The notes under the pieces were generated by a model. It was not told where the DNA came from and searched no databases. It saw only the letters and a program-made list of their open reading frames with translations. Below, piece by piece: positions 1 to 64,000 of a stretch of 64,000 nt of DNA (position 1 is the first letter of the stretch; each line of letters starts with the position of its first letter). The DNA comes from a virus. The translations under genes were made by a program, and so were the position numbers. The stretch is taken from IMG/VR virus record IMGVR_UViG_3300036652_000269, positions 1 through 64,000 of that record, one strand, 5' to 3'.

Positions 1-84
1 AGAGTTGACGCTGAACACCACGGCTTCGGCGTTGGGAGTGTCATCGAAGTCGTCGTGCTGCACTACGTGGATGCGTGTGGTCAT
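1..84 (-). CDS. Hypothetical protein, 3' part outside the window
   Basis: This is the N-terminal 28 codons of a gene that runs off the left edge. The ATG at 84-82 begins MTTRIHVVQHDDFDDT and the frame stays open to base 1. It starts 8 bases after the stop codon of the upstream gene, whose 3' end carries an AGAAAGAAG stretch that can serve as ribosome binding site. It is the last visible member of the leftward cluster. No family can be assigned from so short a fragment. Confidence 0.6.
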   Translation of the reverse strand, partial: MTTRIHVVQHDDFDDTPNAEAVVFSVNS

Positions 85-91
85 GCTGTCG

Positions 92-946
92 TCACTTCTT
101 TCTGGTTACGAACCGACGCTTGGGTGCGTCGGCTGGCTTGGATGGGAGTGGTGCATCGGGATCGAAGTCATCCGGCACGATGACCCCGAACACGTTCTGG
201 TGCCAGTCGTCGCCCACCGTCCAAGTGGGGTCAGTCTGTTCTTGCAGTCCGGCGAGCAGGTCGGACACCTGTTCGTCGGCGTCTGTAGCGGCCGCTGCGT
301 TGATCACGGCCATGTCCAGGTCTTGGACTGCCACCCCGGCCCGTTGGCCCGTCTGCGTGGCTTGTACGGCTGTCCTGGGCACGTCCGGTCGGGCGGGCAT
401 CACGATGTCGCGTCGTGGGGCCCGGTCACGTTCGGCCTGATGCAACGAACCGGGGTACTTGGGGTGGTTGAGGCCCCATTCTTCACCGGCCAGCTGTGCG
501 ACTATCGAATCGAAAATGTATTCGACCGAGCGACCTGCTGTGATACCCCGCTTGCACCGGCACAAGTGGATGTCCAGTGCTGCGCAGACCCCGCAGGTGA
601 ACCATGCCACGTGCAGGTCGTCGGGCATCACGGTGACCATGCAGGCGGGTCGCCCTGTCTCCTTGACAACCCGGTAGTAGGTGTTCGGCGGGACCATCGG
701 CTGATACACCGGGGGATAGATCGATGGTGCCATTGCCAGCGGCACCAACACGGTGTCGGTCCGGTGCTTATCCCGCTTCGATCCCTGTGGAGGCTTGGGC
801 CAGTTCTTCAGGTTGTACGTCGGCGTCCGTTCAGGTAGCTGCCGTTGCCGTTTGGTTGCTGGTTGCATCCGACGCATGGCGGGTGCTGGTGGTGGTGTTG
901 GTTCTACATCCCGCTTCGTGAGAGGTAGGAGGCGACGCCGTGCCAT
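92..946 (-). CDS. Hypothetical protein with a four-cysteine cluster
   Basis: A 284-residue protein with a strong GGAAGGGAAC ribosome binding site 4 bases before its ATG. The first 60 residues are basic and proline-rich. Around residues 118-131 lies a C-x2-C-x7-C-x-C cluster (TCGVCAA...LCRCKRG) that may bind zinc. The C-terminus is acidic and ends in a basic VTRKK tail. One copy of the recurrent TGTC-N5-GACA motif (656-668) lies within it. I do not recognise the family; membership in the leftward accessory cluster is the only context. Confidence 0.75.
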   Translation of the reverse strand: MARRRLLPLTKRDVEPTPPPAPAMRRMQPATKRQRQLPERTPTYNLKNWPKPPQGSKRDKHRTDTVLVPLAMAPSIYPPVYQPMVPPNTYYRVVKETGRPACMVTVMPDDLHVAWFTCGVCAALDIHLCRCKRGITAGRSVEYIFDSIVAQLAGEEWGLNHPKYPGSLHQAERDRAPRRDIVMPARPDVPRTAVQATQTGQRAGVAVQDLDMAVINAAAATDADEQVSDLLAGLQEQTDPTWTVGDDWHQNVFGVIVPDDFDPDAPLPSKPADAPKRRFVTRKK

Positions 947-967
947 GGGGTTCCCTTCCCGTGTTCG

Positions 968-1426
968 TCACTTAGACAGTGGACGAAGACGACGCAACTG
1001 CTTGGGAGGGGCTGCGTCAGGTGTCTTCTTGACAGTCATCTTGCGTTTGGTGCTGGGTGCTGCGATGTCCAGGGCCAGCTGCGTGCTGGCCTTGAGTGTG
1101 GTGCTGCCCTTGCCGTATTCAGCAAGCAACGTGCCGTCGGGGGCATACACCCTGGCCAGTCGTCGCGGTCCACTCTGTGACTTGGCGAAGAACTGCGCCC
1201 CGTCTTCGGATGGGAAGGCGTAGGTGTTGTCAGGGTTCAAGAAGTCAAGCGGGCCCAGATACACCGACCAATACGTGGTGCGCTTGGTCGTATGTGTGAG
1301 TGCTGGCATCGGATGTGCCGGGCGTTCGATCCCCGGTCGCATGGTCCGGGGTCGTTCGCTGCCTGACAATGCGGGCTTGGGTGCTGGCTTCTTCGTCAGG
1401 ACCATCCGGCGTTTGGCTGGTGGCAT
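968..1426 (-). CDS. Hypothetical basic protein
   Basis: 152 residues. I chose the ATG at 1426 over an upstream ATG (1465) because AGAAAGGAACC lies just before it. Both ends are rich in Lys, Arg and Pro; a compact middle part (about residues 48-110, around YWSVYLGPLDFL and RVYAPDGTLLAEYG) may fold. The C-terminal tail is strongly basic, which would suit nucleic-acid contact, but this is inference. It holds a TGTC-N5-GACA copy at 1022-1034. The upstream gene's reading frame overlaps its first 180 bases. Confidence 0.65.
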   Translation of the reverse strand: MPPAKRRMVLTKKPAPKPALSGSERPRTMRPGIERPAHPMPALTHTTKRTTYWSVYLGPLDFLNPDNTYAFPSEDGAQFFAKSQSGPRRLARVYAPDGTLLAEYGKGSTTLKASTQLALDIAAPSTKRKMTVKKTPDAAPPKQLRRLRPLSK

Positions 1427-1652
1427 CGGTTCCTTTCTGACTCCATGTACTGAGCACGATGGCACAGCGGATACACGTCACCGTGGCGGTGTTCGACACC
1501 CGCTTGCCGTGGATGAACCGGTCGGAGCACAGTGGGATCAACTGCCGACCGATGTTGGTTGTCATGATGCGAACTAAGTGGACCCGCCCCGATGACCACT
1601 TCGATGGTGTCGCTTCCCACTTGTACAGCCGGATGGTGCTGTTATCCCCCAC
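1245..1652 (-). CDS. Small zinc-finger-like protein with long overlapping tail
   Basis: 135 residues from a GTG at 1652 preceded by AAGGCGG. The pattern HLVR...IPLCSDRF...VTCIRCA (residues about 25-63) matches a short actinobacterial and actinophage layout in which one Cys and a C-x2-C pair plus a His probably bind zinc; the gene at 51506-51889 in this window has the same layout. The C-terminal half (from about residue 75) overlaps the next gene in another frame by 182 bases and is low-complexity, so the functional part is probably the N-terminal half. Confidence 0.5.
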   Translation of the reverse strand: MGDNSTIRLYKWEATPSKWSSGRVHLVRIMTTNIGRQLIPLCSDRFIHGKRVSNTATVTCIRCAIVLSTWSQKGTDATSQTPDGPDEEASTQARIVRQRTTPDHATGDRTPGTSDASTHTYDQAHHVLVGVSGPA

Positions 1653-1670
1653 GACTTTGGTCCGCCTTGT

Positions 1671-2159
1671 CTACTTGATGGACGCCTTGATGAACGGGTT
1701 GACGGGGATGGTTGCAGAGCACGCTGCCAGATCGGCCACTTCGATTTCACCGGACTTGATGCAGGCGTCCAGCTTGGCCTTGTCCACCACGGGTGTAGTG
1801 ATCTTCCGCCACAGCACCGGGCCGATACGGGCTTTCAGCTTCTTCTCGTCCGTGACGATCTTGCCGTCGCTTTCCACCACCGTGACGGTGGCCCTGCGGC
1901 CATCGGGTAGCAACGTGGTGTGTGACTTGGGCCCGTTGCGCTTCGGACCACGGTTGGCAATCATCGTTTCGGCCACCGGGGTCTTGGCCTTCTCTGCCAT
2001 GTCGGAGAGTTCTTCGGCCCGCTTCTTGTAGTCCAGCCACACCACGATGGCTTCGTCCAGGTCCAAGTTGGGCTGGTCGTCGTCCTGCTCCGGTGGTTCC
2101 AGGACGATCTGGGGTCGTGGTCGGCGGGTGGGCTTCCTGGTTCGGGAGATGTCTGGCAT
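1671..2159 (-). CDS. Hypothetical protein with helical N-terminal region
   Basis: 162 residues. The start at 2159 is set by CCAGAAAGGAAACCC directly before ATG; a longer frame upstream (to 2333) lacks a ribosome binding site and overlaps the neighbour. After a basic leader, residues about 30-65 look like an acidic coiled helix (LDEAIVVWLDYKKRAEEL). The rest is a compact mixed domain with a GRRATVTVVESDGK hairpin. The architecture recalls small phage nuclease-inhibitor or recombination-accessory proteins, but I cannot assign it. Confidence 0.7.
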   Translation of the reverse strand: MPDISRTRKPTRRPRPQIVLEPPEQDDDQPNLDLDEAIVVWLDYKKRAEELSDMAEKAKTPVAETMIANRGPKRNGPKSHTTLLPDGRRATVTVVESDGKIVTDEKKLKARIGPVLWRKITTPVVDKAKLDACIKSGEIEVADLAACSATIPVNPFIKASIK

Positions 2160-2184
2160 GGGTTTCCTTTCTGGTTGACAGTTA

Positions 2185-2838
2185 CTAATATATGAGGTGC
2201 TGGCGGATGTAACTCCTGGGCAGGTAGATCGGGGCCTGCGTTGCCCAGTTGTTGTGCCAGGCGCTGGTGGCAGGCGGTTCATCAAGGAGAACCCCTTGCA
2301 ACCTGCTAGGGCCAATACCGGTGATGCGGACACGCACCCCGGCCATCGCCTTTGGGCTTACCAACGAAATAGTGTGGCCGATCACGTCCGCACGCTTGAA
2401 CGTGCGTTCTTGCCCATCGGGGCACGCCATGCTGAAACATGCTCGTTCACTGTCATCGGCACTTGCCTGTCGGACGGTGGTAACCGGTGGATAGGTTGGT
2501 GGCAGCGTTAGGTTCGGCGTGGGTGGCAACTCGGATGCCCTGATCTTGTGGTGATCGGCAGCGGGTGGTTGTGCATCGGTGACCACCCCGGCCGAGCCAC
2601 CTGCCAGCTTGCGAATGACCGTGCCGTCATTGCCCACTTCCAGCAACTGTGCACCGGCTGTCAGTGTCCCGACATTGCGGTCGGCCCAGTTCGGGTCGAT
2701 CACGTCACGCCTGGTGAAGCACGCCTTGGCTATCTCCTTGATGTGCTTGTCCATGTGGCCCATCTTGATGGCGTCCAGCACTTGGCCGATTTCTGTATCC
2801 CAGAACTCGATTTCTTCTTCGTCACGTGCTGTGTGCAC
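2185..2838 (-). CDS. Hypothetical protein
   Basis: 217 residues from a GTG at 2838 preceded by GAAAGGACACCAA. It overlaps the end of the upstream gene by 17 bases, implying coupled translation. The N-terminal 40 residues are acidic and helical (EEEIEFWDTEIGQVLDAIKM); the middle is proline-rich. The C-terminal 85 residues look like a small beta domain (RTFKRADVIGHTISLVSP, VRVRITGIGPSRLQGVLLDE). No family recognised. Confidence 0.7.
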   Translation of the reverse strand: MHTARDEEEIEFWDTEIGQVLDAIKMGHMDKHIKEIAKACFTRRDVIDPNWADRNVGTLTAGAQLLEVGNDGTVIRKLAGGSAGVVTDAQPPAADHHKIRASELPPTPNLTLPPTYPPVTTVRQASADDSERACFSMACPDGQERTFKRADVIGHTISLVSPKAMAGVRVRITGIGPSRLQGVLLDEPPATSAWHNNWATQAPIYLPRSYIRQHLIY

Positions 2839-3106
2839 TTGGTGTCCTTTCGTACTTCCACCAGCGGGCCACGGTTTCGTCGTCCACTGTCATGCCACCA
2901 CGACCCAGCTTGGACAGGTTGTCCAAGAAGGTTTCCCGAGCCCACCGACTACGGGTGGGCAAGTCCTGCTGGGTGATGACCGTCATTCCTTCGACATCGG
3001 GGAAGTCGTGCATGACGCAGGTGTCCAGGATGCGGGCCACGGGTGCAAGCCTTTCGACCTGCACCCGGTAGTCGTTGACCTTCGCCTTGTAGGTATCCGT
3101 GTTCAT
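2822..3106 (-). CDS. Hypothetical small protein coupled to the VWA gene
   Basis: 94 residues. Its ATG (3106-3104) overlaps the TGA of the VWA protein gene in an ATGA junction, so it is almost certainly translated by coupling. The sequence is mixed alpha/beta with no recognisable motif. Its fixed position behind the MoxR/VWA pair suggests, by context only, a role connected to that pair. Confidence 0.7.
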   Translation of the reverse strand: MNTDTYKAKVNDYRVQVERLAPVARILDTCVMHDFPDVEGMTVITQQDLPTRSRWARETFLDNLSKLGRGGMTVDDETVARWWKYERTPSAHST

Positions 3107-5169
3107 CGGGCTTCCTTGATGATGGCCTTGACCAGCTTGGTCGTCGTCGGAACCATGTCCAGCGCCGACATGATCGGGTAGAAGTGCTGACAACTGTGAG
3201 CTTGTTCCTTGCGCCATCTGGCAGTGTCGGCAGGTTTCAAGAAGGTCGGAATGTACCCGTCCAGGTAGTACATGGTCGTAATCACTCCGGCAGTGTTCAG
3301 TTGCTGGGTAATCCGATCTGGGCGAGTGTCATACCATCCGCCATCTGTCATCAAGACAAGCAGCTTGTGCTTGCGCTTGGACAGACCGAAGATGCGACGT
3401 GCATCCTGTAGGACCGCTGTCGGGTCGGTGCCACCATCGTGCTTGAAGAGTCGAAACGCAGTCTTGTTGGTCTTTGCACCGTGTTCGTACATCGACCAGC
3501 CGACGCTGTTATACGCCAGCACGGTGGACGTGACGCCGATGGATTCGAACGCCGCCTTCATCATCCACAGCGACTGGCTGAGTGTGTACATCTCATTCGC
3601 CATAGATCCGCTGATGTCGCAGCAGAACACCACTTCGATGTCCGTGGCGTCGTTGACTCCTTCGTCCCACTGGTCGTGGATCGTTTCCAAATCCCCACCA
3701 CGGATCACCCGCTGCATGTTGATGCGACCCGACGCCTGGTGCGTGTGCCAGCCGGGGTCATGAATCTGAGCCAACTGGGCCAACTGCCGGGCGATGGTAC
3801 GCATCCCCGCCACCATGGTCGGTTCGACAGGTGTCAGCCGGAACTTCAATGGAGGCAAGTTGTTGGACGGACCAAGGTTGCGCATCGACTGCTGCTTCTG
3901 CCTGACGTCATCCTGCACGTCGTCGATGCTTTCGGACTGCTTGACTGCCTCTTCCATCATCTTCCGGATAGCGTCCATCGGTGGCACACCTGGGTCGTTG
4001 CCACCGGTCAGGCTTGTCCCGCTGCCCGGCGTGTCGTTAGCCGGTGTGTCATCTTCACCAACACAAGCACCGTCATCCATATCAGGATCACTGCCCCGAT
4101 AACCAGGAGCAGTGTCACCTTCAGACTGATCGCCAGCATCCACATCACCAGACCCGCTATCCCCCGACCCAGCATCGCTGTCGTCTTCCACGCCAGGATC
4201 GCCAGGAACACCTGCATCATCGCCGTCGCCCTCTTCTGAATCCTGCTTGTCGCCCGGCTTGCTGTCGGGCTTGCCGTTCTGCTTGCTGTCGCCCTGCTTA
4301 TCGTCCTGCTTGTCATCCTGCTGCTGACCACCCCGAGCCGGTTCATCCTTGGCTTCCTTGGCAGCTTCGGCAGCAGCTTCTTCTGCCCACTGCGCAGCGT
4401 CGGCTGCATTGCGCTGTGCCTTGTCGCTCATCGGACGGCCCTTGTTCACTTCTTCGGGACGGCCCTTGTTCTGATCGTTGCTGTGACCGTATGCGTCAGA
4501 CGGCGGGGCGATGGAAGACATAAGTGCACTGAACTCTTTCACCAGTTCGACAGCACGATCCATCTGCGCAGGCAGTGACAGGAACCGGTACTCATCGATC
4601 ACAGCCTTGAAAGCATCCAGCGATGCCTGGTCCATGAACGTGCGTTCCAACATGCGGCGGATGGCAGCGGGCAAGAACGTCCGACCATGGGCCAGCACGA
4701 ACGCGGTCTTGGACTGCGTGTGCAGGTCTTTCAGGCAGTAGCGGGTGAAGATGGACACGAAGTACGGAGCAGTAGACGGGAACAGCCCCGTCAGCATCGT
4801 TTCGATCCGCTGGTCTTCCAGGATGTTGAAATAATGCCAAGTGCCCATGCCCCTGAACTCTGCATACGCACCACCTACCTGTGCCGGTCGCGGCGTGTAC
4901 AAAATGTGAGCAAGTTCGTGGTAGTTCACCCCGGTCAACGCGACGATGCCTTCGACGGTGGACACCGGGGCGTTCAGCTGTGCCGTGTTGAACGTGATGA
5001 CCCTGCCGTCCGACCATGCCGGTGCCGGAGTGCTGTTGCTGACCAACACAACGTCGATGTCCCGTCCGGCCAGGATGCGGTCGGCACGTGCGAAGGTGCT
5101 GGCAAGTGCCTTCAACCGTTCTGTCTGGATGTCCATTGCGGTGAGCAGAGGTTTGATTGCTGTTGTCAT
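3103..5169 (-). CDS. VWA-domain protein with metallopeptidase-like N-terminus (CobT/DUF2201-like)
   Basis: 688 residues; start at 5169 preceded by GGGCGGTATC. Three parts are visible. Residues about 1-260 carry HELAH (84-88) followed by an ILEDQRIE segment (about 116-123), the signature of the putative metallopeptidase half of CobT/DUF2201-type proteins. Residues about 270-440 are a very acidic, Asp/Ser/Gly-rich linker. The C-terminal about 190 residues form a von Willebrand A domain with a complete MIDAS core DISGS (518-522) and a later LMTDGG strand. In cobaltochelatase CobT and MoxR-associated VWA proteins this domain works with an AAA+ partner; the partner gene lies directly upstream (5184-6260). 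No cobalamin gene is nearby, so the pair more likely remodels a phage or host protein. Confidence 0.85.
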   Translation of the reverse strand: MTTAIKPLLTAMDIQTERLKALASTFARADRILAGRDIDVVLVSNSTPAPAWSDGRVITFNTAQLNAPVSTVEGIVALTGVNYHELAHILYTPRPAQVGGAYAEFRGMGTWHYFNILEDQRIETMLTGLFPSTAPYFVSIFTRYCLKDLHTQSKTAFVLAHGRTFLPAAIRRMLERTFMDQASLDAFKAVIDEYRFLSLPAQMDRAVELVKEFSALMSSIAPPSDAYGHSNDQNKGRPEEVNKGRPMSDKAQRNAADAAQWAEEAAAEAAKEAKDEPARGGQQQDDKQDDKQGDSKQNGKPDSKPGDKQDSEEGDGDDAGVPGDPGVEDDSDAGSGDSGSGDVDAGDQSEGDTAPGYRGSDPDMDDGACVGEDDTPANDTPGSGTSLTGGNDPGVPPMDAIRKMMEEAVKQSESIDDVQDDVRQKQQSMRNLGPSNNLPPLKFRLTPVEPTMVAGMRTIARQLAQLAQIHDPGWHTHQASGRINMQRVIRGGDLETIHDQWDEGVNDATDIEVVFCCDISGSMANEMYTLSQSLWMMKAAFESIGVTSTVLAYNSVGWSMYEHGAKTNKTAFRLFKHDGGTDPTAVLQDARRIFGLSKRKHKLLVLMTDGGWYDTRPDRITQQLNTAGVITTMYYLDGYIPTFLKPADTARWRKEQAHSCQHFYPIMSALDMVPTTTKLVKAIIKEAR

Positions 5170-5183
5170 CGTGATACCGCCCG

Positions 5184-6260
5184 TCACTTGCCGTCGTCGC
5201 TGGCGTCGTCTTTGTCGTTGTCTTCTACCCAGTTGACACCGAACACGCCCCAGTCGGGATCGACATCGCCGATCCGCCAGGTGCGTCCAGTCTCTCTGTC
5301 GTACCACGTGCTGTCGCGTGTGTAGCCGGGTTCGATTTCGTCGTCCGGCACTTCGACGTGTTCGATGGGCGGCAGCAGTTCGTTCTCAATGTTCGCCCGC
5401 ATCGTGTCGAACACCAGCTTGATCGGTGACCGTTCGTCCTGGCTGAAGTGATTGACGAAGTTCATCACCGCGATGTCCATGCCGATGCCACGAGCAACGT
5501 CTTCGAACTCGATCAGCATGTTGGTGCTGACCGGGGTTTCGAACTCCCCCTGTTCGACGCGGGACCGTATGTCGTTAGCAGCCTGCCGCAGTGTGTCACT
5601 ACTAACGAGTTTCTTTTCGACAGCGGCGTCGTAGTCCCACTTCAGTTGGATGCTGAACCGATTGCGCAGGGCAGCGTTCATTTCCGTGGTGCCCTGGTAG
5701 CCGGGGTTCATGTCCGCGATGATGAACAGGTCTTCGTGAGCCCGGATGATTTCACCTTCGTGGTCCAGCAGGACGATTTCACGACGGCGGTCCAGCAAGC
5801 CGAACATGACGGTGGCCACACGCGGCGGGGTGAAGTTGATTTCGTTCCAGAGCAACACGCCACCGTGCCGCACCACGTAAGTGACCGGACCGTCCACCCA
5901 CTTGAATCCGCCACCCGGTTCCGGCACGTGCTTGCCGAACAGCTGCGACGGTTCGATGCCCACGTTCGACGGGATCGACGCCATCATGAGTCCGTTCTTG
6001 GCGGCGTACGCAGTGACAGCCATCGTCTTGGCTGCACCGGTCGGTCCTTCAAGGAGGACGTTCTTCTTGGTCGCCATCGCGTAGTCGAAGATGGCGAAGT
6101 CAGGGGTGCCGTGGAACTTGCGGCCAACGTACTCTTTGAAGACTTCCTTAGGTGGGACACGTGCAGGCTGCACTGGGTGCATCTTCGATTCCAGCGATGC
6201 GGGAGTCTTCGTACGGGTCGTGGTCGTACGGGTCATAGGACGGGTCATCTTGGGTTCCAT
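5184..6260 (-). CDS. MoxR/CobS-type AAA+ ATPase
   Basis: 358 residues. Walker A is EGPTGAAKT (about 71-79), Walker B is VLLWNEIN (about 135-142, with Asn-Glu in place of the usual Asp-Glu), sensor 1 is ADMNPGYQG (about 182-190) and the arginine-finger segment is LRNRFS (about 199-203). This is the MoxR/CobS branch of AAA+ ATPases, which act as ring-shaped unfoldases or chelatase motors with VWA partners. The VWA gene follows after 14 bases. The first ATG (6260) has no clear ribosome binding site; a second at 6248 follows GGAACC and may be the true start. The C-terminal 60 residues are acidic and Trp-rich. Confidence 0.88.
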   Translation of the reverse strand: MEPKMTRPMTRTTTTRTKTPASLESKMHPVQPARVPPKEVFKEYVGRKFHGTPDFAIFDYAMATKKNVLLEGPTGAAKTMAVTAYAAKNGLMMASIPSNVGIEPSQLFGKHVPEPGGGFKWVDGPVTYVVRHGGVLLWNEINFTPPRVATVMFGLLDRRREIVLLDHEGEIIRAHEDLFIIADMNPGYQGTTEMNAALRNRFSIQLKWDYDAAVEKKLVSSDTLRQAANDIRSRVEQGEFETPVSTNMLIEFEDVARGIGMDIAVMNFVNHFSQDERSPIKLVFDTMRANIENELLPPIEHVEVPDDEIEPGYTRDSTWYDRETGRTWRIGDVDPDWGVFGVNWVEDNDKDDASDDGK

Positions 6261-6339
6261 TCATTTGTTGAGGTAGGTGACCATCGTGTTTGGTACCACT
6301 GACACTTTCTATGTGCTAACTACGGGTGGTGACTAGCTA

Positions 6340-6357
6340 AGCCCCCTTTAGGGGGCT
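6340..6357 (-). terminator. Short GC-rich hairpin at the end of 6356-6847
   Basis: AGCCCCC (6340-6346), a TTTA loop and GGGGGCT (6351-6357) form a perfect 7-bp stem that overlaps the TAG stop of the upstream gene. No run of T follows on the minus strand, so it may be a weak terminator or only an RNA-stabilising hairpin ahead of the MoxR/VWA genes. Confidence 0.45.
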
Positions 6358-6847
6358 AGGCCCCACCCGGTTGCCCAGCTGAGTCATGGGTGGGTAGTGG
6401 ACCGAAGTCGAAGTTCGGTGCCTTGACTTGCACTTCGATACCTTCGTAGAAGGAGTACAACTCCTGATCCCCCACGCCCACCATGCTGGGTGTGGACTTG
6501 TCCACGTTCACCCACCACTGACGATGAGTCATGTCACCCATCTTGTTCAGCGGGCCGCGGACCGTGATGTTGTCAGGTAGAAAGTCGTTCATCCTGGTCA
6601 GGGTCAGCCGGGTGAAGTAGCCACCGGTTTGGAGCTTGGCGTACCAATGGCCGGTGTCTGCATCGCGGCGGTAGGTGACCACGTTGGTGTTGTGCACCCG
6701 CACCGTAATGGTCAACGGGTCCGTCCACACCATGCCGATGTAGGTGTTGTTTTGTAGCTTCGCTTGTGCCGATGACATCGGAGTCTGCCCTGGCGTCCAG
6801 CCTAAGTGCGCAGCGACCACGTCAAGCGGGTGGGTGTGCGACTTCAT
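6356..6847 (-). CDS. Hypothetical protein
   Basis: 163 residues. Its ATG overlaps the TGA of the preceding small gene (ATGA junction). The sequence is rich in beta-type segments (NNTYIGMVWTDPLTITVRVHN, HWYAKLQTGGYFTRLTL), as in small beta-barrel or DNA-mimic proteins, and several neighbours (8422-8667, 60753-61004) share this short, basic, beta-rich style. No family assignment is possible. Confidence 0.7.
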   Translation of the reverse strand: MKSHTHPLDVVAAHLGWTPGQTPMSSAQAKLQNNTYIGMVWTDPLTITVRVHNTNVVTYRRDADTGHWYAKLQTGGYFTRLTLTRMNDFLPDNITVRGPLNKMGDMTHRQWWVNVDKSTPSMVGVGDQELYSFYEGIEVQVKAPNFDFGPLPTHDSAGQPGGA

Positions 6848-7002
6848 TGTGTAGCTCCTTGAGATTCAGCATCGTCTGGGTGGTCGGCCATCCAGTCCCG
6901 TTCAGCAAGGTACTGGGCTGTGGCGTAATCGGGTTCGCCCCACATCAGGTAATCAATGAGGCGGACGGTGACGTAGCGTACGTGTTCCGATGTCTGTGCC
7001 AT
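6844..7002 (-). CDS. Small hypothetical protein
   Basis: 52 residues, acidic, starting MAQTSEHVRYVTVRLIDYL. Start and stop codons overlap both neighbours (TGATG with the 32-residue membrane peptide gene, ATGA with 6356-6847), making a tightly coupled four-gene string from 7288 to 6356. No motif recognised. Confidence 0.65.
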   Translation of the reverse strand: MAQTSEHVRYVTVRLIDYLMWGEPDYATAQYLAERDWMADHPDDAESQGATQ

Positions 7003-7100
7003 CAGGTCGTCGCCACCAACAACACGATGTAGACGCCGACCACCCCGAGCCCGAACAGCGCGATCTGGCCGATGCGAAACTTGATCAGCTGCCGGTTCAT
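7002..7100 (-). CDS. 32-residue membrane peptide
   Basis: A very short gene found by following translational coupling. ATG at 7100 overlaps the stop of 7097-7288 (ATGA) and its own TGA overlaps the next ATG. The peptide has a basic N-terminus (MNRQLIKFR) followed by a single hydrophobic segment of about 20 residues (IALFGLGVVGVYIVLLVA), so one transmembrane helix with the N-terminus probably cytoplasmic. Function unknown. Confidence 0.65.
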   Translation of the reverse strand: MNRQLIKFRIGQIALFGLGVVGVYIVLLVATT

Positions 7101-7288
7101 TCGCCAACCTCCAACTTCCAGCTGCCGATCCTGTTGCCGTTGGTGTCCAGGATCGATTGGGTCTTGTTGTCCGCACCATGGTCCAAGACCTGCTGCGCAG
7201 TCTTGATGAGTATCCGGGCCAACTCCTGTTGGGTGTCTTCGGCAAGGACTTCGTTGTCACTGGCGATCATCAGGGTGAACCTAGGCAT
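7097..7288 (-). CDS. Small hypothetical protein
   Basis: 63 residues; GAAAGGTAG lies before the ATG. It begins a coupled four-gene string. The N-terminal strand and following helix (MPRFTLMIASD, TQQELARILIKTAQQVLDHG) resemble small dimeric alpha/beta phage proteins, but no family is recognised. Confidence 0.65.
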   Translation of the reverse strand: MPRFTLMIASDNEVLAEDTQQELARILIKTAQQVLDHGADNKTQSILDTNGNRIGSWKLEVGE

Positions 7289-7323
7289 ATCGTTCTACCT
7301 TTCGCGTTGGGATGTCGGGTGCT

Positions 7324-7671
7324 TTACAGAGTGTCGAGTGCGGCCTTGACTTGCTGGCGGAAGTCGTCGTTGGTCTTCAGCCCGATCAGTTCGCACCGCC
7401 GGATGAAGGTGTCAAGTGCTTCGTCCTTGGGGTCGGGCGTTTCGTACTCTTCGATGGGGTCACTGAGCTTCCCCACTTTCGATTCGTAAACGTGCCAGTT
7501 GCCATATGTGGTTTGCCAGTGCACCTTGCTGATCTGTTCCCAGACCACCTTGGTGCCTGAGCCCCGCTGGGCTTCGTCCAGAGTCTTCATGACCCCTAGC
7601 ACGACTGGGGTGGGTTCAGCTTCGTCGTCATCTGCTGCGTACACGTTGGTCACAAGCGTGAACAGTTTCAT
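7324..7671 (-). CDS. Hypothetical protein
   Basis: 115 residues. The start at 7671 (MKLFTLVTNVY) is chosen over an upstream in-frame ATG because GGAAAGGGAAC precedes it. The N-terminal half is beta-type and the C-terminal half helical, ending in a short DDFRQQVKAALDTL helix. No motif recognised; an ordinary member of the leftward cluster. Confidence 0.65.
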   Translation of the reverse strand: MKLFTLVTNVYAADDDEAEPTPVVLGVMKTLDEAQRGSGTKVVWEQISKVHWQTTYGNWHVYESKVGKLSDPIEEYETPDPKDEALDTFIRRCELIGLKTNDDFRQQVKAALDTL

Positions 7672-7731
7672 TGTGTGTAAGTTCCCTTTCCGTCTAAGTG
7701 CCGCATGGTTGTTTGTGTTGACCACCCCGAG

Positions 7732-8370
7732 CTAGTCCATCCGGCTGCCGGGGATCGCGTTGACACCTGCTGCGATCAACACGTCAGCGAACGCACGTGC
7801 GTAGGCCATCTTGCGTTCCAGCGACTGGTTGAAGTCGCGTACCCAGAGTTCGACGCCACCGTGGTAACCCTTGCGGCAGCCCTTGCTGTCCTTCAGATAG
7901 CGTGCGAATGATCCGTTGCCGGGGCGCACCGTGATCCAGGCGAAGCCACAGACGCCATCCATCACCGGTTCGTACCGCTTGATGATGGGAGAACTGTCAT
8001 CGAACGGGTTGGCACGCTGCACCACGTGCATGGGTACCGGCACTGCGTTGTTACCGGCCAGCATCCCTGCATCGTGCGCCACGCTGAACAGGAGTTCACA
8101 CTGGGTCCGGTCCATGGTGGGGCTGGTAGTCGGCTGCACTGGTTCCGGAACCGACACGACCTTCAGGCAGTAGCGGTGGAACATGTTCAGTGGAGTACGC
8201 ACTTGCATCCGCAGGTCGTCCAGCGAATAGACCGTGTTGCGGGCGGCGGACACACTGGTGATTGTCAGTGTCTTGGGCTTGCCGTCCCAGGTGTGGCGTA
8301 GTGCGTGCTGCCACACCATCCCCTTGACCGGAGTGACCTTGTTGTCATTCGTGGTGACGTTGCTAGGCAT
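7732..8370 (-). CDS. Hypothetical protein
   Basis: 212 residues with GAAGGGTAG before the ATG. The C-terminal half (residues about 115-205) contains CGFAWITVRPGNGSFARYLKD and a conserved-looking GYHGGVELWVRDFNQSLERK segment. It reads like a structured single-domain protein of unknown fold. No catalytic motif can be named. Confidence 0.7.
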   Translation of the reverse strand: MPSNVTTNDNKVTPVKGMVWQHALRHTWDGKPKTLTITSVSAARNTVYSLDDLRMQVRTPLNMFHRYCLKVVSVPEPVQPTTSPTMDRTQCELLFSVAHDAGMLAGNNAVPVPMHVVQRANPFDDSSPIIKRYEPVMDGVCGFAWITVRPGNGSFARYLKDSKGCRKGYHGGVELWVRDFNQSLERKMAYARAFADVLIAAGVNAIPGSRMD

Positions 8371-8421
8371 GTGCGTCTACCCTTCGTGGTTGTGTGATTG
8401 ACAAGCGATGCCGAACGGGAC

Positions 8422-8667
8422 TTACAGACCACCCCGACCTGCGTATTCCAACAGAGCCTTGATGGACAACTGCTGCCCCGGCTTGCGTGGCAGCTTGCGG
8501 ACGACCTTGCGCTGGCCCCGGCTGTCAGTGGTGTACAAGTACAGCCACTGCCGGGTGTGAGCCATGTCGGTGATGCGGTACTGGTTGCCGCCGACACGAA
8601 TGACCCGCCCCACTACTTGGGTAACGGGTATCAGTTCGAAAGCCGCGATGGCGTGACCGTTGAACAC
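8422..8667 (-). CDS. Small beta-rich hypothetical protein
   Basis: 81 residues from a GTG whose first base is the last base of the upstream TAG stop. The middle (VGRVIRVGGNQYRITDM, WLYLYTTDSRGQRKVV) reads as a small beta barrel with a basic C-terminus. Similar in style to 60753-61004. Function unknown. Confidence 0.65.
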   Translation of the reverse strand: MFNGHAIAAFELIPVTQVVGRVIRVGGNQYRITDMAHTRQWLYLYTTDSRGQRKVVRKLPRKPGQQLSIKALLEYAGRGGL

Positions 8668-8867
8668 TAGAGTTCGCAGGCACAGGGTGACGTGTGGTGC
8701 CGAACGCAGACCGACCTTGGGGGCTGAAGCACTTTGCGTGCTTTGTGTGTAGCGGTTGGACGGCCATTAGTGGTCTTGCACCGCTGGCCCCTAAGTGCAC
8801 CGCAGAACGGGCACTTGACGTTCGTGGAGTGGTCACGTGAGTAGTTCGCATAACCTGGCTTGGACAT
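8667..8867 (-). CDS. Small zinc-ribbon protein (CPxCGA...C...H type)
   Basis: 66 residues. The ATG at 8867 is preceded by GAAGGG at 9 bases. The core KCPFCGALRGQRCKT...HKAR matches the short actinophage and actinobacterial zinc-finger pattern C-x2-C-G-A-x3-G-x2-C-x10-H-x2-R. Such domains are usually DNA- or RNA-associated; the partner is unknown. It is the first gene of the leftward cluster, next to the long gene-poor stretch. Confidence 0.7.
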   Translation of the reverse strand: MSKPGYANYSRDHSTNVKCPFCGALRGQRCKTTNGRPTATHKARKVLQPPRSVCVRHHTSPCACEL

Positions 8868-9860
8868 GTCGTACATCCCTTCGTGGTTGATGGAGCAGGT
8901 TGGATGACTTGCGTCGTCCTGGCCAGGCACGTACCCGAATGGGTTGGATACGTGCATGACCAGCACGGCAAGGTCATCAGTCTTGCCGTACACGTGATGT
9001 GACGTGGTGCTAACGTCATTGTCTTTTGTAGAGCTGACCCGCTGGCCGATGTGCTTGTGACAGTCAACGCTGTCGAATAGCGACCCGGTTTCTATCGTCG
9101 TCCGCTTTCATACGCCGCTTGTGTAGGGCTACGGGCTTGGGCGCTTGTATTGATCCCGGCGATCACGTAAGTGCCTTCCGGTTTCCTGGTGCTGTCCCCA
9201 AGCTGAAGTGGAGCGATCCCACCTGCTTGCTTCCGCAGTACCGCCCATGATGCTGGCGCGTACTAGTTACATGTGCACGATATCTACCTTGTCCCTGGCG
9301 GGTGGCTTACATCTTGACTATGCGTCTGACAGGCTATCGATTGTCCTGTCCCCGTAGTTCTGAGTCGAACACCTAGCTGCATCGTTTCCGGCACTTGCCG
9401 TAGTTTGATTCCGATGGCACAACGGGCCACCATCGGTTGCACTAGGTTCGCAGGGTCTTCGTCGTTATCGGGTAGGCGCACCCTGCCGTTGCGTTGGATG
9501 CCTTGCATGATTTTGCGTCATGTCTTCCGCCCGATTGTGCTGGGATTCGCTAAGTCCCGGTTCACCACCCCGAGCTACTTTGTTGTTGCCGCTGCTGTTC
9601 ACAACCGCACGGACGTACGTCCAAGTGTGCGGGTAAGCGTGAAGCTGGCCCAAGTAGGAGGTGGCCGATTCCGACCCCTGCTATGTCGTCACTGTCCAGT
9701 TATGAAGGTTCGAAGGTTCGGCGCTTTGAGGGTCTTGCTGCGGACCCTGCGGCCCGACTGCCCGGATTTGAGTTCACCAGGGGCTTCCGTCGTGCCCTAC
9801 CTTGCCCACCGCGCTAGCGGCTTGACGCTAGCTTAGTGCAAAAACGACCCAGGTCGCAAT
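8868..9860. other. Gene-poor stretch of about 1 kb
   Basis: No frame here has a convincing start, ribosome binding site and protein-like composition on either strand. Short hairpins occur (for example CCGATGG/CCATCGG near 9411-9437 and CGGCA/TGCCG near 9390-9402), but I found no tRNA: the only TTCGA-like segment, near 9364, cannot form a T-stem. The GC-rich sequence lies between divergent transcription units and could hold leftward promoters, a small RNA, decayed genes or a replication origin; none can be demonstrated by reading. Confidence 0.4.
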
Positions 9861-9861
9861 A

Positions 9862-10032
9862 CCAAACCGGACATTCGCCCAAGCACTTTTCGGACATTTC
9901 AGGACAAAATATCGGGGCAAACCAGACATTATAACCCATACAGACCACCGCATACTAGGGCAAACCGGACATAATGACCCGTCCAGCTGGCCAAACCTGT
10001 CCGCATAGTGGACTGTCGTCCAGATAGTGGAC
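9862..10032. repeat. Iteron-like repeats and two GTCC-N7-GGAC elements
   Basis: Related direct repeats with core CAAACCGGACAT occur at 9862-9875, 9918-9930 and 9961-9973, with a weaker copy (TTTCGGACATTT) at 9888-9899. The pair at 9914-9938 and 9957-9981 agrees over 25 bases with 5 differences. They are followed by two interrupted palindromes, GTCC-GCATAGT-GGAC (9999-10013) and GTCC-AGATAGT-GGAC (10018-10032), offset by 19 bases. Their position upstream of the H1-like gene and the replication cluster suggests operators or replication iterons. Confidence 0.6.
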
Positions 10033-10060
10033 AGCCCAGGATCGCTACGGCATAGGCAGT

Positions 10061-10089
10061 TTCACATCGACAATGTGAACGTGTAGTAT
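10061..10089 (+). promoter_or_regulatory. Promoter with operator palindrome for the rightward cluster
   Basis: TTCACA (10061-10066) and TAGTAT (10084-10089) are separated by 17 bases, a sigma-70-like promoter pointing into the H1-like gene. The -35 hexamer sits inside a perfect 7-bp palindrome TTCACAT-CGACA-ATGTGAA (10061-10079), which would let a dimeric regulator block it. The H1-like ATG follows at 10138 after CTGAAAGGTAA. Confidence 0.55.
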
Positions 10090-10137
10090 CTACTCGATAG
10101 CTAGCCCATCCAACCCATCCATCTGAAAGGTAAACTC

Positions 10138-10812
10138 ATGTCTGAAGCCACTGCTGAATCGGCACCCCGTACTGCTCGTAAGCGGGTGGCCAAGAAGGCT
10201 GTCGCGGAGAACACCACCCAGACCACCCCGACCGCTGACACGGATGCAGCCCCGGCACGCAAGGTGGCCCGGAAGGCTGTCAAAAATACAGCTGAGAAGC
10301 CCACCACTCCGGTCAAGAAGACGGCCCGGAAGGCGACCAGCAGACCGGCTGTCAAGAAGACAGCTGAGAAGACTGCGGCCAAGACGACTGTCAAGAAGAC
10401 AGCCACCAAGTCCCCGGCCAAGACGACTGTCAAGAAGACAGCTGCCAAGTCCCCGGCCAAGAAGGCGGCTCCGGCTGTGGAACGGGAACGCAACGAACAC
10501 GGCTACGTCGTCGGCACGGACATGGCTCTGATCAGCGACATGCTGGTGGCCGGTGGCGAAACCCGTGGGGAAGTAACGGACCGCATCCGTGGGTCTATCG
10601 AACCGACAACCCGTGGTGGCCAGCCCAAGAACGTGTCGTCGCTCGTTTCGATGGCCATCAAGGAACTGACTGCACGCGGATACACGCAGGAAGCAACGTG
10701 GCGCTTCATTCCGCCCGTAGCATCTTCGGACAGCGGTCGCAAGTCCACCGCTGCGCCCGCTGCCAAGAAGACCGCCAGGCGTGCGACAGGCCGGGCTAAG
10801 GCAAAGGGCTGA
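10138..10812 (+). CDS. Histone-H1-like Lys/Ala-rich protein
   Basis: 224 residues, with AAAGG before the ATG. Residues 1-118 are an Ala/Lys/Thr-rich tail built from repeated VKKTA / SPAK units like bacterial and eukaryotic H1 tails. A small globular region follows (about 119-195, from ERNEHGYVVGTD to QEATWRF) and a second basic tail closes the protein. Such proteins bind DNA non-specifically and compact it or silence genes. It is first in the rightward cluster. Three TGTC-N5-GACA copies fall on its VKKT repeats. A hairpin with a T-rich tail follows, so it may be expressed above its downstream neighbours. Confidence 0.75.
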   Translation: MSEATAESAPRTARKRVAKKAVAENTTQTTPTADTDAAPARKVARKAVKNTAEKPTTPVKKTARKATSRPAVKKTAEKTAAKTTVKKTATKSPAKTTVKKTAAKSPAKKAAPAVERERNEHGYVVGTDMALISDMLVAGGETRGEVTDRIRGSIEPTTRGGQPKNVSSLVSMAIKELTARGYTQEATWRFIPPVASSDSGRKSTAAPAAKKTARRATGRAKAKG

Positions 10813-10855
10813 CGGGTCCGGTAACGTCGTCATACGATGCCGTGGTCTGGAAGGG

Positions 10856-10910
10856 CCCGGTTCCCCGCATATCGGTTGGGAGGCCGATGGGGAACCGGGT
10901 TCTTTCTATC
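10856..10910 (+). terminator. Intrinsic terminator after the H1-like gene
   Basis: CCCGGTTCCCC (10856-10866) and GGGGAACCGGG (10889-10899) form a perfect 11-bp stem followed by TTCTTTCTATCTT on the plus strand. It lies between the H1-like gene and the helicase start and would cut most transcripts, leaving lower expression of helicase and primase. Confidence 0.65.
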
Positions 10911-10945
10911 TTGCGGACACATTGGACGACGACGATTGGACGGAC

Positions 10946-12217
10946 GTGTCTTCATCACCGGAAAGATTGCTGCTTAGCTCCATTGTGCGGGACGGCGACA
11001 TGAACGTGGCCATCCAACACGGGCTAGCCCCCGACATGTTCCACGCCTTCCCCGACGAATGGCTGTGGATGCAGACGTACTACATGAAGTACAAGCGGTC
11101 CCCGTCGAAGCTCGCGTTCAAGCACAAGTTCCCCGAGTTCCGGATCGCGGCTGTCAATGACACAAGTCACTTCGCGGATGAAGTCCGACGCCACCACGCA
11201 CGCACGTTGCTGACCGGCACACTCAGGGACGCTAGCAACCTGATAGCTGACGGCAAGCTGGACGCAGCCTTGATGGCCCTACAAGGGTCCGTGGTCGGGA
11301 TCGCAGCGGGTATGTCGGACAACGTTGACCAGGACATCTTCTCGAACTATGAAGACACCCTGGTCGAAGTAGACCGGCGATGGAAACTTGTCGAAACGAA
11401 AGGTTACAGCGGTATTCCCACCGGCATCCCGACCCTGGACGAACGGGTCGGCGGGTTCAACGCTGGAGAACTCTGGTTGTTTGCCGCCCGGTTGGGTGAA
11501 GGAAAGTCGTGGACCTTGCAGTCGATGGCCCTGGCGGCGGCGATGGAAGAGTACGTCATCCAGTTCAACGCGCTGGAACAGTCCCGTGCCCAGGTGTCAA
11601 TGCGTATCCATGCGCTGTTGTCGGGGTCTATCGGCAAGACAGTCTTCAGCAACACCGACTTGATGCAAGGCAAGGGCTACGACCCCGGCGAGTACAGGCT
11701 CTTTCTGAAAGACATGAAGGAAACCATCAAGGGCAAGTTACACGTGTCGGATTCCCCACGACTGACACCACTGGGCATCGCTGCACAGATCGAGAAGAAC
11801 AAGCCTCACGCGGTCTACGTGGACTACGTGCAGCTGATGTCGAAGGGGAAGGACTGGCAGGACATCGCAGCCATCAGCGGTGAACTGAAGGCCGTCGCCA
11901 TGGAGTACCAGGTTCCCGTCATCGGGGCAGCCCAGCTGAATCGTGACGCAGCAGGTGGCAAGGGCAACGCAGGCCCCGAAAAACTGGGTGGGTCGGACGC
12001 ACTGGGCCAGGACGCCGATGGTGTGGTCACCAGCAAGCAACTCAGTGAACGTGTCATCCGGCACATGCTGGCCAAGAACCGCAACGGTCCCGGTGGGCAG
12101 ACGTTCTACATCCACTTCGATCCCACCCAGGGCATCTACAAAGAGGTCAGCGCCAACCGGGCCCGCGACCTGATGGACGAAGACGAAGACAGGCGCGACC
12201 GGGAAGAGACCAAGTGA
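10946..12217 (+). CDS. DnaB-like replicative helicase
   Basis: 423 residues from a GTG at 10946 (SSSPERLLLSSIVRDGD), chosen because the terminator hairpin lies just upstream; the open frame extends to a GTG at 10781 that overlaps the H1-like gene. The N-terminal half is a DnaB-N-like helical region. The RecA-fold domain begins near YSGIPTGIPTLDERVGGF, with a Walker A-like ARLGEGKSW loop, a Walker B AVYVDYVQLM and a GAAQLNRDA segment as in DnaB/Gp4D-type helicases. It unwinds the fork and probably works with the primase two genes downstream. Stop and next start overlap (TGATG). A TATC-N5-GACA variant lies just before its start. Confidence 0.85.
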   Translation: MSSSPERLLLSSIVRDGDMNVAIQHGLAPDMFHAFPDEWLWMQTYYMKYKRSPSKLAFKHKFPEFRIAAVNDTSHFADEVRRHHARTLLTGTLRDASNLIADGKLDAALMALQGSVVGIAAGMSDNVDQDIFSNYEDTLVEVDRRWKLVETKGYSGIPTGIPTLDERVGGFNAGELWLFAARLGEGKSWTLQSMALAAAMEEYVIQFNALEQSRAQVSMRIHALLSGSIGKTVFSNTDLMQGKGYDPGEYRLFLKDMKETIKGKLHVSDSPRLTPLGIAAQIEKNKPHAVYVDYVQLMSKGKDWQDIAAISGELKAVAMEYQVPVIGAAQLNRDAAGGKGNAGPEKLGGSDALGQDADGVVTSKQLSERVIRHMLAKNRNGPGGQTFYIHFDPTQGIYKEVSANRARDLMDEDEDRRDREETK

Positions 12218-12411
12218 TGCGCTTCTTCCGGCGACTACGTGCACGACATGTCTGCAAGAAAAAGGGGCACGGTCGTCTGGTGCGGGTAGTGGACCAGTAT
12301 CACGCATTACCGGAAATGAACTACCTGACGGCCGTCCCCATGGTCATCGACAGACAGCACTACGAATGTGCTCGGTGTGGGAAACACATCCGACCTGCCG
12401 GGGTGCAGTGA
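12217..12411 (+). CDS. Small zinc-binding protein
   Basis: 64 residues, coupled at both ends by TGATG junctions to helicase and primase. The N-terminus is strongly basic (MRFFRRLRARHVCKKKGHG) and the C-terminus has a zinc-knuckle-like YECARCGKH. With one upstream Cys/His pair this could form a single zinc site. Its place between helicase and primase suggests a replication accessory role, by context only. Confidence 0.65.
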   Translation: MRFFRRLRARHVCKKKGHGRLVRVVDQYHALPEMNYLTAVPMVIDRQHYECARCGKHIRPAGVQ

Positions 12412-13370
12412 TGGCACGACGGTTCGATGAGTTCGCAGAGAAGTATCTGAACATCAGTCTGCGGTCCGGTCCCGAATACATGGTGCAGTGCGTCTTTCAC
12501 GATGACAGTCGGGCGTCGATGCAGTTCAATGCTGATCGCGGCCTCTTCGTCTGCTTCACCTGCGGCATGGGTGGCGGGATGCGGAAGCTGATGGCCGAGT
12601 TCGGTTTGCGGTCCATCGAAGAATCGTTGGACGTGTCCGACATCCTGGCCCGGCTGGACGAGATCGATCGTCGTGACGGCAAGCCTGCCAAAGACGACCT
12701 GCCGGTGCTACCGGAAAGCTACCTACGCCGGTTCTGCGGGCCGCTGGACTACTGGGAAGACCGGGGGCTGTCGATGGACACCATCAAGCGGTTCGGGCTG
12801 GGCAGCGACCCGCTAGAGACCGAGATAGCCACCATCCCGATCCGCAACGTGTCGGGCGGGCTGTTGGGTGTCATCAAGCGGGATGGTTCTGATGATGCCC
12901 CGATCCGCTACAAGTACCCCAAGGGCTTCAAACGGTCCCGGCACATGTTTGGGTCATGGCTTGTCGAAGAGACAGATTCCAACCTGGCCGTGGTGGTCGA
13001 AGGGTCTGTCGATTCGATGATGGTCTGGGAAGCGGGTCTGGTGGGCCTTGCCCAGTACGGGTCCACCATCGGACGACCTCAGATCAAGTTGATGCTGGAA
13101 CTGGGGATCGAACGAGTCGTCTTGCTGTATGACAACCCGGCCATCGACAAGGCAGGTGCACTGGCTATCCGGTATGCGCTGGGCTGGCACCGGGAAAAGG
13201 ATCGCAAGACCGGCAATGTCACCGAACGCTACGACCCGACTACCGACCTCGCACGGTTCTTCCAGGTCGCCATCGGGCAGTACCCCACCAAGCCGCGTCG
13301 GGTGAAGGACCCCGGTGCCATGACGGTCAGCCAGATTCAAACTGCGGTTGGCTCCGCACTGGCTGCCTGA
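12411..13370 (+). CDS. DnaG-like primase (zinc finger plus TOPRIM)
   Basis: 319 residues; ATG overlaps the upstream TGA. The N-terminal zinc domain is CVFHDDSRASMQFN...FVCFTCGMGG (C-H-C-C, about residues 27-54), as in DnaG-type primases. The TOPRIM half has the VVVEGSVDSMMVWEAG motif (about 198-213) with the catalytic Glu and Asp, then LLYDNPAIDKAG where DnaG usually has DGDxAG. It makes RNA primers for lagging-strand synthesis, presumably with the DnaB-like helicase. A TGTC-N5-GACA copy lies just before the TOPRIM motif (12962-12974). Confidence 0.85.
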   Translation: MARRFDEFAEKYLNISLRSGPEYMVQCVFHDDSRASMQFNADRGLFVCFTCGMGGGMRKLMAEFGLRSIEESLDVSDILARLDEIDRRDGKPAKDDLPVLPESYLRRFCGPLDYWEDRGLSMDTIKRFGLGSDPLETEIATIPIRNVSGGLLGVIKRDGSDDAPIRYKYPKGFKRSRHMFGSWLVEETDSNLAVVVEGSVDSMMVWEAGLVGLAQYGSTIGRPQIKLMLELGIERVVLLYDNPAIDKAGALAIRYALGWHREKDRKTGNVTERYDPTTDLARFFQVAIGQYPTKPRRVKDPGAMTVSQIQTAVGSALAA

Positions 13371-13407
13371 TAGTCTGCGTGTTACGTCGTCCGAACCCGC
13401 AGACACA

Positions 13408-13462
13408 AAGAACCCCCGGAAGTCACCGCCTCCTGTACACCAGGTGACTACCGGGGGTTCTT
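13408..13462. terminator. Long bidirectional terminator between convergent clusters
   Basis: AGAACCCCCGG (13409-13419) pairs with CCGGGGGTTCT (13451-13461), continued inside by AGTCACC (13421-13427) and GGTGACT (13443-13449), giving about 18 paired bases with one A-A mismatch and a 15-base loop. It lies where the rightward replication cluster meets the leftward structural cluster. A second, weaker hairpin (GCCCCG/CGGGGC) follows at 13518-13541. Confidence 0.75.
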
Positions 13463-13554
13463 GCTGTACGGGCCCTAGACGCTTTCGATGCCCATCGGGC
13501 CCGTCCGTAGCTGCCAAGCCCCGTCAGGCCGTCAGCGGGGCGTACAGCCGGGCT

Positions 13555-13782
13555 CTAGCTGGTGCTGGGTGGGTTCGTCATGCCGGTGGGGGCCGGAACC
13601 ACCTGGGTACCCTTGGCCGGGGCGTTGGGGACCTTGTAGACCCCGTACGTGGTGGCCACGGCCAGGATGGCGTCCGCAACCGTCAGAGCGGTGCCGTGCA
13701 GGAACCCGGACGACACAGCCATCGCCACCACACCTACGGCAGTGGTGACTGCCTTGGCTACCTCTTTAGCGGTGATTGTCAT
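13555..13782 (-). CDS. Small membrane protein, holin-like
   Basis: 75 residues; GAAGGAAG before the ATG. Two hydrophobic segments (VTTAVGVVAMAVSSGF and ALTVADAILAVATTYGVY) and a proline-rich KVPNAPAKGT tail fit small membrane proteins found in actinophage lysis modules. It is the last gene of the leftward structural cluster and carries a TGTC-N5-GATA variant at 13777-13789. It may be a second holin or a regulator of lysis. Confidence 0.6.
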   Translation of the reverse strand: MTITAKEVAKAVTTAVGVVAMAVSSGFLHGTALTVADAILAVATTYGVYKVPNAPAKGTQVVPAPTGMTNPPSTS

Positions 13783-13795
13783 GTTGATACTTCCT

Positions 13796-13948
13796 TCAGT
13801 GCAAGTGCGGGGTGGAGGCCATGGCGGGGATCGACATGGCAAGTATCTGAACGATAGAAGCGGTGGACATCCCGATCCACAACCTTCGGACCCACTTCGG
13901 TGCGTGGATGTACGAGCGTTGCGGGGTGTTGGTTCCGGTGCCTTCCAT
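13796..13948 (-). CDS. 50-residue single-TM protein
   Basis: ATG at 13948 with AAAAGGA 10 bases upstream. A basic stretch (PKWVRRLWIG) precedes one hydrophobic segment (MSTASIVQILAMSIPAMA), so a single membrane helix with the basic side inside is expected. It sits between two holin-like genes and is probably part of the lysis cassette. Confidence 0.55.
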   Translation of the reverse strand: MEGTGTNTPQRSYIHAPKWVRRLWIGMSTASIVQILAMSIPAMASTPHLH

Positions 13949-13989
13949 AGTGGGTGTCCTTTTGATGGCTGCGATGGGATGTTGATCGA

Positions 13990-14172
13990 TCACTTGCGCC
14001 GGTCGTTGTCCGACTTGCGGTAGCTGGCAGTCAGCACACCCACGATGGCCATGAACGCCACATTGAGTTCCGGTGCCGGGGTGTAGCCCTTCACGAAGAT
14101 AGGCGCTGTGAAGTTGACTGCCCAGACGATGGCGACTATCAGAATGATGGCGGTGCGCAGCCGATTCGACAT
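13990..14172 (-). CDS. Holin candidate
   Basis: 60 residues with a strong GGGAGG site. Two membrane helices (RTAIILIVAIVWAVNFTAPIF and LNVAFMAIVGVLTA) flank a FVKGYTPAPE turn, a pattern common in actinophage holins, and the C-terminus is charged (YRKSDNDRRK). It lies directly downstream of the endolysin gene, the usual place for a holin. Confidence 0.75.
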   Translation of the reverse strand: MSNRLRTAIILIVAIVWAVNFTAPIFVKGYTPAPELNVAFMAIVGVLTASYRKSDNDRRK

Positions 14173-14292
14173 GGCACCTCCCTGATGTGTCGCTCATCGA
14201 TCCGCCTTTCAAGCCTATCTGTGTGATCCACCAGAAACGTGACAAGGACATCCAGTTCTGTCCGAATGTCCTCATCACGTCACCTGATTGGG

Positions 14293-15399
14293 CTACAACG
14301 CCACTAGCGCGTCGAAGGTCTTCTGACCGGCGATGTAGTCAGTACCCAGGTTGTGCGCCGTCTGGAAGGCACCCAACGAAGCGTGAGTCTTCACACCTGC
14401 GATGCCGTCTGGAACACCGTTCTTGCAACCGCAGTCGAAGCCCGCGGCTTGGAGCATGGCCTGAAGTGCCTTCACACCGTTGCTGCCGTTGTCGTGGACC
14501 GGGGTCTTGTCTGCGTTGCGCAGGTCAAGGTTTTGCACGTTGACACTCCATGTGGTCGGGGATGGGGCCGGAACTGGGACAGGTGCCGGTGGTGTGGGGT
14601 CGCTGACCGGGACCACCACGGGCGGTGCTGGTTCGGTCTGGCTGGTTGTCGATTCGATACCCCACAACGCTTCGAGTGCCATCCTGGTGCCGGGGAACAC
14701 GGACACGTCACACGGCTGGATGCCACCGATTGACACTGTGGACTTGTACTGGCGCAGGTCGTAGGACTTGCTCCCGCCCCATGCGTTCCAGTAGCCCGGG
14801 GTGACGCCCTGCTGGTCACGCCCACCGGACTGAAGCACCTGCCACGGATCGGCGGTGCAGTTCTCGTTCGACACGTAGGTGCCGCCGTCCCACACCCAGC
14901 TGAACCCGTTGGCCGGAAGGGTTGGGTTGTGCAGGTAGCCGTTCATGTACCAGCGGCCCGAGTAGATGCCCAGTGGCCGGTCAGTCAGCTGTTGCCAGCG
15001 GGCCAGGAAGTCCAGCACGTCCTGCCACGACGGACCGTTGCCCCTGGCGTCTTGCGTTTCGACATCAATGCAGTGACCGACCAGGTTCACGTCACCGAGC
15101 AGTTGGGTGATGGCCCAGAACCGTTCGGCCTGCGCTGCACCGTTGCCTTTCTCCATGAAGAAGTAGCGGGCTCGGGGAACACCCAGTGCCTTCAGCACCG
15201 CATCGTTGGCGCGGGCCAGGATGTCGGAACCATCGGGGTTGAAGCTCACTCGGCCGTTGCCGGTGATGAGTCCTTGCCCGCACTTGTAGATACCGAAGCC
15301 GATGTTCTGCTGTTGCAGGATCGACAAGTTCAGTGCACGACCGTTGACGTTGGACACGTCAGGGCCGATCAGCACTTGGTTCAGATCAGCGAACGTCAT
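14293..15399 (-). CDS. Endolysin: GH25-like muramidase with C-terminal wall-binding domain
   Basis: 368 residues. The N-terminal about 225 residues fit the GH25 lysozyme fold: LIGPDVSNVNG near the start, the catalytic-type HCIDVETQD around residue 110, then LGIYSGRWYMNGYL and WVWDGG. A Pro/Val-rich linker (about 265-290) leads to a C-terminal peptidoglycan-binding domain of the PGBD type (VKALQAMLQAAGFDCG...GAFQTAHNLG). It cleaves the glycan strands at lysis together with the downstream holins. GH25 assignment is strong from motif order; wall specificity is unknown. Confidence 0.85.
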   Translation of the reverse strand: MTFADLNQVLIGPDVSNVNGRALNLSILQQQNIGFGIYKCGQGLITGNGRVSFNPDGSDILARANDAVLKALGVPRARYFFMEKGNGAAQAERFWAITQLLGDVNLVGHCIDVETQDARGNGPSWQDVLDFLARWQQLTDRPLGIYSGRWYMNGYLHNPTLPANGFSWVWDGGTYVSNENCTADPWQVLQSGGRDQQGVTPGYWNAWGGSKSYDLRQYKSTVSIGGIQPCDVSVFPGTRMALEALWGIESTTSQTEPAPPVVVPVSDPTPPAPVPVPAPSPTTWSVNVQNLDLRNADKTPVHDNGSNGVKALQAMLQAAGFDCGCKNGVPDGIAGVKTHASLGAFQTAHNLGTDYIAGQKTFDALVAL

Positions 15400-15414
15400 G
15401 GATGGGCTCCTTGC

Positions 15415-15648
15415 CTAGCTGGTTGGGATAGCGCCTGCTGTCTTACCGATGGCGTCAGTTGCCATGGTAAGCGTGATCAGGCTGGTCACCACTCGTTCCA
15501 GGATCGGCACGATGTCTGTCAAGGTGACATTAGGGTTCTGCAAAGTGGCCAGGTCCGCTTGCCCCTGCGCCACCGCTGCTGCCATCTGGTCTTGTGCACC
15601 GCGAATAACTGCTGGGCTCGATGCCGGTGCCAAAACGGTGGTAGCCAT
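15415..15648 (-). CDS. Small hypothetical virion-region protein
   Basis: 77 residues; ATG overlaps the TAA of the upstream gene. Mostly helical and uncharged (QDQMAAAVAQGQADLATLQ, TDIVPILERVVTSLITLTMATDA). It lies between a fibre-type protein and the endolysin. No family recognised. Contains a TGTC-N5-GACA copy at 15517-15529. Confidence 0.65.
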   Translation of the reverse strand: MATTVLAPASSPAVIRGAQDQMAAAVAQGQADLATLQNPNVTLTDIVPILERVVTSLITLTMATDAIGKTAGAIPTS

Positions 15649-16382
15649 TATGACACCACGATCTGAACGGACATCCCCTCGCACGTCACCGTGATGGTGT
15701 CGCCCGAAGTTGTGGATGTCACATCGATAGCTGCTTGGCCGTTCATTACCGGTTCAGTTGTCAGTGCGCCGTTCACGTTGAAGGTGGCCGACGTAGGTGC
15801 GCCGTCGTTCTGGTTGGCGTACGTCACCGTTGATGCAGTCGTGCCATCTGCCGGGATGGTCAGCGTGCTGGCAGTCAGCGAAGGAAGCGGTAGTTCAACT
15901 GGCACATCGACAGTGATGACGTTTGCTGTGACGGTGGCAGTACCAACCGACGTGGGTGCAGTGATCTGAAGTTGAGCTTGGTGGTCTACAAGCGCAACAT
16001 TCGTCGTGGTCCCATTGAATGTCACATCGACATTCGCGGGTGCACTACTGCGCTGATCGATGTAGGTTACAGTCAGTTGCTGCCCCAATGTGGCCGTGGG
16101 TGGGTCAACTGTCAGATTGACAGTTACCCAGATACCAGCAGCGTCATCCCACTGCGTACCGGGAGGTTGCGGGGGACGGAACATCGGCACACGGTCCGAT
16201 TCCCAACTGCCACCCACATGGGCATAGCCAGCGTTGGGGCTGGTAACAGCCACCAACTTCTTCTGTTGTTCTTGATACATCGCAGTCAGTACGTCGATGG
16301 AGTCTGTGTCGGTGTCATCGATGATGATGACGTTCTCGACATAGCCTGTCGAACTGACAACTGCGTAACTAGTCTGTGTCAT
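15648..16382 (-). CDS. Tail-fibre-region protein with Ig-like repeats
   Basis: 244 residues; TAGGAATCAAAC precedes the ATG. The N-terminal 85 residues resemble short fibre-assembly proteins that see an aspartate-rich start and a WESDRVPMFRPPQPPGTQWDD segment. The remainder looks like two Ig-like beta domains (VTVNLTVDPPTATLGQQLTV... and PSLTASTLTIPADGTTAS...), as in adhesive tail proteins. Three TGTC-N5-GACA copies sit in its beta strands, each on a VxxT stretch. Confidence 0.65.
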   Translation of the reverse strand: MTQTSYAVVSSTGYVENVIIIDDTDTDSIDVLTAMYQEQQKKLVAVTSPNAGYAHVGGSWESDRVPMFRPPQPPGTQWDDAAGIWVTVNLTVDPPTATLGQQLTVTYIDQRSSAPANVDVTFNGTTTNVALVDHQAQLQITAPTSVGTATVTANVITVDVPVELPLPSLTASTLTIPADGTTASTVTYANQNDGAPTSATFNVNGALTTEPVMNGQAAIDVTSTTSGDTITVTCEGMSVQIVVS

Positions 16383-16391
16383 GTTTGATTC

Positions 16392-17453
16392 CTAAGCAGC
16401 AGTCGGGACAGAGTACGTAACGACGATGTAGCCGGACCCGCCTGCACCACCAGTGCCACCAGTGCCACCTGCACCCGAAGTTGCACCGTTTCCACCGCCG
16501 CCCCCACACCCACTATTGGCTGCCCCCGAGCCACCAGCTGTACCTGATCCAGTGGGTGCAGACCCAGCAATAGCTGGTGTTGCAGCGCCACCGGTTATAC
16601 CGGTGCCTGCGCTACCTGCCGGGCCTGGACCGACACTTCCACCGCTCCCACCACCTGGTTGCAAAAAACCCGTGTACCCGACATAGGCTAATCCAGCTGT
16701 GCCGTTGTTCGCAGGGCCGGCGTACGAGCTTCCTGTACTTCCGCCGCCGCCCCCACAGCCCCCACCACCGCCAGCGGGGAGGGTACCAGCAGACTGGCCA
16801 GGACTCTGGCTGCCAAAGCCACCAGTGCCACCACTGCCACCTGCACCACTGGCACCAGCGGATGTGATGTAGTTGCCAGCACCGCCGCCGCCACCTGAAC
16901 CACCACCACCGCCACCGCCAGGTCCACCGCCGGAACTACCACCAGTGCCACCACCGCTGCCGCCACCTGATCCAAAACCGTTACCTACACCCGCGGTATT
17001 TGTATAGTTTATTGTTGCACCATTCGTACCTCCGGCAGCACCAATCCCCGCTCCGCCATTCACTCCTGCGTACCCGCCACCACCACCACCACCACCACCG
17101 GGCGCCGTGCAGAAACCGAACGTGGTCATACCACCGGTCCCGCCTGCGCCACCCGATGTAGGGGTACTAGCGCCAGCAGTACCCCCAGCGCCACCTGCCC
17201 CAATGGTGTAGGTGATTCCGGTACCCGGCGTACACGGAACGTTCGGATACGGAATAGCAAACCCACTGCCGCCACCACCACCGGGCCCGGAGTAGGGACC
17301 ACCACCAGCACCACCACCGCCGCCGCCACCACCACCAACGACAATCACGCTGTCGAGGTTGGTAACACCTTGGGGTGGGGTCCACGTCCCGCTAGTTGTC
17401 AACTTGACAGACACCTTGGATGCCTGGCGGGTACGCAACTTCGATGCACTCAT
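16392..17453 (-). CDS. Glycine-rich tail fibre or adhesin
   Basis: 353 residues. A short N-terminal anchor (SVKLTTSGTWTPPQGVTNLDSVIVV) is followed by about 310 residues dominated by Gly with Ala, Ser, Thr and Pro, including many poly-Gly runs. Glycine-rich adhesive tips of this kind are known from phage receptor-binding proteins with polyglycine sandwich folds; this is inference here. The run of near-identical GGN codons makes the DNA highly repetitive and a likely site of length variation. Confidence 0.75.
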   Translation of the reverse strand: MSASKLRTRQASKVSVKLTTSGTWTPPQGVTNLDSVIVVGGGGGGGGGAGGGPYSGPGGGGGSGFAIPYPNVPCTPGTGITYTIGAGGAGGTAGASTPTSGGAGGTGGMTTFGFCTAPGGGGGGGGGYAGVNGGAGIGAAGGTNGATINYTNTAGVGNGFGSGGGSGGGTGGSSGGGPGGGGGGGSGGGGGAGNYITSAGASGAGGSGGTGGFGSQSPGQSAGTLPAGGGGGCGGGGGSTGSSYAGPANNGTAGLAYVGYTGFLQPGGGSGGSVGPGPAGSAGTGITGGAATPAIAGSAPTGSGTAGGSGAANSGCGGGGGNGATSGAGGTGGTGGAGGSGYIVVTYSVPTAA

Positions 17454-17456
17454 CTG

Positions 17457-17795
17457 CTAGCTCAACTCCTGACCGAATGCGGTGAAAGTGACGCCGGTTG
17501 CTGATGCACGAACCCCGATGATGTCACCGTTGGTGCCCGATCCCGCGACACCAAGTTGGAGTGATTCCACGGCGTTCGGGCCCAGGTCCATGTCGTAGAC
17601 CAGTGCTGTTGCGGCACCAGCAGCTGCACCAGCAGGGCGGACGTAGATTCTGAACGTCTTCTCGTTGGCGTCCGTGTTGCAGATCACGATGGACGAACAG
17701 ACGAACCCAAGCACGGTGTTGCCCGGTGCATACATCGGGGTGTCGGTGTTCGCGGTAGGCGACACCTGGCCCAGTATCTTCAACTGCTGTGCCAT
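17457..17795 (-). CDS. Small tail-region protein
   Basis: 112 residues; GGGGAGC before the ATG. The sequence is mostly beta (TVLGFVCSSIVICNTDANEKTFRIYVRPAG) and matches the general look of small trimeric accessory proteins beside tail fibres in actinophages. Its location among the fibre genes supports a virion role. No enzymatic motif. Confidence 0.65.
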   Translation of the reverse strand: MAQQLKILGQVSPTANTDTPMYAPGNTVLGFVCSSIVICNTDANEKTFRIYVRPAGAAAGAATALVYDMDLGPNAVESLQLGVAGSGTNGDIIGVRASATGVTFTAFGQELS

Positions 17796-17801
17796 GACTG
17801 G

Positions 17802-17969
17802 CTAGCTCCCCATCTGTAAGAAGGTTTGGGTGATGGCGTTGTGGTTGGCGTCGTTGGCAACACCTACCGCCGAACTGATACCTGCCTCGATGTTGTTCAA
17901 GTGGGCAGCATCGACAGCCGGTGCACCACCGTTCACCCAGGTGGTCTGTGCGTACGTCGGGTCTGGCAT
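17802..17969 (-). CDS. 55-residue tail-fibre-associated protein
   Basis: A short gene with ATG at 17969 after GGATAGGACCACCGAT. The sequence TTWVNGGAPAVDAAHLNNIEAGI is the short helical motif often seen at the N-terminus of phage fibre proteins (W-x-x-G-x-PxxxxxLNxIE). Here it is a free-standing small protein; it may cap or connect the fibre at the baseplate. Confidence 0.65.
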   Translation of the reverse strand: MPDPTYAQTTWVNGGAPAVDAAHLNNIEAGISSAVGVANDANHNAITQTFLQMGS

Positions 17970-17979
17970 ATCGGTGGTC

Positions 17980-18450
17980 CTATCCTCGAATGATGCTGTC
18001 GGTGCGGTCTAGGTACAGCGACTCGTTGATTGTCTTGTTATAACTGAATAGCAACCTCGCCACCATGATCCCAGAGTTCGGGGTAGCTGTCGCACCGACA
18101 CCTGCGAACCAGCCCAGTTCCTGGATGTTGACGTTCGATTCACCAGACGCGATCAGGGCCTGCGTATACATCTGCCCGGTTGCCGGTCTGGTCTGCGATG
18201 AAAAGCCCTTGCGGAAGACCTCAGCACCCAACTTCACGTCACTGTCCTGCGTTGTCGCTGTCCCGGTACCGGTGGCGATGTAGCGAACCCGGCCATCGGT
18301 GATCACACCAGCGGCCAGGTCAGCGAACATGCTTAGACCGGCATCGGTGATGTGGTTCTTGAATGTCTCTTTGAAAGTAACATGACCGTCTGGGTCAACA
18401 GCTGTCACTGTGACAAGCCCGAACCAACCGCCGCGTTCTTTGAATAGCAC
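17980..18450 (-). CDS. Tail fibre-like protein
   Basis: 156 residues from a GTG preceded by GAGGTTGAC. The sequence reads as beta-rich with a KNHITDAGLSMFADLAAG helix and YIATGTGTATTQDSDVKLG, a layout typical of short fibre or receptor-binding accessory proteins (conserved 'N-x-I-T-x-x-G' start and 'GTGT' turn). It directly follows the gpI-like gene, the normal place for tail fibres in contractile phages. Confidence 0.65.
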   Translation of the reverse strand: MLFKERGGWFGLVTVTAVDPDGHVTFKETFKNHITDAGLSMFADLAAGVITDGRVRYIATGTGTATTQDSDVKLGAEVFRKGFSSQTRPATGQMYTQALIASGESNVNIQELGWFAGVGATATPNSGIMVARLLFSYNKTINESLYLDRTDSIIRG

Positions 18451-18457
18451 GTCAACC

Positions 18458-19180
18458 TCAACAGGGGATCAGAGTGGAAGCGGGGTACAGGCTACCGCTG
18501 GGGAAGAAGCACGCATTGGTGATCGCCCCGAAACTTTCTGTCCATCCGACAGACTGGTCAGTCACCGTGGTGATGAACTGATGGCTGAGCAAAATACCTG
18601 CCGGTTTGGTCAGCGATGCAGCTGCCAGGATGACGCTGGCGTCACCTTGTTCCGACAACCGAGTGATGATATTGACGGTCCACTGGTCACCGTTGTAGTG
18701 GTCTTCCAGCAACACGGTGTAGGTAGGGCCAGACAACACTCGGCTGACTGCATTGGTGATGGCTTCCCGCGATCCTGCGTGCCAGCCCACCGATGCAGAT
18801 TCGATCAACAGCCGGTGCTGCGCTTCGGTGTCCGTGTCCAGCAAAGGAACACCGACTAGCTGAGCGATCCACGGCAACCATGCAGCATCAGCAGAACGGG
18901 CGTCCACCAAGTCGGATGTCTGTCCGATAGGTAGTGCTCCCGCATAGTTGATGGGCCGGGTGAACGTTTCGTTGTCCTGCGCCAGTTCACCGGTTGGCAT
19001 TTCATCAGGGAACAGGTAGTTCAAACGGGCCAGGATCAGTTCGAGTTCACCTATCCGGTCCGTGATGCCGGACAGCCAGGTCTTCAACTGCCAGCCCTGT
19101 GTGGCGTCGTTGGTGCGGTAGACCTCGGGCAACTTGGCGTAGATGCGTTCGGTGGTTGGCGTGTAGATAGGTTCAGACAT
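18458..19180 (-). CDS. Baseplate protein, P2 gpI-like
   Basis: 240 residues; the ATG at 19180 overlaps the TGA of the gpJ-like gene. YAKLPEVYRTND near the N-terminus, a helical ITDRIGELELILARL segment and the C-terminal DHYNGDQWTVNIITRL region match the tail-protein-I family that links the baseplate wedge to fibres. Gene order gp25-like, gpJ-like, gpI-like, fibre supports this. Confidence 0.78.
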   Translation of the reverse strand: MSEPIYTPTTERIYAKLPEVYRTNDATQGWQLKTWLSGITDRIGELELILARLNYLFPDEMPTGELAQDNETFTRPINYAGALPIGQTSDLVDARSADAAWLPWIAQLVGVPLLDTDTEAQHRLLIESASVGWHAGSREAITNAVSRVLSGPTYTVLLEDHYNGDQWTVNIITRLSEQGDASVILAAASLTKPAGILLSHQFITTVTDQSVGWTESFGAITNACFFPSGSLYPASTLIPC

Positions 19181-20802
19181 CACGTCACCGTCACAGCAAT
19201 GGTGCCAGCTTGCAGCAACGGTGCCAGGCCAGAGATAGCCACATCGGCAGCGGGTGCTGTCAAACTGACAACACGGTCAACGCCCGTGACGTTCGAAATG
19301 AGTGCGATGAGTTCGTTGTAGTACAAGGTGGTGCCCCAGCCCCAGGTGGATGGGCTGAGGTAACTCTGCAACGCTGCGACAACGGCGTTCTGCACGGTGG
19401 TCGGGTTGGCCCCGACGGCAGCCTTGACCGTGGTCGTGACGTTGATCGTTGTCAATGTCGGATCGACAATGTGAATCGCCAGGTTGGTTGCGGTTTGCGG
19501 GATCAGATCGTTGAGGATCGTTTCCTTGTTCGTCAGCGATACCGGTCCACTGGGCCCGTACACCGCGATGGTGATGTGGCCACCGTTACTGCCAGCAGTA
19601 CCTCCGGTGCCGCCTGCGATCCACGTAGAACCGTTTTCGGTCAGTAGGGCAACCTTGTCCACCCAGATGGTCTGCCCGGCCGCTGGTGTGGCTTGTGCGT
19701 CGTCCGAAATGACGATGTGGGCTTTGGCTGAACCAACTGGTGGAGTCATACCAAGGATTTCCAACGTGTTCCATTGGCCATGGGTGATTGGCAGATTGAC
19801 AGACTGGGTGGTCAGCGGGTTGCTGGTCTCATCGAGCCAATGCACCGACAATGTGTAGGTGGCACCCGCAGTGGCGTCGGGATAGATGTCCGCCATCACC
19901 GAATACAACTCGTTGTCGTTCACTGTGTAGTCAGTGTTGTAGGCGTACCCACCACCAGCAGTGGTGTTGTTCCGCACACACTTCAGTGCATGAGTACCGT
20001 CTTCGGCATGTGCAGTGTCCTGTGTGATGGTCCAGTTAGCTCCTGCTACCCAGCTGCCTACGCCGGTTTCGAAGCTGGCATCTACGGCGGTCAGCAGGTT
20101 CGTCGTTGGGTTGTAGTTGTCGATGGCCAACGCACGGTAGACGAAGGTGTAACCAAGTACGGCGTCCATGAAGTGCTGCGGGACCACCAACGTGTCAGTG
20201 AGCCGAGCCAACCGCTGGACTGCACGTGCCTGCCAAGCAGACGACGTTTCCGCGTCTGCACCACCGGCTACTGTCGATGCGATAGTCACGCTGTCCACAT
20301 ACAGGATGCTGTCGAGCACCTGGAGTGCTGTTCCGACCGCTACCCCGTTGGCTTCCGACGTGTACCTGTCACCTGTCGCGTTGACAGTCACGCTGGTAGA
20401 ACCTGGGGCCACCGTCGCAGCAGTGTCTGTCGTGAAGACAATCGGTAACAGGCCACCGGACAGGTTCAAGAGCAACCTGATACCGGACGGCAGGCTATGA
20501 CCCAGGTTGTCTGACAGATTGATAGTCACTGTTGTGGTGGGCTGGGCTCCGAGGTCGAGTGCAACACCGTACAGCTGGAAAAGTATCGACATGATAGAAC
20601 CGGGTAGACGGTTCACGGCGAAGGCCAGTTCGCTGACGATCCCGGCCAACGACTCCATCAGCAGGACTTCTGTGTTGCCTTCACGGGGTGTCCAGTCGGG
20701 CATCTTCGTCATCAAGTCGGCAAGCGCCGCGTTGAAGATGTCCTGTTCCGACTTGTCGTAAAGTGTCAGATCGACAAACGGCGTCAGGTCTGGGCTACCC
20801 AT
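19180..20802 (-). CDS. Baseplate J-like wedge protein with inserted lectin-type domain
   Basis: 540 residues; AGGAGAGAG precedes the ATG at 20802. The N-terminal part (EQDIFNAALADLMTKMPDW, LLMESLAGIVSELAF) and C-terminal part (VQNAVVAALQSYLSP, YYNELIALISNVTGVDRV) are the two halves of the baseplate-J family. Between them, around residues 245-400, is an extra jelly-roll-like region (ASFETGVGSWVAGANWTITQ...HALKCVRNN) that resembles family 4/9-type carbohydrate-binding modules. Five TGTC-N5-GACA copies lie in this gene. The insertion could contact surface glycans. Confidence 0.82.
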   Translation of the reverse strand: MGSPDLTPFVDLTLYDKSEQDIFNAALADLMTKMPDWTPREGNTEVLLMESLAGIVSELAFAVNRLPGSIMSILFQLYGVALDLGAQPTTTVTINLSDNLGHSLPSGIRLLLNLSGGLLPIVFTTDTAATVAPGSTSVTVNATGDRYTSEANGVAVGTALQVLDSILYVDSVTIASTVAGGADAETSSAWQARAVQRLARLTDTLVVPQHFMDAVLGYTFVYRALAIDNYNPTTNLLTAVDASFETGVGSWVAGANWTITQDTAHAEDGTHALKCVRNNTTAGGGYAYNTDYTVNDNELYSVMADIYPDATAGATYTLSVHWLDETSNPLTTQSVNLPITHGQWNTLEILGMTPPVGSAKAHIVISDDAQATPAAGQTIWVDKVALLTENGSTWIAGGTGGTAGSNGGHITIAVYGPSGPVSLTNKETILNDLIPQTATNLAIHIVDPTLTTINVTTTVKAAVGANPTTVQNAVVAALQSYLSPSTWGWGTTLYYNELIALISNVTGVDRVVSLTAPAADVAISGLAPLLQAGTIAVTVT

Positions 20803-20815
20803 GGTTCGCTCTCTC

Positions 20816-21133
20816 CTAGACCGTGGCTGTGTTCGTGTTGGCAAACTCGATTGCGATGGCAGCTTGTCCGTCCGACACCTGCTGCACGGTGATGCTGGCG
20901 ATGTTCACAGGCGGGCCGAACAGTGCAAGCTGTGCTGTAAGCATGGCATAGTCCAGCCCTTCGAAGGCGGCATCACGCATACCGAAGGACGGAACCTGCT
21001 CCCGCTCACCGGGGATAGTCATGACCAGCAGGGTCAACTGTTCGGCCAGGTATTCGTCTGAACCGTCCGGCTGGGTGACGACACTGCCGTCTGCTCCAAG
21101 CCTGAACGGGTGGCTTATCAACTGGGTAGACAT
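20816..21133 (-). CDS. Baseplate wedge protein, gp25-like
   Basis: 105 residues. Sequence STQLISHPFRLGADG...EYLAEQLTLLVMTIPGEREQVPSFGM matches the gp25/GPW family of small baseplate wedge proteins (start 'HPFRL', then helix, then 'T..GER...P.FG'). It precedes the gpJ-like gene as expected for contractile tails. Confidence 0.8.
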   Translation of the reverse strand: MSTQLISHPFRLGADGSVVTQPDGSDEYLAEQLTLLVMTIPGEREQVPSFGMRDAAFEGLDYAMLTAQLALFGPPVNIASITVQQVSDGQAAIAIEFANTNTATV

Positions 21134-21139
21134 GTCAGA

Positions 21140-21427
21140 TCACCATCCTGGCCAGGTCGGGCTTGCTGCTGGTGCAGCAATCGGGGCAGTCGGTTTCAAC
21201 AAGACACCCAGGATGGCGATCTGATCCTTCTGGTTGTCTATCGGAGTGACAAGCACCCGGTCACCAGGCTTCAAACCTGCGCTGTCGTGGGTGCTGATCC
21301 GGAAGTTCATCAGCATGTTGCACGGCCCGAGTTCACTGTTCCCGGCCAACTGGGTGGCAATGACGTAGGCACCGTCCCCGGTGATGCGGGTGACGGTGGC
21401 GCTGTAGGGACCTCCTGGTTGCAGCAT
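21140..21427 (-). CDS. Small OB-fold-like baseplate protein (spike candidate)
   Basis: 95 residues; its ATG overlaps the upstream TGA (TGATG). Segments PYSATVTRITGDGAYVIA, LKPGDRVLVTPIDNQKDQIAILG form alternating beta strands like the OB domain of gpV/gp5 spike proteins. It lacks the long beta-helix of a full spike, so a separate tip or a minimal spike is likely. Position between hub and gp25-like genes supports a spike role. Confidence 0.6.
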   Translation of the reverse strand: MLQPGGPYSATVTRITGDGAYVIATQLAGNSELGPCNMLMNFRISTHDSAGLKPGDRVLVTPIDNQKDQIAILGVLLKPTAPIAAPAASPTWPGW

Positions 21428-21846
21428 CAGTACCTGAGCCCTGGTACGAGCCCACCGGCTGTCCAGCGCAGGGCTAGCGCATCTGCTGCCCCATTGGGCC
21501 GGACACCGTAGATACGGCCTGACGCTTCCACTGTTCGCTTCCCATCGCCTAGTGACACTGCCACCATGATGCCCGACCACAGCAGTGCCCCACGGGTAAC
21601 CAGGGCTTGACTCACCGGGATGGTCTTGTTCCACCGCTGCACAAAGGCGAGTTGGTTGGCCTGACCGGTCGGCAGGAAGCTGGCCACCTGGTTGGCTGCC
21701 CAGGATGTCAGCAGCGAGCCATCGAAGTCATCATTCGACAGTGCGGTCACAAGGTCGGTGGCCACGTACCCGAACTGGCTGTTGCCTACATGCTGCATCA
21801 CCCAGTACACGAAGTCCGGCGCTTCGAGGGTGTTGATCCGGCCCAT
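21427..21846 (-). CDS. Degenerate NlpC/P60-like baseplate protein
   Basis: 139 residues; ATG overlaps the upstream TGA. The layout matches NlpC/P60 domains found in tail-tip proteins (helix, 'FDxSxL' block, then 'GDGxxxVEA'), but the usual FDCSGL reads FDGSLL here, so the catalytic Cys is missing, and the HVGIYLGDG block reads IMVAVSLGDG, lacking the His. It is therefore probably a structural pseudo-enzyme of the baseplate. The assignment rests on motif alignment by eye. Confidence 0.5.
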   Translation of the reverse strand: MGRINTLEAPDFVYWVMQHVGNSQFGYVATDLVTALSNDDFDGSLLTSWAANQVASFLPTGQANQLAFVQRWNKTIPVSQALVTRGALLWSGIMVAVSLGDGKRTVEASGRIYGVRPNGAADALALRWTAGGLVPGLRY

Positions 21847-22730
21847 CAGACTCTCGGCTGTGGTGTCGGGTTGATAGGCACGATCCCATTGATGGTGGCG
21901 TCCCCCTGGCCAAGCAGCAACGGGTACGCAACTGTCGATATGAAATACTGCATGTCGAACATGCCGCAGTTTTCTACCTGCATCACGTAGCCGGGCCGGA
22001 AGTTCACCGCACGGGCGGCAGGGATTGTCACAGAGATATTCCGGTCGTCCACCACACTGTCCAGGCTGGTGTTGGCGGTCGGGAACGAAGTCATCAGGTA
22101 GTCGGCGTTAGCTGCCGGGTCTGCCGAATAGATGCACCGCACCACCGGCATCGTCTGCATGAACCACGACGGCTGCCCGAAGTAGATGTGGCCTGCTACC
22201 TCCCATATCTGGAAGCCTTCTTCACGGGCCAACCTGACGAATGTCGTCCAGCTAGATGCATCGGTGTTGTTCTGGGTCGGCACGTACACGTCGCGGGCGA
22301 TGCTTGTCCGCGTCTTCGTGGGCTGCACCGTGCAAGTAGCCCCGACAGCTGCACATTCGGTCTCGATCCATTGGCTGGCAGATACGTTCCGTGAAACCAG
22401 TGCACCCTTGCGCAGCTTCAGTTTCTGAATGAGAGCAGGACGACAGGCAAGCGTGATCTGGCCCTTACCCGCTGCACTGGGCTGGATGCTGATCGATGCG
22501 ATGACCAGCCGTTGGTCGAGATAGTCAATCGTGGTGCCCTTGTTGAAGTAGCCTTTCTTCATGATAGATAGGTCGTCGTCGTTGAAAGTGAGGTTCAACT
22601 GCGACACCTGGGTGGCGTCCAGGGAAATGTCCGCTCCGATGACCGCTTCCGATATGTCCGCGGGCAGGGCGTTGCCTCGCAGGTACACATGGCTGACCAG
22701 CTGCTGTGGTTCCAGCGCAACGACTGTCAT
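21846..22730 (-). CDS. Baseplate hub protein (gpD/gp27-like)
   Basis: 294 residues; start overlaps the LysM gene's stop (ATGA). The region EAVIGADISLDATQVSQLNLTFNDDD at the start and FVRLAREEGFQIWEVAGHIYFGQPSW in the middle match late-control-D/gp27-type hub proteins, where a 'LA...G.....G..L.F' block is typical. It should form the central hub on which the spike sits. Confidence 0.7.
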   Translation of the reverse strand: MTVVALEPQQLVSHVYLRGNALPADISEAVIGADISLDATQVSQLNLTFNDDDLSIMKKGYFNKGTTIDYLDQRLVIASISIQPSAAGKGQITLACRPALIQKLKLRKGALVSRNVSASQWIETECAAVGATCTVQPTKTRTSIARDVYVPTQNNTDASSWTTFVRLAREEGFQIWEVAGHIYFGQPSWFMQTMPVVRCIYSADPAANADYLMTSFPTANTSLDSVVDDRNISVTIPAARAVNFRPGYVMQVENCGMFDMQYFISTVAYPLLLGQGDATINGIVPINPTPQPRV

Positions 22731-23617
22731 TGTGCAACCACCCTGGTCTTACCACCAGGAATCGTCACTGCGTCAGGAGACCACGCAGGCACTGCGTAGT
22801 TGCCGAACTTGTCTACCCGATAGACACCAGAGATCGGGTTGGTGTAACCCGACGCCTGCGACTTGGACTGCACGACAGCTGCGATCTGGGTCGCGGACGG
22901 GATCAGCAACTTCTGTCCGATAGACAACAGCGAGGGGTTGCGAATCCCGTTAGCGTCCGCGATCTGTGGCCACTTGCTGCCGTCTTTGTAAAAGGCCACG
23001 GCAATGGCGTACAGCGTGTCGCCCTTCTTCACCACGTAGTACGTCGAGGTACCAGCCACCGACGACGACTTGCCGTTCGATGGCAACGTGCCACCAGGGG
23101 GCTGCACCCCACCGGTTATCGGTCCGACATTGACGATGTAGTTGGACACTTCGGTGAACTGAAGGTCCACGGTCGCACGTGTGATCTCATTGGTCGTCGC
23201 GGATCGGGTTTCCGACGTGACGACCATGCCGGTCAGGTTCCACAGCCCCGATTCCATGGGGCCGTAGCTGACCACCAACCGGGCCCCGGTGTTGACGACG
23301 CTTGTCAGGGCGGTCAATGATGCCTCTGCACTAGCCTGCATGTCCCGGCTGGCGATGTAGATGGTCATCGACATCGTGCGGAGGTTCAGCCCCTGCTGGC
23401 TGAACAACGGCTTACGACCAGGACGACTGTCTGCTTGATAGTTGGCAGCAAACCCGTCGTGCGTCACGGCAGCGGGTGCGAACGGCACTATCAAGATGAC
23501 AGCACCGGCTTCGGTCTTGATGCTCATCTTGGGGTTCTGGGTCCGAACTGCTGCCGACTGTAGGGCCGATGACCCCACACCGATCAGCAGACGCCGGGTG
23601 GCAAGTGCACTGATCAT
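22727..23617 (-). CDS. LysM-containing baseplate/hub protein
   Basis: 296 residues; coupled to the tape measure gene by ATGA. The N-terminal about 165 residues are beta-rich. A LysM domain follows at about 190-240 (YYVVKKGDTLYAIAVAFYKD...LSIGQKLLIP). LysM proteins of this size, placed after the tape measure, are baseplate components in contractile phages (gp53 or XkdP type) and help bind the spike complex or peptidoglycan. Confidence 0.78.
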   Translation of the reverse strand: MISALATRRLLIGVGSSALQSAAVRTQNPKMSIKTEAGAVILIVPFAPAAVTHDGFAANYQADSRPGRKPLFSQQGLNLRTMSMTIYIASRDMQASAEASLTALTSVVNTGARLVVSYGPMESGLWNLTGMVVTSETRSATTNEITRATVDLQFTEVSNYIVNVGPITGGVQPPGGTLPSNGKSSSVAGTSTYYVVKKGDTLYAIAVAFYKDGSKWPQIADANGIRNPSLLSIGQKLLIPSATQIAAVVQSKSQASGYTNPISGVYRVDKFGNYAVPAWSPDAVTIPGGKTRVVAQ

Positions 23618-26538
23618 GACAATGCACGCTCCGTCCGCTCAGTTTCTATCTGCCTGATAGCCCGCTTGATGCCCTGCTTCAGATCGAAGTCGGAACTCAC
23701 GTGGATCGGGCCGTTGAAGTTGACCGGGGGCAGCGGAACCGGGCCATGGCCTACTTCGGCACCGGGGTAGGCGGCAAACGAGGCCCTAGGAGCCACGGTG
23801 ACGAGCGAACGGTCCCGTCTGGCTTCCAGCGCCTTCCGGGCCCATTCCGGGGCCGCTACGGGCCACCCAAGCCCTGCGGTGGCCTTCGCGTCGAAGATGT
23901 AGCCGGGTGTCGGGAACTTCCGTGTCTCGATACCGTGCAGACCCACCATCATCGACTGCCCGAACTGGTTGGCCCAGAACTCAGGGCCACGCTCACCGAC
24001 TGTTGTGTTGACACCAGCTAGGGCAGGCCCACCTATCTCACTTAAAGGGTTGACCCAGCTAAGTACCTTACCCACACCGCTACCGATCTTGCCAGCGACG
24101 TTCGCCACATCCTTGACCGCACCCACGGTGTCGTTGATGGCTTGCTTCATCGTGTCGAGGATTGGCTTGATGACACCCCACACAGTCTGGATGGTGGACT
24201 GTATGCCGTTCCACACCTTGTCCCAGCCGTTGGCCAAGGCGTCGAGAGCGTTCGGGATTGTCTTGGTGAAAAAGTCGATCATCGGCTTGATGATGTTGTC
24301 GTATATCCACTTCCAGATGGTGTTGACGACATCCTTGATGTCGCCCCATATCTGCTTCCAGTGAAATGCTACGTACAAGAGTGCACCGACGACCGGTAAG
24401 AAGGCGGCAACGATGATGGTCACGGTCAGCTTCCAGTGATCCTTGAACCAATCGATCACCTTGGCGATGTCTCGCCATACCTTGTTCATGATGTGCCAGG
24501 CGTCCACTGCCCATTTCTTGATGTCACGGATGACTTGCATGAAGATACGTGCGATGGCACGGCCAACCTTGTCGATGACGTGCCAAGCATCGATGGACCA
24601 TTGCTTGATGTCCTTCCACATCTTCACAATGAAGTTGTGGAACGGCTTGCAGTGGTTCCACAGGTACCAGATGCCAACAGCTAAAGCGATAACCGCCGCG
24701 ATGATGAGCACGATCGGGTTGGCGTCCAGGAAGGCCATTGCCTTGCCGATACCTTCGAGCCCGGACGCCAGCTTCTTCAATGTCTTTTCGTCATTGGCGA
24801 ACTTCTTGATGTCGTCGAACACCTTCATGACCTTGAAGCCAACGACGAGGATGCCAGCGAACGCCAGGATGCCCTGTTGCACGCCGGGCTTCAGCTTCGA
24901 GAAGCCAGCCACGATAAGGGCAAGGGCCTTCGACATGATGTTCAGGGTGACACTGAAGGTAGCCAGCCCACCAGGACCGCCAGCACTGAGCAACTTCGCA
25001 AACGACTGTGCAATCGACAAGATAGCTGGGATGAACTTGCCGTTGGCGTGGCCCACCAGCTTGGTCAGTGCGGGCACGATCTTGTCACTGATGATGTTTA
25101 GGTCTTTGACAAACGACCCGCTGTTTCCTTTCGACAGCGAAGCCCATGCCTTACCCAAGGAGCCGACCAAGTGCACGATGGCACCGAAGTCCTTCTGAGC
25201 ATTGGCGAAGAAATGGGCAATACTGTCCTTGCCCTTGGCGCTCATAGACCACTTGTTGAAGGCTTCGGCTGCCTTCGTGATGCCGTGGTTCATTGTGTTG
25301 CCCCAGGACGTTGCGCCCTGGAAGACGTGGTACAGCCCTAAGCCGAACTGACCGATGATGTGCAGCCATTCCTTCAACCGGGTGTAGCCGTTGTTGAAGA
25401 AGCGAGTGATCTTGTCCGTGTTGGCCGACGCGAGCTTGTTCAGCTTCTCGGCCAGGTTGGCGACATCGCCTGTCATGCTTTGCAAGTACGGCTGTGCGGC
25501 AGCCAGCGTTGTCAGTCCGATACCCAGACCCGATGTGGCTGCCCGGCCCACGTTCTTGATGATGTGGTTGTTGCCATTCAGGATGGTGCCGACCTGACCC
25601 TGCCGGTTCTGCAACATGCTGGACACACCGTGCATAGTGCCGTTCAGCACGGTGGCCGTGTCACCCAGTTGCTTGCGTAGCATCGGCATGTACTGGTTAC
25701 TCAGTGTCTTGATCTCGCCACCGAGCCCCTTGAAGAACTTGCCAGCAACGTCGGTACGCAACTGCTGGAACTGCGGGTGCAGCTTGGCGACTTCCAGCGC
25801 GAACTCACGAGCAGGTGCGGGCAGATTCTTCATGTCGTTGGCTAGCGTCTTGACAGATGCGGTACCCGAAGTCAGGTCCTTGATTGTCTTTCCGACACCA
25901 GCGGTGGCCAGCTTGAAGACGCCCATCCCCTGTGCGGCCGCCACCATCAAGCCGGGCATGGCGATGATGTTCGATGACATCGGTGCCAAGTTGTTTGTCA
26001 GTGCGACAGCCGCACCACCGAGAGCATTGACACCGTGCACAGCTTGGTTCAAACCATCCAAGATGCCACCGAACTTGAACCCTTGCAGAAGCGCCTTGAA
26101 GGGAACGAGGCCCTTCAACGTCTTGGTCAGCTGCGCTGCTGCGTCCCCACCGGCACTGCTGGCGATGCTTCGCTTGGAACCGCCACCACCCGAACCGTCA
26201 CCAAACTCACTGCGCATCGCGCGAAAGTAGCTCTTGTCACCGGTCTGCGTGCTCTTGATGGATTCACTATTCAGCACTTTCAGTGCGGCGATGTCTTCCC
26301 ATACAGCATCACGCTGCTGCTTCAGTGCACGGGTGTTGAAAGCAATCGCTTCACGAGTGATGAGGTTCTGGTCCTTGACCTTCTTCAGTTCTTCGGCAAG
26401 GACTTTCAGATCGACAGCGGTTTCCTTGGCCTGCGTGCCGACCTTCTCTGTGGACTTGCTGACCTTCTCGGCACCAGCGGCAGTTTGATCAGCACCCTGC
26501 CATTCAGACCGGATGACGATCTTCTCTTCGTCAGCCAC
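23614..26538 (-). CDS. Tail tape measure protein
   Basis: 974 residues from a GTG after GGAAGGAGG. The N-terminal 300 residues are helical and coiled; at least two strongly hydrophobic segments occur in the C-terminal half (NPIVLIIAAVIALAVGIWYLW and LTVTIIVAAFLPVVGALLYV), flanked by repeated amphipathic Trp-rich helices (AWHVIDKVGRAIARIF, AWHIMNKVWRDIAKVI). Length, location after the frameshifted chaperones and composition fit a tape measure, which sets tail length and is ejected into the membrane. Two TGTC-N5-GACA copies (25885, 25996) lie in its first third. Confidence 0.85.
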   Translation of the reverse strand: MADEEKIVIRSEWQGADQTAAGAEKVSKSTEKVGTQAKETAVDLKVLAEELKKVKDQNLITREAIAFNTRALKQQRDAVWEDIAALKVLNSESIKSTQTGDKSYFRAMRSEFGDGSGGGGSKRSIASSAGGDAAAQLTKTLKGLVPFKALLQGFKFGGILDGLNQAVHGVNALGGAAVALTNNLAPMSSNIIAMPGLMVAAAQGMGVFKLATAGVGKTIKDLTSGTASVKTLANDMKNLPAPAREFALEVAKLHPQFQQLRTDVAGKFFKGLGGEIKTLSNQYMPMLRKQLGDTATVLNGTMHGVSSMLQNRQGQVGTILNGNNHIIKNVGRAATSGLGIGLTTLAAAQPYLQSMTGDVANLAEKLNKLASANTDKITRFFNNGYTRLKEWLHIIGQFGLGLYHVFQGATSWGNTMNHGITKAAEAFNKWSMSAKGKDSIAHFFANAQKDFGAIVHLVGSLGKAWASLSKGNSGSFVKDLNIISDKIVPALTKLVGHANGKFIPAILSIAQSFAKLLSAGGPGGLATFSVTLNIMSKALALIVAGFSKLKPGVQQGILAFAGILVVGFKVMKVFDDIKKFANDEKTLKKLASGLEGIGKAMAFLDANPIVLIIAAVIALAVGIWYLWNHCKPFHNFIVKMWKDIKQWSIDAWHVIDKVGRAIARIFMQVIRDIKKWAVDAWHIMNKVWRDIAKVIDWFKDHWKLTVTIIVAAFLPVVGALLYVAFHWKQIWGDIKDVVNTIWKWIYDNIIKPMIDFFTKTIPNALDALANGWDKVWNGIQSTIQTVWGVIKPILDTMKQAINDTVGAVKDVANVAGKIGSGVGKVLSWVNPLSEIGGPALAGVNTTVGERGPEFWANQFGQSMMVGLHGIETRKFPTPGYIFDAKATAGLGWPVAAPEWARKALEARRDRSLVTVAPRASFAAYPGAEVGHGPVPLPPVNFNGPIHVSSDFDLKQGIKRAIRQIETERTERALS

Positions 26539-26555
26539 CGCTGGTGCCTCCTTCC

Positions 26556-26768
26556 TTAGCTAGTTGCTTGTTGTGCTGCCTGTTCTTTTGCTGCCCGTTC
26601 TTCGTCCGCTACAACGACCTCGTAGGCGGCTGCCCGAATCAACCAGTTCCACTTGTCAGCCTTCAGGACTTCTATCGGATCGATACGAAAGGCACGGGCG
26701 ATCCTAGCTGCGGTCTTGACACGTGGGTCATCGGTCAGTTCGTCTACGAGTTCACCGTAGGGTCGTCG
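26556..26768 (-). CDS. Tail assembly chaperone, second frame (made by frameshift)
   Basis: An open frame of 70 codons with no plausible start codon. It overlaps the end of 26744-27292 and is shifted to the -1 frame. It reads GELVDELTDDPRVKTAARIARAF then IEVLKADKWNWLIRAAAYEVV and ends in an Ala/Gln/Glu-rich helix. This is the usual C-terminal half of a phage tail assembly chaperone (GT-type fusion). The slip must fall between 26744 and 26768; no classical XXXYYYZ heptamer is present there (the best candidate is around CGACCCTAC), so the exact site is uncertain. Confidence 0.7.
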   Translation of the reverse strand, partial: RRPYGELVDELTDDPRVKTAARIARAFRIDPIEVLKADKWNWLIRAAAYEVVVADEERAAKEQAAQQATS

Positions 26769-27292
26769 TCACCACCCCAGTTCACTTCGTCCCCGTAGCC
26801 CGCTTCCTCCATGACGCGCTGGGTGGTCTGCATGATGGCCGCATCCGGGCCGTACATGGCCTTCACTGCGTCGATGGGTCGGGTGACCCCCAGCATCCCG
26901 CACAGGATTGGGTGGTTGAAGGTGACATTCTCACCGCTTGTCGTATCGACAACCTTCTGGCCCTGCACGTAGATGCCCCGGCAACGGTCCAGCAAGACGA
27001 TGCTAGAGAACTTGCGGATGTCCAGGTTGTCGGGAAGCGAAGTGTCACGGGAACGCTTCTGCCACATCTGCAAGATGTTGGCGTCGATGTCCACGTCGAA
27101 CTCCACCTCGATGGTGGGACGGGTCGGCACCGTGCAGCGGAACAGCGGGATGATGACCTTTTCCTGAAGCACGCTGCGCAACTGGTCGAGCACGTTGGTC
27201 GGCTCGGACAGGGTTTCAGGTTGAAAGGCCTGGGCAGGTGCATCGGGCAAGCCTGGCACCACGATGTCCTGATCGTTCTTGGCTGTCGCCAT
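26744..27292 (-). CDS. Tail assembly chaperone, first frame
   Basis: 182 residues with GGGAGATAG before the ATG. The location between tube and tape measure genes and the overlapping second frame identify it as the G-type chaperone. It contains PTIEVEFDVDIDANILQMWQKRS and FNHPILCGMLGVTRPIDAVKAM. A fraction of ribosomes is expected to shift near its end to make the longer form that binds the tape measure during tail assembly. Confidence 0.75.
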   Translation of the reverse strand: MATAKNDQDIVVPGLPDAPAQAFQPETLSEPTNVLDQLRSVLQEKVIIPLFRCTVPTRPTIEVEFDVDIDANILQMWQKRSRDTSLPDNLDIRKFSSIVLLDRCRGIYVQGQKVVDTTSGENVTFNHPILCGMLGVTRPIDAVKAMYGPDAAIMQTTQRVMEEAGYGDEVNWGGDDDPTVNS

Positions 27293-27387
27293 GATGTTCT
27301 ATCTCCCTGACAGTTGGATGGGTTGTGGATGGTGGTGAAGGTGTGGGGCTGACGACCCATCCAAACCGCCAGCCCCACACCGGTCTG

Positions 27388-27795
27388 CTACTGGAACGCC
27401 CCGATAGCGAACACGAGGTCCCAGCGTGCTTCGTTCCCAGCGGATGCGTCAGCCTCGGGTTCGGTGAGGCCGACGAGTAATGCGTTGGGGTAGACCGTGG
27501 GTGTTCCGGACGCCACCATGTCCCGGTCTGCGGGTTGCACGGTGATAGTCGCGGTGAAGACGCCCACCTGGTTCCGCAGACTGGCCAGGACACCATCGTC
27601 CCGAGCCGGGTCATACGGCTTGGACACGGTGATGTCTGCTGCCTCCGGGGGACCTGCAATCAGGTCTGGGTGCAACGCACCACCGTCGTACACCTTGTTG
27701 ACGGCGGATGTGACGTTGCCGCCCTGCTTGGTCCCGAAGTACCCGTCGATGCCGGACACCGAGACCAAGAACTGCCTTCTGCTGGCCTTGGCCAT
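27388..27795 (-). CDS. Tail tube protein
   Basis: 135 residues; GGGAGG before the ATG. Start ASRRQFLVSVSGIDGYFGTKQGGN and the beta-rich remainder (GVFTATITVQPADRDM) match small tube proteins of contractile phages. It follows the sheath gene directly, the usual order. It should form stacked hexamers inside the sheath. Confidence 0.75.
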   Translation of the reverse strand: MAKASRRQFLVSVSGIDGYFGTKQGGNVTSAVNKVYDGGALHPDLIAGPPEAADITVSKPYDPARDDGVLASLRNQVGVFTATITVQPADRDMVASGTPTVYPNALLVGLTEPEADASAGNEARWDLVFAIGAFQ

Positions 27796-27842
27796 TTGCC
27801 GAACCTCCCTGCTTCCTTCTTGGTCTTACTTCGGTGCCGGAG

Positions 27843-29303
27843 CTACATGCCCGACGAGAACCCGACCTTGGTGATGTTGACGTTGATGGTTGCACCGGTC
27901 GGACTGACACGCACGGAAAGCCGTGCGTTCACCTGGTTGTTGCCCAGGCTGATGACCGAGTTGACGGACGGACCCGTGTCCACCTTGTAGCCGGGGTCCA
28001 CCAACCTGCCGTTGCTGTCGTACATCGCGTACAGCCCACCCGCGTCGGCCAACGGCTTGGCGATACCGATCAGGCTGCCCGCCACCTTCGAGAGCAGCTG
28101 GCCTTTCGCATCGATAGGTGCGAAGACGTACTGTTCGAGTTCCGCGACTGCCTGGACGGCCAGGTCGTTCAGCACATCTCGGGCAGACAAGAACTGGTAG
28201 TTGATGGCGTCACCGGAAAGCGAACGCCAGCCGTACAACCGGATGCTGTTGGCGATGCGACGGATGACGCTGACACCAGCCCCGTCCAAGGAGTTGCCAG
28301 TGGTGCTGTCGTAGTACGTGGTCAGGCCGGTGATCGTGTCTGCCACCGCGATCTGGCCAGCCGGTGCACGCCACGGACCAGCGGCGTCGATGGCACGGGC
28401 CCGAACAGCTGCCACGTAGCCCTCGGGCGGGATGGTGTAGATACCCAACCCGCCATCGCTGACCTGCACCCAGGGGGCGAACAAACCGGCGTACTCGGCG
28501 TTGGCCACTGCCGTGACAGCAGCGGCCGCGGTGGTCAGGTCGGACTGGGTTGCCGCCGACGTGTGCGACAGCAAGGCGATCCGGTTGTTGGCCGCTGCGT
28601 GGGTGACGAGACCTGCGTGCACTGCCGTGCCCATGCCGGGGATGGCCACTGCACCATCACCCAGGTCCGGGGTGAACAACGCCAGTGCGGCGGTGTAGTC
28701 GGAAGCGGTCAAGTCAGCACGGTCATCCGTACCGGCACTGAGGCTGAACGTTCCGGTAGCCGGAAGGTTGGCCGGTGCAGCGGTCGCACTGCCCATGTCC
28801 GTCATGGCCACCAGGGAGCTGTTCTGGAACGCGGTCACGATGGCAGCCGGGGTAGCCAGGTTGTCGAAGTATTCGACAACTGAGTTGTCCGCCAGTGCCA
28901 CCGTCACCTTCACCGTGTTGGCGATGGTACCCGCTGCAACTGTCACCTTGACATGGCTGGACCAGGAACCGGCGGACAGGGCGTCCACCTTGACGGTCGC
29001 TGCGGGTGCACCACCCGTGTCGTCCAGAGTCACCGTGCCCTTGGTGGCCGTGCTGCCGACGACACGTGCGACGTAGCACTGCACGCCGCCTTCATCGAAG
29101 TACAGCTTCACGGTGTCGTACAGGTAGCCGTAGGACTGACGAGTGCCGAAATACTTGGCGTAATCGGCCATCCCCGACAGCAACACTGCCTTGGTCGTTA
29201 GGCCACGTTCGGCCATTCCGACAACGAAGAGTTGGCCAGAAGCAGCCCGGAGAGGCGTGCTCGGGCCACTCCGCGCTGCCGTGGTCACACTTGTGCCTGG
29301 CAT
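27843..29303 (-). CDS. Tail sheath protein
   Basis: 486 residues with AGGAAGG before the ATG. Start PGTSVTTAARSGPSTPLRAASGQLFVVGMAERG and the YFGTRQSYGYLYDTVKLYFDEGGVQCYVARV block are sheath signatures; the C-terminal domain (LNDLAVQAVAELEQYVFAPID...VKVDTGPSVNSV) fits the conserved sheath core. This gene proves a contractile tail. The middle Ala/Thr-rich domain is the variable surface insertion. One TGTC-N5-GACA copy at 28941-28953 and a longer palindrome TTGTCGAAGTATTCGACAA near 28862. Confidence 0.88.
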   Translation of the reverse strand: MPGTSVTTAARSGPSTPLRAASGQLFVVGMAERGLTTKAVLLSGMADYAKYFGTRQSYGYLYDTVKLYFDEGGVQCYVARVVGSTATKGTVTLDDTGGAPAATVKVDALSAGSWSSHVKVTVAAGTIANTVKVTVALADNSVVEYFDNLATPAAIVTAFQNSSLVAMTDMGSATAAPANLPATGTFSLSAGTDDRADLTASDYTAALALFTPDLGDGAVAIPGMGTAVHAGLVTHAAANNRIALLSHTSAATQSDLTTAAAAVTAVANAEYAGLFAPWVQVSDGGLGIYTIPPEGYVAAVRARAIDAAGPWRAPAGQIAVADTITGLTTYYDSTTGNSLDGAGVSVIRRIANSIRLYGWRSLSGDAINYQFLSARDVLNDLAVQAVAELEQYVFAPIDAKGQLLSKVAGSLIGIAKPLADAGGLYAMYDSNGRLVDPGYKVDTGPSVNSVISLGNNQVNARLSVRVSPTGATINVNITKVGFSSGM

Positions 29304-29343
29304 GGGAGCACCTTCCTGCTAGCGGACCCGGACTGGTCCTGGG

Positions 29344-29613
29344 TTATGACGATGACTTGCTGGTGGCAGCACTAGTATCCATGGTCTTGGTGCCTGCCGT
29401 CTTGCTCTCGGTGGCTTTCGGCGCGGCGGTAGGTGCCGGTGCCGGTGTGGGTGTTTCTTCCGCGACCTGTTGCTGAAGCAGAAGACCGTTGTCGATGAGG
29501 CTTTTCACCTCATCGTCCAGTTCGACGGTGGCCTTGCTGTGGGCTTCCACCATGGCGAACTGACTGTCGATGACCAGTGCGTAACTGGCCGGGTTGAAGA
29601 CCTGGACTTTCAC
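29344..29613 (-). CDS. Small virion-region protein
   Basis: 89 residues from a GTG at 29613 preceded by GGAG at 7 bases; an in-frame GTG at 29637 overlaps the upstream stop. The first 50 residues look folded (KVQVFNPASYALVIDSQFAM); the C-terminal 35 residues are a Pro/Ala/Thr-rich tail. It lies between connector and sheath genes and may be a head-tail or sheath-end accessory. Confidence 0.6.
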   Translation of the reverse strand: MKVQVFNPASYALVIDSQFAMVEAHSKATVELDDEVKSLIDNGLLLQQQVAEETPTPAPAPTAAPKATESKTAGTKTMDTSAATSKSSS

Positions 29614-29633
29614 GTGGCCGCTCCTGTTGGTTG

Positions 29634-30272
29634 TCACAACGTTGTCGAATCGACAGCGATGGTGTTTGCTACGCCGTACCCGGTCCGTACCATGCTTTCA
29701 TCGACCTTCAGCTTGAAAGAATGTGATACGGCAGCAGCCCAGACATTGCCACGTTCCAGCTTGGTGGCATCGCTGTACCTCTCGTTGAAGGTTTCTTCCA
29801 TCACCAACAACGCATCGGGTTGGCCCAACGTCAGCCTGTCAAGAAGACAGTTCCTGACCACTGCACCGATGTCATCCCGAAGCTGCATGGCGGCAGCCTG
29901 CTCGGTGGACTGTTCGGCCACGATGTCGTTGACGACCTGGATTTCCAACCCGGTGTCGGTGGCCGGTGTCTTGACGATAGTCACGATCATCACGTCGTAC
30001 CGGTCTTCGTACTGTTCACCCATCAGGTCGTCGTAGTCCACCCGCAGCAACTGGTCCATCCCGCTAACACTGATGTCGATGCTGGGCATCAGGCCGGACA
30101 GTTCACGCTCGTAGGTGCGGATGACTTCCGGGTACGGCAGCTGGTCGGCAGTCAGACCCCAGGCTGCCCGGCACTTGGTGAACATGGCAGGCAGAGCGCT
30201 GTCGAAGTAATCGGCGATGGCGTGACGGACAGTCGTGGCCCCACGGAAGACTGTCGCATTGATATTCGTCAT
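29634..30272 (-). CDS. Probable tail terminator/connector protein
   Basis: 212 residues; its ATG overlaps the upstream TGA. The position between a virion-morphogenesis (gpG-like) gene and the sheath is where contractile phages carry the tail terminator. The sequence has a beta-rich core (IDISVSGMDQLLRVDYDD, YDVMIVTIVKTPATD) and a helical LRDDIGAVVRNCLLDRLTLG segment. The family is inferred from context. Two TGTC-N5-GACA copies occur, one (29837) in a Cys-Leu-Leu-Asp frame. Confidence 0.55.
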   Translation of the reverse strand: MTNINATVFRGATTVRHAIADYFDSALPAMFTKCRAAWGLTADQLPYPEVIRTYERELSGLMPSIDISVSGMDQLLRVDYDDLMGEQYEDRYDVMIVTIVKTPATDTGLEIQVVNDIVAEQSTEQAAAMQLRDDIGAVVRNCLLDRLTLGQPDALLVMEETFNERYSDATKLERGNVWAAAVSHSFKLKVDESMVRTGYGVANTIAVDSTTL

Positions 30273-30766
30273 TCCGCTACGTCCTTTCCTTGTCTACCCA
30301 TCAAGTAGTTGGCGATGATCTGCCTGATGTGGACAGACATATCAGGGGTGAGCACAAGGATCGGCCGGGCTGGGTTGACCTGCTTGCCGTGCCGGTGGGT
30401 ACCGCCGTGGTGGAAGACGGCCAATCTGTCCGAGCTACCGTATTCGGCTTCGTGGCCCATGTACCGTTCGATGTCCATCGGGCGGGACGTGAACGAACGC
30501 ATCATGTCGCCGTTGAAGCGAAGTATCTTGTTGATACCTCCGTGCGCCAGCTTCCAGGTCTTGTATTTCGGTGTCAGTGGTTTCCACGGTTCACCGAAGT
30601 AGGCACCTTCACTGACGAACTGCTTGCGCACTTCCGACGACAGGTAGGAACCCACCTTCCGCCATGCTGGCTCAGGGCTCCGGGATCGCTTCTTGATGGC
30701 GTTCATCCGACGACGCAGGTTCTTCATGCTCTCGTCGCTGACTTTCAAAATGAGACCTTCGGCCAT
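30269..30766 (-). CDS. Virion morphogenesis protein (Mu gpG / P2 gpS-like)
   Basis: 165 residues, coupled on both sides. GAYFGEPWKPLTPKYKTWKL..NKILRFNGDMMRSF and later FHHGGT...NPARPILVLT are characteristic of the tail-completion family, in which 'W.PL...Y...K......L...G.L..S' and 'H..G.....PAR..LG' blocks recur. It probably shapes the connector-tail junction. Confidence 0.78.
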   Translation of the reverse strand: MAEGLILKVSDESMKNLRRRMNAIKKRSRSPEPAWRKVGSYLSSEVRKQFVSEGAYFGEPWKPLTPKYKTWKLAHGGINKILRFNGDMMRSFTSRPMDIERYMGHEAEYGSSDRLAVFHHGGTHRHGKQVNPARPILVLTPDMSVHIRQIIANYLMGRQGKDVAE

Positions 30767-31398
30767 CAGACAGCAACCCTGCGCTTCAATCGCTTCAGGT
30801 TGGCCAGTTCGGCGGGCTGCCAGCCGGTAGGACGCTTGTCCGATGCAGCAGCTGTCTCGGTGACAGTTGACTTCCGGCCCACGTTGTCGTCCAGGATCGG
30901 TTCGATGTCACGGGCAGCCACCCGCTTGATGGCCATCTTCAGTGCTTCGTCGGTGTAGCCCTTGTAGCCACCGATGTACTCCATCGAGACCCACTGGTTG
31001 GGCCAGCCCGCGAAGTATTGATTACCTTGCCTGACATTCTGAAAGAATGTCACATTGACAGCGCCACCCGTCAGCAGGTCAAGGGTCGGTCGGTTGGCGA
31101 CGGAATCCGCGGTGAGTGCAGGCGGGGTGACTTCGTACTGGTACCAGGGGATCAGCCCCGGCAGCGTTTCCGGCGTGACGTTGTAAACCTGCCAGACGGG
31201 CGCTGCCAAGGGGCTGACCAATCCCCGGCTATCGGACAGCAGGGACTCTCGAACGTGGATGACTTCGACCGGACGATTCAGCTTCACTTCCAGTTCCGAC
31301 TGAACGCCAGCCAGAATCTCGATGATGGCCTGCCGTTGCGAATCGGTGCAACGGGTCTGGCCCATGTAGCGCATCATTTCGTCCAGCGAAACTAGCAT
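30766..31398 (-). CDS. Head-tail connector protein
   Basis: 210 residues; GGGGACTGTCGAA before the ATG. The N-terminal helical block (SLDEMMRYMGQTRCTDSQRQAIIEILAGVQSELEVKLNRPVE) and the C-terminal helix (YTDEALKMAIKRVAARDIEPIL) frame a beta middle, the layout of gp6/gp15-type head-tail adaptors. Location between capsid and tail completion genes agrees. Two TGTC-N5-GACA copies. Confidence 0.7.
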   Translation of the reverse strand: MLVSLDEMMRYMGQTRCTDSQRQAIIEILAGVQSELEVKLNRPVEVIHVRESLLSDSRGLVSPLAAPVWQVYNVTPETLPGLIPWYQYEVTPPALTADSVANRPTLDLLTGGAVNVTFFQNVRQGNQYFAGWPNQWVSMEYIGGYKGYTDEALKMAIKRVAARDIEPILDDNVGRKSTVTETAAASDKRPTGWQPAELANLKRLKRRVAV

Positions 31399-31419
31399 TT
31401 CGACAGTCCCCTTGGGTTC

Positions 31420-31920
31420 TTAGCTCTGCTTCACCAGCAGCGAACGGGGGATCGTGGCCCCTGCCCGGTACAGCAACACGTAGGTGGGGCGCTTCGAACG
31501 ACGGGGGAAGACCTCGCGGTAGACATCCCGGTCCGGGATCACTCCACCATTGACTTCGTGGCCTTCGACCTGCACCGGTTCCCCGGCCCGGATGATGATG
31601 CCGTCCGGTTCCGTCGTCCGCTCCTGGAAGGCCCGTGTACGCCCCGCAGAGCCTCTGGGGACCGTCGCGGGGTCGTCGGATGCATCAGGGGGCAGGTTCG
31701 GGTCCGTACGGGGGTCTGACGGCTTTTCGTCGCCATCCCCGGCCGTGTCGCCCCCGGTGGTGTCGTTCTGCTCGTCCTGCTCAGCCGGATCGGTGTCGTC
31801 CTGGGTGTCACCGTCTGTGGCACCATCGCTTGTCGTATCGACAAGTGTTTCGTTGTCGTTGTCGTCCAGACCTGGGGGCAGCGATTCGCCAGCCACCTGG
31901 TTGGGTCGGTTGCGAGCCAT
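31420..31920 (-). CDS. Acidic head-region protein
   Basis: 166 residues, start at 31920 set by AGGAG. Residues about 15-90 are extremely Asp/Thr-rich and disordered. The C-terminal 60 residues form a compact beta region (GIIIRAGEPVQVEGHEVNGGVIPDRDVYREVF, RPTYVLLYRAGATIPRSLL). It may be a head completion or decoration protein. It contains the perfect 17-bp palindrome CTTGTCGTATCGACAAG at 31829-31845. Confidence 0.65.
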   Translation of the reverse strand: MARNRPNQVAGESLPPGLDDNDNETLVDTTSDGATDGDTQDDTDPAEQDEQNDTTGGDTAGDGDEKPSDPRTDPNLPPDASDDPATVPRGSAGRTRAFQERTTEPDGIIIRAGEPVQVEGHEVNGGVIPDRDVYREVFPRRSKRPTYVLLYRAGATIPRSLLVKQS

Positions 31921-31930
31921 CAATCCACTC

Positions 31931-32098
31931 CTACTGGGTACACGTGCCGGATGGGGCACCACACAACGGGCACGTGTCCGCTGTAGGTGGCAGAACGTAC
32001 TGGCCAACACCTTGCATGGCCCATTCTTCACCAACAAGGTGATTGCCGGTCTCACGAGTCGGTGCTGGCGTCAGGATGAAGACTTCGGGCTCAGCCAT
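31931..32098 (-). CDS. 55-residue protein with C-terminal zinc-ribbon half
   Basis: A short gene with ATG at 32098 after AGAAAGAAAG. MAEPEVFILTPAPT is followed at the end by TCPLCGAPSGTC, a three-Cys motif close to the CPxCGAPxGxxC zinc pattern also seen at 8667-8867. It lies between the major capsid and acidic head genes. Confidence 0.6.
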   Translation of the reverse strand: MAEPEVFILTPAPTRETGNHLVGEEWAMQGVGQYVLPPTADTCPLCGAPSGTCTQ

Positions 32099-32122
32099 GA
32101 GACTTTCTTTCTGATGGGCCGA

Positions 32123-32160
32123 AGCCCCGTGCCCCAGTATCGCTACCGGAACACGGGGCT
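32123..32160 (-). terminator. Hairpin after the major capsid gene
   Basis: AGCCCCGTG (32123-32131) and CACGGGGCT (32152-32160) form a perfect 9-bp stem 30 bases beyond the capsid stop codon in the reading direction. No long T run follows, so partial termination or mRNA 3' protection of the highly expressed capsid transcript is likely. Confidence 0.55.
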
Positions 32161-32190
32161 TGGCGGTTGGTGCTAAGGATCGGCTGTCGG

Positions 32191-33540
32191 TTAGAACGTG
32201 CCGACGACGAAGGACTCCGGACGCTTGACGGCGAGGGCAATACGCTCTTCGACCAGCACCGCGATGGCGTTGCGGACGAAGAAGTCGGCGTGCTGCTCTG
32301 CGATCCGGACGTTGGCCTGCTCGCGGTCGTAGACCTGAGCGCCCAGACCGAACGCACCGGTAAGCCAGGTGCCTTCGTTCATGGCCGGGGTCTCAACAAC
32401 GGGCTGACGCCAGACCTGCGCCTGGGCACCGATGGCGATGTTGGTGAACAGCATGTACTGGCCGTCACCGCCGTTGGTCGTGGTGCCCTTCTGAAGCTCG
32501 ATGTCCTCCCAGTCGAACGGGTGGAGCACGAAGCCGGTGCCGGGGTAGTTGGCGATGACCGACAACGTGGCCGACCGGCGAAGGGCGTCCGACTTCAGGT
32601 CCCCGGCTGCACGGGTGTAGACCTGCACGCCAGGCGTGTTCAGCAGACCCAGCAGGTTGTTGCCGGTGCCGTCACCGTTGAGCAGCTGGTCGTCCTCTTC
32701 GAGCGCGAGGCCGTACAGCAACTCGTTGTTGATGATGGACTGCAACTGCGGCACGTCGCTGATGACGTTGCGGTGGGCCGCTTCCCAGTGCGCGATGGTG
32801 CGGACCGGGGCCTGCGCAGTGTCGAACTGAAGGCTGGACTTCGGCTTGGGGCCGAAGACAGCGACCGAGTTCTCGACGGCACGGTCAGCGACGGCCTGGG
32901 CGTTGCCGTTGCCGTTGTTCTCCGCGAACCCGATGACCCGGAAGAAGTCGATCAGGTTGGCCGACGTGGTGGCGACCGGGAAGAGGTCACGCACCCGGTA
33001 GGTGCGCTGGCCACGCGGGACGATGGGGTCGAACTGGATCGGGCCCCAGCCCTGCGGGTTCACCGTGTCCGGGACCATCTGCCCGAACACGTCCTTGGTG
33101 CCGTAGCCACCGTTGCCGATGATCCGGCCGTCGATGTCGAACGGAGCGTCCATGCTGGTTTTGCCGGCCTTGACCATGGCGTTGAACTGCTCGGACTCGG
33201 TGAACATCTGGCCGAACGACTTGCGCTGCTGCGGGACGTACAGCCGCTGTGACTGGGTACCGGCACTGGAAGCAGCTGCGGCCATGGCAGCACTGAAGCC
33301 CTCGGGCTCGGCACCGTACTTCTTGACTTCTTCGGTCAGCCGCTTCATGGCGATGAGCGACTTGATCTCCGTGCACTTGTCGTACGCGGCCTTGATCTGG
33401 TCGGCAGTGTCGCGGGAAAGCTCGACGTTCGCGCCATCGACCTTGACGCCCTTCGCCATGCCTTCTTCCACGATCTTCGCGTTCTGGGTCAGCGCGGACT
33501 CAAGGTCCTTGACGCTGATGTCAGCGAGGTCGGTGCTCAC
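32191..33540 (-). CDS. Major capsid protein (HK97 fold)
   Basis: 449 residues from a GTG with AGAAAGGACAGACCC before it. The N-terminal about 100 residues are helical and charged (a delta-domain scaffold usually removed by the protease). The body has the HK97 hallmarks: IVPRGQRTYRVRDLFPVATTSANLIDFFRV, PQLQSIINNELLYGLALEEDDQLLNGDGTGNNLLGLLN and the C-terminal VRIAEQHADFFVRNAIAVLVEERIALAVKRPESF. The gene is free of the recurrent TGTC-N5-GACA site, unlike the tail genes. It is preceded by its protease. Confidence 0.9.
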   Translation of the reverse strand: MSTDLADISVKDLESALTQNAKIVEEGMAKGVKVDGANVELSRDTADQIKAAYDKCTEIKSLIAMKRLTEEVKKYGAEPEGFSAAMAAAASSAGTQSQRLYVPQQRKSFGQMFTESEQFNAMVKAGKTSMDAPFDIDGRIIGNGGYGTKDVFGQMVPDTVNPQGWGPIQFDPIVPRGQRTYRVRDLFPVATTSANLIDFFRVIGFAENNGNGNAQAVADRAVENSVAVFGPKPKSSLQFDTAQAPVRTIAHWEAAHRNVISDVPQLQSIINNELLYGLALEEDDQLLNGDGTGNNLLGLLNTPGVQVYTRAAGDLKSDALRRSATLSVIANYPGTGFVLHPFDWEDIELQKGTTTNGGDGQYMLFTNIAIGAQAQVWRQPVVETPAMNEGTWLTGAFGLGAQVYDREQANVRIAEQHADFFVRNAIAVLVEERIALAVKRPESFVVGTF

Positions 33541-33655
33541 GGGTCTGTCCTTTCTGAATGTCTGAATGATACTTCCGGGATGACTGTTCAGGTGGTGAAG
33601 AGTCCGGTAAGCACCGTGACACCTCGTTGCCCATCAGTGTGACACATTGCAAAGC

Positions 33656-35818
33656 CTATTCCAACGACACACCCAACGAGGCCAGGTCGAAGGACTTGGT
33701 GTCGATGACAACCCGATCCGACTTGCCTTCGGTGTCATCGTCGCTGCCGCCGTCCATCCAGTCTTCGGGCAGCTTGCTTGTCAGATTGAGATCTTTGGCG
33801 CGCTTGATGATGAACTGCTTGGCAGCTTCTTCGTCACTGGCACGACCGATGGACTGGATGGCGTTGTCCAGGTCGTCTTCGTTCTCGATGGGGAAGCTGA
33901 AGCTGCCGTCCGGGTTCTTCAGGGCGTGACCCTGCTTGCCCAGTTCTTCCCGCTTGGCAGTCGTGAACTGCCGCTTGATCTGGTAATCGATGTCGTAGTC
34001 CTTGACGGCCACTGTGTTCTCCCATGCCTTCGAGTCGGGAACCTTGTGCATGGCCTCCATGCGGGCCACGAAGTCAGCACTGCTTTGCTTGATGGTGTTT
34101 GTCTTTCCGATACGTGCGATCCGCCGCTTCTTGTCCACGTTCCGGGCCTGACGCATCGCGGCCCAGTGCTGCGATCCCTGGTGTCGCATCGATGCGTAGA
34201 TGTGTGCACTGTTCGGGTGCAACGTGGACACGTCCAACGTCTGCTTGGGAGTGAGCTTCAGCACGCCGTAGTTAATGCCCTGGGTCGGGTGCCCGACCAG
34301 ACGCCCGTACTTGGCCACACCGGCTTCGGTACGCACCATGGCTTTCGATTCGACAACCATGTTGGGCGACCACGACTTGGCCGATTCACCGGACATGTCA
34401 ATGTCACCACCCGACTCGCCTGCCTCGGGGTCCTGGTTGTCGTCCGCCTGGTCGATGGCCTTGGCGATGGCCTGTGCCACACCCTTCAGGGCATCACTGC
34501 CGTCACCGGTTGCGCTGTCGATAGCCGCGTCGATGGCGTCCAGGATGTTGTCTGCCGCCTTTTCGATGGCTTCGGGGTCGTCACCGATGATGGCGTGGTC
34601 GAAGTTCTGTGCCATCGGTGCCAGCTGGTGCAGGACGTCGGGTTCGATGTCATCTTGATACCCGTCAAGCACCTGCACGATGCTGACCGGCTCGTTGTCA
34701 GCCGATTCGTCGTCGTCCCCGGTGCCACTGTCTGCGCTGTCCGCTTCCCCGGCCTTTTCACGAGCATCGTTGCTGGCGTCTTCCAGCGGGTCACGCGGCT
34801 GCGGTGGCGGGTTGAAAGGGTTGGACGGCATCGGCAACGATGACCCACCCGTAGGGCCAGCAGGGGCAGCCTTTTCGCTGATGGTGTCTTCGTTCATCGG
34901 GTCCTTGGGCCCGTTCGGGTTCTTGCGAGGCTCTTCACCCGTCATCGCGTACAGCAGTTCCCCGATGGCGTCCTGCACCTTGCGCACCAGGTCCAGGTTG
35001 GACGCACTGATGCTGAACACGCCATCACCCTGCGGGTACTCGTCCGGGGTTTCCAACGCCTTGTGTTCGCTGTCGTCTTCGTCATCGAACAGTTCGCCGT
35101 CTTCGTCGCCTTCCCCTTCGCCGGTCCCGTCATCGTCGTCCGTGATGTCGGTACCTTCGTGGGTCTCGGCTTCGTCTTCGGCTTCGTCGTCGTCAGTGTC
35201 GTCGGGCACCTTGGTGGCCGACATCGCTTTGACTTCCTGCATGAAGGCATCGGGAGTGGTCCCGAAGAAGTCCTTGAACTGGACCCAGGCTTCCTGTGCC
35301 GACTTCACCGATTCGGTACGGGCAGCTGACATGGCACCGAACAGCACCGGGCTGTACTCGAACAGGTCGAGGTAGTCGATGGTACGGATGCCCTTTTCCT
35401 GGGTGGCCCCACCGACCGGGACGTTGTAGCCGATGGACCACTCCTGCTGGTCCCCGAAGAACTTCACGTCTTCGTAGGCTTCCCGGCCCCGCTGTGTGTT
35501 CAGGTTGAACTGCATCTTGACCTGAAGGGCACCGGCAGCCTTGGGCCACGGTGAACCATCCGGCAGAGTCGTTGGCAGTGCAGGATCGCCAGGCATCAGT
35601 TCCTTGATTTCCAAGGTCTTACTGATGCTCTTCTCCCACGAGTGGTGCCAGACGCCCTTGGGAATGCGCTTCTGCAACGTCTTGGTGTACGCACCAGGCT
35701 TGATGATGTCGGACACGTTGTCCACGATGCCTGTCACACTGACAAGCGCAGTGACCACACCCGCGCCGTCGTCTGCTTTGACGCCGGTAACACCTACCGA
35801 CTTGTACTGAAGCTCCAT
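33656..35818 (-). CDS. Capsid maturation protease with long acidic region
   Basis: 720 residues, AGAAGGACAGG before the ATG. The N-terminal about 190 residues are an HK97-type prohead protease (S78/U35 family): DIIKPGAYTKTLQKRIPKGVWHHSWEK with the catalytic-type His, then QQEWSIGYNVPVGGA with the Ser, and YLDLFEYSPVLFGA. A very acidic region (about 210-270), Pro/Gly linkers and a helical stretch follow and may serve as scaffold. The C-terminus (MEAMHKVPD...GHALKNPDGSFSFPIENEDDLDNAIQS...RAKDLNL) matches the small DUF6582-like domain often found on phage structural proteins. One TGTC-N5-GACA copy lies near the N-terminus (35732-35744). Confidence 0.85.
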   Translation of the reverse strand: MELQYKSVGVTGVKADDGAGVVTALVSVTGIVDNVSDIIKPGAYTKTLQKRIPKGVWHHSWEKSISKTLEIKELMPGDPALPTTLPDGSPWPKAAGALQVKMQFNLNTQRGREAYEDVKFFGDQQEWSIGYNVPVGGATQEKGIRTIDYLDLFEYSPVLFGAMSAARTESVKSAQEAWVQFKDFFGTTPDAFMQEVKAMSATKVPDDTDDDEAEDEAETHEGTDITDDDDGTGEGEGDEDGELFDDEDDSEHKALETPDEYPQGDGVFSISASNLDLVRKVQDAIGELLYAMTGEEPRKNPNGPKDPMNEDTISEKAAPAGPTGGSSLPMPSNPFNPPPQPRDPLEDASNDAREKAGEADSADSGTGDDDESADNEPVSIVQVLDGYQDDIEPDVLHQLAPMAQNFDHAIIGDDPEAIEKAADNILDAIDAAIDSATGDGSDALKGVAQAIAKAIDQADDNQDPEAGESGGDIDMSGESAKSWSPNMVVESKAMVRTEAGVAKYGRLVGHPTQGINYGVLKLTPKQTLDVSTLHPNSAHIYASMRHQGSQHWAAMRQARNVDKKRRIARIGKTNTIKQSSADFVARMEAMHKVPDSKAWENTVAVKDYDIDYQIKRQFTTAKREELGKQGHALKNPDGSFSFPIENEDDLDNAIQSIGRASDEEAAKQFIIKRAKDLNLTSKLPEDWMDGGSDDDTEGKSDRVVIDTKSFDLASLGVSLE

Positions 35819-35875
35819 GTCAGCCTGTCCTTCTGTGTGTGGTCGCTCTCGGCAGGATAGCCGACTGACGACTGG

Positions 35876-37981
35876 TCAATGGCCCGAAGCGGCCCGAAGG
35901 ACCGCAGCGGTGTGTTGGTCGAGACTGCCTGTCACTGGTAATCCTGCTTCCCGCTGAACTGTCGAAATGCCAGCTTGCCCTTCCGGCAACCCAAGGTTCT
36001 GCATCGCCTGGTGTGCCTGCGCCACTTGTGCAGGAGACAGTTGTACAGCCGCGGGCTTGGTGGTTCCGGCTGGCTTCTGGCCACCCGTGGTGTAGGTGAA
36101 CTTCCCGCCGACCCGTGGGTGCTTGGACGGGTCCCAACCTGCTCCGCTGGGGCCGGTGTTGCTGGCGTTCGGGTCAGCGTGGTTGGGATCGCCACCCGGC
36201 TGCTTGGCTAGTTCTGCCTGCGCTTGGTTGAAGGCGGTCGTGGGGTCGGACGATGCCAACGCAGTGCTACCTGTCTTCCCGACACCCTTGCCCTTACCGG
36301 TAGCCGTCTTCTTGGGGGCCGCAGTCCTACGGCTGCCACTGCTGCCACCACGGGCCGCTGCTCGGTGGGTACCACCGTGCCCGGCATGGGACGACGACCC
36401 CTTGGGCGGGGCTACTGCTGCCGGTGCCTTGCTACCCGACCACGCCTTGCTGTCTTTCTGAACGAAGTCACGCACGCCTACTACCTCGTCACGCCCCACC
36501 TTGTCCTTGGCCCAGTCCACGTGGTCGTCGCACACCGGAACCTGGGCCATCCCTTCTGCCCAGAGCACACCTTTGGTCGCGGGCTTTGAACAGTCGGGGT
36601 TCTTGCAGTGGTAGGTCTTGGTGGCGATGTAGTCAGCACGCTGCATCACGTAGGACTTGATGTCTGCGTAGTCACGAACGACTTTCCGTTCGATACCCGG
36701 TTCGAACGACTTGCCTCCCGCACGCTGGTTCAACTTGCGCATGACGGCATCACGGGATGCACCTTCGTGCAACACGTAGTCATGCTGGTCGGTGGCCACC
36801 CACTTGTTCGGGGTTTCCGCACCCACGTAGTAGACGTTGTTGTCCGCCCCCTTGTACTTCTCGAAGTTGTCGTATTCCGACCGCAGCTTGTTCAGGTTTT
36901 CGTACGTACCCGCTGGCTTCTTGGCACCGACACGCACCGTCCGTTCCTTCGCACGTTGCAATGCAGCCTGGCGTGCCTCATCACGACGGGCAGCAGCAGC
37001 TGTCCGTTCGACAACCGGGGGTTTGTGGTTCGCCTGCCGGTCGGCATCGGCAGCGTTTGCTGCATCACGCCGTGCACGTTGCTTCGCAATCTCAACAGCA
37101 GCGCGCATCTTTTCGGACGCCGACGTGTCCACCGAAAGGTTTGGCACGCCGTAATACTGCCGCTGTTCATTCCACAACGTCGGTGTCATGTCATGCAGGT
37201 GTTGTTCAGCTTCCGCTACCTTGCCCTGAGACATCGCGTGGACGGCAGCTTCGATGTGCTTCTGTACTTCGGGGTGTTTGATAGCCGGAGTCTTTTCATG
37301 GTGTTGCAGACCCGCAACCAAACTATTGGCGACGCTTTCATCGTCTTCGAAGTACCCATCATGGATGATGTGCTTGTCCCCGTTGAGCGCAGTGAACTCG
37401 TACTTGGTGTGCTGCGCTGGGTTAGACACCGTTGTGATGGTCGATCCGATGTCGGCACCATGGCGACGGGCACCAGCTTCGGTAGCCACCCGCCTAACGT
37501 GTGAACCTCCGGATGCCCTACTTCCCCGTACGCCAGTGATGTGCCCCTGGGTGTAAGTGGTTCCGTGTTCGTTAGACCCGAGCATCCGACCAGACGTACC
37601 GATGGTCCATCGTCCGTGTTCATCGCGGACTTCGTTGATATTGAAGATTTTCTGTTCGACAGGTGCATCGAACGCTTTGCCCGACGTACCCTTCATTGCC
37701 TCCCACTGGGCCAGTGCGGCCTGTGCCTTAGCCACCGTGTCGGGGTGCACCTTGTCACCACCACGAGCCCACCGCTTGATGGCACCGATGGCCAGTTCGA
37801 TGGCGTTGCTTTCGTCCGCGTGCCCGGTCCGGATCAGGGCATGGGCTATCTCCCTGACATACGGGGGCAGGCCACCACGGCGGGTGACCCAGTTGTCCCC
37901 CGTGCCCAGGGGTGACGTGTCATGGGGACCGCCAACCACCTTGAACTCTGCGAGAAGTTCTAGCTCGTTGTCAGTCAGCAT
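35876..37981 (-). CDS. Virion-associated multidomain protein with 'RDEHGRW' signature
   Basis: 701 residues; ATG at 37981 after AAGGTTGG (an in-frame TTG is 6 bases upstream). Residues about 38-98 form a helical module (PYVREIAHALIRTGHADES...GAIKRWARGGDKV) seen in actinophage head proteins. It is followed by KIFNINEVRDEHGRW (about 111-125), a motif shared with 38241-40058 and 43890-45389. A Cys/His zinc site (YHCKNPDCSKPATKG...VPVCDDH) lies near 470-500, then low-complexity Gly/Ala/Lys sequence, a second related WDPSKHPRVGGKFTY motif and a C-terminal peptidoglycan-binding-like helix set (QAHQAMQNLGLPEGQAG...). Probably an internal or ejected virion protein; no enzyme domain recognised. Confidence 0.65.
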   Translation of the reverse strand: MLTDNELELLAEFKVVGGPHDTSPLGTGDNWVTRRGGLPPYVREIAHALIRTGHADESNAIELAIGAIKRWARGGDKVHPDTVAKAQAALAQWEAMKGTSGKAFDAPVEQKIFNINEVRDEHGRWTIGTSGRMLGSNEHGTTYTQGHITGVRGSRASGGSHVRRVATEAGARRHGADIGSTITTVSNPAQHTKYEFTALNGDKHIIHDGYFEDDESVANSLVAGLQHHEKTPAIKHPEVQKHIEAAVHAMSQGKVAEAEQHLHDMTPTLWNEQRQYYGVPNLSVDTSASEKMRAAVEIAKQRARRDAANAADADRQANHKPPVVERTAAAARRDEARQAALQRAKERTVRVGAKKPAGTYENLNKLRSEYDNFEKYKGADNNVYYVGAETPNKWVATDQHDYVLHEGASRDAVMRKLNQRAGGKSFEPGIERKVVRDYADIKSYVMQRADYIATKTYHCKNPDCSKPATKGVLWAEGMAQVPVCDDHVDWAKDKVGRDEVVGVRDFVQKDSKAWSGSKAPAAVAPPKGSSSHAGHGGTHRAAARGGSSGSRRTAAPKKTATGKGKGVGKTGSTALASSDPTTAFNQAQAELAKQPGGDPNHADPNASNTGPSGAGWDPSKHPRVGGKFTYTTGGQKPAGTTKPAAVQLSPAQVAQAHQAMQNLGLPEGQAGISTVQREAGLPVTGSLDQHTAAVLRAASGH

Positions 37982-37983
37982 GT

Positions 37984-38238
37984 TCAACCAACCTTCATGG
38001 GCGTGATGGTGTCAGGTTCGACTTGACGGCTCTTGCCTGTTGGCGTCGTCACCCAGTATTGCGTGTAAGCGCCGAACGGGGTGTCAACATGTGAAGTCGT
38101 CAACGTGCCGAGGATGCCAAGCTCATCACCCAGCGGTTCGTCCGGCCCATCTGGTGCATAGACAGCGCCCGGTACATCGTGGCGTCCATCGAAGTTGTAC
38201 AGCTTGGCCCGCACCATCGTGCCGTCGTCGGGAATCAT
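37984..38238 (-). CDS. Small head-region protein
   Basis: 84 residues; AGAAGAGG before the ATG, stop separated by 2 bases from the next ATG. Beta-rich (GTMVRAKLYNFDGRHDVPGAVYAP, YTQYWVTTPTGKSRQVEPDTI). It sits between two large virion-associated proteins and may be a small chaperone or partner for one of them. No family recognised. Confidence 0.6.
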   Translation of the reverse strand: MIPDDGTMVRAKLYNFDGRHDVPGAVYAPDGPDEPLGDELGILGTLTTSHVDTPFGAYTQYWVTTPTGKSRQVEPDTITPMKVG

Positions 38239-38240
38239 GG

Positions 38241-40058
38241 TTACCTCTTCTGGGGTGGGCCCATGATGCCGGGTGGCACGGGCTTCGGGAACGCTACACG
38301 TTGGCTGGCAGTGGCACCTCGTTCAGTACCACGCTTTGGCTTTGTCTTCAAGACAGACGCGATAAAAGCAGGCGTATACCACGCTGGCTTGGCCGCCTTC
38401 AGTCCTGTGCCTTCGTGCATCGGCTTGTCAGAACGAAGTTTGTTGCACCCAGAACACGCCGGGACGATGTTGTTGGTTCGGTACTTGCCACCCAGGTTGG
38501 TGGTGATGATCTTGTCTTGCTCAAACATCGGTAACTTGCCCTTGTTGTGCCACGACATCTTGCACCCGCAATAGACACAGGGCACGTAACCCTTGTCCTT
38601 GCCCTTGGCGTCCACCCCACCGAACTCGACATAGACCGCCCAGTTGCGATTGTCCCGGTCCAGGTTGTTTCCACGCAGGTTGCGGAAGGCTTCACCGCCA
38701 GCAGCGATTCGTGCCTTGTTGTCAGCTATCTCGATAGGCGTCGGCTGCGGGATAGCTTTGGCCTTGGCAATAGCTTGCTTCTGCGCTCGCTTCAGTTCGG
38801 CGTTGGACACATGTTCGTGCACCACGTCCTTTTCGCTGCGGTGTACCCCAGTGCCTGTCGTTTCGATATGCGTGTACTTGGTCTTGCCCAATGCAGATCG
38901 AGCGGCCCCAAACGCCGACCACCTACCATGGTCATCGCGTAGTTCGGCAGGATCGAACTTCTTACCTTCTTGTGTTTCGACAATCGGACCGTGGTAGCCG
39001 TACTCACTGATGGAGTTGCCATCGGTGTACAGATGCTTGGCCTTGACTGTCGCACTGATAACCGGCAGGTCTTTTTCCGGGTCAGTGGGGTGCAGCCCGT
39101 GTTGCCGGGCGTAGGCAGGGTGTACAGCAACCCAGTCACCAGGGTTGATCTGTCGGACTCCATGCGGGACGGACCGATAGATGGTGACATCGGCTTCCGG
39201 GTTGCCACGAACCTGTTGTGCTACCTGCATCCCGTACGGGTCGTGTGCCTCGTCGTGGATGTAGAAATGCGGGTTGGTATAGACGTCGTCTGGATAGACG
39301 CCGTTCTGCGTCAGGTCATGGATCGGGGCATCGTTCTTGTTCGGTGCTGTATGTAGCCCCCGATAGTCGGTGGTTTCCTGCTTCAGTACCTCGTACGCCT
39401 TGCGATACGGGTCCAGTGACGGATCGTTGTCGCCTTCGATCCATTGATATTCCGACATGGGGTCACTGGACTGCTTCATGTAGTCGTAAGCCGAGTGCCA
39501 TGGTTCGTGGATGGCCACGATCTGGCTGGGCTTCACGTCGCCTTTCATGATGACATGGTGGTGACCCTGTTGCCACTCATCCAACAACTGGTTACCGGCC
39601 AATGACGACTGCGGGTGTTCGGCCCGCTGGCTGATTTCGTCAGGGTGGGCGTGGAACTCGACTACCGCACGCTTGGCGTGGGCATCCATTTTGGGCATGT
39701 ATGAAGATGCCCAGACACCTGCTGACGGTTCGTTCCCTGCCCCTAGACCACCATCACCATGAGCATGGCTTTCCAACAACCCATGTTGCCTTATCGAATC
39801 GACATTTTCGGTAGACGTGTAGTGGAACAGCCTGACGTGCCCTGCCGGGATCGCAGCCCACCGGCCATGCAGGCCACGGGCTTCGGCAGGGTCGAAAACC
39901 TTGGCCTCTAGACGGGCTGTACGGCCCGCTGCCGGGTCAATGGGCTGCCAGACGGGTGCTGGCCCAGCCAGCCCACCCAAAGCCTTCAGAAAGACGTTCA
40001 GCGCAGCTTTGACCTGGACCTCCTGGGCACGAGCCCTGATCCGGTCGCTGATGATCAC
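38241..40058 (-). CDS. Multidomain virion effector: ART-like domains plus HNH nuclease
   Basis: 605 residues from GTG 40058 (GTGA overlap with the upstream stop). Two copies of a 'K-x-FDPAExRxxxGRW' signature divide it (about residues 53-67 and 366-380). After the first comes VRLFHYTSTENVDSIRQHGLLES, which resembles ADP-ribosyltransferase-like entry motifs, then a second domain around 235-345 (YRGLHTAPNKNDAPIHDL...DVTIYRSVPHGVRQINPGDWV) similar to phage-encoded ART proteins. After the second signature a C-terminal HNH-type nuclease has zinc pairs CVYC and CSGC around a EQDKI...NNIVPACSGCNKLRSD core. The order in the head-gene block suggests a packaged, injected effector. Domain calls are by motif reading; catalysis is untested. 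Confidence 0.65.
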   Translation of the reverse strand: MIISDRIRARAQEVQVKAALNVFLKALGGLAGPAPVWQPIDPAAGRTARLEAKVFDPAEARGLHGRWAAIPAGHVRLFHYTSTENVDSIRQHGLLESHAHGDGGLGAGNEPSAGVWASSYMPKMDAHAKRAVVEFHAHPDEISQRAEHPQSSLAGNQLLDEWQQGHHHVIMKGDVKPSQIVAIHEPWHSAYDYMKQSSDPMSEYQWIEGDNDPSLDPYRKAYEVLKQETTDYRGLHTAPNKNDAPIHDLTQNGVYPDDVYTNPHFYIHDEAHDPYGMQVAQQVRGNPEADVTIYRSVPHGVRQINPGDWVAVHPAYARQHGLHPTDPEKDLPVISATVKAKHLYTDGNSISEYGYHGPIVETQEGKKFDPAELRDDHGRWSAFGAARSALGKTKYTHIETTGTGVHRSEKDVVHEHVSNAELKRAQKQAIAKAKAIPQPTPIEIADNKARIAAGGEAFRNLRGNNLDRDNRNWAVYVEFGGVDAKGKDKGYVPCVYCGCKMSWHNKGKLPMFEQDKIITTNLGGKYRTNNIVPACSGCNKLRSDKPMHEGTGLKAAKPAWYTPAFIASVLKTKPKRGTERGATASQRVAFPKPVPPGIMGPPQKR

Positions 40059-42457
40059 TTGACCCACCGTCCGTCGTTTCGCAGGTATCGAAGTTCCAGT
40101 TGCCGGTACGTGTGGTCAGGAAGGATGTCGAAGTATAAAACCATCGGCACCACGAAGGGGAACTTCCCCGCGATGTCGGCTTCGGTAGCACCCACGAGTA
40201 CAAGCAGCTTGGTTCGTGTGTCGATGGTACCGGCAGCACCAGCTTCGGTTGCGGACCCGATGGTGATGCTGACGCTGCGGGTCAACACTCCCGCTGTCCC
40301 GGTTTCTGTCACTGTGCCAAACGTGGGCAGCAGCTTCGTCCGGGATAGCGTCTGGGCAGCACCTGTCTCAGTGACAGTTCCCAGGGTCAATGTCTTGGAC
40401 TGACCGAACGATCCCGCCTGCCCCGATTCCACGACGCCGGTCAATATCAGGGTCTTGGCCCGCTGCCCCAGGGCGTGGGCGACATCTGCCTCGGTGGCGA
40501 CACTGAAGCTAGCCAACTTGCTTCGTGACAAGGTGCCGGTTGCATCGGCTTCACTGGTACCGGTGAAACTAAGTTTCTTGGCCCGTGTCAGACCTCCGGC
40601 GATGCCGGACTCGGTAGCTGTACCAATGACAAGCGATCCGGTCAGTACAAACGTGCCGGTGGTGTCTACTTCCGATGCAGTCCCCAGGGTCAACGCTGCC
40701 CGTCCGACGACAAGACTTCCGGCAGTGTCTGTCTCGCTGGCAGTCCCGATGCCTAAGGTCTTCGTCCGGACGAACGTGCCTGCTGTTTCGACATCGTTGT
40801 CCGTGGCAAGTGTCAGTGCCTTGCTGCGAGTTGTGAAGGCCATCGCGGCACCTGCTTCGGTAGCAGTACCGAAACCAGCCGACTTCGCACGGATGAACGT
40901 TCCTGTCGTGCCCAGGTTGCTGACCGTACCCAGGGTCAACGACTTCGAGTGCGTGAAGGCACCGGTCGTACCGATGTTGGTGACAGTGGCCAGCCCGATT
41001 GTCTTCGCACGACTAAAGGTGCCAGCAATACCGGTGTTGGTGGCCGTCCCCAAGGTCAGTGACTTTGTGCGAGTGAAAGTGCCAGCTGTACCCGTGTTGG
41101 TGGCTGTCCCGATAGTGGTGGTGTGTGAAACGCCACCGGGCAGCGGAATGGCCCATACCGTTGCTGTGCCACCGCTAACCGTGCCGTTGAGTGTGATCGA
41201 GTTATCGGCTGGAGTGACACCGGACGGCAGCAACTTGACGTACAGCGCACCGTAGATTGCACCGTTGGCCGTTCCGGCTCCAGAAACACCAGACGCGATC
41301 TGTGCCCAGCCATCTGGCAGGGTGGTTGCGTCAGTTGCGCCAGCACCCGCGTCTATCATCATGACAAGCAAACGGTTTACGGCCGATGCTGGCAATGTCG
41401 AAATGGTGTACGCGAGTGCTGCCCCGCCACCAGAGTGCTTGAACGTCTTCGACCATGCTGTCGAAGCGTCTGCACCAGCTAGTTTCGCAGTGATCCACAA
41501 CCATGCTCGGCTAGCGGTGGTGTGTGCAGCCCAGAAGTTCGTGTTCGACGTGTCGTTTGTGCCGTTGAACAACCACGACGAAAACGTGGTTGATGTGGCT
41601 TGTTCGAAGTCGAACTCTGCCCAGTTGCCCGAGCCAGCCGATCCGTTGTAGCCCAATGTGATGCTGGAACTCGATGCACTGGCATTACCGGCACCGGCGA
41701 CTAGCACAGTGTTGCCATTCACCACCCCAGTTGGGGCAGTTAGTGTCCGGTCAGTTGCCGTCGCAGCATCGTTGGTGACGACAGGACCATCAAGCTCTGG
41801 CCAGGACCCTTGCACTAGGTTGTAGCAGAAAGCTGCGATCTGCGTGTACGTCGGGCACGTCCACATGCCTGTCGGTGAGACAGTCCCTGCGGTTGCAACA
41901 TTCGTGTGCGCCGCTTCGGACGTGTACATGGTTCCGGAAGTCTGGTTGTTGACGCCATCGTCAGTCCAGCCAGAACCACCAGCCGCAAGAGTGGGTGACG
42001 TGGACGAACGACAGGTGATCGCGTTCACCATGACGCAGTTGTCAACAGCACTAGTCGCAACCGCACCAGCAGGGGTAGCTGAGCCACCGTTATACGAATA
42101 CGTTCCGGACAGGCCTCCGTACGTGATCGGGGTCCATGTCCCCGACCATTCGGCAACCCGCCACAGCATCCCTGTGCCGGACGCGCCGACGTTGCCGAAC
42201 GTCACAGTCGTCGTAGACAGAGCGTTTTGGCACATCCACAGTTCGAACGTGTACGTGTTGACCGGCTTCCAAACCAGTTTCCATGTGTTACCCGCGTTGT
42301 CGGTCACTGTGTTGGCTGCTGAGTTGCCACCGCCCCAATGGACAGAAGCGATCAGTGTGTTGCCAGCCGTTGTTGCGGTCGCAAAAGAAACAGTCGAGTT
42401 ACCAGTGGCCCCAGACTGCTTCTTGCCTAGCGCGACCTGAACTGGGCTGTCGCTCAT
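40055..42457 (-). CDS. Tail/head surface protein with about 14 tandem repeats
   Basis: 800 residues; GGGG before the ATG. Residues about 1-430 contain two jelly-roll-like, Trp/Gly/Ser-rich beta regions. From about residue 450 to 770 the protein consists of tandem units of roughly 21-25 residues of the form 'LTLGTATxTxTAGTFTRxKS', more than a dozen copies with drift. Such repeats form beta-helical or beta-sandwich stalks in surface proteins. The end (PLSVLYFDILPDHTYRQLELRYLRN) is a separate short cap. It is probably an exposed fibre or capsid decoration. Confidence 0.72.
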   Translation of the reverse strand: MSDSPVQVALGKKQSGATGNSTVSFATATTAGNTLIASVHWGGGNSAANTVTDNAGNTWKLVWKPVNTYTFELWMCQNALSTTTVTFGNVGASGTGMLWRVAEWSGTWTPITYGGLSGTYSYNGGSATPAGAVATSAVDNCVMVNAITCRSSTSPTLAAGGSGWTDDGVNNQTSGTMYTSEAAHTNVATAGTVSPTGMWTCPTYTQIAAFCYNLVQGSWPELDGPVVTNDAATATDRTLTAPTGVVNGNTVLVAGAGNASASSSSITLGYNGSAGSGNWAEFDFEQATSTTFSSWLFNGTNDTSNTNFWAAHTTASRAWLWITAKLAGADASTAWSKTFKHSGGGAALAYTISTLPASAVNRLLVMMIDAGAGATDATTLPDGWAQIASGVSGAGTANGAIYGALYVKLLPSGVTPADNSITLNGTVSGGTATVWAIPLPGGVSHTTTIGTATNTGTAGTFTRTKSLTLGTATNTGIAGTFSRAKTIGLATVTNIGTTGAFTHSKSLTLGTVSNLGTTGTFIRAKSAGFGTATEAGAAMAFTTRSKALTLATDNDVETAGTFVRTKTLGIGTASETDTAGSLVVGRAALTLGTASEVDTTGTFVLTGSLVIGTATESGIAGGLTRAKKLSFTGTSEADATGTLSRSKLASFSVATEADVAHALGQRAKTLILTGVVESGQAGSFGQSKTLTLGTVTETGAAQTLSRTKLLPTFGTVTETGTAGVLTRSVSITIGSATEAGAAGTIDTRTKLLVLVGATEADIAGKFPFVVPMVLYFDILPDHTYRQLELRYLRNDGRWVK

Positions 42458-42477
42458 CAGTTACCCCAGACCATGAA

Positions 42478-42523
42478 CACACCCGTGCCTGTACGGGCTA
42501 TCAGCCTGACAGACACGGGTGTG
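42478..42523 (-). terminator. Hairpin between repeat protein and its upstream neighbour
   Basis: CACACCCGTG (42478-42487) and CACGGGTGTG (42514-42523) form a perfect 10-bp stem between two leftward genes. No T run follows on the minus strand; it may be a weak terminator or a processing/stability hairpin. Confidence 0.5.
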
Positions 42524-42551
42524 ACCTCTTTCAGAACGTCAGGGGTGCGAA

Positions 42552-43004
42552 CTACGCCGCGAAGAATCCGCCAGCCGGGCAGTTGATGGTCTGCGTGGTG
42601 CCGTCCGTGGTGAAGGGCGCATCGTGAGCGGTCAACGGGATGATGTTCGAATCGGTACCGCCCGTGGTGTCGTTGTCGTAGCAGACCAGCAGCTTCACGA
42701 CGGAGTTGTTGATCGCCCCACCCGCGTTGGTGTAAGTCAGCGGGTCGAATGTCACCTTGACAGTGTTTGCAGTGTTGTCCACCGTCACCACGACGTTCGC
42801 GGGATCGAGCCGGGTGTAGTTCGTGAAGGTGGCTTCGGTGTTGCCAGCCGCCGCAATCAGGGTGGCCAGGTCGGTGTAGTTGTTCAGCGTGTCGTCTGCC
42901 TCGGCTGCCTGAAGCAGCACGACGACCAATGCGTCGTTGGTGGCAGGTAGCCCGGCGTAATAGGCCACCTTGCCCTTGGCACCGTTGAAAACAAAGCTGC
43001 CCAT
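42552..43004 (-). CDS. Small virion protein, decoration-like
   Basis: 150 residues, AGAAAGTGAG before the ATG. It is beta-rich and begins SFVFNGAKGKVAYYAGLPATNDALVVVLLQAAEADDTLNNYTDLATLIAAAGNTEATF, a style seen in phage decoration or minor head proteins. The remaining part has regular strands (VVVTVDNTANTVKVTFDPL). Function by context only. Confidence 0.6.
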   Translation of the reverse strand: MGSFVFNGAKGKVAYYAGLPATNDALVVVLLQAAEADDTLNNYTDLATLIAAAGNTEATFTNYTRLDPANVVVTVDNTANTVKVTFDPLTYTNAGGAINNSVVKLLVCYDNDTTGGTDSNIIPLTAHDAPFTTDGTTQTINCPAGGFFAA

Positions 43005-43047
43005 CGGGGTCTGCTCACTTTCTCGTTTCGATAGTTGGGTCTGCTGG

Positions 43048-43512
43048 CTAGGCCGTCTGTGGCTTCAGCCATAGGTCGATACCGGGGATTGCATCGGCCG
43101 GTGGTGGTGGACTGCCCCGCCACTGGACAACTCGGGTTGGATCGTTGGTGATGCTGGCCCTGGTCGGGTAGGTGCCGTTGCTGTCCGGTACCACGGTCAC
43201 CGGCACCTGTGGTGGCAGGTCGTCCACCGTGTAGCTGGCGTTGGTTCCCGGAGCACCCTTCAAGGATGCCAGCCAGTCGTCTTCGTTGCCCTGAAAACCA
43301 CGGGCCACGGCCAGTTCGTACGGGCTGGCTCCTTGTGGGCCCTGTCCACCCGCATCACCCTTGGTACCCTTCAGCGATGCCAGGAAGTCGGCCTGGGTAC
43401 CGGTGTTCCCTGCTGCCAGCCAGAGTTCATAGGCAGACTGCCCTGGCTGACCGATCTTCAGCGGGATGACGGGGTTGGTCGGTGCCCCCGAAAAGGTGAT
43501 CTGCGTGGTCAT
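43048..43512 (-). CDS. Tail-fibre-type protein with two YELxxxxGxxG...WLxSLKG units
   Basis: 154 residues. Two copies of a short repeat found in phage fibre proteins are visible: AYELWLAAGNTGTQADFLASLKG and PYELAVARGFQGNEDDWLASLKG, separated by a collagen-like GTKGDAGGQGPQGA. The C-terminal half is Pro-rich with a VPVTVVPDSNGTYP strand. It is unusual in the head-gene region and may be part of a head fibre. Confidence 0.65.
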   Translation of the reverse strand: MTTQITFSGAPTNPVIPLKIGQPGQSAYELWLAAGNTGTQADFLASLKGTKGDAGGQGPQGASPYELAVARGFQGNEDDWLASLKGAPGTNASYTVDDLPPQVPVTVVPDSNGTYPTRASITNDPTRVVQWRGSPPPPADAIPGIDLWLKPQTA

Positions 43513-43518
43513 CGTGGT

Positions 43519-43893
43519 TCACGCTTTCTTCAGGTAGACAGTGCCGAACAACAGGTCGGCGTTCCCGTCCGTGGCACTGGTGATGGCCAAGCCCCAGGAC
43601 GAACACTGCACTCCGATTGTCTGGACGACAGACTTCGGCAACTTCAGCAACACGTCACCTTCGGCCAGGCCGTCCGGATTCCCGACCGCAGACATGTCAC
43701 TGAAGTATTGCGACAGATCGAGGATGATGTCCGGTGACCCGCTGGACAGCTTGATTTTCGAAACGAAAGTGTACGGCGTCACGTCGAACGGCTGCCCGTT
43801 GACCACGATGTTCCACTTGCCCCAGAAGTCGGTGGACTCGTCCAGGTACAGGTCGAACTTCTGGGCGTCAATGATGCTGCTGTTGACGATCAC
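43519..43893 (-). CDS. Hypothetical head-fibre-region protein
   Basis: 124 residues; GTG start overlapping the upstream TGA (GTGA). Beta-rich (DFWGKWNIVVNGQPFDVTPYTFVSKIK, GDVLLKLPKSVVQTIGVQCSSWGLAIT). It resembles the small proteins that precede collagen-like fibre proteins in phages and may form the fibre base with 43048-43512. One TGTC-N5-GACA copy at 43618-43630. Confidence 0.6.
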   Translation of the reverse strand: MIVNSSIIDAQKFDLYLDESTDFWGKWNIVVNGQPFDVTPYTFVSKIKLSSGSPDIILDLSQYFSDMSAVGNPDGLAEGDVLLKLPKSVVQTIGVQCSSWGLAITSATDGNADLLFGTVYLKKA

Positions 43894-45389
43894 GTCAGAC
43901 TCCCTCGATGGGCACGGTCAACGGCTTCCTGCACTTCATCTTTCGACAGCTTGCGACGACGCTGGGGCTTCCCGGACAACGGGGCCACCACTATGGGGAG
44001 TTGTCCGGACGGCATCCCGGATGGGCTGATGGGTCCGCCACCGAATACGTCCTTGAAGTCGTCCCCGTCCGCACTACCACCGCCCGCACCATCGATCCAG
44101 CCGTCACTGCCGAAGCTGATGCCACCATCGGCCCCACCACTGGGTTCGAGGTCGTCACCTTCCGACGAGTAGCTGCTGTCGTTGCAGTAGGTGCCCAGCG
44201 GCTGTTCTTGTCCGCAGATCAAACAGCGAGGGTGCCCGTTCGGGTGTGTCCATGCGGCCGGGGTGAAAGCGTGCTTGCCCTTCGCCTTTGCGGTCTGCTT
44301 GTTCTTCTTGATGAGTTCGGTTTCCTCGTCCGCCGTGATCCCGGTCTGGGCGGACATCGCGGATGACAGGTCCTTGTGCCGCCTGTCTTCTTGATAACCA
44401 AGTTGGGCAATCCGCTTACGGCGTTCCTCGCGCTGGTGTTCCAGGAACTGGCCTGCCGTCATAGCCGGGGTGCCAGCGGCCCTGTAGCGGTCGCTGCGGC
44501 CCTGGGGCTTCTTGCTGGCCACTTCCATGGCACGTTCGATCTGGGCAGCCCAGCGACCACCACGGCCACGTGGCTCGGCGGGGTTGAACGACTTGTCTTC
44601 CGTCGTTTGCCCGAAAGGGATGTCCACCCGGTTCGAGCCATGTACGACCGACAGATGGCTGAAGGTCACCTGCCGAGGTTGCCACCTGTTGATCGGCTGG
44701 TCGTCGGTCGGGTCCAGGTAGGCCAAGGTCATGTGCGGGGAATAGCCGTGACTACTGACTGGCTCGTATTTTCTGTCTGTCAGAAAGGCTTGGGTGACAA
44801 CCTGTCGCAACCGTTCGACTTCCGGCGCATCGACGTTGACCACCAGCGGGTCCTGGCCACCTTCGTCAGAATCCTCACCACTGAACCGGGTGATGCCGTT
44901 CAGCTTCGCAGTGATCGGGGCGAACTGGGAAGCGACTTTCTTCCCGATATTCACCAACTCTTTCTGGGTTCCGGCCACATCGCTGCCGACCTTGCCCAGA
45001 TACAGCACCGTGCAGTGCAGGTCGTCGGGGTACAGCCCGTCCGGTAGAGCGATCTGTTGGGCATCGCCGGGACTGGGGTGCAGGGCTACCATGACGCCGG
45101 TCGAATAGTCCGGGCCAGGTGCCAGCTTCTTGGATTCCGTCTGCCAGATAGCAGCGGCTTCACGCATCAGGTCAGCGGAGAGGTTCTTGGCTTGCAGACA
45201 GTAGGCGGCAGCACCCAGCATGTCTGTCTTCATGATAGTTGCGACCTGCGACACTTTGGTCGCGTCGCTGCCGTCTGGCAGTTCGACAGGCAGCTGCTTG
45301 ATCTGGCCTGCCTCGGGACGGGCTAGGCGGTCCTGCAATGCGGCCAGCATCCCCAGCATCTTGGCCGACACACGGATCGAGCCCGGCAC
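43890..45389 (-). CDS. Virion-associated 2H phosphoesterase-domain protein
   Basis: 499 residues from a GTG after GAAAGGACAG. Residues about 95-260 form a 2H phosphoesterase (LigT/2',5'-RNA-ligase-like) domain: LHCTVLYLG (H125-x-T127) and SPHMTLAYLD (H219-x-T221) are the two catalytic HxT motifs. Next comes KSFNPAEPRGRGGRW (266-280), the same signature as in two neighbours. A zinc site (HPRCLICG...GTYC, 386-402) and a Gly/Asp-rich, then basic tail follow. The 2H fold hydrolyses 2',5'-linked or cyclic phosphodiesters; some phage members (Acb1) destroy CBASS signals. Here the domain sits in a head-region protein, so delivery with DNA is plausible. Confidence 0.72.
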   Translation of the reverse strand: MPGSIRVSAKMLGMLAALQDRLARPEAGQIKQLPVELPDGSDATKVSQVATIMKTDMLGAAAYCLQAKNLSADLMREAAAIWQTESKKLAPGPDYSTGVMVALHPSPGDAQQIALPDGLYPDDLHCTVLYLGKVGSDVAGTQKELVNIGKKVASQFAPITAKLNGITRFSGEDSDEGGQDPLVVNVDAPEVERLRQVVTQAFLTDRKYEPVSSHGYSPHMTLAYLDPTDDQPINRWQPRQVTFSHLSVVHGSNRVDIPFGQTTEDKSFNPAEPRGRGGRWAAQIERAMEVASKKPQGRSDRYRAAGTPAMTAGQFLEHQREERRKRIAQLGYQEDRRHKDLSSAMSAQTGITADEETELIKKNKQTAKAKGKHAFTPAAWTHPNGHPRCLICGQEQPLGTYCNDSSYSSEGDDLEPSGGADGGISFGSDGWIDGAGGGSADGDDFKDVFGGGPISPSGMPSGQLPIVVAPLSGKPQRRRKLSKDEVQEAVDRAHRGSLT

Positions 45390-45414
45390 CGTCTGTCCTT
45401 TCGATAAATCTGAT

Positions 45415-45471
45415 GAAGGGGTACCTGCCGTTGAAAGACCGATGGTCGGAATCTCGGGCAGGTACCCCTTC
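45415..45471 (-). terminator. Long hairpin upstream of the 2H protein gene
   Basis: GAAGGGGTACCTGCC (45415-45429) pairs perfectly with GGCAGGTACCCCTTC (45457-45471), a 15-bp stem with a 27-base loop, lying just after the stop codon of the Ig-domain decoration protein. It should terminate or stabilise the upstream transcript; a smaller pair (GACC/GGTC) lies within the loop. Confidence 0.65.
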
Positions 45472-45480
45472 GGCTCAGGA

Positions 45481-45969
45481 TCAGGTGTAGATGAACGAAG
45501 CCGCGTCGGTGACGTTGCCCGCGTCGTCCTGAACGATCACGTCGTACGTGCCCGCAGTCTTCGCCGGGGTCGTGACGTGGATGGTCTCGTCGTTGACGAC
45601 CGAGAACGACGTGCCAGCGGTGCCACCGAAGGTGACGCCGGACGCACCGTCGAACCCGGTGCCCCTGATGACGATGGCCGTGCCACCCGCAGCCGCACCC
45701 GTGGCCGGGGTCAGCGAGGTGATGGTCGCGGCACTGTAGTTGCTGTAGAAGAAGTCGCGTTCGGAAGTGCGGATGTTGGTACCCGCCTTCCACTTCAGAC
45801 GACGGCCGGTCTCACCCGATTCTCCGACCATCTTGAAGTGCTCGTACACGTCTTCCGTCAGGGTCAGCAACGGATCGGGGTCGCTGTACCCGGTGGACGG
45901 AAACGATGCCTTGGGGATCGTGGTGCCCGATGCGTCGGTCAACCACCGGTCTCCGGTGTCGGTGCCCAT
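45481..45969 (-). CDS. Capsid decoration-like protein with IPT/TIG Ig domain
   Basis: 162 residues; start at 45969 after GGAAGG (an upstream in-frame ATG is rejected). The C-terminal 80 residues are an IPT/TIG-type Ig domain (ATITSLTPATGAAAGGTAIVIRGTGFDGASGVTFGGTAG...VIVQDDAGNVTDAASFIYT). Such domains decorate capsid or tail surfaces. The N-terminal half (residues 1-75) is charged and likely anchors the protein. Its strong terminator suggests high expression. Confidence 0.75.
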   Translation of the reverse strand: MGTDTGDRWLTDASGTTIPKASFPSTGYSDPDPLLTLTEDVYEHFKMVGESGETGRRLKWKAGTNIRTSERDFFYSNYSAATITSLTPATGAAAGGTAIVIRGTGFDGASGVTFGGTAGTSFSVVNDETIHVTTPAKTAGTYDVIVQDDAGNVTDAASFIYT

Positions 45970-46027
45970 GTCTTTACCTTCCTTGTCGAACGGTGGGTGT
46001 GGTACGGACGGGTCTCTTAGAAGCATA

Positions 46028-46058
46028 GGGCTTCATCTGGCGGAACATACAGAAGCCC
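46028..46058 (-). terminator. Small hairpin after 46098-46409
   Basis: GGGCTTC (46028-46034) and GAAGCCC (46052-46058) pair with a 17-base loop, between two leftward genes. The downstream minus-strand sequence TATGCTTCTAAG is mildly T-rich. A TGTC-N5-GACA copy lies in the same intergenic space (46079-46091). Confidence 0.4.
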
Positions 46059-46097
46059 AAAACTTCGGGGTGTCCATCTGTCAGCTAGACAGTCTGG

Positions 46098-46409
46098 TTA
46101 CAGGCCGGTGACGGTGTACTTGGCTCCAACAGTGGTTGACCGCACGGTGACAACGCCCTGGTGGGTGTCGCCAGTCTCTCGCTGTTCGGGTAGCCGCACC
46201 GTCACCTTGTCACCGGGTGACAGGTAGTAGGCGTCGTCGCCCCCGGTCGCGGTCATGGTTGCGGTGCCGACCACGAACTCGATTTCGGCAGCCGCGTCGA
46301 TGTTGTGTACTTCCACCACCCCATACCCGCCCGTGATGGTGATGACCTCGTTGGTGTCGGCCACCGCGATGCTCTGCTTGGTGGACTTCTTGCAGGTGTG
46401 CGTTGCCAT
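46098..46409 (-). CDS. Small head-region protein
   Basis: 103 residues; AAGGACGG before the ATG. Beta-rich (VITITGGYGVVEVHNIDAAAEIEFVVGTATM, YYLSPGDKVTVRL). It lies between portal and decoration genes and may be a decoration or stabilising protein. No family recognised. Confidence 0.6.
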   Translation of the reverse strand: MATHTCKKSTKQSIAVADTNEVITITGGYGVVEVHNIDAAAEIEFVVGTATMTATGGDDAYYLSPGDKVTVRLPEQRETGDTHQGVVTVRSTTVGAKYTVTGL

Positions 46410-46457
46410 CAGTCTGGTCCGTCCTTGTCAGGTTGAAACTTGCTTGCTTGGACCGGG

Positions 46458-48890
46458 CTAGCGCTTGGGAGCCCAGTTGCACCAGCACCGGCAGTTGATG
46501 ATTTCGTCCAACGCACCTGCTGGGTCACCAGGGTAGAGCATCTTGGATTCTCCGACAGTGAAACGGTCGCCACCGGAAACTGACTTCCCGTCCACCATGG
46601 CGTGGGTGTGCCGGACCCGCTCGTCGTCTTCGGTCCACCAGGTCTTCGTCATGTAGTCGGCAGCCGTTCCGTACACCGCCTGCCGGATGCCTTCAACCGT
46701 TGAAGTTGTCAGGTTGACAGCAAGGCCCGTCTTCCAGCTGGACCGAGCGCCCACCATCTTGGTGACCGCCTTCTTGATTTCCGTCATGGACGCACCCTGG
46801 CTGTCCAGTTCGGCAATCTTGGCAGCGACCTTCTCGGACTGCCGCATGGCTGACGATTCCACGATGCCCAACGCCTGACCCAGCACGTCGTACAGCTTGG
46901 CTTCCGGATCGATGAACAGCCGGGTCAGTGGAGTGTTGCCGAACTGGTTGATCCGCCCGCTGTCCGCCATCTGGTCGATGACCCCGGCTTGGTGCAGGGA
47001 TCGGGCAGCACGCTTGGCTTCGCGTTCGAGGATGGGCTTCAGCAAGGTGTGCATGTCGCCCACGATGTCCTGCGACCATTCGTCACCAGCCACCACGTAC
47101 ATCGGGTCCAAAGCCTTCGTGCCGACTTCCTTGCCGTCCCAGTGCCGGGTGTGCTTCAGCACCTTGGCGTGGTCCAACCGGGACAGGAAGACCTTCTCTT
47201 GGCGATGACCCCAGACCGTCAGCCCGGTTTCGACTGTCGCTTCGATAGTTGCACGCAGCTGAAGGTACGGGTGTTCCTTGTATTCGGGCTCGATGACTAT
47301 TTCGGCGTCGATGATGTCCGGGTCATCACCCCCGGTGTCGGACAGCATCTTTCGTTCGATGAGTTCGTTCATTGATGCCTTGGCCGCAACCCGTTCCGCA
47401 CGGGCTGCCACGACCCCCAGGGCTGCCTGCACCGGGTTGAAGGACGACGCCGGTCCACCGATGGGGGCCAACGGCTTCTGAGAGCCCCCAGGAAGGGCTG
47501 CCGGGGCTGCCGGGGCACCGGGAAGGGCCGGGGCCTGTGCAGGGGCACCAGGGGCACCCTGCGTCATCGACTGCCTGGCCAGGGCGGACTCGGCACGCAT
47601 CATGCCAGCGATGGCTGCCGCTGCCAGGTTGGGCAGGTTGCGGATCGCTTTTTCGTCGTCCGGGTCCCGCGCGATGACCACACCGTTGGGCAGGAACAGG
47701 GCACGGGTGCCAGGGATGTCCCAGGGCTTCTCCCCGACTGCCCGGAAGAAATCGTCCAGGGTGGCTGCCCCGGCTGCGACTTCGGCCAGCTTGTTCGTGC
47801 GCCGGGTGTTGATGGCCCGTTGCAAGACTTCGACTCCGCTGAAGTCGTAGGCCAGGTTGATGTCGTCGTCCAGGTCACCGGTCAGGGCGTTCAGCCCCAT
47901 GGCCATGCCCTTGCAGTGGTCTATCTCGGTGTGCAGCCAGAACCCTTCGAGTTCTGCGTCCGCGTTGTCAAACGTACGACCCGAGGCATTGCCCAGCACC
48001 GATTCCGCGACACCGAACGCCAGCAGCAGATCGTCCTTACCTGCCTTCAGCCCAGCCAGCCACTCGATGTCGCGGGGGGTGGCACCCAGGTCCTGCACGC
48101 TGATGTCGTCGGCTTCGATGACGATGGTCTGGCCAGCAGCCAACGGACCACCCGTGAACCGGTTCTTGATTTCCTGAGCATCACCGGGGCTGGTGTCACC
48201 CTTGATGCCGACCAACAGACCAGGGCGTCCGTCGTTGGTGATGAAGTTCCGGTTGAACAACCTGGCGAGCCAGTCGCTTTCCGCCACGATGCCTGCCGAC
48301 ACCATCGGGGTCAGTTGCTGGTACGGATCGGTCGGGTGCGGCATCAGCTTGATCCAGATCACCTGATCGGGAGCCAACGTCTGCACCGTGTAGTCGGACC
48401 GGGTGACTTCATACCCCGACACGAAGGTGATCGGGTCTGGTATCGGGTTGACAGCTTCTGCGTTCAGCAGGTGCAGTTGCGACGGCCTGCCATCCCGACC
48501 TCGCACCACTTCGACAAAGGCACCTTTGCGGGACAGCAGCAGTTGGGTGGACAGCCGGTACCGGAACATCCAAGCTGTCTCGTAGATGTTGGCGTTCAGG
48601 TTCAGCAGCTTGTACAGCCGGGGGTCGTCAATGGTCGTCCCGGTTTCGTAGTCACCCCGGCGCAGGATGATGGGTAGCCCGGCCTGCTTGGACGCGATGG
48701 CGTTCACACACCGTGCCACCCAGATGACTTTCTCCAAGCCATCCTTGACAGATCGACCCAAGTCCCACGGACCAACCGGACCTGACGACCGGATCAGTGC
48801 ACGGCCCAAGGCACCCGACGACCGTGCCACCGCACCAGCCGAGCTAGCCGTACGCCGGTTCAGCAGCGGTGCGAGGAAGTTGCCTGGCAT
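46458..48890 (-). CDS. Portal protein fused to MuF-like head morphogenesis domain
   Basis: 810 residues; AGGAGC before the ATG. Residues about 40-430 have portal features of the HK97/PF04860 type (VARCVNAIASKQAGLPIILRR, MFRYRLSTQLLLSRKGAFVEVVRG, KDDLLLAFGVAESVLGNASGRTF). After a Pro/Ala linker, residues about 560-810 form a head-morphogenesis domain ending in TWWTEDDERVRHTHAMVDGKSVSGGDRF...GALDEIINCRCWCNWAPKR, the typical MuF/SPP1 gp7 C-terminus. The fusion places portal and minor head function in one chain. One TGTC-N5-GACA copy at 46707-46719. Confidence 0.85.
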   Translation of the reverse strand: MPGNFLAPLLNRRTASSAGAVARSSGALGRALIRSSGPVGPWDLGRSVKDGLEKVIWVARCVNAIASKQAGLPIILRRGDYETGTTIDDPRLYKLLNLNANIYETAWMFRYRLSTQLLLSRKGAFVEVVRGRDGRPSQLHLLNAEAVNPIPDPITFVSGYEVTRSDYTVQTLAPDQVIWIKLMPHPTDPYQQLTPMVSAGIVAESDWLARLFNRNFITNDGRPGLLVGIKGDTSPGDAQEIKNRFTGGPLAAGQTIVIEADDISVQDLGATPRDIEWLAGLKAGKDDLLLAFGVAESVLGNASGRTFDNADAELEGFWLHTEIDHCKGMAMGLNALTGDLDDDINLAYDFSGVEVLQRAINTRRTNKLAEVAAGAATLDDFFRAVGEKPWDIPGTRALFLPNGVVIARDPDDEKAIRNLPNLAAAAIAGMMRAESALARQSMTQGAPGAPAQAPALPGAPAAPAALPGGSQKPLAPIGGPASSFNPVQAALGVVAARAERVAAKASMNELIERKMLSDTGGDDPDIIDAEIVIEPEYKEHPYLQLRATIEATVETGLTVWGHRQEKVFLSRLDHAKVLKHTRHWDGKEVGTKALDPMYVVAGDEWSQDIVGDMHTLLKPILEREAKRAARSLHQAGVIDQMADSGRINQFGNTPLTRLFIDPEAKLYDVLGQALGIVESSAMRQSEKVAAKIAELDSQGASMTEIKKAVTKMVGARSSWKTGLAVNLTTSTVEGIRQAVYGTAADYMTKTWWTEDDERVRHTHAMVDGKSVSGGDRFTVGESKMLYPGDPAGALDEIINCRCWCNWAPKR

Positions 48891-48908
48891 GGGCTGTTGC
48901 TCCTAGGA

Positions 48909-49097
48909 CTAGAAACCGATAATGACCCCCACCACCAGCAGGGCTAGTCCCAGTATGGCGATCCCGGCTGCCCAAGACCACAACATCCCCACACCCACCA
49001 CCAACGAGGCGAGTCCAGCCACCATCAAAACGACAGACAGCACGGCTTCCAGTACAGGCGTTTCCGGTGTCCTCGTCTGTCTTCTGTCAATCTCCAT
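48909..49097 (-). CDS. Small two-TM protein
   Basis: 62 residues; start at 49097 after AAGGAGTGACG (an upstream ATG in the same frame is rejected). It overlaps the preceding gene by 11 bases. Two hydrophobic segments (VLEAVLSVVLMVAGLASLVVGVGML and GIAILGLALLVVGVII) follow a charged N-terminus. Function unknown; it precedes the portal gene. Confidence 0.6.
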   Translation of the reverse strand: MEIDRRQTRTPETPVLEAVLSVVLMVAGLASLVVGVGMLWSWAAGIAILGLALLVVGVIIGF

Positions 49098-49563
49098 TTT
49101 CGTCACTCCTTGACTTGCGGTGCTTCGGGTCGGATGGGGTAGTGGGCGTGTCGCCATCGATCATCCGGTCGATGTAGTCGGCCATGGTGCCCACTGACAA
49201 CTCTTCGTTCTGCGAGTTGCTGAAGTGTTCCCACAGCTGGTTACGGACTATCATGCAGACAACGGTGGCTATCTCGGTGGCCTGCTGGACCGACACCCCG
49301 TGTTCGTCCGCCAGTCGTTCCATGTCTATCTGTTCGAAAGGCTGATGACGTTCGAGATATGCGTCACGTTCGTCCAGGGTGGCCATCACCACCCAGTAAC
49401 ACCCGGCCAGCAGCAGCAGGGTCCACTGCCCGGTCATCACGGTGTACGCGCCACCGAGTAGGTAGCTGCCCCGCAACAACCAGGTCTGGGCATCCGGCCT
49501 GCGCATCACCCAACGCATGGCCAGGATGCCAGCACCCAGCAGGGGCAGATACCAGAGTTTCAT
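49087..49563 (-). CDS. Membrane-anchored hypothetical protein
   Basis: 158 residues; its ATG overlaps the upstream TGA (ATGA). The N-terminal about 65 residues contain two hydrophobic segments (YLPLLGAGILAMRWVM and YLLGGAYTVMTGQWTLLLLAGCYWVVM); the rest is a helical cytoplasmic region (QPFEQIDMERLADEHGVSVQQATEIATVVCMIV). Function unknown. Confidence 0.65.
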   Translation of the reverse strand: MKLWYLPLLGAGILAMRWVMRRPDAQTWLLRGSYLLGGAYTVMTGQWTLLLLAGCYWVVMATLDERDAYLERHQPFEQIDMERLADEHGVSVQQATEIATVVCMIVRNQLWEHFSNSQNEELSVGTMADYIDRMIDGDTPTTPSDPKHRKSRSDENGD

Positions 49564-50012
49564 CTTGCTAATACACCGATACGCGGGTCCATCACGGATA
49601 GCGCCAGTCGGGTATCCGCCATGAACTGGTAGAAGCTACCCCGCATGGCAACGTCGTGCAGCGGGTCGGTGCACAGGTATTCGCATACCTCGTCGTAGAT
49701 CGGGGCGCTGGAATAGACCGGCCCGAACGCAGCCCCGAACAACGGGTCGTGCGGGCTGAACGATTTCCACCTGATGTGGCCATCCGATGTCCGGGTACCG
49801 AAGCAACCACACGGGGCTTCGATGTCTTCCACGATGTCGATCCCCGCCATGTTCATGACTCCACCGTAGATGTCACGCCGTGGTGCACTGCTGAACTTGG
49901 CTTTCAGGTTGGCAATATCTTTCGGGCTCATCCGGATGTTGGTCGTTAGCAGTGCCCCACCGGGCAGATACACACGTGTCCCACGGGGCCACCAACGAGA
50001 TAGCAGAAACAT
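49560..50012 (-). CDS. Hypothetical protein
   Basis: 150 residues, AGGATAG before the ATG. Mixed alpha/beta with RVYLPGGALLTTNIRMSPKDIANL, IEAPCGCFGTRTSDGHIRWKSFSPHDPLFG and a C-terminal helix. Two close Cys residues (CGCFG) are notable. It is coupled to the following membrane protein. No family assigned. Confidence 0.6.
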   Translation of the reverse strand: MFLLSRWWPRGTRVYLPGGALLTTNIRMSPKDIANLKAKFSSAPRRDIYGGVMNMAGIDIVEDIEAPCGCFGTRTSDGHIRWKSFSPHDPLFGAAFGPVYSSAPIYDEVCEYLCTDPLHDVAMRGSFYQFMADTRLALSVMDPRIGVLAR

Positions 50013-50041
50013 ATTTCTATCCTATCTTTGTCGATGTGAAA

Positions 50042-50080
50042 GTCCCCCGCCACCGGACCTTGCAGCCGATGACGGGGGAC
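50042..50080 (-). terminator. Hairpin after the coiled-coil protein gene
   Basis: GTCCCCCG (50042-50049) and CGGGGGAC (50073-50080) form an 8-bp stem followed on the minus strand by TTTCAC. It lies between 50103-50711 and 49560-50012 and is a reasonable intrinsic terminator. Confidence 0.55.
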
Positions 50081-50102
50081 CGCTGGATGGGGTGGCGCGA
50101 AC

Positions 50103-50711
50103 TTAGCTGGTGGGCTGATCGGTGGGCTGGCTGGCCGAGTCCGTGCTGACCGTCATCGGGGCAGCGGTGTCGTTGCCGGTGGCCGTAGTGGTGCTGATCT
50201 GAACACCCGGTGTGGTGTCGCTAGTCGGTGCACTGTCCGCTACCGCCACCGGGTCGCCGGCCACCGTGGTGTCCGCCGGAGTGCTGGCGTCCGTGGTGCT
50301 GGTGGTTGTCGGATCGACAGTCGGGGTCGCTGTGCCGGTCGTGTCGGTCGTGGTGGCGTCAGCCGGGGGTGCAGCCGGGGCAGCCTGCGGGAGAACGTTG
50401 TTCAGTGCCACCAGGTCGTTGTTGACCGCCGACGATGCTGCGCTGATCTGAGTCTGAAGGCTGGCGATGGTGGCCTGGTCCGCTGCGTCCGCCTGGGTCA
50501 GCTGGGACACCTGGGCCTGAAGGCTGTTCACCGAGCCCATCAGACTGACAACCTTGCCGACAACGGCGTCCAGCTGGGTCAGTTCGTCGGACAGTGCGTT
50601 GTTCTGGGTCATGAGTGCTTCTCCGATTTCGTCTACGCGCCGGTATAGCGCGATCAGGATGTCGCGGTCCGACAGTTCATGCACTGGCAAGACCGCATGG
50701 TGTTCGCCCAC
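50103..50711 (-). CDS. Coiled-coil protein with Thr/Ala-rich tail
   Basis: 202 residues from a GTG preceded by AAGGG at 9 bases. Residues about 10-105 are a long coiled coil (LIALYRRVDEIGEALMTQNNALSDEL, VNSLQAQVSQLTQADAADQATIASLQTQISAA). The C-terminal 90 residues are a Thr/Pro/Ala/Asp tail without charge clustering. Possibly a scaffold or bacterial-surface-facing stalk. Function unknown. Confidence 0.6.
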   Translation of the reverse strand: MGEHHAVLPVHELSDRDILIALYRRVDEIGEALMTQNNALSDELTQLDAVVGKVVSLMGSVNSLQAQVSQLTQADAADQATIASLQTQISAASSAVNNDLVALNNVLPQAAPAAPPADATTTDTTGTATPTVDPTTTSTTDASTPADTTVAGDPVAVADSAPTSDTTPGVQISTTTATGNDTAAPMTVSTDSASQPTDQPTS

Positions 50712-50772
50712 TGGGATGGCCCTTCGGGACGGAGTTGGCTTACGGCAACACTGTGGGTCAACTAGGTCAGCT

Positions 50773-51504
50773 TCAGCAACCCCCTTCGACCATGGCCAAG
50801 ATGGTGTCCGCGTGCTGAATGGCTGTCAGCACGATAGATGAAAACAGATGGTCCTTGAACTGCTGGTCCACCGGCAACTGGTCGTAGGGCACCAGACACG
50901 GGTGGGTTTTCAACTCGGGGTCCTTGACCGGCCCGTACACCCAGCCCTGTTCTGTCTTGGTGTCGCACCACAGCTGGTGGGACTGTTCGGGAGTGTTCCC
51001 GTTCAGCACCCCACGTACGCCGATCCGCACGCTTTCCTGCATGGCCGGGTCCACGTCGTCCCAGTCCGCTGCCACGTCGATGCCGGACCACGGCTGCAAC
51101 TGCTGAACACCTCTGTTGGCTGAATGACAAAAACGGGCAATCGCATCGATCACCAGGTTCTTGTCCGCAGTGGACATCGGGTCTTCGGCGTCGTGGTCTT
51201 CCTCCCGATCCACCTGCAACGCATCGGTAGGCATGTCGGGTGTCTTCACGATGTCCGGGTGCGCTTCCTGCCAGGCTACGATCCGGGCAACGTGGGCGTT
51301 GAGGCCATCAATGATGTTCTGGTCCCGTTCGACGGTAGGCAAGTGGGCCACTGCTTCCTGGTAACCACGGATCGCGTGCAGGATGAGCTTGTCCTTGGCC
51401 CGAAACAGGATGACCGGTTCGTCTTCACCGATGGTGGTGGTGATGTGCTTGCGCTTGTGGGGCCAGTCCTGAACCCCCTGATAATCCGCACGTGCGTGCA
51501 ACAT
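50773..51504 (-). CDS. RyR-domain protein
   Basis: 243 residues; GGAG 8 bases before the ATG. Residues about 130-235 match the RyR (ryanodine-receptor) repeat: ARFCHSANRGVQQLQPWSG..., MQESVRIGVRGVLNGNTPEQSHQLW, QGWVYGPVKDPELKTHPCLVPYDQLP and KDHLFSSIV. Prokaryotic and phage RyR domains occur in signalling and stress contexts and may sense or bind nucleotides or proteins; the exact role is unknown. The N-terminal 120 residues are helical. It lies in the accessory block between packaging and portal genes. Confidence 0.75.
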   Translation of the reverse strand: MLHARADYQGVQDWPHKRKHITTTIGEDEPVILFRAKDKLILHAIRGYQEAVAHLPTVERDQNIIDGLNAHVARIVAWQEAHPDIVKTPDMPTDALQVDREEDHDAEDPMSTADKNLVIDAIARFCHSANRGVQQLQPWSGIDVAADWDDVDPAMQESVRIGVRGVLNGNTPEQSHQLWCDTKTEQGWVYGPVKDPELKTHPCLVPYDQLPVDQQFKDHLFSSIVLTAIQHADTILAMVEGGC

Positions 51505-51505
51505 G

Positions 51506-51889
51506 TCATAACTCCACTACTGCATCACGGGTGATGACCGTGGAACCGGGACGGTTCGCGGCCCGCTTGCGACATTCCCGTTCGGCGTCGGCTGCTGTCG
51601 AACTGAAAGCCTCGAAACCGTCTTCGAGTACCCACACCCACTGCTGCTTGCGAACCTTGCGTGGACCCCGCTGGGACTTGGGTCGTGACTGCACAGCCTG
51701 AGCTTCTACTGCCGGTGCCCGATGGTTGTCTGCGGCCTTGGTGCAGCGTTCGCATATCTGGGTGTTGGGTTTCAGTTCAATAGTTAGCGTCAGGTCGGTG
51801 CCACACCAGGCTTTCAGGTCTTCGGTAGACCTGATCAGGTGCTTCATGGTGCCGAACCGAGAATGGGCGTACACAGGGGTATCTGTCAT
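51506..51889 (-). CDS. Small zinc-binding protein
   Basis: 127 residues; start at 51889 after AGGAAC. TMKHLIRSTEDLKAWCGTDL...NTQICERCTKA repeats the H...C...C-x2-C layout of 1245-1652 and of many actinobacterial small zinc proteins. The C-terminal half is basic and Trp-containing (KVRKQQWVWVLEDGFEAF). Possibly DNA-associated. Likely served by the promoter at 51926-51957. Confidence 0.65.
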   Translation of the reverse strand: MTDTPVYAHSRFGTMKHLIRSTEDLKAWCGTDLTLTIELKPNTQICERCTKAADNHRAPAVEAQAVQSRPKSQRGPRKVRKQQWVWVLEDGFEAFSSTAADAERECRKRAANRPGSTVITRDAVVEL

Positions 51890-51925
51890 AACGATAGTTC
51901 CTAGCTGTTGTCTGACCGGCGAAGT

Positions 51926-51957
51926 CATCCTAGCCGGGCCAGGTCGGGTTGGTGCAA
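51926..51957 (-). promoter_or_regulatory. Possible promoter for 51889 leftward
   Basis: On the minus strand TTGCAC is followed 19 bases later by TAGGAT (-10-like), with the ATG of 51506-51889 about 37 bases downstream. TAGGAT is a good actinobacterial -10; the spacing is one or two bases longer than ideal. Prediction by eye only. Confidence 0.35.
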
Positions 51958-52108
51958 TGGCCGGTAGCCCGGCTGTACGGCACGCTGACGGGCTAACCGG
52001 ACGGGTTGGCAGTCCAGGTCCGGATCGGGCTGATAATCTGCCTGCTGCGTTGCTGGGCGTTGTCTCCTGATTGGTTAGTCGTCCCGATCAGCTTGACCGT
52101 CAGCACGT

Positions 52109-52169
52109 GTGGTGCCCCGCACCTGTCTGCTGACCGGCAGATCACAGACAGCTGTGTGCGGGGCACCAC
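52109..52169 (-). terminator. Strong hairpin after the NlpC-like gene
   Basis: GTGGTGCCCCGCAC (52109-52122) and GTGCGGGGCACCAC (52156-52169) form a perfect 14-bp stem in the 310-base gap between 51889 and 52200. It probably terminates the leftward transcript of 52200-52769 and upstream genes. The rest of the gap holds the possible promoter noted at 51926 and no gene that I can support. Confidence 0.65.
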
Positions 52170-52199
52170 TCATGTTCACGCCCGGTTATGGACTGATAG

Positions 52200-52769
52200 T
52201 TACTTGGTGAACAGGGTGTTGACGGTCTGCTGGTAATACAGCTTGTCAAGTAGACAAGTGATCGAGCCGGGAGTGACATACCCCGGCCAGCGGTGGTCAT
52301 CGAACAGCTGGTACCCGCCGTCCTGGTAGCACTGGTCGATGTACTGCGAGCAGATCATGTGCTTGTTGCTGGCGATGTAGTCCTTCAGCAACTGATCTGC
52401 CGGGTACAGGTGCAGCCGGTGAGTAGCCAACGCCGCATAGTCCAGGTACGAATACCCCACGTGCAGGTCGGCATAGCGCTGGGCCGCTGCCACGATGGCG
52501 GCACGCTGGTCGTCGGTCGGGTTGATGAGTCCCGACGACCACCGGATCGTTCTGCCGTCATAGATCGACAGGTCACGGATCGCGGCCCCGTGCGGTTGGG
52601 CCTGGGCTATCTTGCCATCCCCCATGTACATGAGCACATGTTCGTAGTCCTTGTAGCCGTCACCGTTCAGCCACTGGCCGATCCGGATCGCCTTCCCCAC
52701 GTCCCCCATCACCTTCACCACTCCGATGTCGGCTGGCTTCAGGGTCGGGGACAAGTTCGTGGTGGTCAT
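52200..52769 (-). CDS. Permuted-papain / YiiX-like cysteine hydrolase
   Basis: 189 residues; start at 52769 after AAGGAAGC. The fold of the permuted NlpC/P60 family (YiiX-like) is indicated by DIGVVKVMG..., DYEHVLMYMGDGKIAQAQPHGAAI (His), a YSYLDYAALA helix, and ICSQYIDQCYQDGG (catalytic-type Cys) followed by DHRWPGYVTPGSITCLL. Such enzymes cleave peptides or lipids and occur in phages as wall- or lipid-active proteins. A TGTC-N5-GACA site with perfect CTTGTC/GACAAG arms lies at its end (52242-52258). Confidence 0.68.
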   Translation of the reverse strand: MTTTNLSPTLKPADIGVVKVMGDVGKAIRIGQWLNGDGYKDYEHVLMYMGDGKIAQAQPHGAAIRDLSIYDGRTIRWSSGLINPTDDQRAAIVAAAQRYADLHVGYSYLDYAALATHRLHLYPADQLLKDYIASNKHMICSQYIDQCYQDGGYQLFDDHRWPGYVTPGSITCLLDKLYYQQTVNTLFTK

Positions 52770-53025
52770 TGGTGCCTGCTTCCTTTTTCTGTTTGACAGG
52801 TTCCATGTGCGGGCGAGCATGAGCCAGCACACCTATCATCCAAGCAGGCGGCACATACTGTTTGGGTGCATCGGGCGTGATACCCAACAGGCGTTTCTCT
52901 TCCGATTCGACGGCTGCCGTGTAGCGGTCCACTTCCGCTTCGATCCTGGCGTGTGCCTTCTTCGTGTGTTCGGCCAGGATGCGACGGCGTAACTCGGCGC
53001 GCTGTTGTTCCTGTGATGTCTTCAT
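52660..53025 (-). CDS. Hypothetical helical protein
   Basis: 121 residues; ATGA junction with the upstream gene. The first 50 residues are a charged coiled helix (SQEQQRAELRRRILAEHTKKAHARIEAEVDRYTAAVESEEK). A PPAWMIGVLAHARPHMEPVK segment follows. The C-terminal third overlaps the start of the next gene by 110 bases and is low-complexity. Function unknown. Confidence 0.6.
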   Translation of the reverse strand: MKTSQEQQRAELRRRILAEHTKKAHARIEAEVDRYTAAVESEEKRLLGITPDAPKQYVPPAWMIGVLAHARPHMEPVKQKKEAGTNDHHELVPDPEASRHRSGEGDGGRGEGDPDRPVAER

Positions 53026-53807
53026 GGCGCGGGCACGTAGTGTTCGGTGATGTACCGGGCGGCAGTCTTCGCGGCGTCCTTGATGCGAACCACTTGATAG
53101 CCGTCGTCGTCCGAGTACGAATCCTGGTCCAAGAACACGGATTCCAGGTCAGCGGCCAGCTTGTCCAGTGCTGGCATGTCGGCAAACGCATCGATCAACG
53201 GGGTGCCGATGCTGTAGGTGCCGCCACCGACGTCGAGCGGCTCAAGCAGTTCAAACGGTTGGTTCAGCCGGGCGATGATGTGGATGTCCTGATCTTCCAA
53301 TCGAGCACTGACCACTTCTAGGCTGCCGATGACATCGTACGGGGGCGTACCCGGTGTAGGGGACGGACCGAAACTGTAGGACTCTTCAAAGTAATCACTG
53401 GCGAAGCAGGTCCGTACCCCGTCCGCATAGGTCAGCGATAGATAGTCGCCATACTTGACCGTCATGTCGAACGGCTTGCCATCTTCTTCGAAGACGAACA
53501 TCACCCCACTGCCGCGATTCGTATCTTCGACGTACGAGAACTTTTCGGCCTTCAGGAACCGGGCACAGTCGCGTTCGTTCCCCGGCTGTAGCTGAATCGC
53601 CGTCAACACGGCGGGTGTGTACTCTTTGCGCCGGGCCTTGTTGTTCCAGTGATACAGCGACGGGTAACCGCGTGCCATGTCAGTCTTGGTTTCCGGCTTC
53701 GGCATCCCATGTTCCTTCGGTTCGACGTTGGGCCACTCGGTGGAGCGGGCCGGTGGGCGTTCGGGTGCAGCTGATGGTTCGGGGTCGTAGGCGTCGTCGC
53801 GTCCCAT
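53022..53807 (-). CDS. Hypothetical protein
   Basis: 261 residues; GAAAGGTTGACC before the ATG. The N-terminal 65 residues are Pro-rich; a folded part follows (NERDCARFLKAEKFSYVEDTNRGSGVMFVFEEDGKPFDMTVKYGDYLSLTY). Aromatic and Asp content is high. It may be a single-domain accessory protein. No family recognised. Confidence 0.6.
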   Translation of the reverse strand: MGRDDAYDPEPSAAPERPPARSTEWPNVEPKEHGMPKPETKTDMARGYPSLYHWNNKARRKEYTPAVLTAIQLQPGNERDCARFLKAEKFSYVEDTNRGSGVMFVFEEDGKPFDMTVKYGDYLSLTYADGVRTCFASDYFEESYSFGPSPTPGTPPYDVIGSLEVVSARLEDQDIHIIARLNQPFELLEPLDVGGGTYSIGTPLIDAFADMPALDKLAADLESVFLDQDSYSDDDGYQVVRIKDAAKTAARYITEHYVPAP

Positions 53808-53811
53808 AGGG

Positions 53812-54096
53812 TCAACCTTTCAGTTCGACAATCTGTACGTGGGCAAGGGATTCTGCACCACAGTTCAGGCAGCTGTCCCCAGCAGAGCCTGCTTCTTCGT
53901 CGTCGGTGAAGATTTCGCAAGACTGGCAGAACCACCCCACCGCCAGCACTGTCGGAGCAGCATCGATCACACCGGGGCACTTCAGGATCGCGGTCCGTGA
54001 ACCGGGACGGTCACGATTGTCGTGCGGTGGGTGCGGCCTGGTGTCCGGACAGGGGCTGTAGGGGAACGCAAGGTGTACGTCCTGCTTACCCAACAT
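53812..54096 (-). CDS. Zinc-ribbon protein
   Basis: 94 residues; ATG at 54096 with GGGAG at 10 bases; an ATG three codons upstream is possible. A C-terminal rubredoxin-like ribbon CQSCEIF...SCLNCGAE (about residues 57-81) is clear. The N-terminus contains a PxPDTRPHPPHD stretch. The gene begins inside the end of its neighbour. Function unknown; probably nucleic-acid- or protein-binding. Confidence 0.65.
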   Translation of the reverse strand: MLGKQDVHLAFPYSPCPDTRPHPPHDNRDRPGSRTAILKCPGVIDAAPTVLAVGWFCQSCEIFTDDEEAGSAGDSCLNCGAESLAHVQIVELKG

Positions 54097-54296
54097 CGGT
54101 ACCATTCTCCCGAACGACTGTCAGTTCGACATCATCGGTGTGCAGCACCACCTTCACCCGGTCCGCCAGACCAGCCGGAAGCGCAGCCTTGACGACCTCG
54201 CGTACCTGGTCGATGGCACCGTAGTCGGACACCCTGACCAGCAACAGGTCGTCGGGTTGCAACCGCAGCACCCGGACCTCTGGTACTTCGCTGAGC

Positions 54297-54304
<8 letters not shown>
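54086..54304 (-). CDS. Small hypothetical protein
   Basis: 72 residues from ATG 54304 with GGCGGGGAC upstream. Alpha/beta content (VRVLRLQPDDLLLVRVSDYGAIDQVREVVKAALP, RVKVVLHTDDVELTVV). The stop overlaps the zinc-ribbon gene by a few bases. A TGTC-N5-GACA copy is at 54119-54131, on a V-E-L-T stretch. Confidence 0.6.
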
Positions 54305-55219
<915 letters not shown>

Positions 55220-55268
55220 GTCTACTGTCAGGACGACATGTGCCATCGCATCACTTCCGATCTTTGGG

Positions 55269-55850
55269 TTATGGGCGACCCCCTAATAGGGCTGCGACCC
55301 CTGTCACAATATCCGAAACACCGGGCAACAGACCACCAGCCACAGAAGGCCCTAGAAGGCCCGTAGACGGGCTAACGGCCACCAGGGGCAGCTGGGCAGC
55401 AGTCGATGGGGTTTCGCCGCCCACGAACGATCCTGGCGTGGTTATGCCCCCGGTCTGAGAAGTCTGCTGGGGCTGCGGCGTCGGGCTGGGTGTCTGCGTG
55501 GGTGCCGGTGTGGGCTGCGGCATCGAGGTCGGGGTCACCGCAACCACCTGAGTGACTGTCTTCTTGACAAGTTCTTCCCGGACGATGACCCGCTGGCTGG
55601 GGTTCGGGGTCAGCGTGGCAACCGGGGATGCGGTGACGGTGACTACCGGGTGGGCGGCAACATGGTGAGGTTGTTCCGCGATCCCCAGCCCAGGCTCGTT
55701 CAGCGTCTTAGCAGCCCAGTGCAGCCCGGTGGGCGAAGCAACCGTGCAGGCGATCATCCCGACCAGTAACGGCACCGCCCACTTCGGTCGGGTGCTGTAC
55801 CTGTACTTCACGTGCTGCGCAGACTCGTGCTGCCGTTGAAGTATCGACAT
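55269..55850 (-). CDS. Membrane-anchored Pro/Thr-rich exported protein
   Basis: 193 residues; AAGGGATG before the ATG. One hydrophobic segment near residues 27-43 (VPLLVGMIACTVASPTG) suggests a type II membrane anchor; the following 150 residues are Pro/Thr/Ser/Gln-rich, a mobile linker on the outer side of the membrane, with Gly-rich ends. It lies upstream of the Rpf-like enzyme and may belong to the same wall-directed set. Confidence 0.65.
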   Translation of the reverse strand: MSILQRQHESAQHVKYRYSTRPKWAVPLLVGMIACTVASPTGLHWAAKTLNEPGLGIAEQPHHVAAHPVVTVTASPVATLTPNPSQRVIVREELVKKTVTQVVAVTPTSMPQPTPAPTQTPSPTPQPQQTSQTGGITTPGSFVGGETPSTAAQLPLVAVSPSTGLLGPSVAGGLLPGVSDIVTGVAALLGGRP

Positions 55851-55957
55851 GACAGTGGCATCCCTTGGTCCGACCAGTCGTTGTTCCCGAAGAAAGCTAC
55901 CCGGTCCATGTGCTCGCTACACAGGGTAGCCTTACCGGTGCTGTCGGGCACGCAGGT

Positions 55958-57463
55958 CTAGGCCAGGATGCGGACCTTGCGACCGAAGGCCAGTTCCTTC
56001 AACGCTCCCGATGTTGCGTCCACCTGGTCGTCGTGCGCCCCGTTCGGGAACAATGCCGCTTCGTCCAGGAAGGCTCGGTTCCAGGTGGCTTTCTTGATGT
56101 AGCAGTTGCCTGCCTTGGCCATCGATGACAACGGCTGGGCACGCACCTTCTTGTCTCCGGTGGACCTGATCCCATCGAAGTTGAAGCCCACCAGGATGTT
56201 GCGCCGGTAGTGGCTGATGGCCATCACACCCGAGCTACCCGGTTCCTGTTCCATCCGGATCGGGATGTCGGGTCCGTCCATCATCGCGGTGTGCCGGATG
56301 ATGCGTTCGGCTTCGGCTGGACCTCGGCGGAATCGCACGATGTCTTCGATGTAAAGGTTGCCGTCCAGCAATCGGCACAGCGTCCCCACGGTCCAGTCGG
56401 GATCGTTCTTCTTGTCTTTCTTCTGCTCGGTTGCAGCCATGTCCCAGAACCGGACCAGCTTGCCACCCGCTGGCGTCATGTCCAACGCGGTGAACCAGTG
56501 CCGCTGGAAGTAGTCACCTTCCTCGGTGACATCCCAGTCGCCGTTCAGCAGTCGTTCCTGGTCCACCGGGTTCAGGTGTTCCAGCGCTTCCCGGTAGCTG
56601 GCCTGGTCCAGTGATGGATTGTCAGAAAGCAAAGAGGGGACGAAGATCGCTTTTTCGTTCCGGGTGCGTTCATCGATGAACCGGTTCCGCACCCATTCGT
56701 GCCCGATGCCACCGGGGTTGGTGGCCGAACGCATCCTGAGCGGCAGATCGAAGATTGTCATTCCATCAGGGGCGGGCGGGTACTGGCCCAGCACCTGCTG
56801 GTCGGGGTAGGGCTCTTTGCAGTATTGCTTGCCTTCGGCGGTGGTGTGCTTGTAATAGACCCCGGTCATCGATCGATACTGCCGAAGGTTGGTACGGCAG
56901 TTGAGGCAGTTGATCGCAGGCTTCCGCATCCGGCTGAACATGTAGGTGTACATGTCGGTATCGAACTGTGTCAGTTCGTCAAACCCGATGAACTGGAACT
57001 CCGCTGATTGGTAGCGGGTCTTGTCCCGGTTGTATTGCAGATAACCGAAGGTGATTCGAGCCCCCGACGGGAAGGTCCAGTACCGGCCCCCATCGTGCGA
57101 CTTCGCATCTGTGCTTTGGAGCCACTGTCTGGCCCGGTCCATGATGGCACCCGGCAGCGCAAGGTCGGACCAGGTACGGCGCAGCAACAGAGCCGAATAT
57201 CCCGGCACATCGACGTATTGCAACGCAGCCATCAACAGGGCGTCGCTCTTGCCCCCACCAGCCGCTCCACCGAAGCCGACTTCCTTGGTGGTCAACGACA
57301 GGAAGACCTGCTGCTTGGGGTGCGGGATGTGCGGGATGTACTTGGTCAACCGAGGGATGACAGCCCGCTGAATCTTGTGCCGCTGTTCCGGGGTCAGTTC
57401 GGCCAGCTTCTTGGCCAGCACTCGGGTTTCTAGTGCTGTGCGTTCGGTCAGGGTCAGGGACAT
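55958..57463 (-). CDS. terL: Large terminase subunit
   Basis: 501 residues. ATPase: GFGGAAGGGKSDALL (Walker A, about 63-77), FIGFDELTQF (Walker B region), and a glutamine/arginine-rich coupling segment. Nuclease (RNase H-like) domain: VRFWDMAATEQKKDKKNDPDWTVGTL with the acidic Asp motif, then EQEPGSSGVMAISHYRRN and FPNGAHDDQVDATSGALKEL near the end. It cuts and pumps DNA into the prohead with the portal and small subunit. AGAAAGACG precedes the ATG; a TGTCAAC half-site is found there. Confidence 0.92.
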   Translation of the reverse strand: MSLTLTERTALETRVLAKKLAELTPEQRHKIQRAVIPRLTKYIPHIPHPKQQVFLSLTTKEVGFGGAAGGGKSDALLMAALQYVDVPGYSALLLRRTWSDLALPGAIMDRARQWLQSTDAKSHDGGRYWTFPSGARITFGYLQYNRDKTRYQSAEFQFIGFDELTQFDTDMYTYMFSRMRKPAINCLNCRTNLRQYRSMTGVYYKHTTAEGKQYCKEPYPDQQVLGQYPPAPDGMTIFDLPLRMRSATNPGGIGHEWVRNRFIDERTRNEKAIFVPSLLSDNPSLDQASYREALEHLNPVDQERLLNGDWDVTEEGDYFQRHWFTALDMTPAGGKLVRFWDMAATEQKKDKKNDPDWTVGTLCRLLDGNLYIEDIVRFRRGPAEAERIIRHTAMMDGPDIPIRMEQEPGSSGVMAISHYRRNILVGFNFDGIRSTGDKKVRAQPLSSMAKAGNCYIKKATWNRAFLDEAALFPNGAHDDQVDATSGALKELAFGRKVRILA

Positions 57464-57572
57464 GGGTCGTAGTCGTCTTTCTAGTTGACAGTCTGGTTCC
57501 CAACCTCAGCGGCCGGTACTGGGACTGCCTAGCGTATTCATCACGTGTACTGCTGGTCATGCGTGGTGCGGG

Positions 57573-57878
57573 CTAGATGTGCACGTAAAACCGACCGTTC
57601 AGTGCGGTGTGCTCGCTTTGCTTCTGCAAGCTGGACAACCGTTCCGTCTGGTGGCCGTACGGGTCACGCTTGGTCGGGTCGGTGGACACATAGACCACGT
57701 TGATGCACTCGGGCCCATGCACCGCCGTGACCAAACCGAAGTGTTCGACCCCGGTTTCGTCTGTCACCTTGACAACCGTGCCCACCACCAACTGCTCGCG
57801 GTAGGTGCCGGTGTCGATCGACTTCCGGTTTTCGTGGTCCCATCGCGTCACCGGGACCTGTTCCATGTCAGACAGCAT
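57573..57878 (-). CDS. Hypothetical protein (start by strong RBS)
   Basis: 101 residues; start at 57878 after GGAAGGAGGTG, the best ribosome binding site in this part. VVGTVVKVTDETGVEHFGLVTAVHGPECINVVYV is a small beta barrel-like region; the end is beta and basic. It overlaps the upstream gene by 11 bases. One TGTC-N5-GACA copy at 57762-57774. No family recognised. Confidence 0.65.
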   Translation of the reverse strand: MLSDMEQVPVTRWDHENRKSIDTGTYREQLVVGTVVKVTDETGVEHFGLVTAVHGPECINVVYVSTDPTKRDPYGHQTERLSSLQKQSEHTALNGRFYVHI

Positions 57879-58200
57879 CTTGTTCACCTCCTTCCGTACG
57901 CGGTGTGCGTCCATGCAGTATGTCATCGATCCGGCGCTGGTTGTCATAGAAGCGCTGCGACATAGCTGGTAGCCGTACTCCGGCGTGGTAGGCGATGGTG
58001 GCGTTCCCGATGGCGTCCAACAGCCCGAACAGGATGTCGTCTGTCATGTGCACATACAGATCGATGGTGTCATACCCGGTGGCCGGGTAACGCTGGTGCA
58101 GGTCAGTGCGCCACTCGTCAGTGATGACCAGCCGGGGTCGGGGTTTGTTTTGCGCCGTGTGCTTGCCGCACCGACACCCTCGCTGGCAGATCGTACCCAT
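57868..58200 (-). CDS. Small protein with Cys/His N-terminus
   Basis: 110 residues. The start TICQRGCRCGKHT is rich in Cys and His and may bind a metal; a helical part follows (DDILFGLLDAIGNATIAYHAGVRLPAMSQRFYDNQRRIDDILHG). The ATG follows the upstream TAG by 2 bases. No family recognised. Confidence 0.6.
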   Translation of the reverse strand: MGTICQRGCRCGKHTAQNKPRPRLVITDEWRTDLHQRYPATGYDTIDLYVHMTDDILFGLLDAIGNATIAYHAGVRLPAMSQRFYDNQRRIDDILHGRTPRTEGGEQDAV

Positions 58201-58202
58201 GG

Positions 58203-58394
58203 CTAACTGTCTAGCAGATACAGGTAGTCCAGTTGGTCATTCAGCGCCATCAGGTCGGGATGGGCCAGGATGTTGTGTTCCAGCACGTGGGCCCGTGCAT
58301 GGTCATATCGGGTCTTGTTCACATCCCCGTTCGCGTCTACCCACGCCTTGCAGTCCCGGCAGTAGAACGCTCGAACGTGCATCCGGTCCGTCAT
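58203..58394 (-). CDS. Small HNH-like or zinc protein (Cys pair)
   Basis: 63 residues; start at 58394 two bases after the upstream TAA. RAFYCRDCKAWVDANGDVNKTRYDHARAHVLEHN contains C-x2-C and two His residues in a layout similar to short single-zinc proteins of actinophages. Its C-terminus is helical (DLMALNDQLDYLYLLD). Confidence 0.6.
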   Translation of the reverse strand: MTDRMHVRAFYCRDCKAWVDANGDVNKTRYDHARAHVLEHNILAHPDLMALNDQLDYLYLLDS

Positions 58395-58396
58395 GA

Positions 58397-58561
58397 TTAC
58401 CGGTTCTTTGGTTTGGTGGGGTGGCCCAGCTTCCGGCAGCTGCACAGGATCGGCTGGTTGTCGGGGGTGAATGCGTTTCGCAGTGCCCCGTTGCACTTGG
58501 CGTGGTCGTTGGCGAAGCAGTGCGTACACATCGGGATCACACAGTCGGGGGTCGTCGTCAT
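58397..58561 (-). CDS. 54-residue cysteine-rich protein
   Basis: Start at 58561 after AAAAGGCAGCC. TPDCVIPMCTHCFANDHAKCNG...ILCSCRKLGH contains at least six Cys and two His, so probably two zinc sites in a 54-residue chain. It forms a coupled pair with 58203-58394. Function unknown. Confidence 0.6.
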   Translation of the reverse strand: MTTTPDCVIPMCTHCFANDHAKCNGALRNAFTPDNQPILCSCRKLGHPTKPKNR

Positions 58562-58695
58562 GGTCGGCTGCCTTTTGGTTCGGTTGCTCTGTACCTGTTG
58601 TACGGATGCCGGTGACAGCCGGGCTGCGGAATCCAGTGTTAGGTCGCAGGCCAGTCCGGACAACCACAACCCGGCTGTCACTCTGAAAGGCTAGC

Positions 58696-59826
58696 CTATG
58701 GGATGACGGACCCGTCGGTGTCCAGCGTGTTGCCGGTCCAGGTCGTCACGAATGGCGAACCGATGTGAGTCTTGATGCCGTACCGGTAGTCGGTGCCGAA
58801 CCGGTTGTTGGTAAACGTCAACGGTCCCGCCTTGTGGGTGGCCGGGATGCCCGAGTTGTTCGCATTGATCGAGTAGTTGCCGCCGTCGCACAGGTTGCCG
58901 GTGAAGGTCAGTTGGGCCAGGTCACCTTGCAGTGCGCCGATCTGAAGACACGAGTTCATCGGGTCGCCTGCGGTGAACGGTATCAGCGTGTTGTGCACGA
59001 AGGTTTCGTCCCCACCCGATGTCTGCAAGGTGTCATCATGCGAGGTGGACGACCGCTGCAAGCCGTGGATGTAGCTGTCCTGCACCACGTTGAACGGGTT
59101 CGCCCCGCCACCACCCCAGGCGTCGATACCGTCCTGGCCACCGGACAGGTCAGCCCGAATGACAGTGGCGTCGTGGATCGTCATGGCCGCGGTCTGACTG
59201 GGTGTCACGATGACAGTCACATCGCTGATCGTGGTGTGCCCGGTGGCCTGGTGCAGATCGATACCGCCGAGTGCATCGCCACCTGTCACCTTGACGTTTT
59301 CGATGATGACGTTGGCCGATGTCACCTTGATAAAGCCGGTGACGTTCAGGTTACGGATGACCTGGCCATCGGTGGTCGAAGTGATGGACCCAGAAGCGGT
59401 GAGGGTGCCGTGCGCCCCGGTGTTGGTGGCGTCGGGCCAGCCGCAGGCAGATGGTGTCTTCAGACAGTGAGTGGCCGAAACAGCACTGCTCGATGGGGTC
59501 GGGCTGACCGTCACGTTACTGGGGCTGGGACTGGCCGGTGGGCTGCTCACAACGGGGGTGCTGCTGCTGGGTGCCGGGTTGGCGCTGCTGCTGACCGGGA
59601 CCGGTGGGCTGCTGCTGGGGGCTGCACTGCTGGGCGGCGGGCTGCTGGGCAGCGATGAAGGGCTCGACTGGGACGATGCGGTCGGCGTGGTCTTGGCCAG
59701 TGTCAGTGTCATGCTGACAACCGCTAGCAAAGCGGCCAGTGCAGCGATGACCTCGGCACGGTGGGCGGTGAACCAGGCGATCCAGGTTTGCCCGGTGGGC
59801 GGTGGGGCAGCGGACGGCGTAGACAC
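58696..59826 (-). CDS. Membrane-anchored parallel beta-helix protein
   Basis: 376 residues from a GTG with AAAGGACACC before it. Residues about 18-40 (WIAWFTAHRAEVIAALAALLAVVSM) end in a hydrophobic segment, so the protein is probably anchored in the membrane and faces outward. A long Pro/Ser linker follows. Residues about 120-376 are a right-handed beta-helix: ITSTTDGQVIRNLNVTGFIKVTSANVIIENVKVTGG, TTISDVTVIVTPSQT, DTLQTSGGDETFVHNTLIPF, LTFTGNLCDGGNYSI. Such folds belong to pectate-lyase-like polysaccharide enzymes and tailspikes; catalytic residues cannot be assigned. Two TGTC-N5-GACA copies. Confidence 0.72.
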   Translation of the reverse strand: MSTPSAAPPPTGQTWIAWFTAHRAEVIAALAALLAVVSMTLTLAKTTPTASSQSSPSSLPSSPPPSSAAPSSSPPVPVSSSANPAPSSSTPVVSSPPASPSPSNVTVSPTPSSSAVSATHCLKTPSACGWPDATNTGAHGTLTASGSITSTTDGQVIRNLNVTGFIKVTSANVIIENVKVTGGDALGGIDLHQATGHTTISDVTVIVTPSQTAAMTIHDATVIRADLSGGQDGIDAWGGGGANPFNVVQDSYIHGLQRSSTSHDDTLQTSGGDETFVHNTLIPFTAGDPMNSCLQIGALQGDLAQLTFTGNLCDGGNYSINANNSGIPATHKAGPLTFTNNRFGTDYRYGIKTHIGSPFVTTWTGNTLDTDGSVIP

Positions 59827-59867
59827 GATGGTGTCCTTTCGTGGAGAGAAGGGAACACCATCGTGTC
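59822..59867 (-). promoter_or_regulatory. Inverted repeat that buries the beta-helix start codon
   Basis: GACACGATGGTGT (59822-59834) and ACACCATCGTGTC (59855-59867) are a perfect 13-bp inverted repeat. The GTG start codon (59826-59824) lies inside the 3' arm of the hairpin as transcribed, and the AAAGGACACC ribosome binding site is at the edge of the stem. The structure should limit translation unless it is opened. Confidence 0.55.
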
Positions 59868-59926
59868 ATGCGCCAAGGTCAACCAGCCGGTCTTTTGCCC
59901 CACCATCGGGGCGGCGTCACTCTGCG

Positions 59927-60010
59927 TTATAGCCAGTTCTGGTGCACTGCCACTATCAGTTCGACAATGAAGATGGCAGCCAACAGCACGTCGGTCAACG
60001 TGATCCGCAC
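59927..60010 (-). CDS. 27-residue membrane peptide
   Basis: GTG at 60010 with GGGAGG at 8 bases, an excellent ribosome binding site. RITLTDVLLAAIFIVELIVAVHQNWL is nearly all hydrophobic and makes one membrane helix. It stands between the beta-helix gene and the next accessory genes, and may be a regulator or a membrane toxin-like peptide; no evidence beyond the reading frame and site. Confidence 0.55.
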   Translation of the reverse strand: MRITLTDVLLAAIFIVELIVAVHQNWL

Positions 60011-60067
60011 CAAGTACCTCCCTAGTCAGGGACGGGCACCGGGGACGATACCCACGAATCGCCGGGG

Positions 60068-60274
60068 TTATACCCGCACCAGTGATGGCCTGGTTCGCGG
60101 GGTCATGTCGTTCGATAACTCGGTGTTGTGGAACACCTGTCGTTCCTGGATGGCATGTCGTTCACACATCAGGTGGCCGGGGCACCATGCCAGGCAGGCG
60201 ATGCACCAGACCCGGTATCGGGCGAGTTCGTCACAGTGCCGGGTGTCGCAGACTTCCCGACCTGGGCTGGTCAC
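60068..60274 (-). CDS. Cysteine-rich protein
   Basis: 68 residues from a GTG that overlaps the upstream TGA (GTGA) and follows GGGGAAG. CDTRHCDELARYRVWCIACLAWCPGHLMCERHAI has seven Cys and several His, consistent with two zinc sites (treble-clef-like). The C-terminus is polar. Function unknown. Confidence 0.62.
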   Translation of the reverse strand: MTSPGREVCDTRHCDELARYRVWCIACLAWCPGHLMCERHAIQERQVFHNTELSNDMTPRTRPSLVRV

Positions 60275-60597
60275 TTCCCGATCACTTCCCCGCACGACGA
60301 ACACTGAGCCAACGAATCACTGCCTTGCACACTGTGCCATTGTCCGATGTGCTGACCATGACCCCCGCAGCCAATCACGTTCAGCGCTGCTCTGATGTGT
60401 TCCAGCTGTTCAGCCAACTGGTCGATGGCTGGTTGGTTGCTGGCCCGGCGCAAGGCTTCGGTCGTGCAGCAGGCTTCATCGACGGGTTGATAACTCGACA
60501 AGTACCGCAGGGTTTCGGTTTCGAAGTTCCGCAAGGCACGGCGAAGCACCTTCCGACTGGTGGCCGGAAAGGTCAGTGCTGTCTCTTCGTCGGACAT
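60271..60597 (-). CDS. Helical protein with C-terminal zinc knuckle
   Basis: 108 residues; AAAGG before the ATG. The first 70 residues are helical (SRKVLRRALRNFETETLRYLSSYQ, IDQLAEQLEHIRAALNVI). The end has GCGGHGQHIGQ...AQCSSCGEVIG, a C-x2-C pair that may bind zinc. A small accessory protein; no family. Confidence 0.6.
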   Translation of the reverse strand: MSDEETALTFPATSRKVLRRALRNFETETLRYLSSYQPVDEACCTTEALRRASNQPAIDQLAEQLEHIRAALNVIGCGGHGQHIGQWHSVQGSDSLAQCSSCGEVIGK

Positions 60598-60642
60598 GGA
60601 TGGTGGCCTTTCGTCAGGTCGGTCGGCAGGTCGGTCGGTGGG

Positions 60643-60753
60643 TCAGTCGTCATCGGGGCTGTGGTCCACGCAGATGGCCGAACGAATCCCCCGGCCCGCT
60701 GCATACCCAATCGACGCAGCGAGCACTGCTACGGCCAGTACAGCTAGTTTCAC
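60643..60753 (-). CDS. 36-residue membrane or secreted peptide
   Basis: GTG start overlapping the upstream TAG stop (TAGTG). KLAVLAVAVLAASIGYAAGRG is a hydrophobic N-terminal segment resembling a signal anchor; the tail is short and acidic (CVDHSPDDD). Between it and the next gene a small direct repeat (GGTCGGTCGG twice) is present. Confidence 0.55.
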   Translation of the reverse strand: MKLAVLAVAVLAASIGYAAGRGIRSAICVDHSPDDD

Positions 60754-61004
60754 TAGCGGTCCTTGCGTTTGATCCGGACGAACCTGGTGTTGTCCGGTGA
60801 CAACTCGTACAGCTGCCAGAACTGGCCGGTGTGTCGTTCCTGCCTGATCTTGTCCAGGTCATCGGGTTCGATGTCCACCGCTGTCGGGTTGATAGTCGTA
60901 GTGATCGTCTTATCTCCGTGACGAACATCGACGTACAGCCAGTCGTTGGCGAACTGGTGCAGCACGACCTGCTTGCCCTTGTGCACACCATTACGCAGCT
61001 TCAC
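60753..61004 (-). CDS. Small beta-rich protein
   Basis: 83 residues from a GTG overlapping the upstream TGA (GTGA). Strands QVVLHQFANDWLYVDVRHGDKTITTTINP and a basic RFVRIKRKDR end give a small basic beta protein, similar in style to 8422-8667. Function unknown. Confidence 0.62.
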   Translation of the reverse strand: MKLRNGVHKGKQVVLHQFANDWLYVDVRHGDKTITTTINPTAVDIEPDDLDKIRQERHTGQFWQLYELSPDNTRFVRIKRKDR

Positions 61005-61270
61005 GACGGGTCACCACTGAGTTCTTCGTCGTAGATGCGCTGGCAGTCCGGGCAAACCGGATACTTCTTCGGGTCGCGAAACGGTACCCACTTCTTCCCG
61101 CACAGAGCTTCACACGGGGTGCCGAAGACAGCCGCGTTCATGATGGCTTCCTTGTTCGCGTAGTGCGCGAACCGTTCGTGGTTGCCGTCGTCGTTACTCA
61201 ACCTGGGCACCACAACCGTGTCGGTGTCGGTGTCCGGCGAAGACAGCGCGGGCAGGGTTTCGGTGTCCAT
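61001..61270 (-). CDS. DUF3039-like protein
   Basis: 89 residues; coupled to the next gene by TGATG. RFAHYANKEAIMNAAVFGTPCEALCGKKWVPFRDPKKYPVCPDCQRIYDEL matches DUF3039, a short zinc-binding protein of actinobacteria and their phages ('AHYxxKxxI...GxPxxALCGKxWxPxRDPxxxPxCPxC'). The host version is of unknown function. Confidence 0.78.
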   Translation of the reverse strand: MDTETLPALSSPDTDTDTVVVPRLSNDDGNHERFAHYANKEAIMNAAVFGTPCEALCGKKWVPFRDPKKYPVCPDCQRIYDEELSGDPS

Positions 61271-61764
61271 CAGGACGTAGCTCCTTTGTTACGGGCCTGC
61301 TTCGTTCGCCGTTCGATTTCGTCGTTGATGTACCAGACCGCTTTCTTCAGGTCTTCGATCGAGTCGTTCTTCAGGTCCGCCCGCCAGATGTACTTGACGG
61401 CGTTACCCAGGTTGAACCCCATGTGCCGGGTGACTTCGATGCACTCGATACCGCTGGGGTGGCTGGTGTAGTGCGGTGGGTGGTTCACCATGTCTGCGGT
61501 AGGTGCTGCGGGAAGACCGGGACACCAGCACTGGTCACCCCACAACCACGTATGTGCAGGGTGTGAGTCGAGCCGTTCACACCGGGCGGTCGGTAACGAT
61601 TGCGGTGGCACGTCGGGTGCCCAGACGGAACTCGTCATTGGCAGGTTGACACCCGGGCACCACTTGGGACCGCTGAAGTTGGTCCAGCTGTGCGGCTTGT
61701 GCTCGATGAGTGCGTCATCACACAACTGCCGGGGTACCCGGTCGGCACTGCCGATGGGCGGCAT
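61270..61764 (-). CDS. DUF3310-domain protein
   Basis: 164 residues, ATG 61764 with GGGAAG upstream (a GTG at 61773 overlaps the upstream stop). The C-terminal about 70 residues match DUF3310: VNHPPHYTSHPSGIECIEVTRHMGFNLGNAVKYIWRADLKN and IEDLKKAVWYINDEIERR. The N-terminal 90 residues carry Cys and Trp that may bind a metal. DUF3310 occurs in many phages, sometimes linked to nucleotide-related genes; function unknown. Confidence 0.78.
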   Translation of the reverse strand: MPPIGSADRVPRQLCDDALIEHKPHSWTNFSGPKWCPGVNLPMTSSVWAPDVPPQSLPTARCERLDSHPAHTWLWGDQCWCPGLPAAPTADMVNHPPHYTSHPSGIECIEVTRHMGFNLGNAVKYIWRADLKNDSIEDLKKAVWYINDEIERRTKQARNKGATS

Positions 61765-61769
61765 GGCGA

Positions 61770-62126
61770 TCACTTCCCTTCGACCTTGTGCCAGGCCGGG
61801 TGGGTGAACTCGCGTAGTTCATAGCGTTCATGCGGGTTCGGGTTCGCGGCCAGCATCACCGCAATGTGGTCGGGGCAGCACATGGACCGCTTCGGTGGGT
61901 CGATGCCGGAGTCAAAACGAGTGACCAACAGCCAGGTCGGTTCGTTGGGGCAGTCGGGCTGTACGCATCTGACGTGACTATCCGACCGACAGACGACCCC
62001 ACAGTGGGGGCAGGTCCCGCTGCACTGGTCGAACTTCTGGTGGACGCACTCGTTGGATATGTAGTACGGGTGTGCTTTCTGATCCGAATCCAGCGGCACG
62101 TTGCCGGTGAACGATGTGTACGACAT
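61770..62126 (-). CDS. Cysteine-rich zinc protein
   Basis: 118 residues from ATG 62126. The ribosome binding site AAGGAG lies inside a TGTC-N5-GACA site (62134-62146), so a protein binding there could block translation or transcription. The sequence has ECVHQKFDQCSGTCPHCGVVCRSDSHVRCVQPDCPNEP with at least eight Cys and several His, followed by MCCPDHI: probably two to three zinc sites. Function unknown. Confidence 0.65.
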   Translation of the reverse strand: MSYTSFTGNVPLDSDQKAHPYYISNECVHQKFDQCSGTCPHCGVVCRSDSHVRCVQPDCPNEPTWLLVTRFDSGIDPPKRSMCCPDHIAVMLAANPNPHERYELREFTHPAWHKVEGK

Positions 62127-62171
62127 GGCAGATTGTCTCCTTGACACATGATGGATGGATGGGATGGGTGT

Positions 62172-62351
62172 TCAGGTGTTCAGGTGCGGGAATGTCAGGA
62201 TGACACCGATGATGACCAGGATCGCCGCGACGACCAGCCACACCGTGTGGTGTGCCACCCGCCAACGGGGTACGTCCTTCTCTTTGTAGAAGAACACCAG
62301 GGCGACCAGGAACACCATCCACCCGATGTTGTAGAACAGGTGACCTATCAT
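62172..62351 (-). CDS. 59-residue two-TM protein
   Basis: Start at 62351 overlapping the upstream TGA (ATGA). HLFYNIGWMVFLVALVFFYKEKD and HTVWLVVAAILVIIGVILTFPHL are two membrane segments joined by a short basic loop (VPRWRVAHH). It contains a TGTC-N5-GACA copy (62193-62205) in the second segment. Function unknown. Confidence 0.6.
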   Translation of the reverse strand: MIGHLFYNIGWMVFLVALVFFYKEKDVPRWRVAHHTVWLVVAAILVIIGVILTFPHLNT

Positions 62352-62668
62352 CCCGACCTCCGCTTGGTGGGTGTGGCTGTGTGGCTGGCTGCTACCAACC
62401 TAGATGCCCAGGTCTTGCCGATGCGGTCCAGCGACGACCGCAGCCGTCGGTTGTCCCGGCGCAGGGTGTCATTCTCTTCTTGCAAGATACGTAGTTCTTC
62501 GTTGACCGGCAGCGGGTCCAGCCGCAGGTCCAGTTCCTTGATGCTGGGACCGAACAGGGTGGGTGTCGTGGTGCCCACCATTTTGACCACGGCTTCCTGA
62601 GCAGCTTCCTTGGTGGTGTGCACCGACGAAGGTGTCCCGATCACCAGGCTGACGACATACACTTTCAT
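62348..62668 (-). CDS. Coiled-coil protein
   Basis: 106 residues, AGTAGAAAG before the ATG. A beta N-terminus (KVYVVSLVIGTPSSVHTTKEAAQEAVVKMVG) leads into a charged helix (ELRILQEENDTLRRDNRRLRSSLDRIGKTWASRLV) typical of a coiled coil. Function unknown. Confidence 0.6.
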   Translation of the reverse strand: MKVYVVSLVIGTPSSVHTTKEAAQEAVVKMVGTTTPTLFGPSIKELDLRLDPLPVNEELRILQEENDTLRRDNRRLRSSLDRIGKTWASRLVAASHTATPTKRRSG

Positions 62669-62696
62669 CTGGACAGTCTTTCTACTGGATGTGGTT

Positions 62697-62933
62697 CTAG
62701 CCGTGACGGAGCTTTATCGTGGCATCGAACAAACCGGGGCTGATGTCTTCCAGCGCATCGATCAGGTCAAGGTACTTGTCCATGCCGATTGTCGGATAGC
62801 TACACGCTTCCCCCTTTGCGCGGGCTCTCTTGCAGCGTTGGTACACAGATGGGCTTGGGAAGGTGGCGACTTCTAACGCCGCAAACACCAGTCGGTACCC
62901 TTCGGCGGGTGTCAGGGTGAACTGTTTGCTCAT
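62697..62933 (-). CDS. Small hypothetical protein
   Basis: 78 residues; TAGGAGACAACC before the ATG. A helical sequence (SKQFTLTPAEGYRLVFAALEVATFPS, MDKYLDLIDALEDISPGLFDATIKL). The site falls in a TAGGAG leader shared with the next gene's end. No family recognised. Confidence 0.6.
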   Translation of the reverse strand: MSKQFTLTPAEGYRLVFAALEVATFPSPSVYQRCKRARAKGEACSYPTIGMDKYLDLIDALEDISPGLFDATIKLRHG

Positions 62934-62945
62934 TTTGGTTGTCTC

Positions 62946-63086
62946 CTAGATATCTGCCGTGTACAGCGACCTGATGGTGTGTGCGCCCGCTTCGTTCGGG
63001 TCCATCGGCAGGTCTAGCACTTCGCGGTTCGACAGTCCGTGTTGTTCTGGCTGTTCTGGTTGCTGGGGTTTGGCCGGTGTCGTCAT
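62946..63086 (-). CDS. 46-residue protein upstream of small terminase
   Basis: ATG at 63086 with CAGAAAG upstream. TPAKPQQPEQPEQHGLSN then REVLDLPMDPNEAGAHTIRSLYTADI: a Pro/Gln-rich start and a short charged helix that recurs as a small protein near terminase genes of actinophages. Function unknown. Confidence 0.6.
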   Translation of the reverse strand: MTTPAKPQQPEQPEQHGLSNREVLDLPMDPNEAGAHTIRSLYTADI

Positions 63087-63088
63087 GG

Positions 63089-64000
63089 TCAGTTGTCTTT
63101 CTGCGAGTTGGGAGCGTCGTCGTCTTCGTCATCCAGATCGTCGGGGCTGGCCATCCCCGGTGGCAGGGCCAGTTGGCGCTTCACTTCTTCCGGAGCATCT
63201 TCGGCTTCGTCCACCAGTTCGGCATCTTCTATGTCGTCCATGCCCAGTAGCCGGGGGTCGATCAGGTTGGCAGCTTGCAGGGCCTTCACCACCGCTGCCG
63301 TTCGAGCACTGTCGTCCCGCAACAGTTCGTCCTTGATGTTGACTGTCACATCGAAATCCCCGGTGATGCCGATGGGACCACCATCCGCCCCGGTTATCTC
63401 ATGCTTCTGCACGTCGGTGCCCAAGGCCCGCTGGCCCACCTGCTGGAACATCGCCAACGACTTGGACAGGCCATCTAGCTCGCGGTAGTTGACGGTCGGG
63501 TACAGTTCCCACTTTTCCACCGGCAGCCCCGCGTTCAGTCGGGCCACCGCTTCGTTCCGGCGGTCGGTGGCACCGGGTAGCTCTTTGACAATCTCACTGA
63601 GGCGTTGGGCGATCAGGCCCTGGCCCAGCTTAGCCGCGTTCAGTGATGTCTCATCGAACCTCAGAGCTTCGTCACTTAGCTTTTTGATACGTGCCTTCTG
63701 CCGGTCGATGGCCAACCGAGCCTGGAAGTCAGAACGCTTTTCGGACCATCGTTCGGCAGCACTGTGGGCCCGCACTGTTTCGTACGGTGCCCCGTAGTGT
63801 TCGGCTATCTCTTTGAGATTCATCATCTTGCGTTCGTCGGTGTTGCTGCCCAGCGTCAACCCTTCGATGAATGTCTGACTGATAGTCTCCCAGTCATACT
63901 TCGTGGCATGTTTCCGGGTTGTCACTGTGATAGTGCCGGTACCGGGCTTCTTCCGTGGTCGTCTAGCTGGCTGTCTAGCTGACTGACTAGGTGCCTGACT
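63089..64000 (-). CDS. Small terminase-like protein, 5' part outside the window
   Basis: The frame is open to the right edge (at least 303 codons), reading ...RPRKKPGTGTITVTTRKHATKYDWETISQ near the start of what is visible, so the real start lies beyond base 64000. NLKEIAEHYGAPYETVRAHSAAERWSEKR is a helix-turn-helix-like region as in small terminase subunits that bind the packaging site. The C-terminal 100 residues are acidic. Position ahead of the large terminase supports this. Confidence 0.65.
   Translation of the reverse strand, partial: SQAPSQSARQPARRPRKKPGTGTITVTTRKHATKYDWETISQTFIEGLTLGSNTDERKMMNLKEIAEHYGAPYETVRAHSAAERWSEKRSDFQARLAIDRQKARIKKLSDEALRFDETSLNAAKLGQGLIAQRLSEIVKELPGATDRRNEAVARLNAGLPVEKWELYPTVNYRELDGLSKSLAMFQQVGQRALGTDVQKHEITGADGGPIGITGDFDVTVNIKDELLRDDSARTAAVVKALQAANLIDPRLLGMDDIEDAELVDEAEDAPEEVKRQLALPPGMASPDDLDDEDDDAPNSQKDN

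What the first reader, a model, noticed from the sequence alone, without database searches (positions are those of the whole stretch)
9862..10089. Repeats and a -35-overlapping palindrome upstream of the replication cluster
Direct repeats of a CAAACCGGACAT core, two GTCC-N7-GGAC elements 19 bases apart, and a perfect TTCACAT-N5-ATGTGAA palindrome precede a TTCACA-N17-TAGTAT promoter for the H1-like, helicase and primase genes. The palindrome covers the -35 box. This looks like a master control switch and possibly an origin of replication, since iteron-like repeats sit next to a helicase/primase cluster.
Basis: partly seen in the sequence, partly recalled or inferred. Interest (0 to 1): 0.6.

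Follow-up and report, generated by a model that had tools for sequence, protein, structure and literature searches.

The report
Divergent phage promoter-operator region
A 1.1-1.3 kb non-coding stretch in a virus of (probably) actinobacteria carries repeats and mirror-image sites that look like a switch for a DNA-binding-protein gene next to the replication genes; it is probably not an iteron origin, and in related phages the same stretch makes a long folded RNA running the other way.

Summary
The repeat family and the twin GTCC-N7-GGAC dyads are far beyond chance (0/2000 shuffles each). The 7-bp-arm palindrome (6% of shuffles) and the 9/12 promoter match are not significant alone. They gain weight from relatives: all eight examined Gordonia rubripertincta phages have a different palindrome (TTGCCA-CAT-TGGCAA) whose left arm is the -35 of a TTGCCA-N17-TACNGT promoter before the orthologous H1-like gene. 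A relative, L093, keeps the dyad (13/15) at the same distance from the start codon.

Best reading: a divergent operator-promoter region whose rightward promoter serves chiefly the H1-like gene, since a terminator-like hairpin follows that gene in most relatives. "Iterons/origin" is not supported: copies are few, irregularly spaced and not shared by close relatives, and GC skew shows nothing at 10 kb; an origin is not excluded.

Beyond the coordinates, the left 0.8 kb of the same region in Gordonia relatives is a structured RNA read leftward (11-12 compensatory pairs versus 3-4 in shuffled alignments; coding controls negative). No Rfam family matched. The window's counterpart is inferred from position and non-coding character only.

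The parts
9863..9874 (+). Direct repeat copy 1, CAAACCGGACAT
9915..9943 (+). Direct repeat copy 2 (29-nt unit; core CAAACCAGACAT 9918-9929). A perfect TATAAT lies on the minus strand at 9933-9928, without a -35
   Evidence: no leftward promoter of 8/12 or more found here
9958..9986 (+). Direct repeat copy 3 (29-nt unit; core CAAACCGGACAT 9961-9972)
9999..10013 (+). Dyad 1, GTCCGCATAGTGGAC, putative operator (-139 from the H1-like ATG)
   Evidence: L093 has GTCCAGAATGTGGAC at -138
10018..10032 (+). Dyad 2, GTCCAGATAGTGGAC, putative operator (-120 from the ATG)
10061..10079 (+). Palindrome TTCACAT-N5-ATGTGAA over the -35 box, putative repressor operator
   Evidence: same layout, other sequence, in Gordonia phages
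10061..10089 (+). Predicted rightward promoter TTCACA-N17-TAGTAT
   Evidence: equivalent promoter 76-98 nt before the H1-like gene in GMA6 and all Gordonia relatives
10125..10130 (+). Ribosome-binding-site-like GAAAGG before ATG 10138
   Evidence: read from sequence
10138..10812 (+). H1-like gene: Lys/Ala/Pro-rich N-terminal part plus conserved ~80-aa C-terminal domain (10471-10719) predicted as three helices and a beta hairpin
10853..10902 (+). Terminator/attenuator-like hairpin (-35.6 kcal/mol) followed by TTTCTATCTT, between the H1-like gene and the helicase
10946..12217 (+). DnaB-like helicase (open frame from 10781; homology starts at residue 56-59, so start placed at GTG 10946, inferred)
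12366..13370 (+). DnaG-like primase (CHC2 zinc ribbon, Toprim)
8868..9840 (-). Non-coding counterpart, by position, of the structured leftward leader RNA of the Gordonia relatives; structure not shown in the window itself (hairpin 8985-8890 apart)
   Evidence: for the window; 55, 61, 107, 115 for the relatives
8667..8867 (-). First leftward gene, small phage zinc-finger protein (start inferred at ATG 8867; GTG 8993 is the alternative)

Best explanation
The stretch is the right half of a divergent control region between two opposed operons. A sigma-70-type promoter (10061-10089) fires rightward into the H1-like DNA-binding-protein gene and, through a terminator-like hairpin, at a lower level into helicase and primase. 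A dimeric regulator binding the 10061-10079 palindrome would sit on the -35 box and shut the promoter. The twin dyads about 30 bp upstream, and the CAAACCGGACAT repeats further up between the two opposed transcription units, are sites for a second regulator or activator of one or both sides. The H1-like protein, with its basic tail and its folded C-terminal domain, is a plausible autoregulator. Shown: the sites, their statistics, the non-coding gap, the recurring layout in relatives, the hairpin after the H1-like gene. Inferred: that the sites are bound, by what, and that the palindrome represses.
For: Repeats and dyads 0/2000 in shuffles and confined to this place. Palindrome with left arm = -35 and N17 to the -10 recurs in eight Gordonia rubripertincta phages with different bases (TTGCCAcatTGGCAA). 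The dyad recurs in L093, 13/15 identical, -138 versus -139 from the ATG, and its CCAGAATGTGG core in ChisanaKitsune (background at one mismatch 0.41 per kb). Gene order is conserved: helicase/primase one way, AAA/CobT-VWA the other, with gaps of 0.4-1.2 kb. C-terminal domain of the H1-like protein conserved, AF2 mean pLDDT 90.9, three helices plus beta hairpin. Hairpin after the H1-like gene in most relatives.
Against: The palindrome (6% of shuffles) and the 9/12 promoter match are weak alone. GMA6, L093, L167 and G004 have no clean palindrome on the -35. Fold search gave only weak winged-helix matches (MarR, DtxR-type, IclR; E above 1), so DNA binding by the H1-like C-terminal domain is unproven. 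No repressor was identified.
Confidence: 0.62

Rival explanations
1. It is the lytic replication origin: the repeats are iterons, the neighbouring AT-rich DNA melts, and the adjacent helicase and primase load there.
For: Next to helicase and primase; the 300-bp stretch from 9841 is the second most AT-rich of the 64 kb (50% GC versus 60%); the right end is also AT-richer than the rest in GMA6 (39%) and Gordonia phages (47-49%); three same-strand repeats.
Against: Three full copies 55 and 43 bp apart, not a regular array; repeats absent at <=1 mismatch from relatives and found only by chance elsewhere; no GC-skew extreme at 10 kb (maximum 69 kb, minimum about 6 kb); no initiator gene recognised; AT-richness is also expected of promoters.
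Confidence: 0.15
2. An RNA-primed origin: the leftward non-coding RNA of the same gap primes replication, as proposed for the parABS-carrying cluster A prophages.
For: Structured leftward RNA beside the replication genes in relatives; actinobacteriophage precedent with a non-coding RNA required for prophage replication (PMC7157519).
Against: The precedent serves prophage maintenance next to parABS and is dispensable for lytic growth; no ParA, tyrosine integrase or serine recombinase found here; the RNA abuts the leftward operon like a leader.
Confidence: 0.08
3. Only the dyads and repeats matter, as activator sites for the leftward transcript (for instance for the TATAAT at 9933-9928); the -35 palindrome is a chance feature.
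For: Palindrome alone 6% in shuffles; repeats lie between the putative leftward and rightward starts; a perfect -10 hexamer without a -35 suggests an activated promoter.
Against: The -35-overlapping dyad recurs in eight Gordonia phages (closely related to each other) at the same place with a different sequence.
Confidence: 0.15

Closest known systems
Divergent phage early control regions with operators overlapping promoters (lambda OR/OL type; general knowledge)
   Same: Opposed transcription units, a dyad covering the -35 box, repeated secondary sites
   Different: No CI/Cro-like repressor pair or integrase identified; the adjacent DNA-binding-protein gene has an H1-like tail; a long structured leader RNA on the other arm in relatives
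Bendigovirus/Chidieberevirus intergenic region (Gordonia phages GMA6, ChisanaKitsune, Kabocha, FlyingTortilla and others)
   Same: Same flanking genes and gap of about 1.05-1.17 kb; rightward promoter before the H1-like gene; -35 palindrome in the rubripertincta phages
   Different: No sequence similarity in the gap by nhmmer or blastn; their repeats differ; the window lacks the recognisable leftward promoter and the GTACTGCG...CACGCGAGCT motif
Iteron-type origins
   Same: Short same-strand repeats near replication genes
   Different: Irregular spacing, few copies, no initiator recognised, not conserved
RNA-based origins of parABS cluster A mycobacteriophages (PMC7157519)
   Same: Non-coding RNA in an intergenic region of an actinobacteriophage
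   Different: No ParA or integrase here; the RNA abuts an operon of zinc-finger, AAA and CobT-like genes
GOLLD and ROOL large phage RNAs (PMC12286853)
   Same: Phage-encoded structured RNA of 600-1000 nt
   Different: No Rfam match; no tRNA genes in the window; leader position before an operon

Membership tests
Iteron-type replication origin | Several regularly spaced copies of a 17-22 bp repeat | tested here: not met
   Three 12-bp cores 55 and 43 bp apart
Iteron-type replication origin | Cognate initiator (Rep/O-like) gene | tested here: inconclusive
   Neighbours are H1-like, DnaB-like and DnaG-like; many small genes unassigned
Iteron-type replication origin | Replication starts there | not testable with these tools
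   Only GC skew available, no signal at 10 kb
Phage operator-promoter region | Dyad overlapping a promoter element | tested here: met
   10061-10079 over the -35; same layout in eight relatives
Phage operator-promoter region | Bound by a phage regulator, affects transcription | not testable with these tools
   Needs binding and reporter assays
Phage operator-promoter region | Sites conserved beyond chance in relatives | tested here: met
   Dyad in L093 at the same position; -35 palindrome layout in Gordonia phages; repeats not conserved
RNA-based prophage origin (cluster A type) | parABS cassette next to the non-coding RNA | tested here: not met
   No ParA-type ATPase PF13614 in the 89-kb record
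GOLLD / ROOL RNA | Match to the Rfam covariance model | tested here: not met
   No match in window or relatives at gathering, none to E 5 in window 8900-10150 or the GMA6 gap
Winged-helix DNA-binding protein (H1-like C-terminal domain) | Structural match to a winged-helix fold | tested here: inconclusive
   Three helices plus beta hairpin, pLDDT 90.9; best regulator matches E above 1

The most novel reading that the evidence does not exclude
Probability: 0.35. Interest if true: 0.65.

Novelty: new member of a known kind. Interest (0 to 1): 0.42.

Why it matters
Control regions of these GMA6-like actinobacteriophages are uncharacterised in what I could search. The comparison gives concrete sites to test (a -35 dyad, a conserved GTCC-N7-GGAC dyad) and a candidate autoregulator. 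It also shows that a gap annotated without genes, or with a tiny ORF, in at least nine sequenced Gordonia phages holds a structured RNA of about 0.6-0.85 kb with no Rfam match, which can be checked at once by RNA-seq of cultured phages.

Tried and rejected
Helicase, AAA and primase single-protein scans of viral contigs gave no usable relatives; alignments and INPHARED tblastn did. Helicase scan of prokaryote genomes: none. The repeat as a pattern in viral contigs: two hits in one unrelated phage type, no similarity to the window. The RNA motif as a pattern: GMA6 plus hits at roughly chance number; one promising hit (L254) lies inside an ORF. MFE z-scores do not separate the window's gap from coding DNA, so the RNA claim rests on covariation in relatives only. 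nhmmer between the gaps of the window, GMA6, L093 and L167: no similarity. The count of structure pairs was called once with a string of wrong length and replaced by my own counts. Rfam at E up to 5: nothing.

Full report
OBSERVATION. Three same-strand cores CAAACC(G/A)GACAT lie at 9863, 9918 and 9961; the last two belong to a 29-nt repeat. Two GTCC-N7-GGAC dyads lie at 9999 and 10018, and a perfect 7-bp-arm palindrome at 10061-10079 overlaps the -35 of TTCACA-N17-TAGTAT. In the whole 89,278-bp record no other repeat copy with up to one mismatch and no second palindrome exists. In 2000 dinucleotide shuffles of 9840-10137 the repeat family and the dyad pair never occurred, while an inverted repeat as good as the palindrome occurred in 6%. 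The promoter match is at chance level by itself. So the repeats and dyads are significant; the palindrome and promoter need outside support.

SURROUNDINGS. The finding is the right end of a gap of 1.14 kb (to GTG 8993) or 1.27 kb (to the more likely start ATG 8867, preceded by GAAGGG). Three-base periodicity drops out from about 9,000 to 10,050, part of the longest such run in the 64 kb. To the right lie an H1-like gene, a DnaB-like helicase (PHROG 19, E 7e-63) and a DnaG-like primase; to the left, reading the other way, a small zinc-finger gene, uncharacterised genes, a MoxR-type AAA ATPase and a VWA protein. No tyrosine integrase, serine recombinase or ParA ATPase was found in the record, so a lytic life style is likely, though the record may be incomplete.

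RELATIVES. tblastn found GMA6-like Gordonia phages and Brevibacterium phage Cantare with the same divergent order: helicase 42-46% and AAA 44-50% identical over the aligned proteins. Their gaps are 0.4-1.2 kb and mostly without genes. L093, L167 and G004 (IMG/VR) also carry the H1-like gene in the same place. In the eight rubripertincta phages examined, the H1-like gene is preceded by TTGCCA-N17-TAC(T/G)GT, with TTGCCA as the left arm of TTGCCAcatTGGCAA: the same geometry as in the window with different bases. GMA6 has TTGCCA-N18-TAGTGT with only a degenerate dyad. L093 keeps GTCCAGAATGTGGAC at -138 from its ATG (window: -139 and -120), and ChisanaKitsune keeps the core CCAGAATGTGG at -260. 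The CAAACCGGACAT repeats have no equivalent at up to one mismatch in any relative.

HOW FAR THE PROMOTER REACHES. Right after the H1-like gene stands a hairpin of -35.6 kcal/mol followed by TTTCTATCTT (10853-10902). Strong hairpins stand in the same gap in FlyingTortilla, ChisanaKitsune, L093 and L167, and shorter ones can be read in DalanDe, GMA6 and L092. The H1-like gene is therefore probably its own transcription unit, with helicase and primase reached by read-through or by another promoter.

CANDIDATE REGULATOR. The C-terminal ~80 residues of the H1-like protein are conserved in all these phages except Cantare, where no such gene was seen, and are predicted with confidence (mean pLDDT 90.9) as three helices plus a beta hairpin. 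Fold searches gave the GMA6 homologue and otherwise only weak winged-helix regulators. DNA binding is plausible, not shown.

THE OTHER HALF OF THE GAP. In the Gordonia phages the left ~830 bp is about 80% identical between the two clades. RNAalifold on the strand read leftward gives 12 pairs with compensatory changes in about eight helices and 2 broken pairs, against 4.0 +- 2.1 (maximum 8) and 6.8 in column-shuffled alignments; energy z -3.2, 0 of 40. The opposite strand gives z -1.4. With four phages, the same test on helicase and AAA coding DNA gives z between -1.0 and +1.6 and no excess of compensation, while the left gap gives z -3.2 and 11 versus 3.0 +- 1.9. Near-consensus leftward promoters stand just before this RNA in GMA6 (TTGACA-N17-CATAAT) and the ChisanaKitsune-type phages (TTGACT-N17-TATTAT or TATTGT), weaker in FlyingTortilla-type phages. 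An RNA module GTACTGCG-(variable hairpin)-CACGCGAGCT occurs once in GMA6 and twice in each Gordonia relative, on the leftward strand; no other exact copy was found among the loci then held. No Rfam family matches. For the window only position, length, lack of coding signal and a strong hairpin at the left end (z -4.6) argue for a counterpart: there is no sequence similarity, no MFE signal over the rest and no clear leftward promoter (a TATAAT at 9933-9928 lacks a -35).

INTERPRETATION. A divergent operator-promoter region is the best-supported reading. An origin stays possible, but its specific supports fail: spacing and number of repeats, conservation, GC skew. Only adjacency to helicase and primase and relative AT-richness remain, and both are expected of an early promoter region too.

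Noticed in passing
L087:4304-5133 and the same gap in L086, L088, L089, L228-L231; GMA6 L085:3980-5033: Structured leftward RNA of about 0.6-0.85 kb between the AAA/CobT operon and the H1-like gene in Gordonia phages, without Rfam match; repeated module GTACTGCG...CACGCGAGCT.
   Followed up: partly
window 10853-10902: Very stable terminator-like hairpin between the H1-like and helicase genes; strong hairpins also in this gap in several relatives.
   Followed up: partly
L243:11735-13597 and L243:6312-8861 (window record 75.7-77.6 kb and 70.3-72.9 kb): RecA-like gene and a ParB/methyltransferase-like gene, both apparently interrupted by intein-like insertions (judged by eye from the translations).
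   Followed up: no
L243:5363-6364: Arginase/agmatinase-like protein encoded by the phage (judged by eye from the translation).
   Followed up: no
L167:2560-5326: A 2.7-kb gap before the H1-like gene in IMGVR_UViG_3300028792_000003, with many GCAAGTCC-like repeats and one CAAAACGGACAC close to the window's repeat.
   Followed up: no
FlyingTortilla gp69, ScarletRaider gp68: Tiny annotated ORFs lie inside the structured RNA and are probably not genes.
   Followed up: no
Schomber L229: The gap is a mosaic: left part like Kabocha, right promoter part like ChisanaKitsune, which suggests recombination between the RNA and the promoter half.
   Followed up: no
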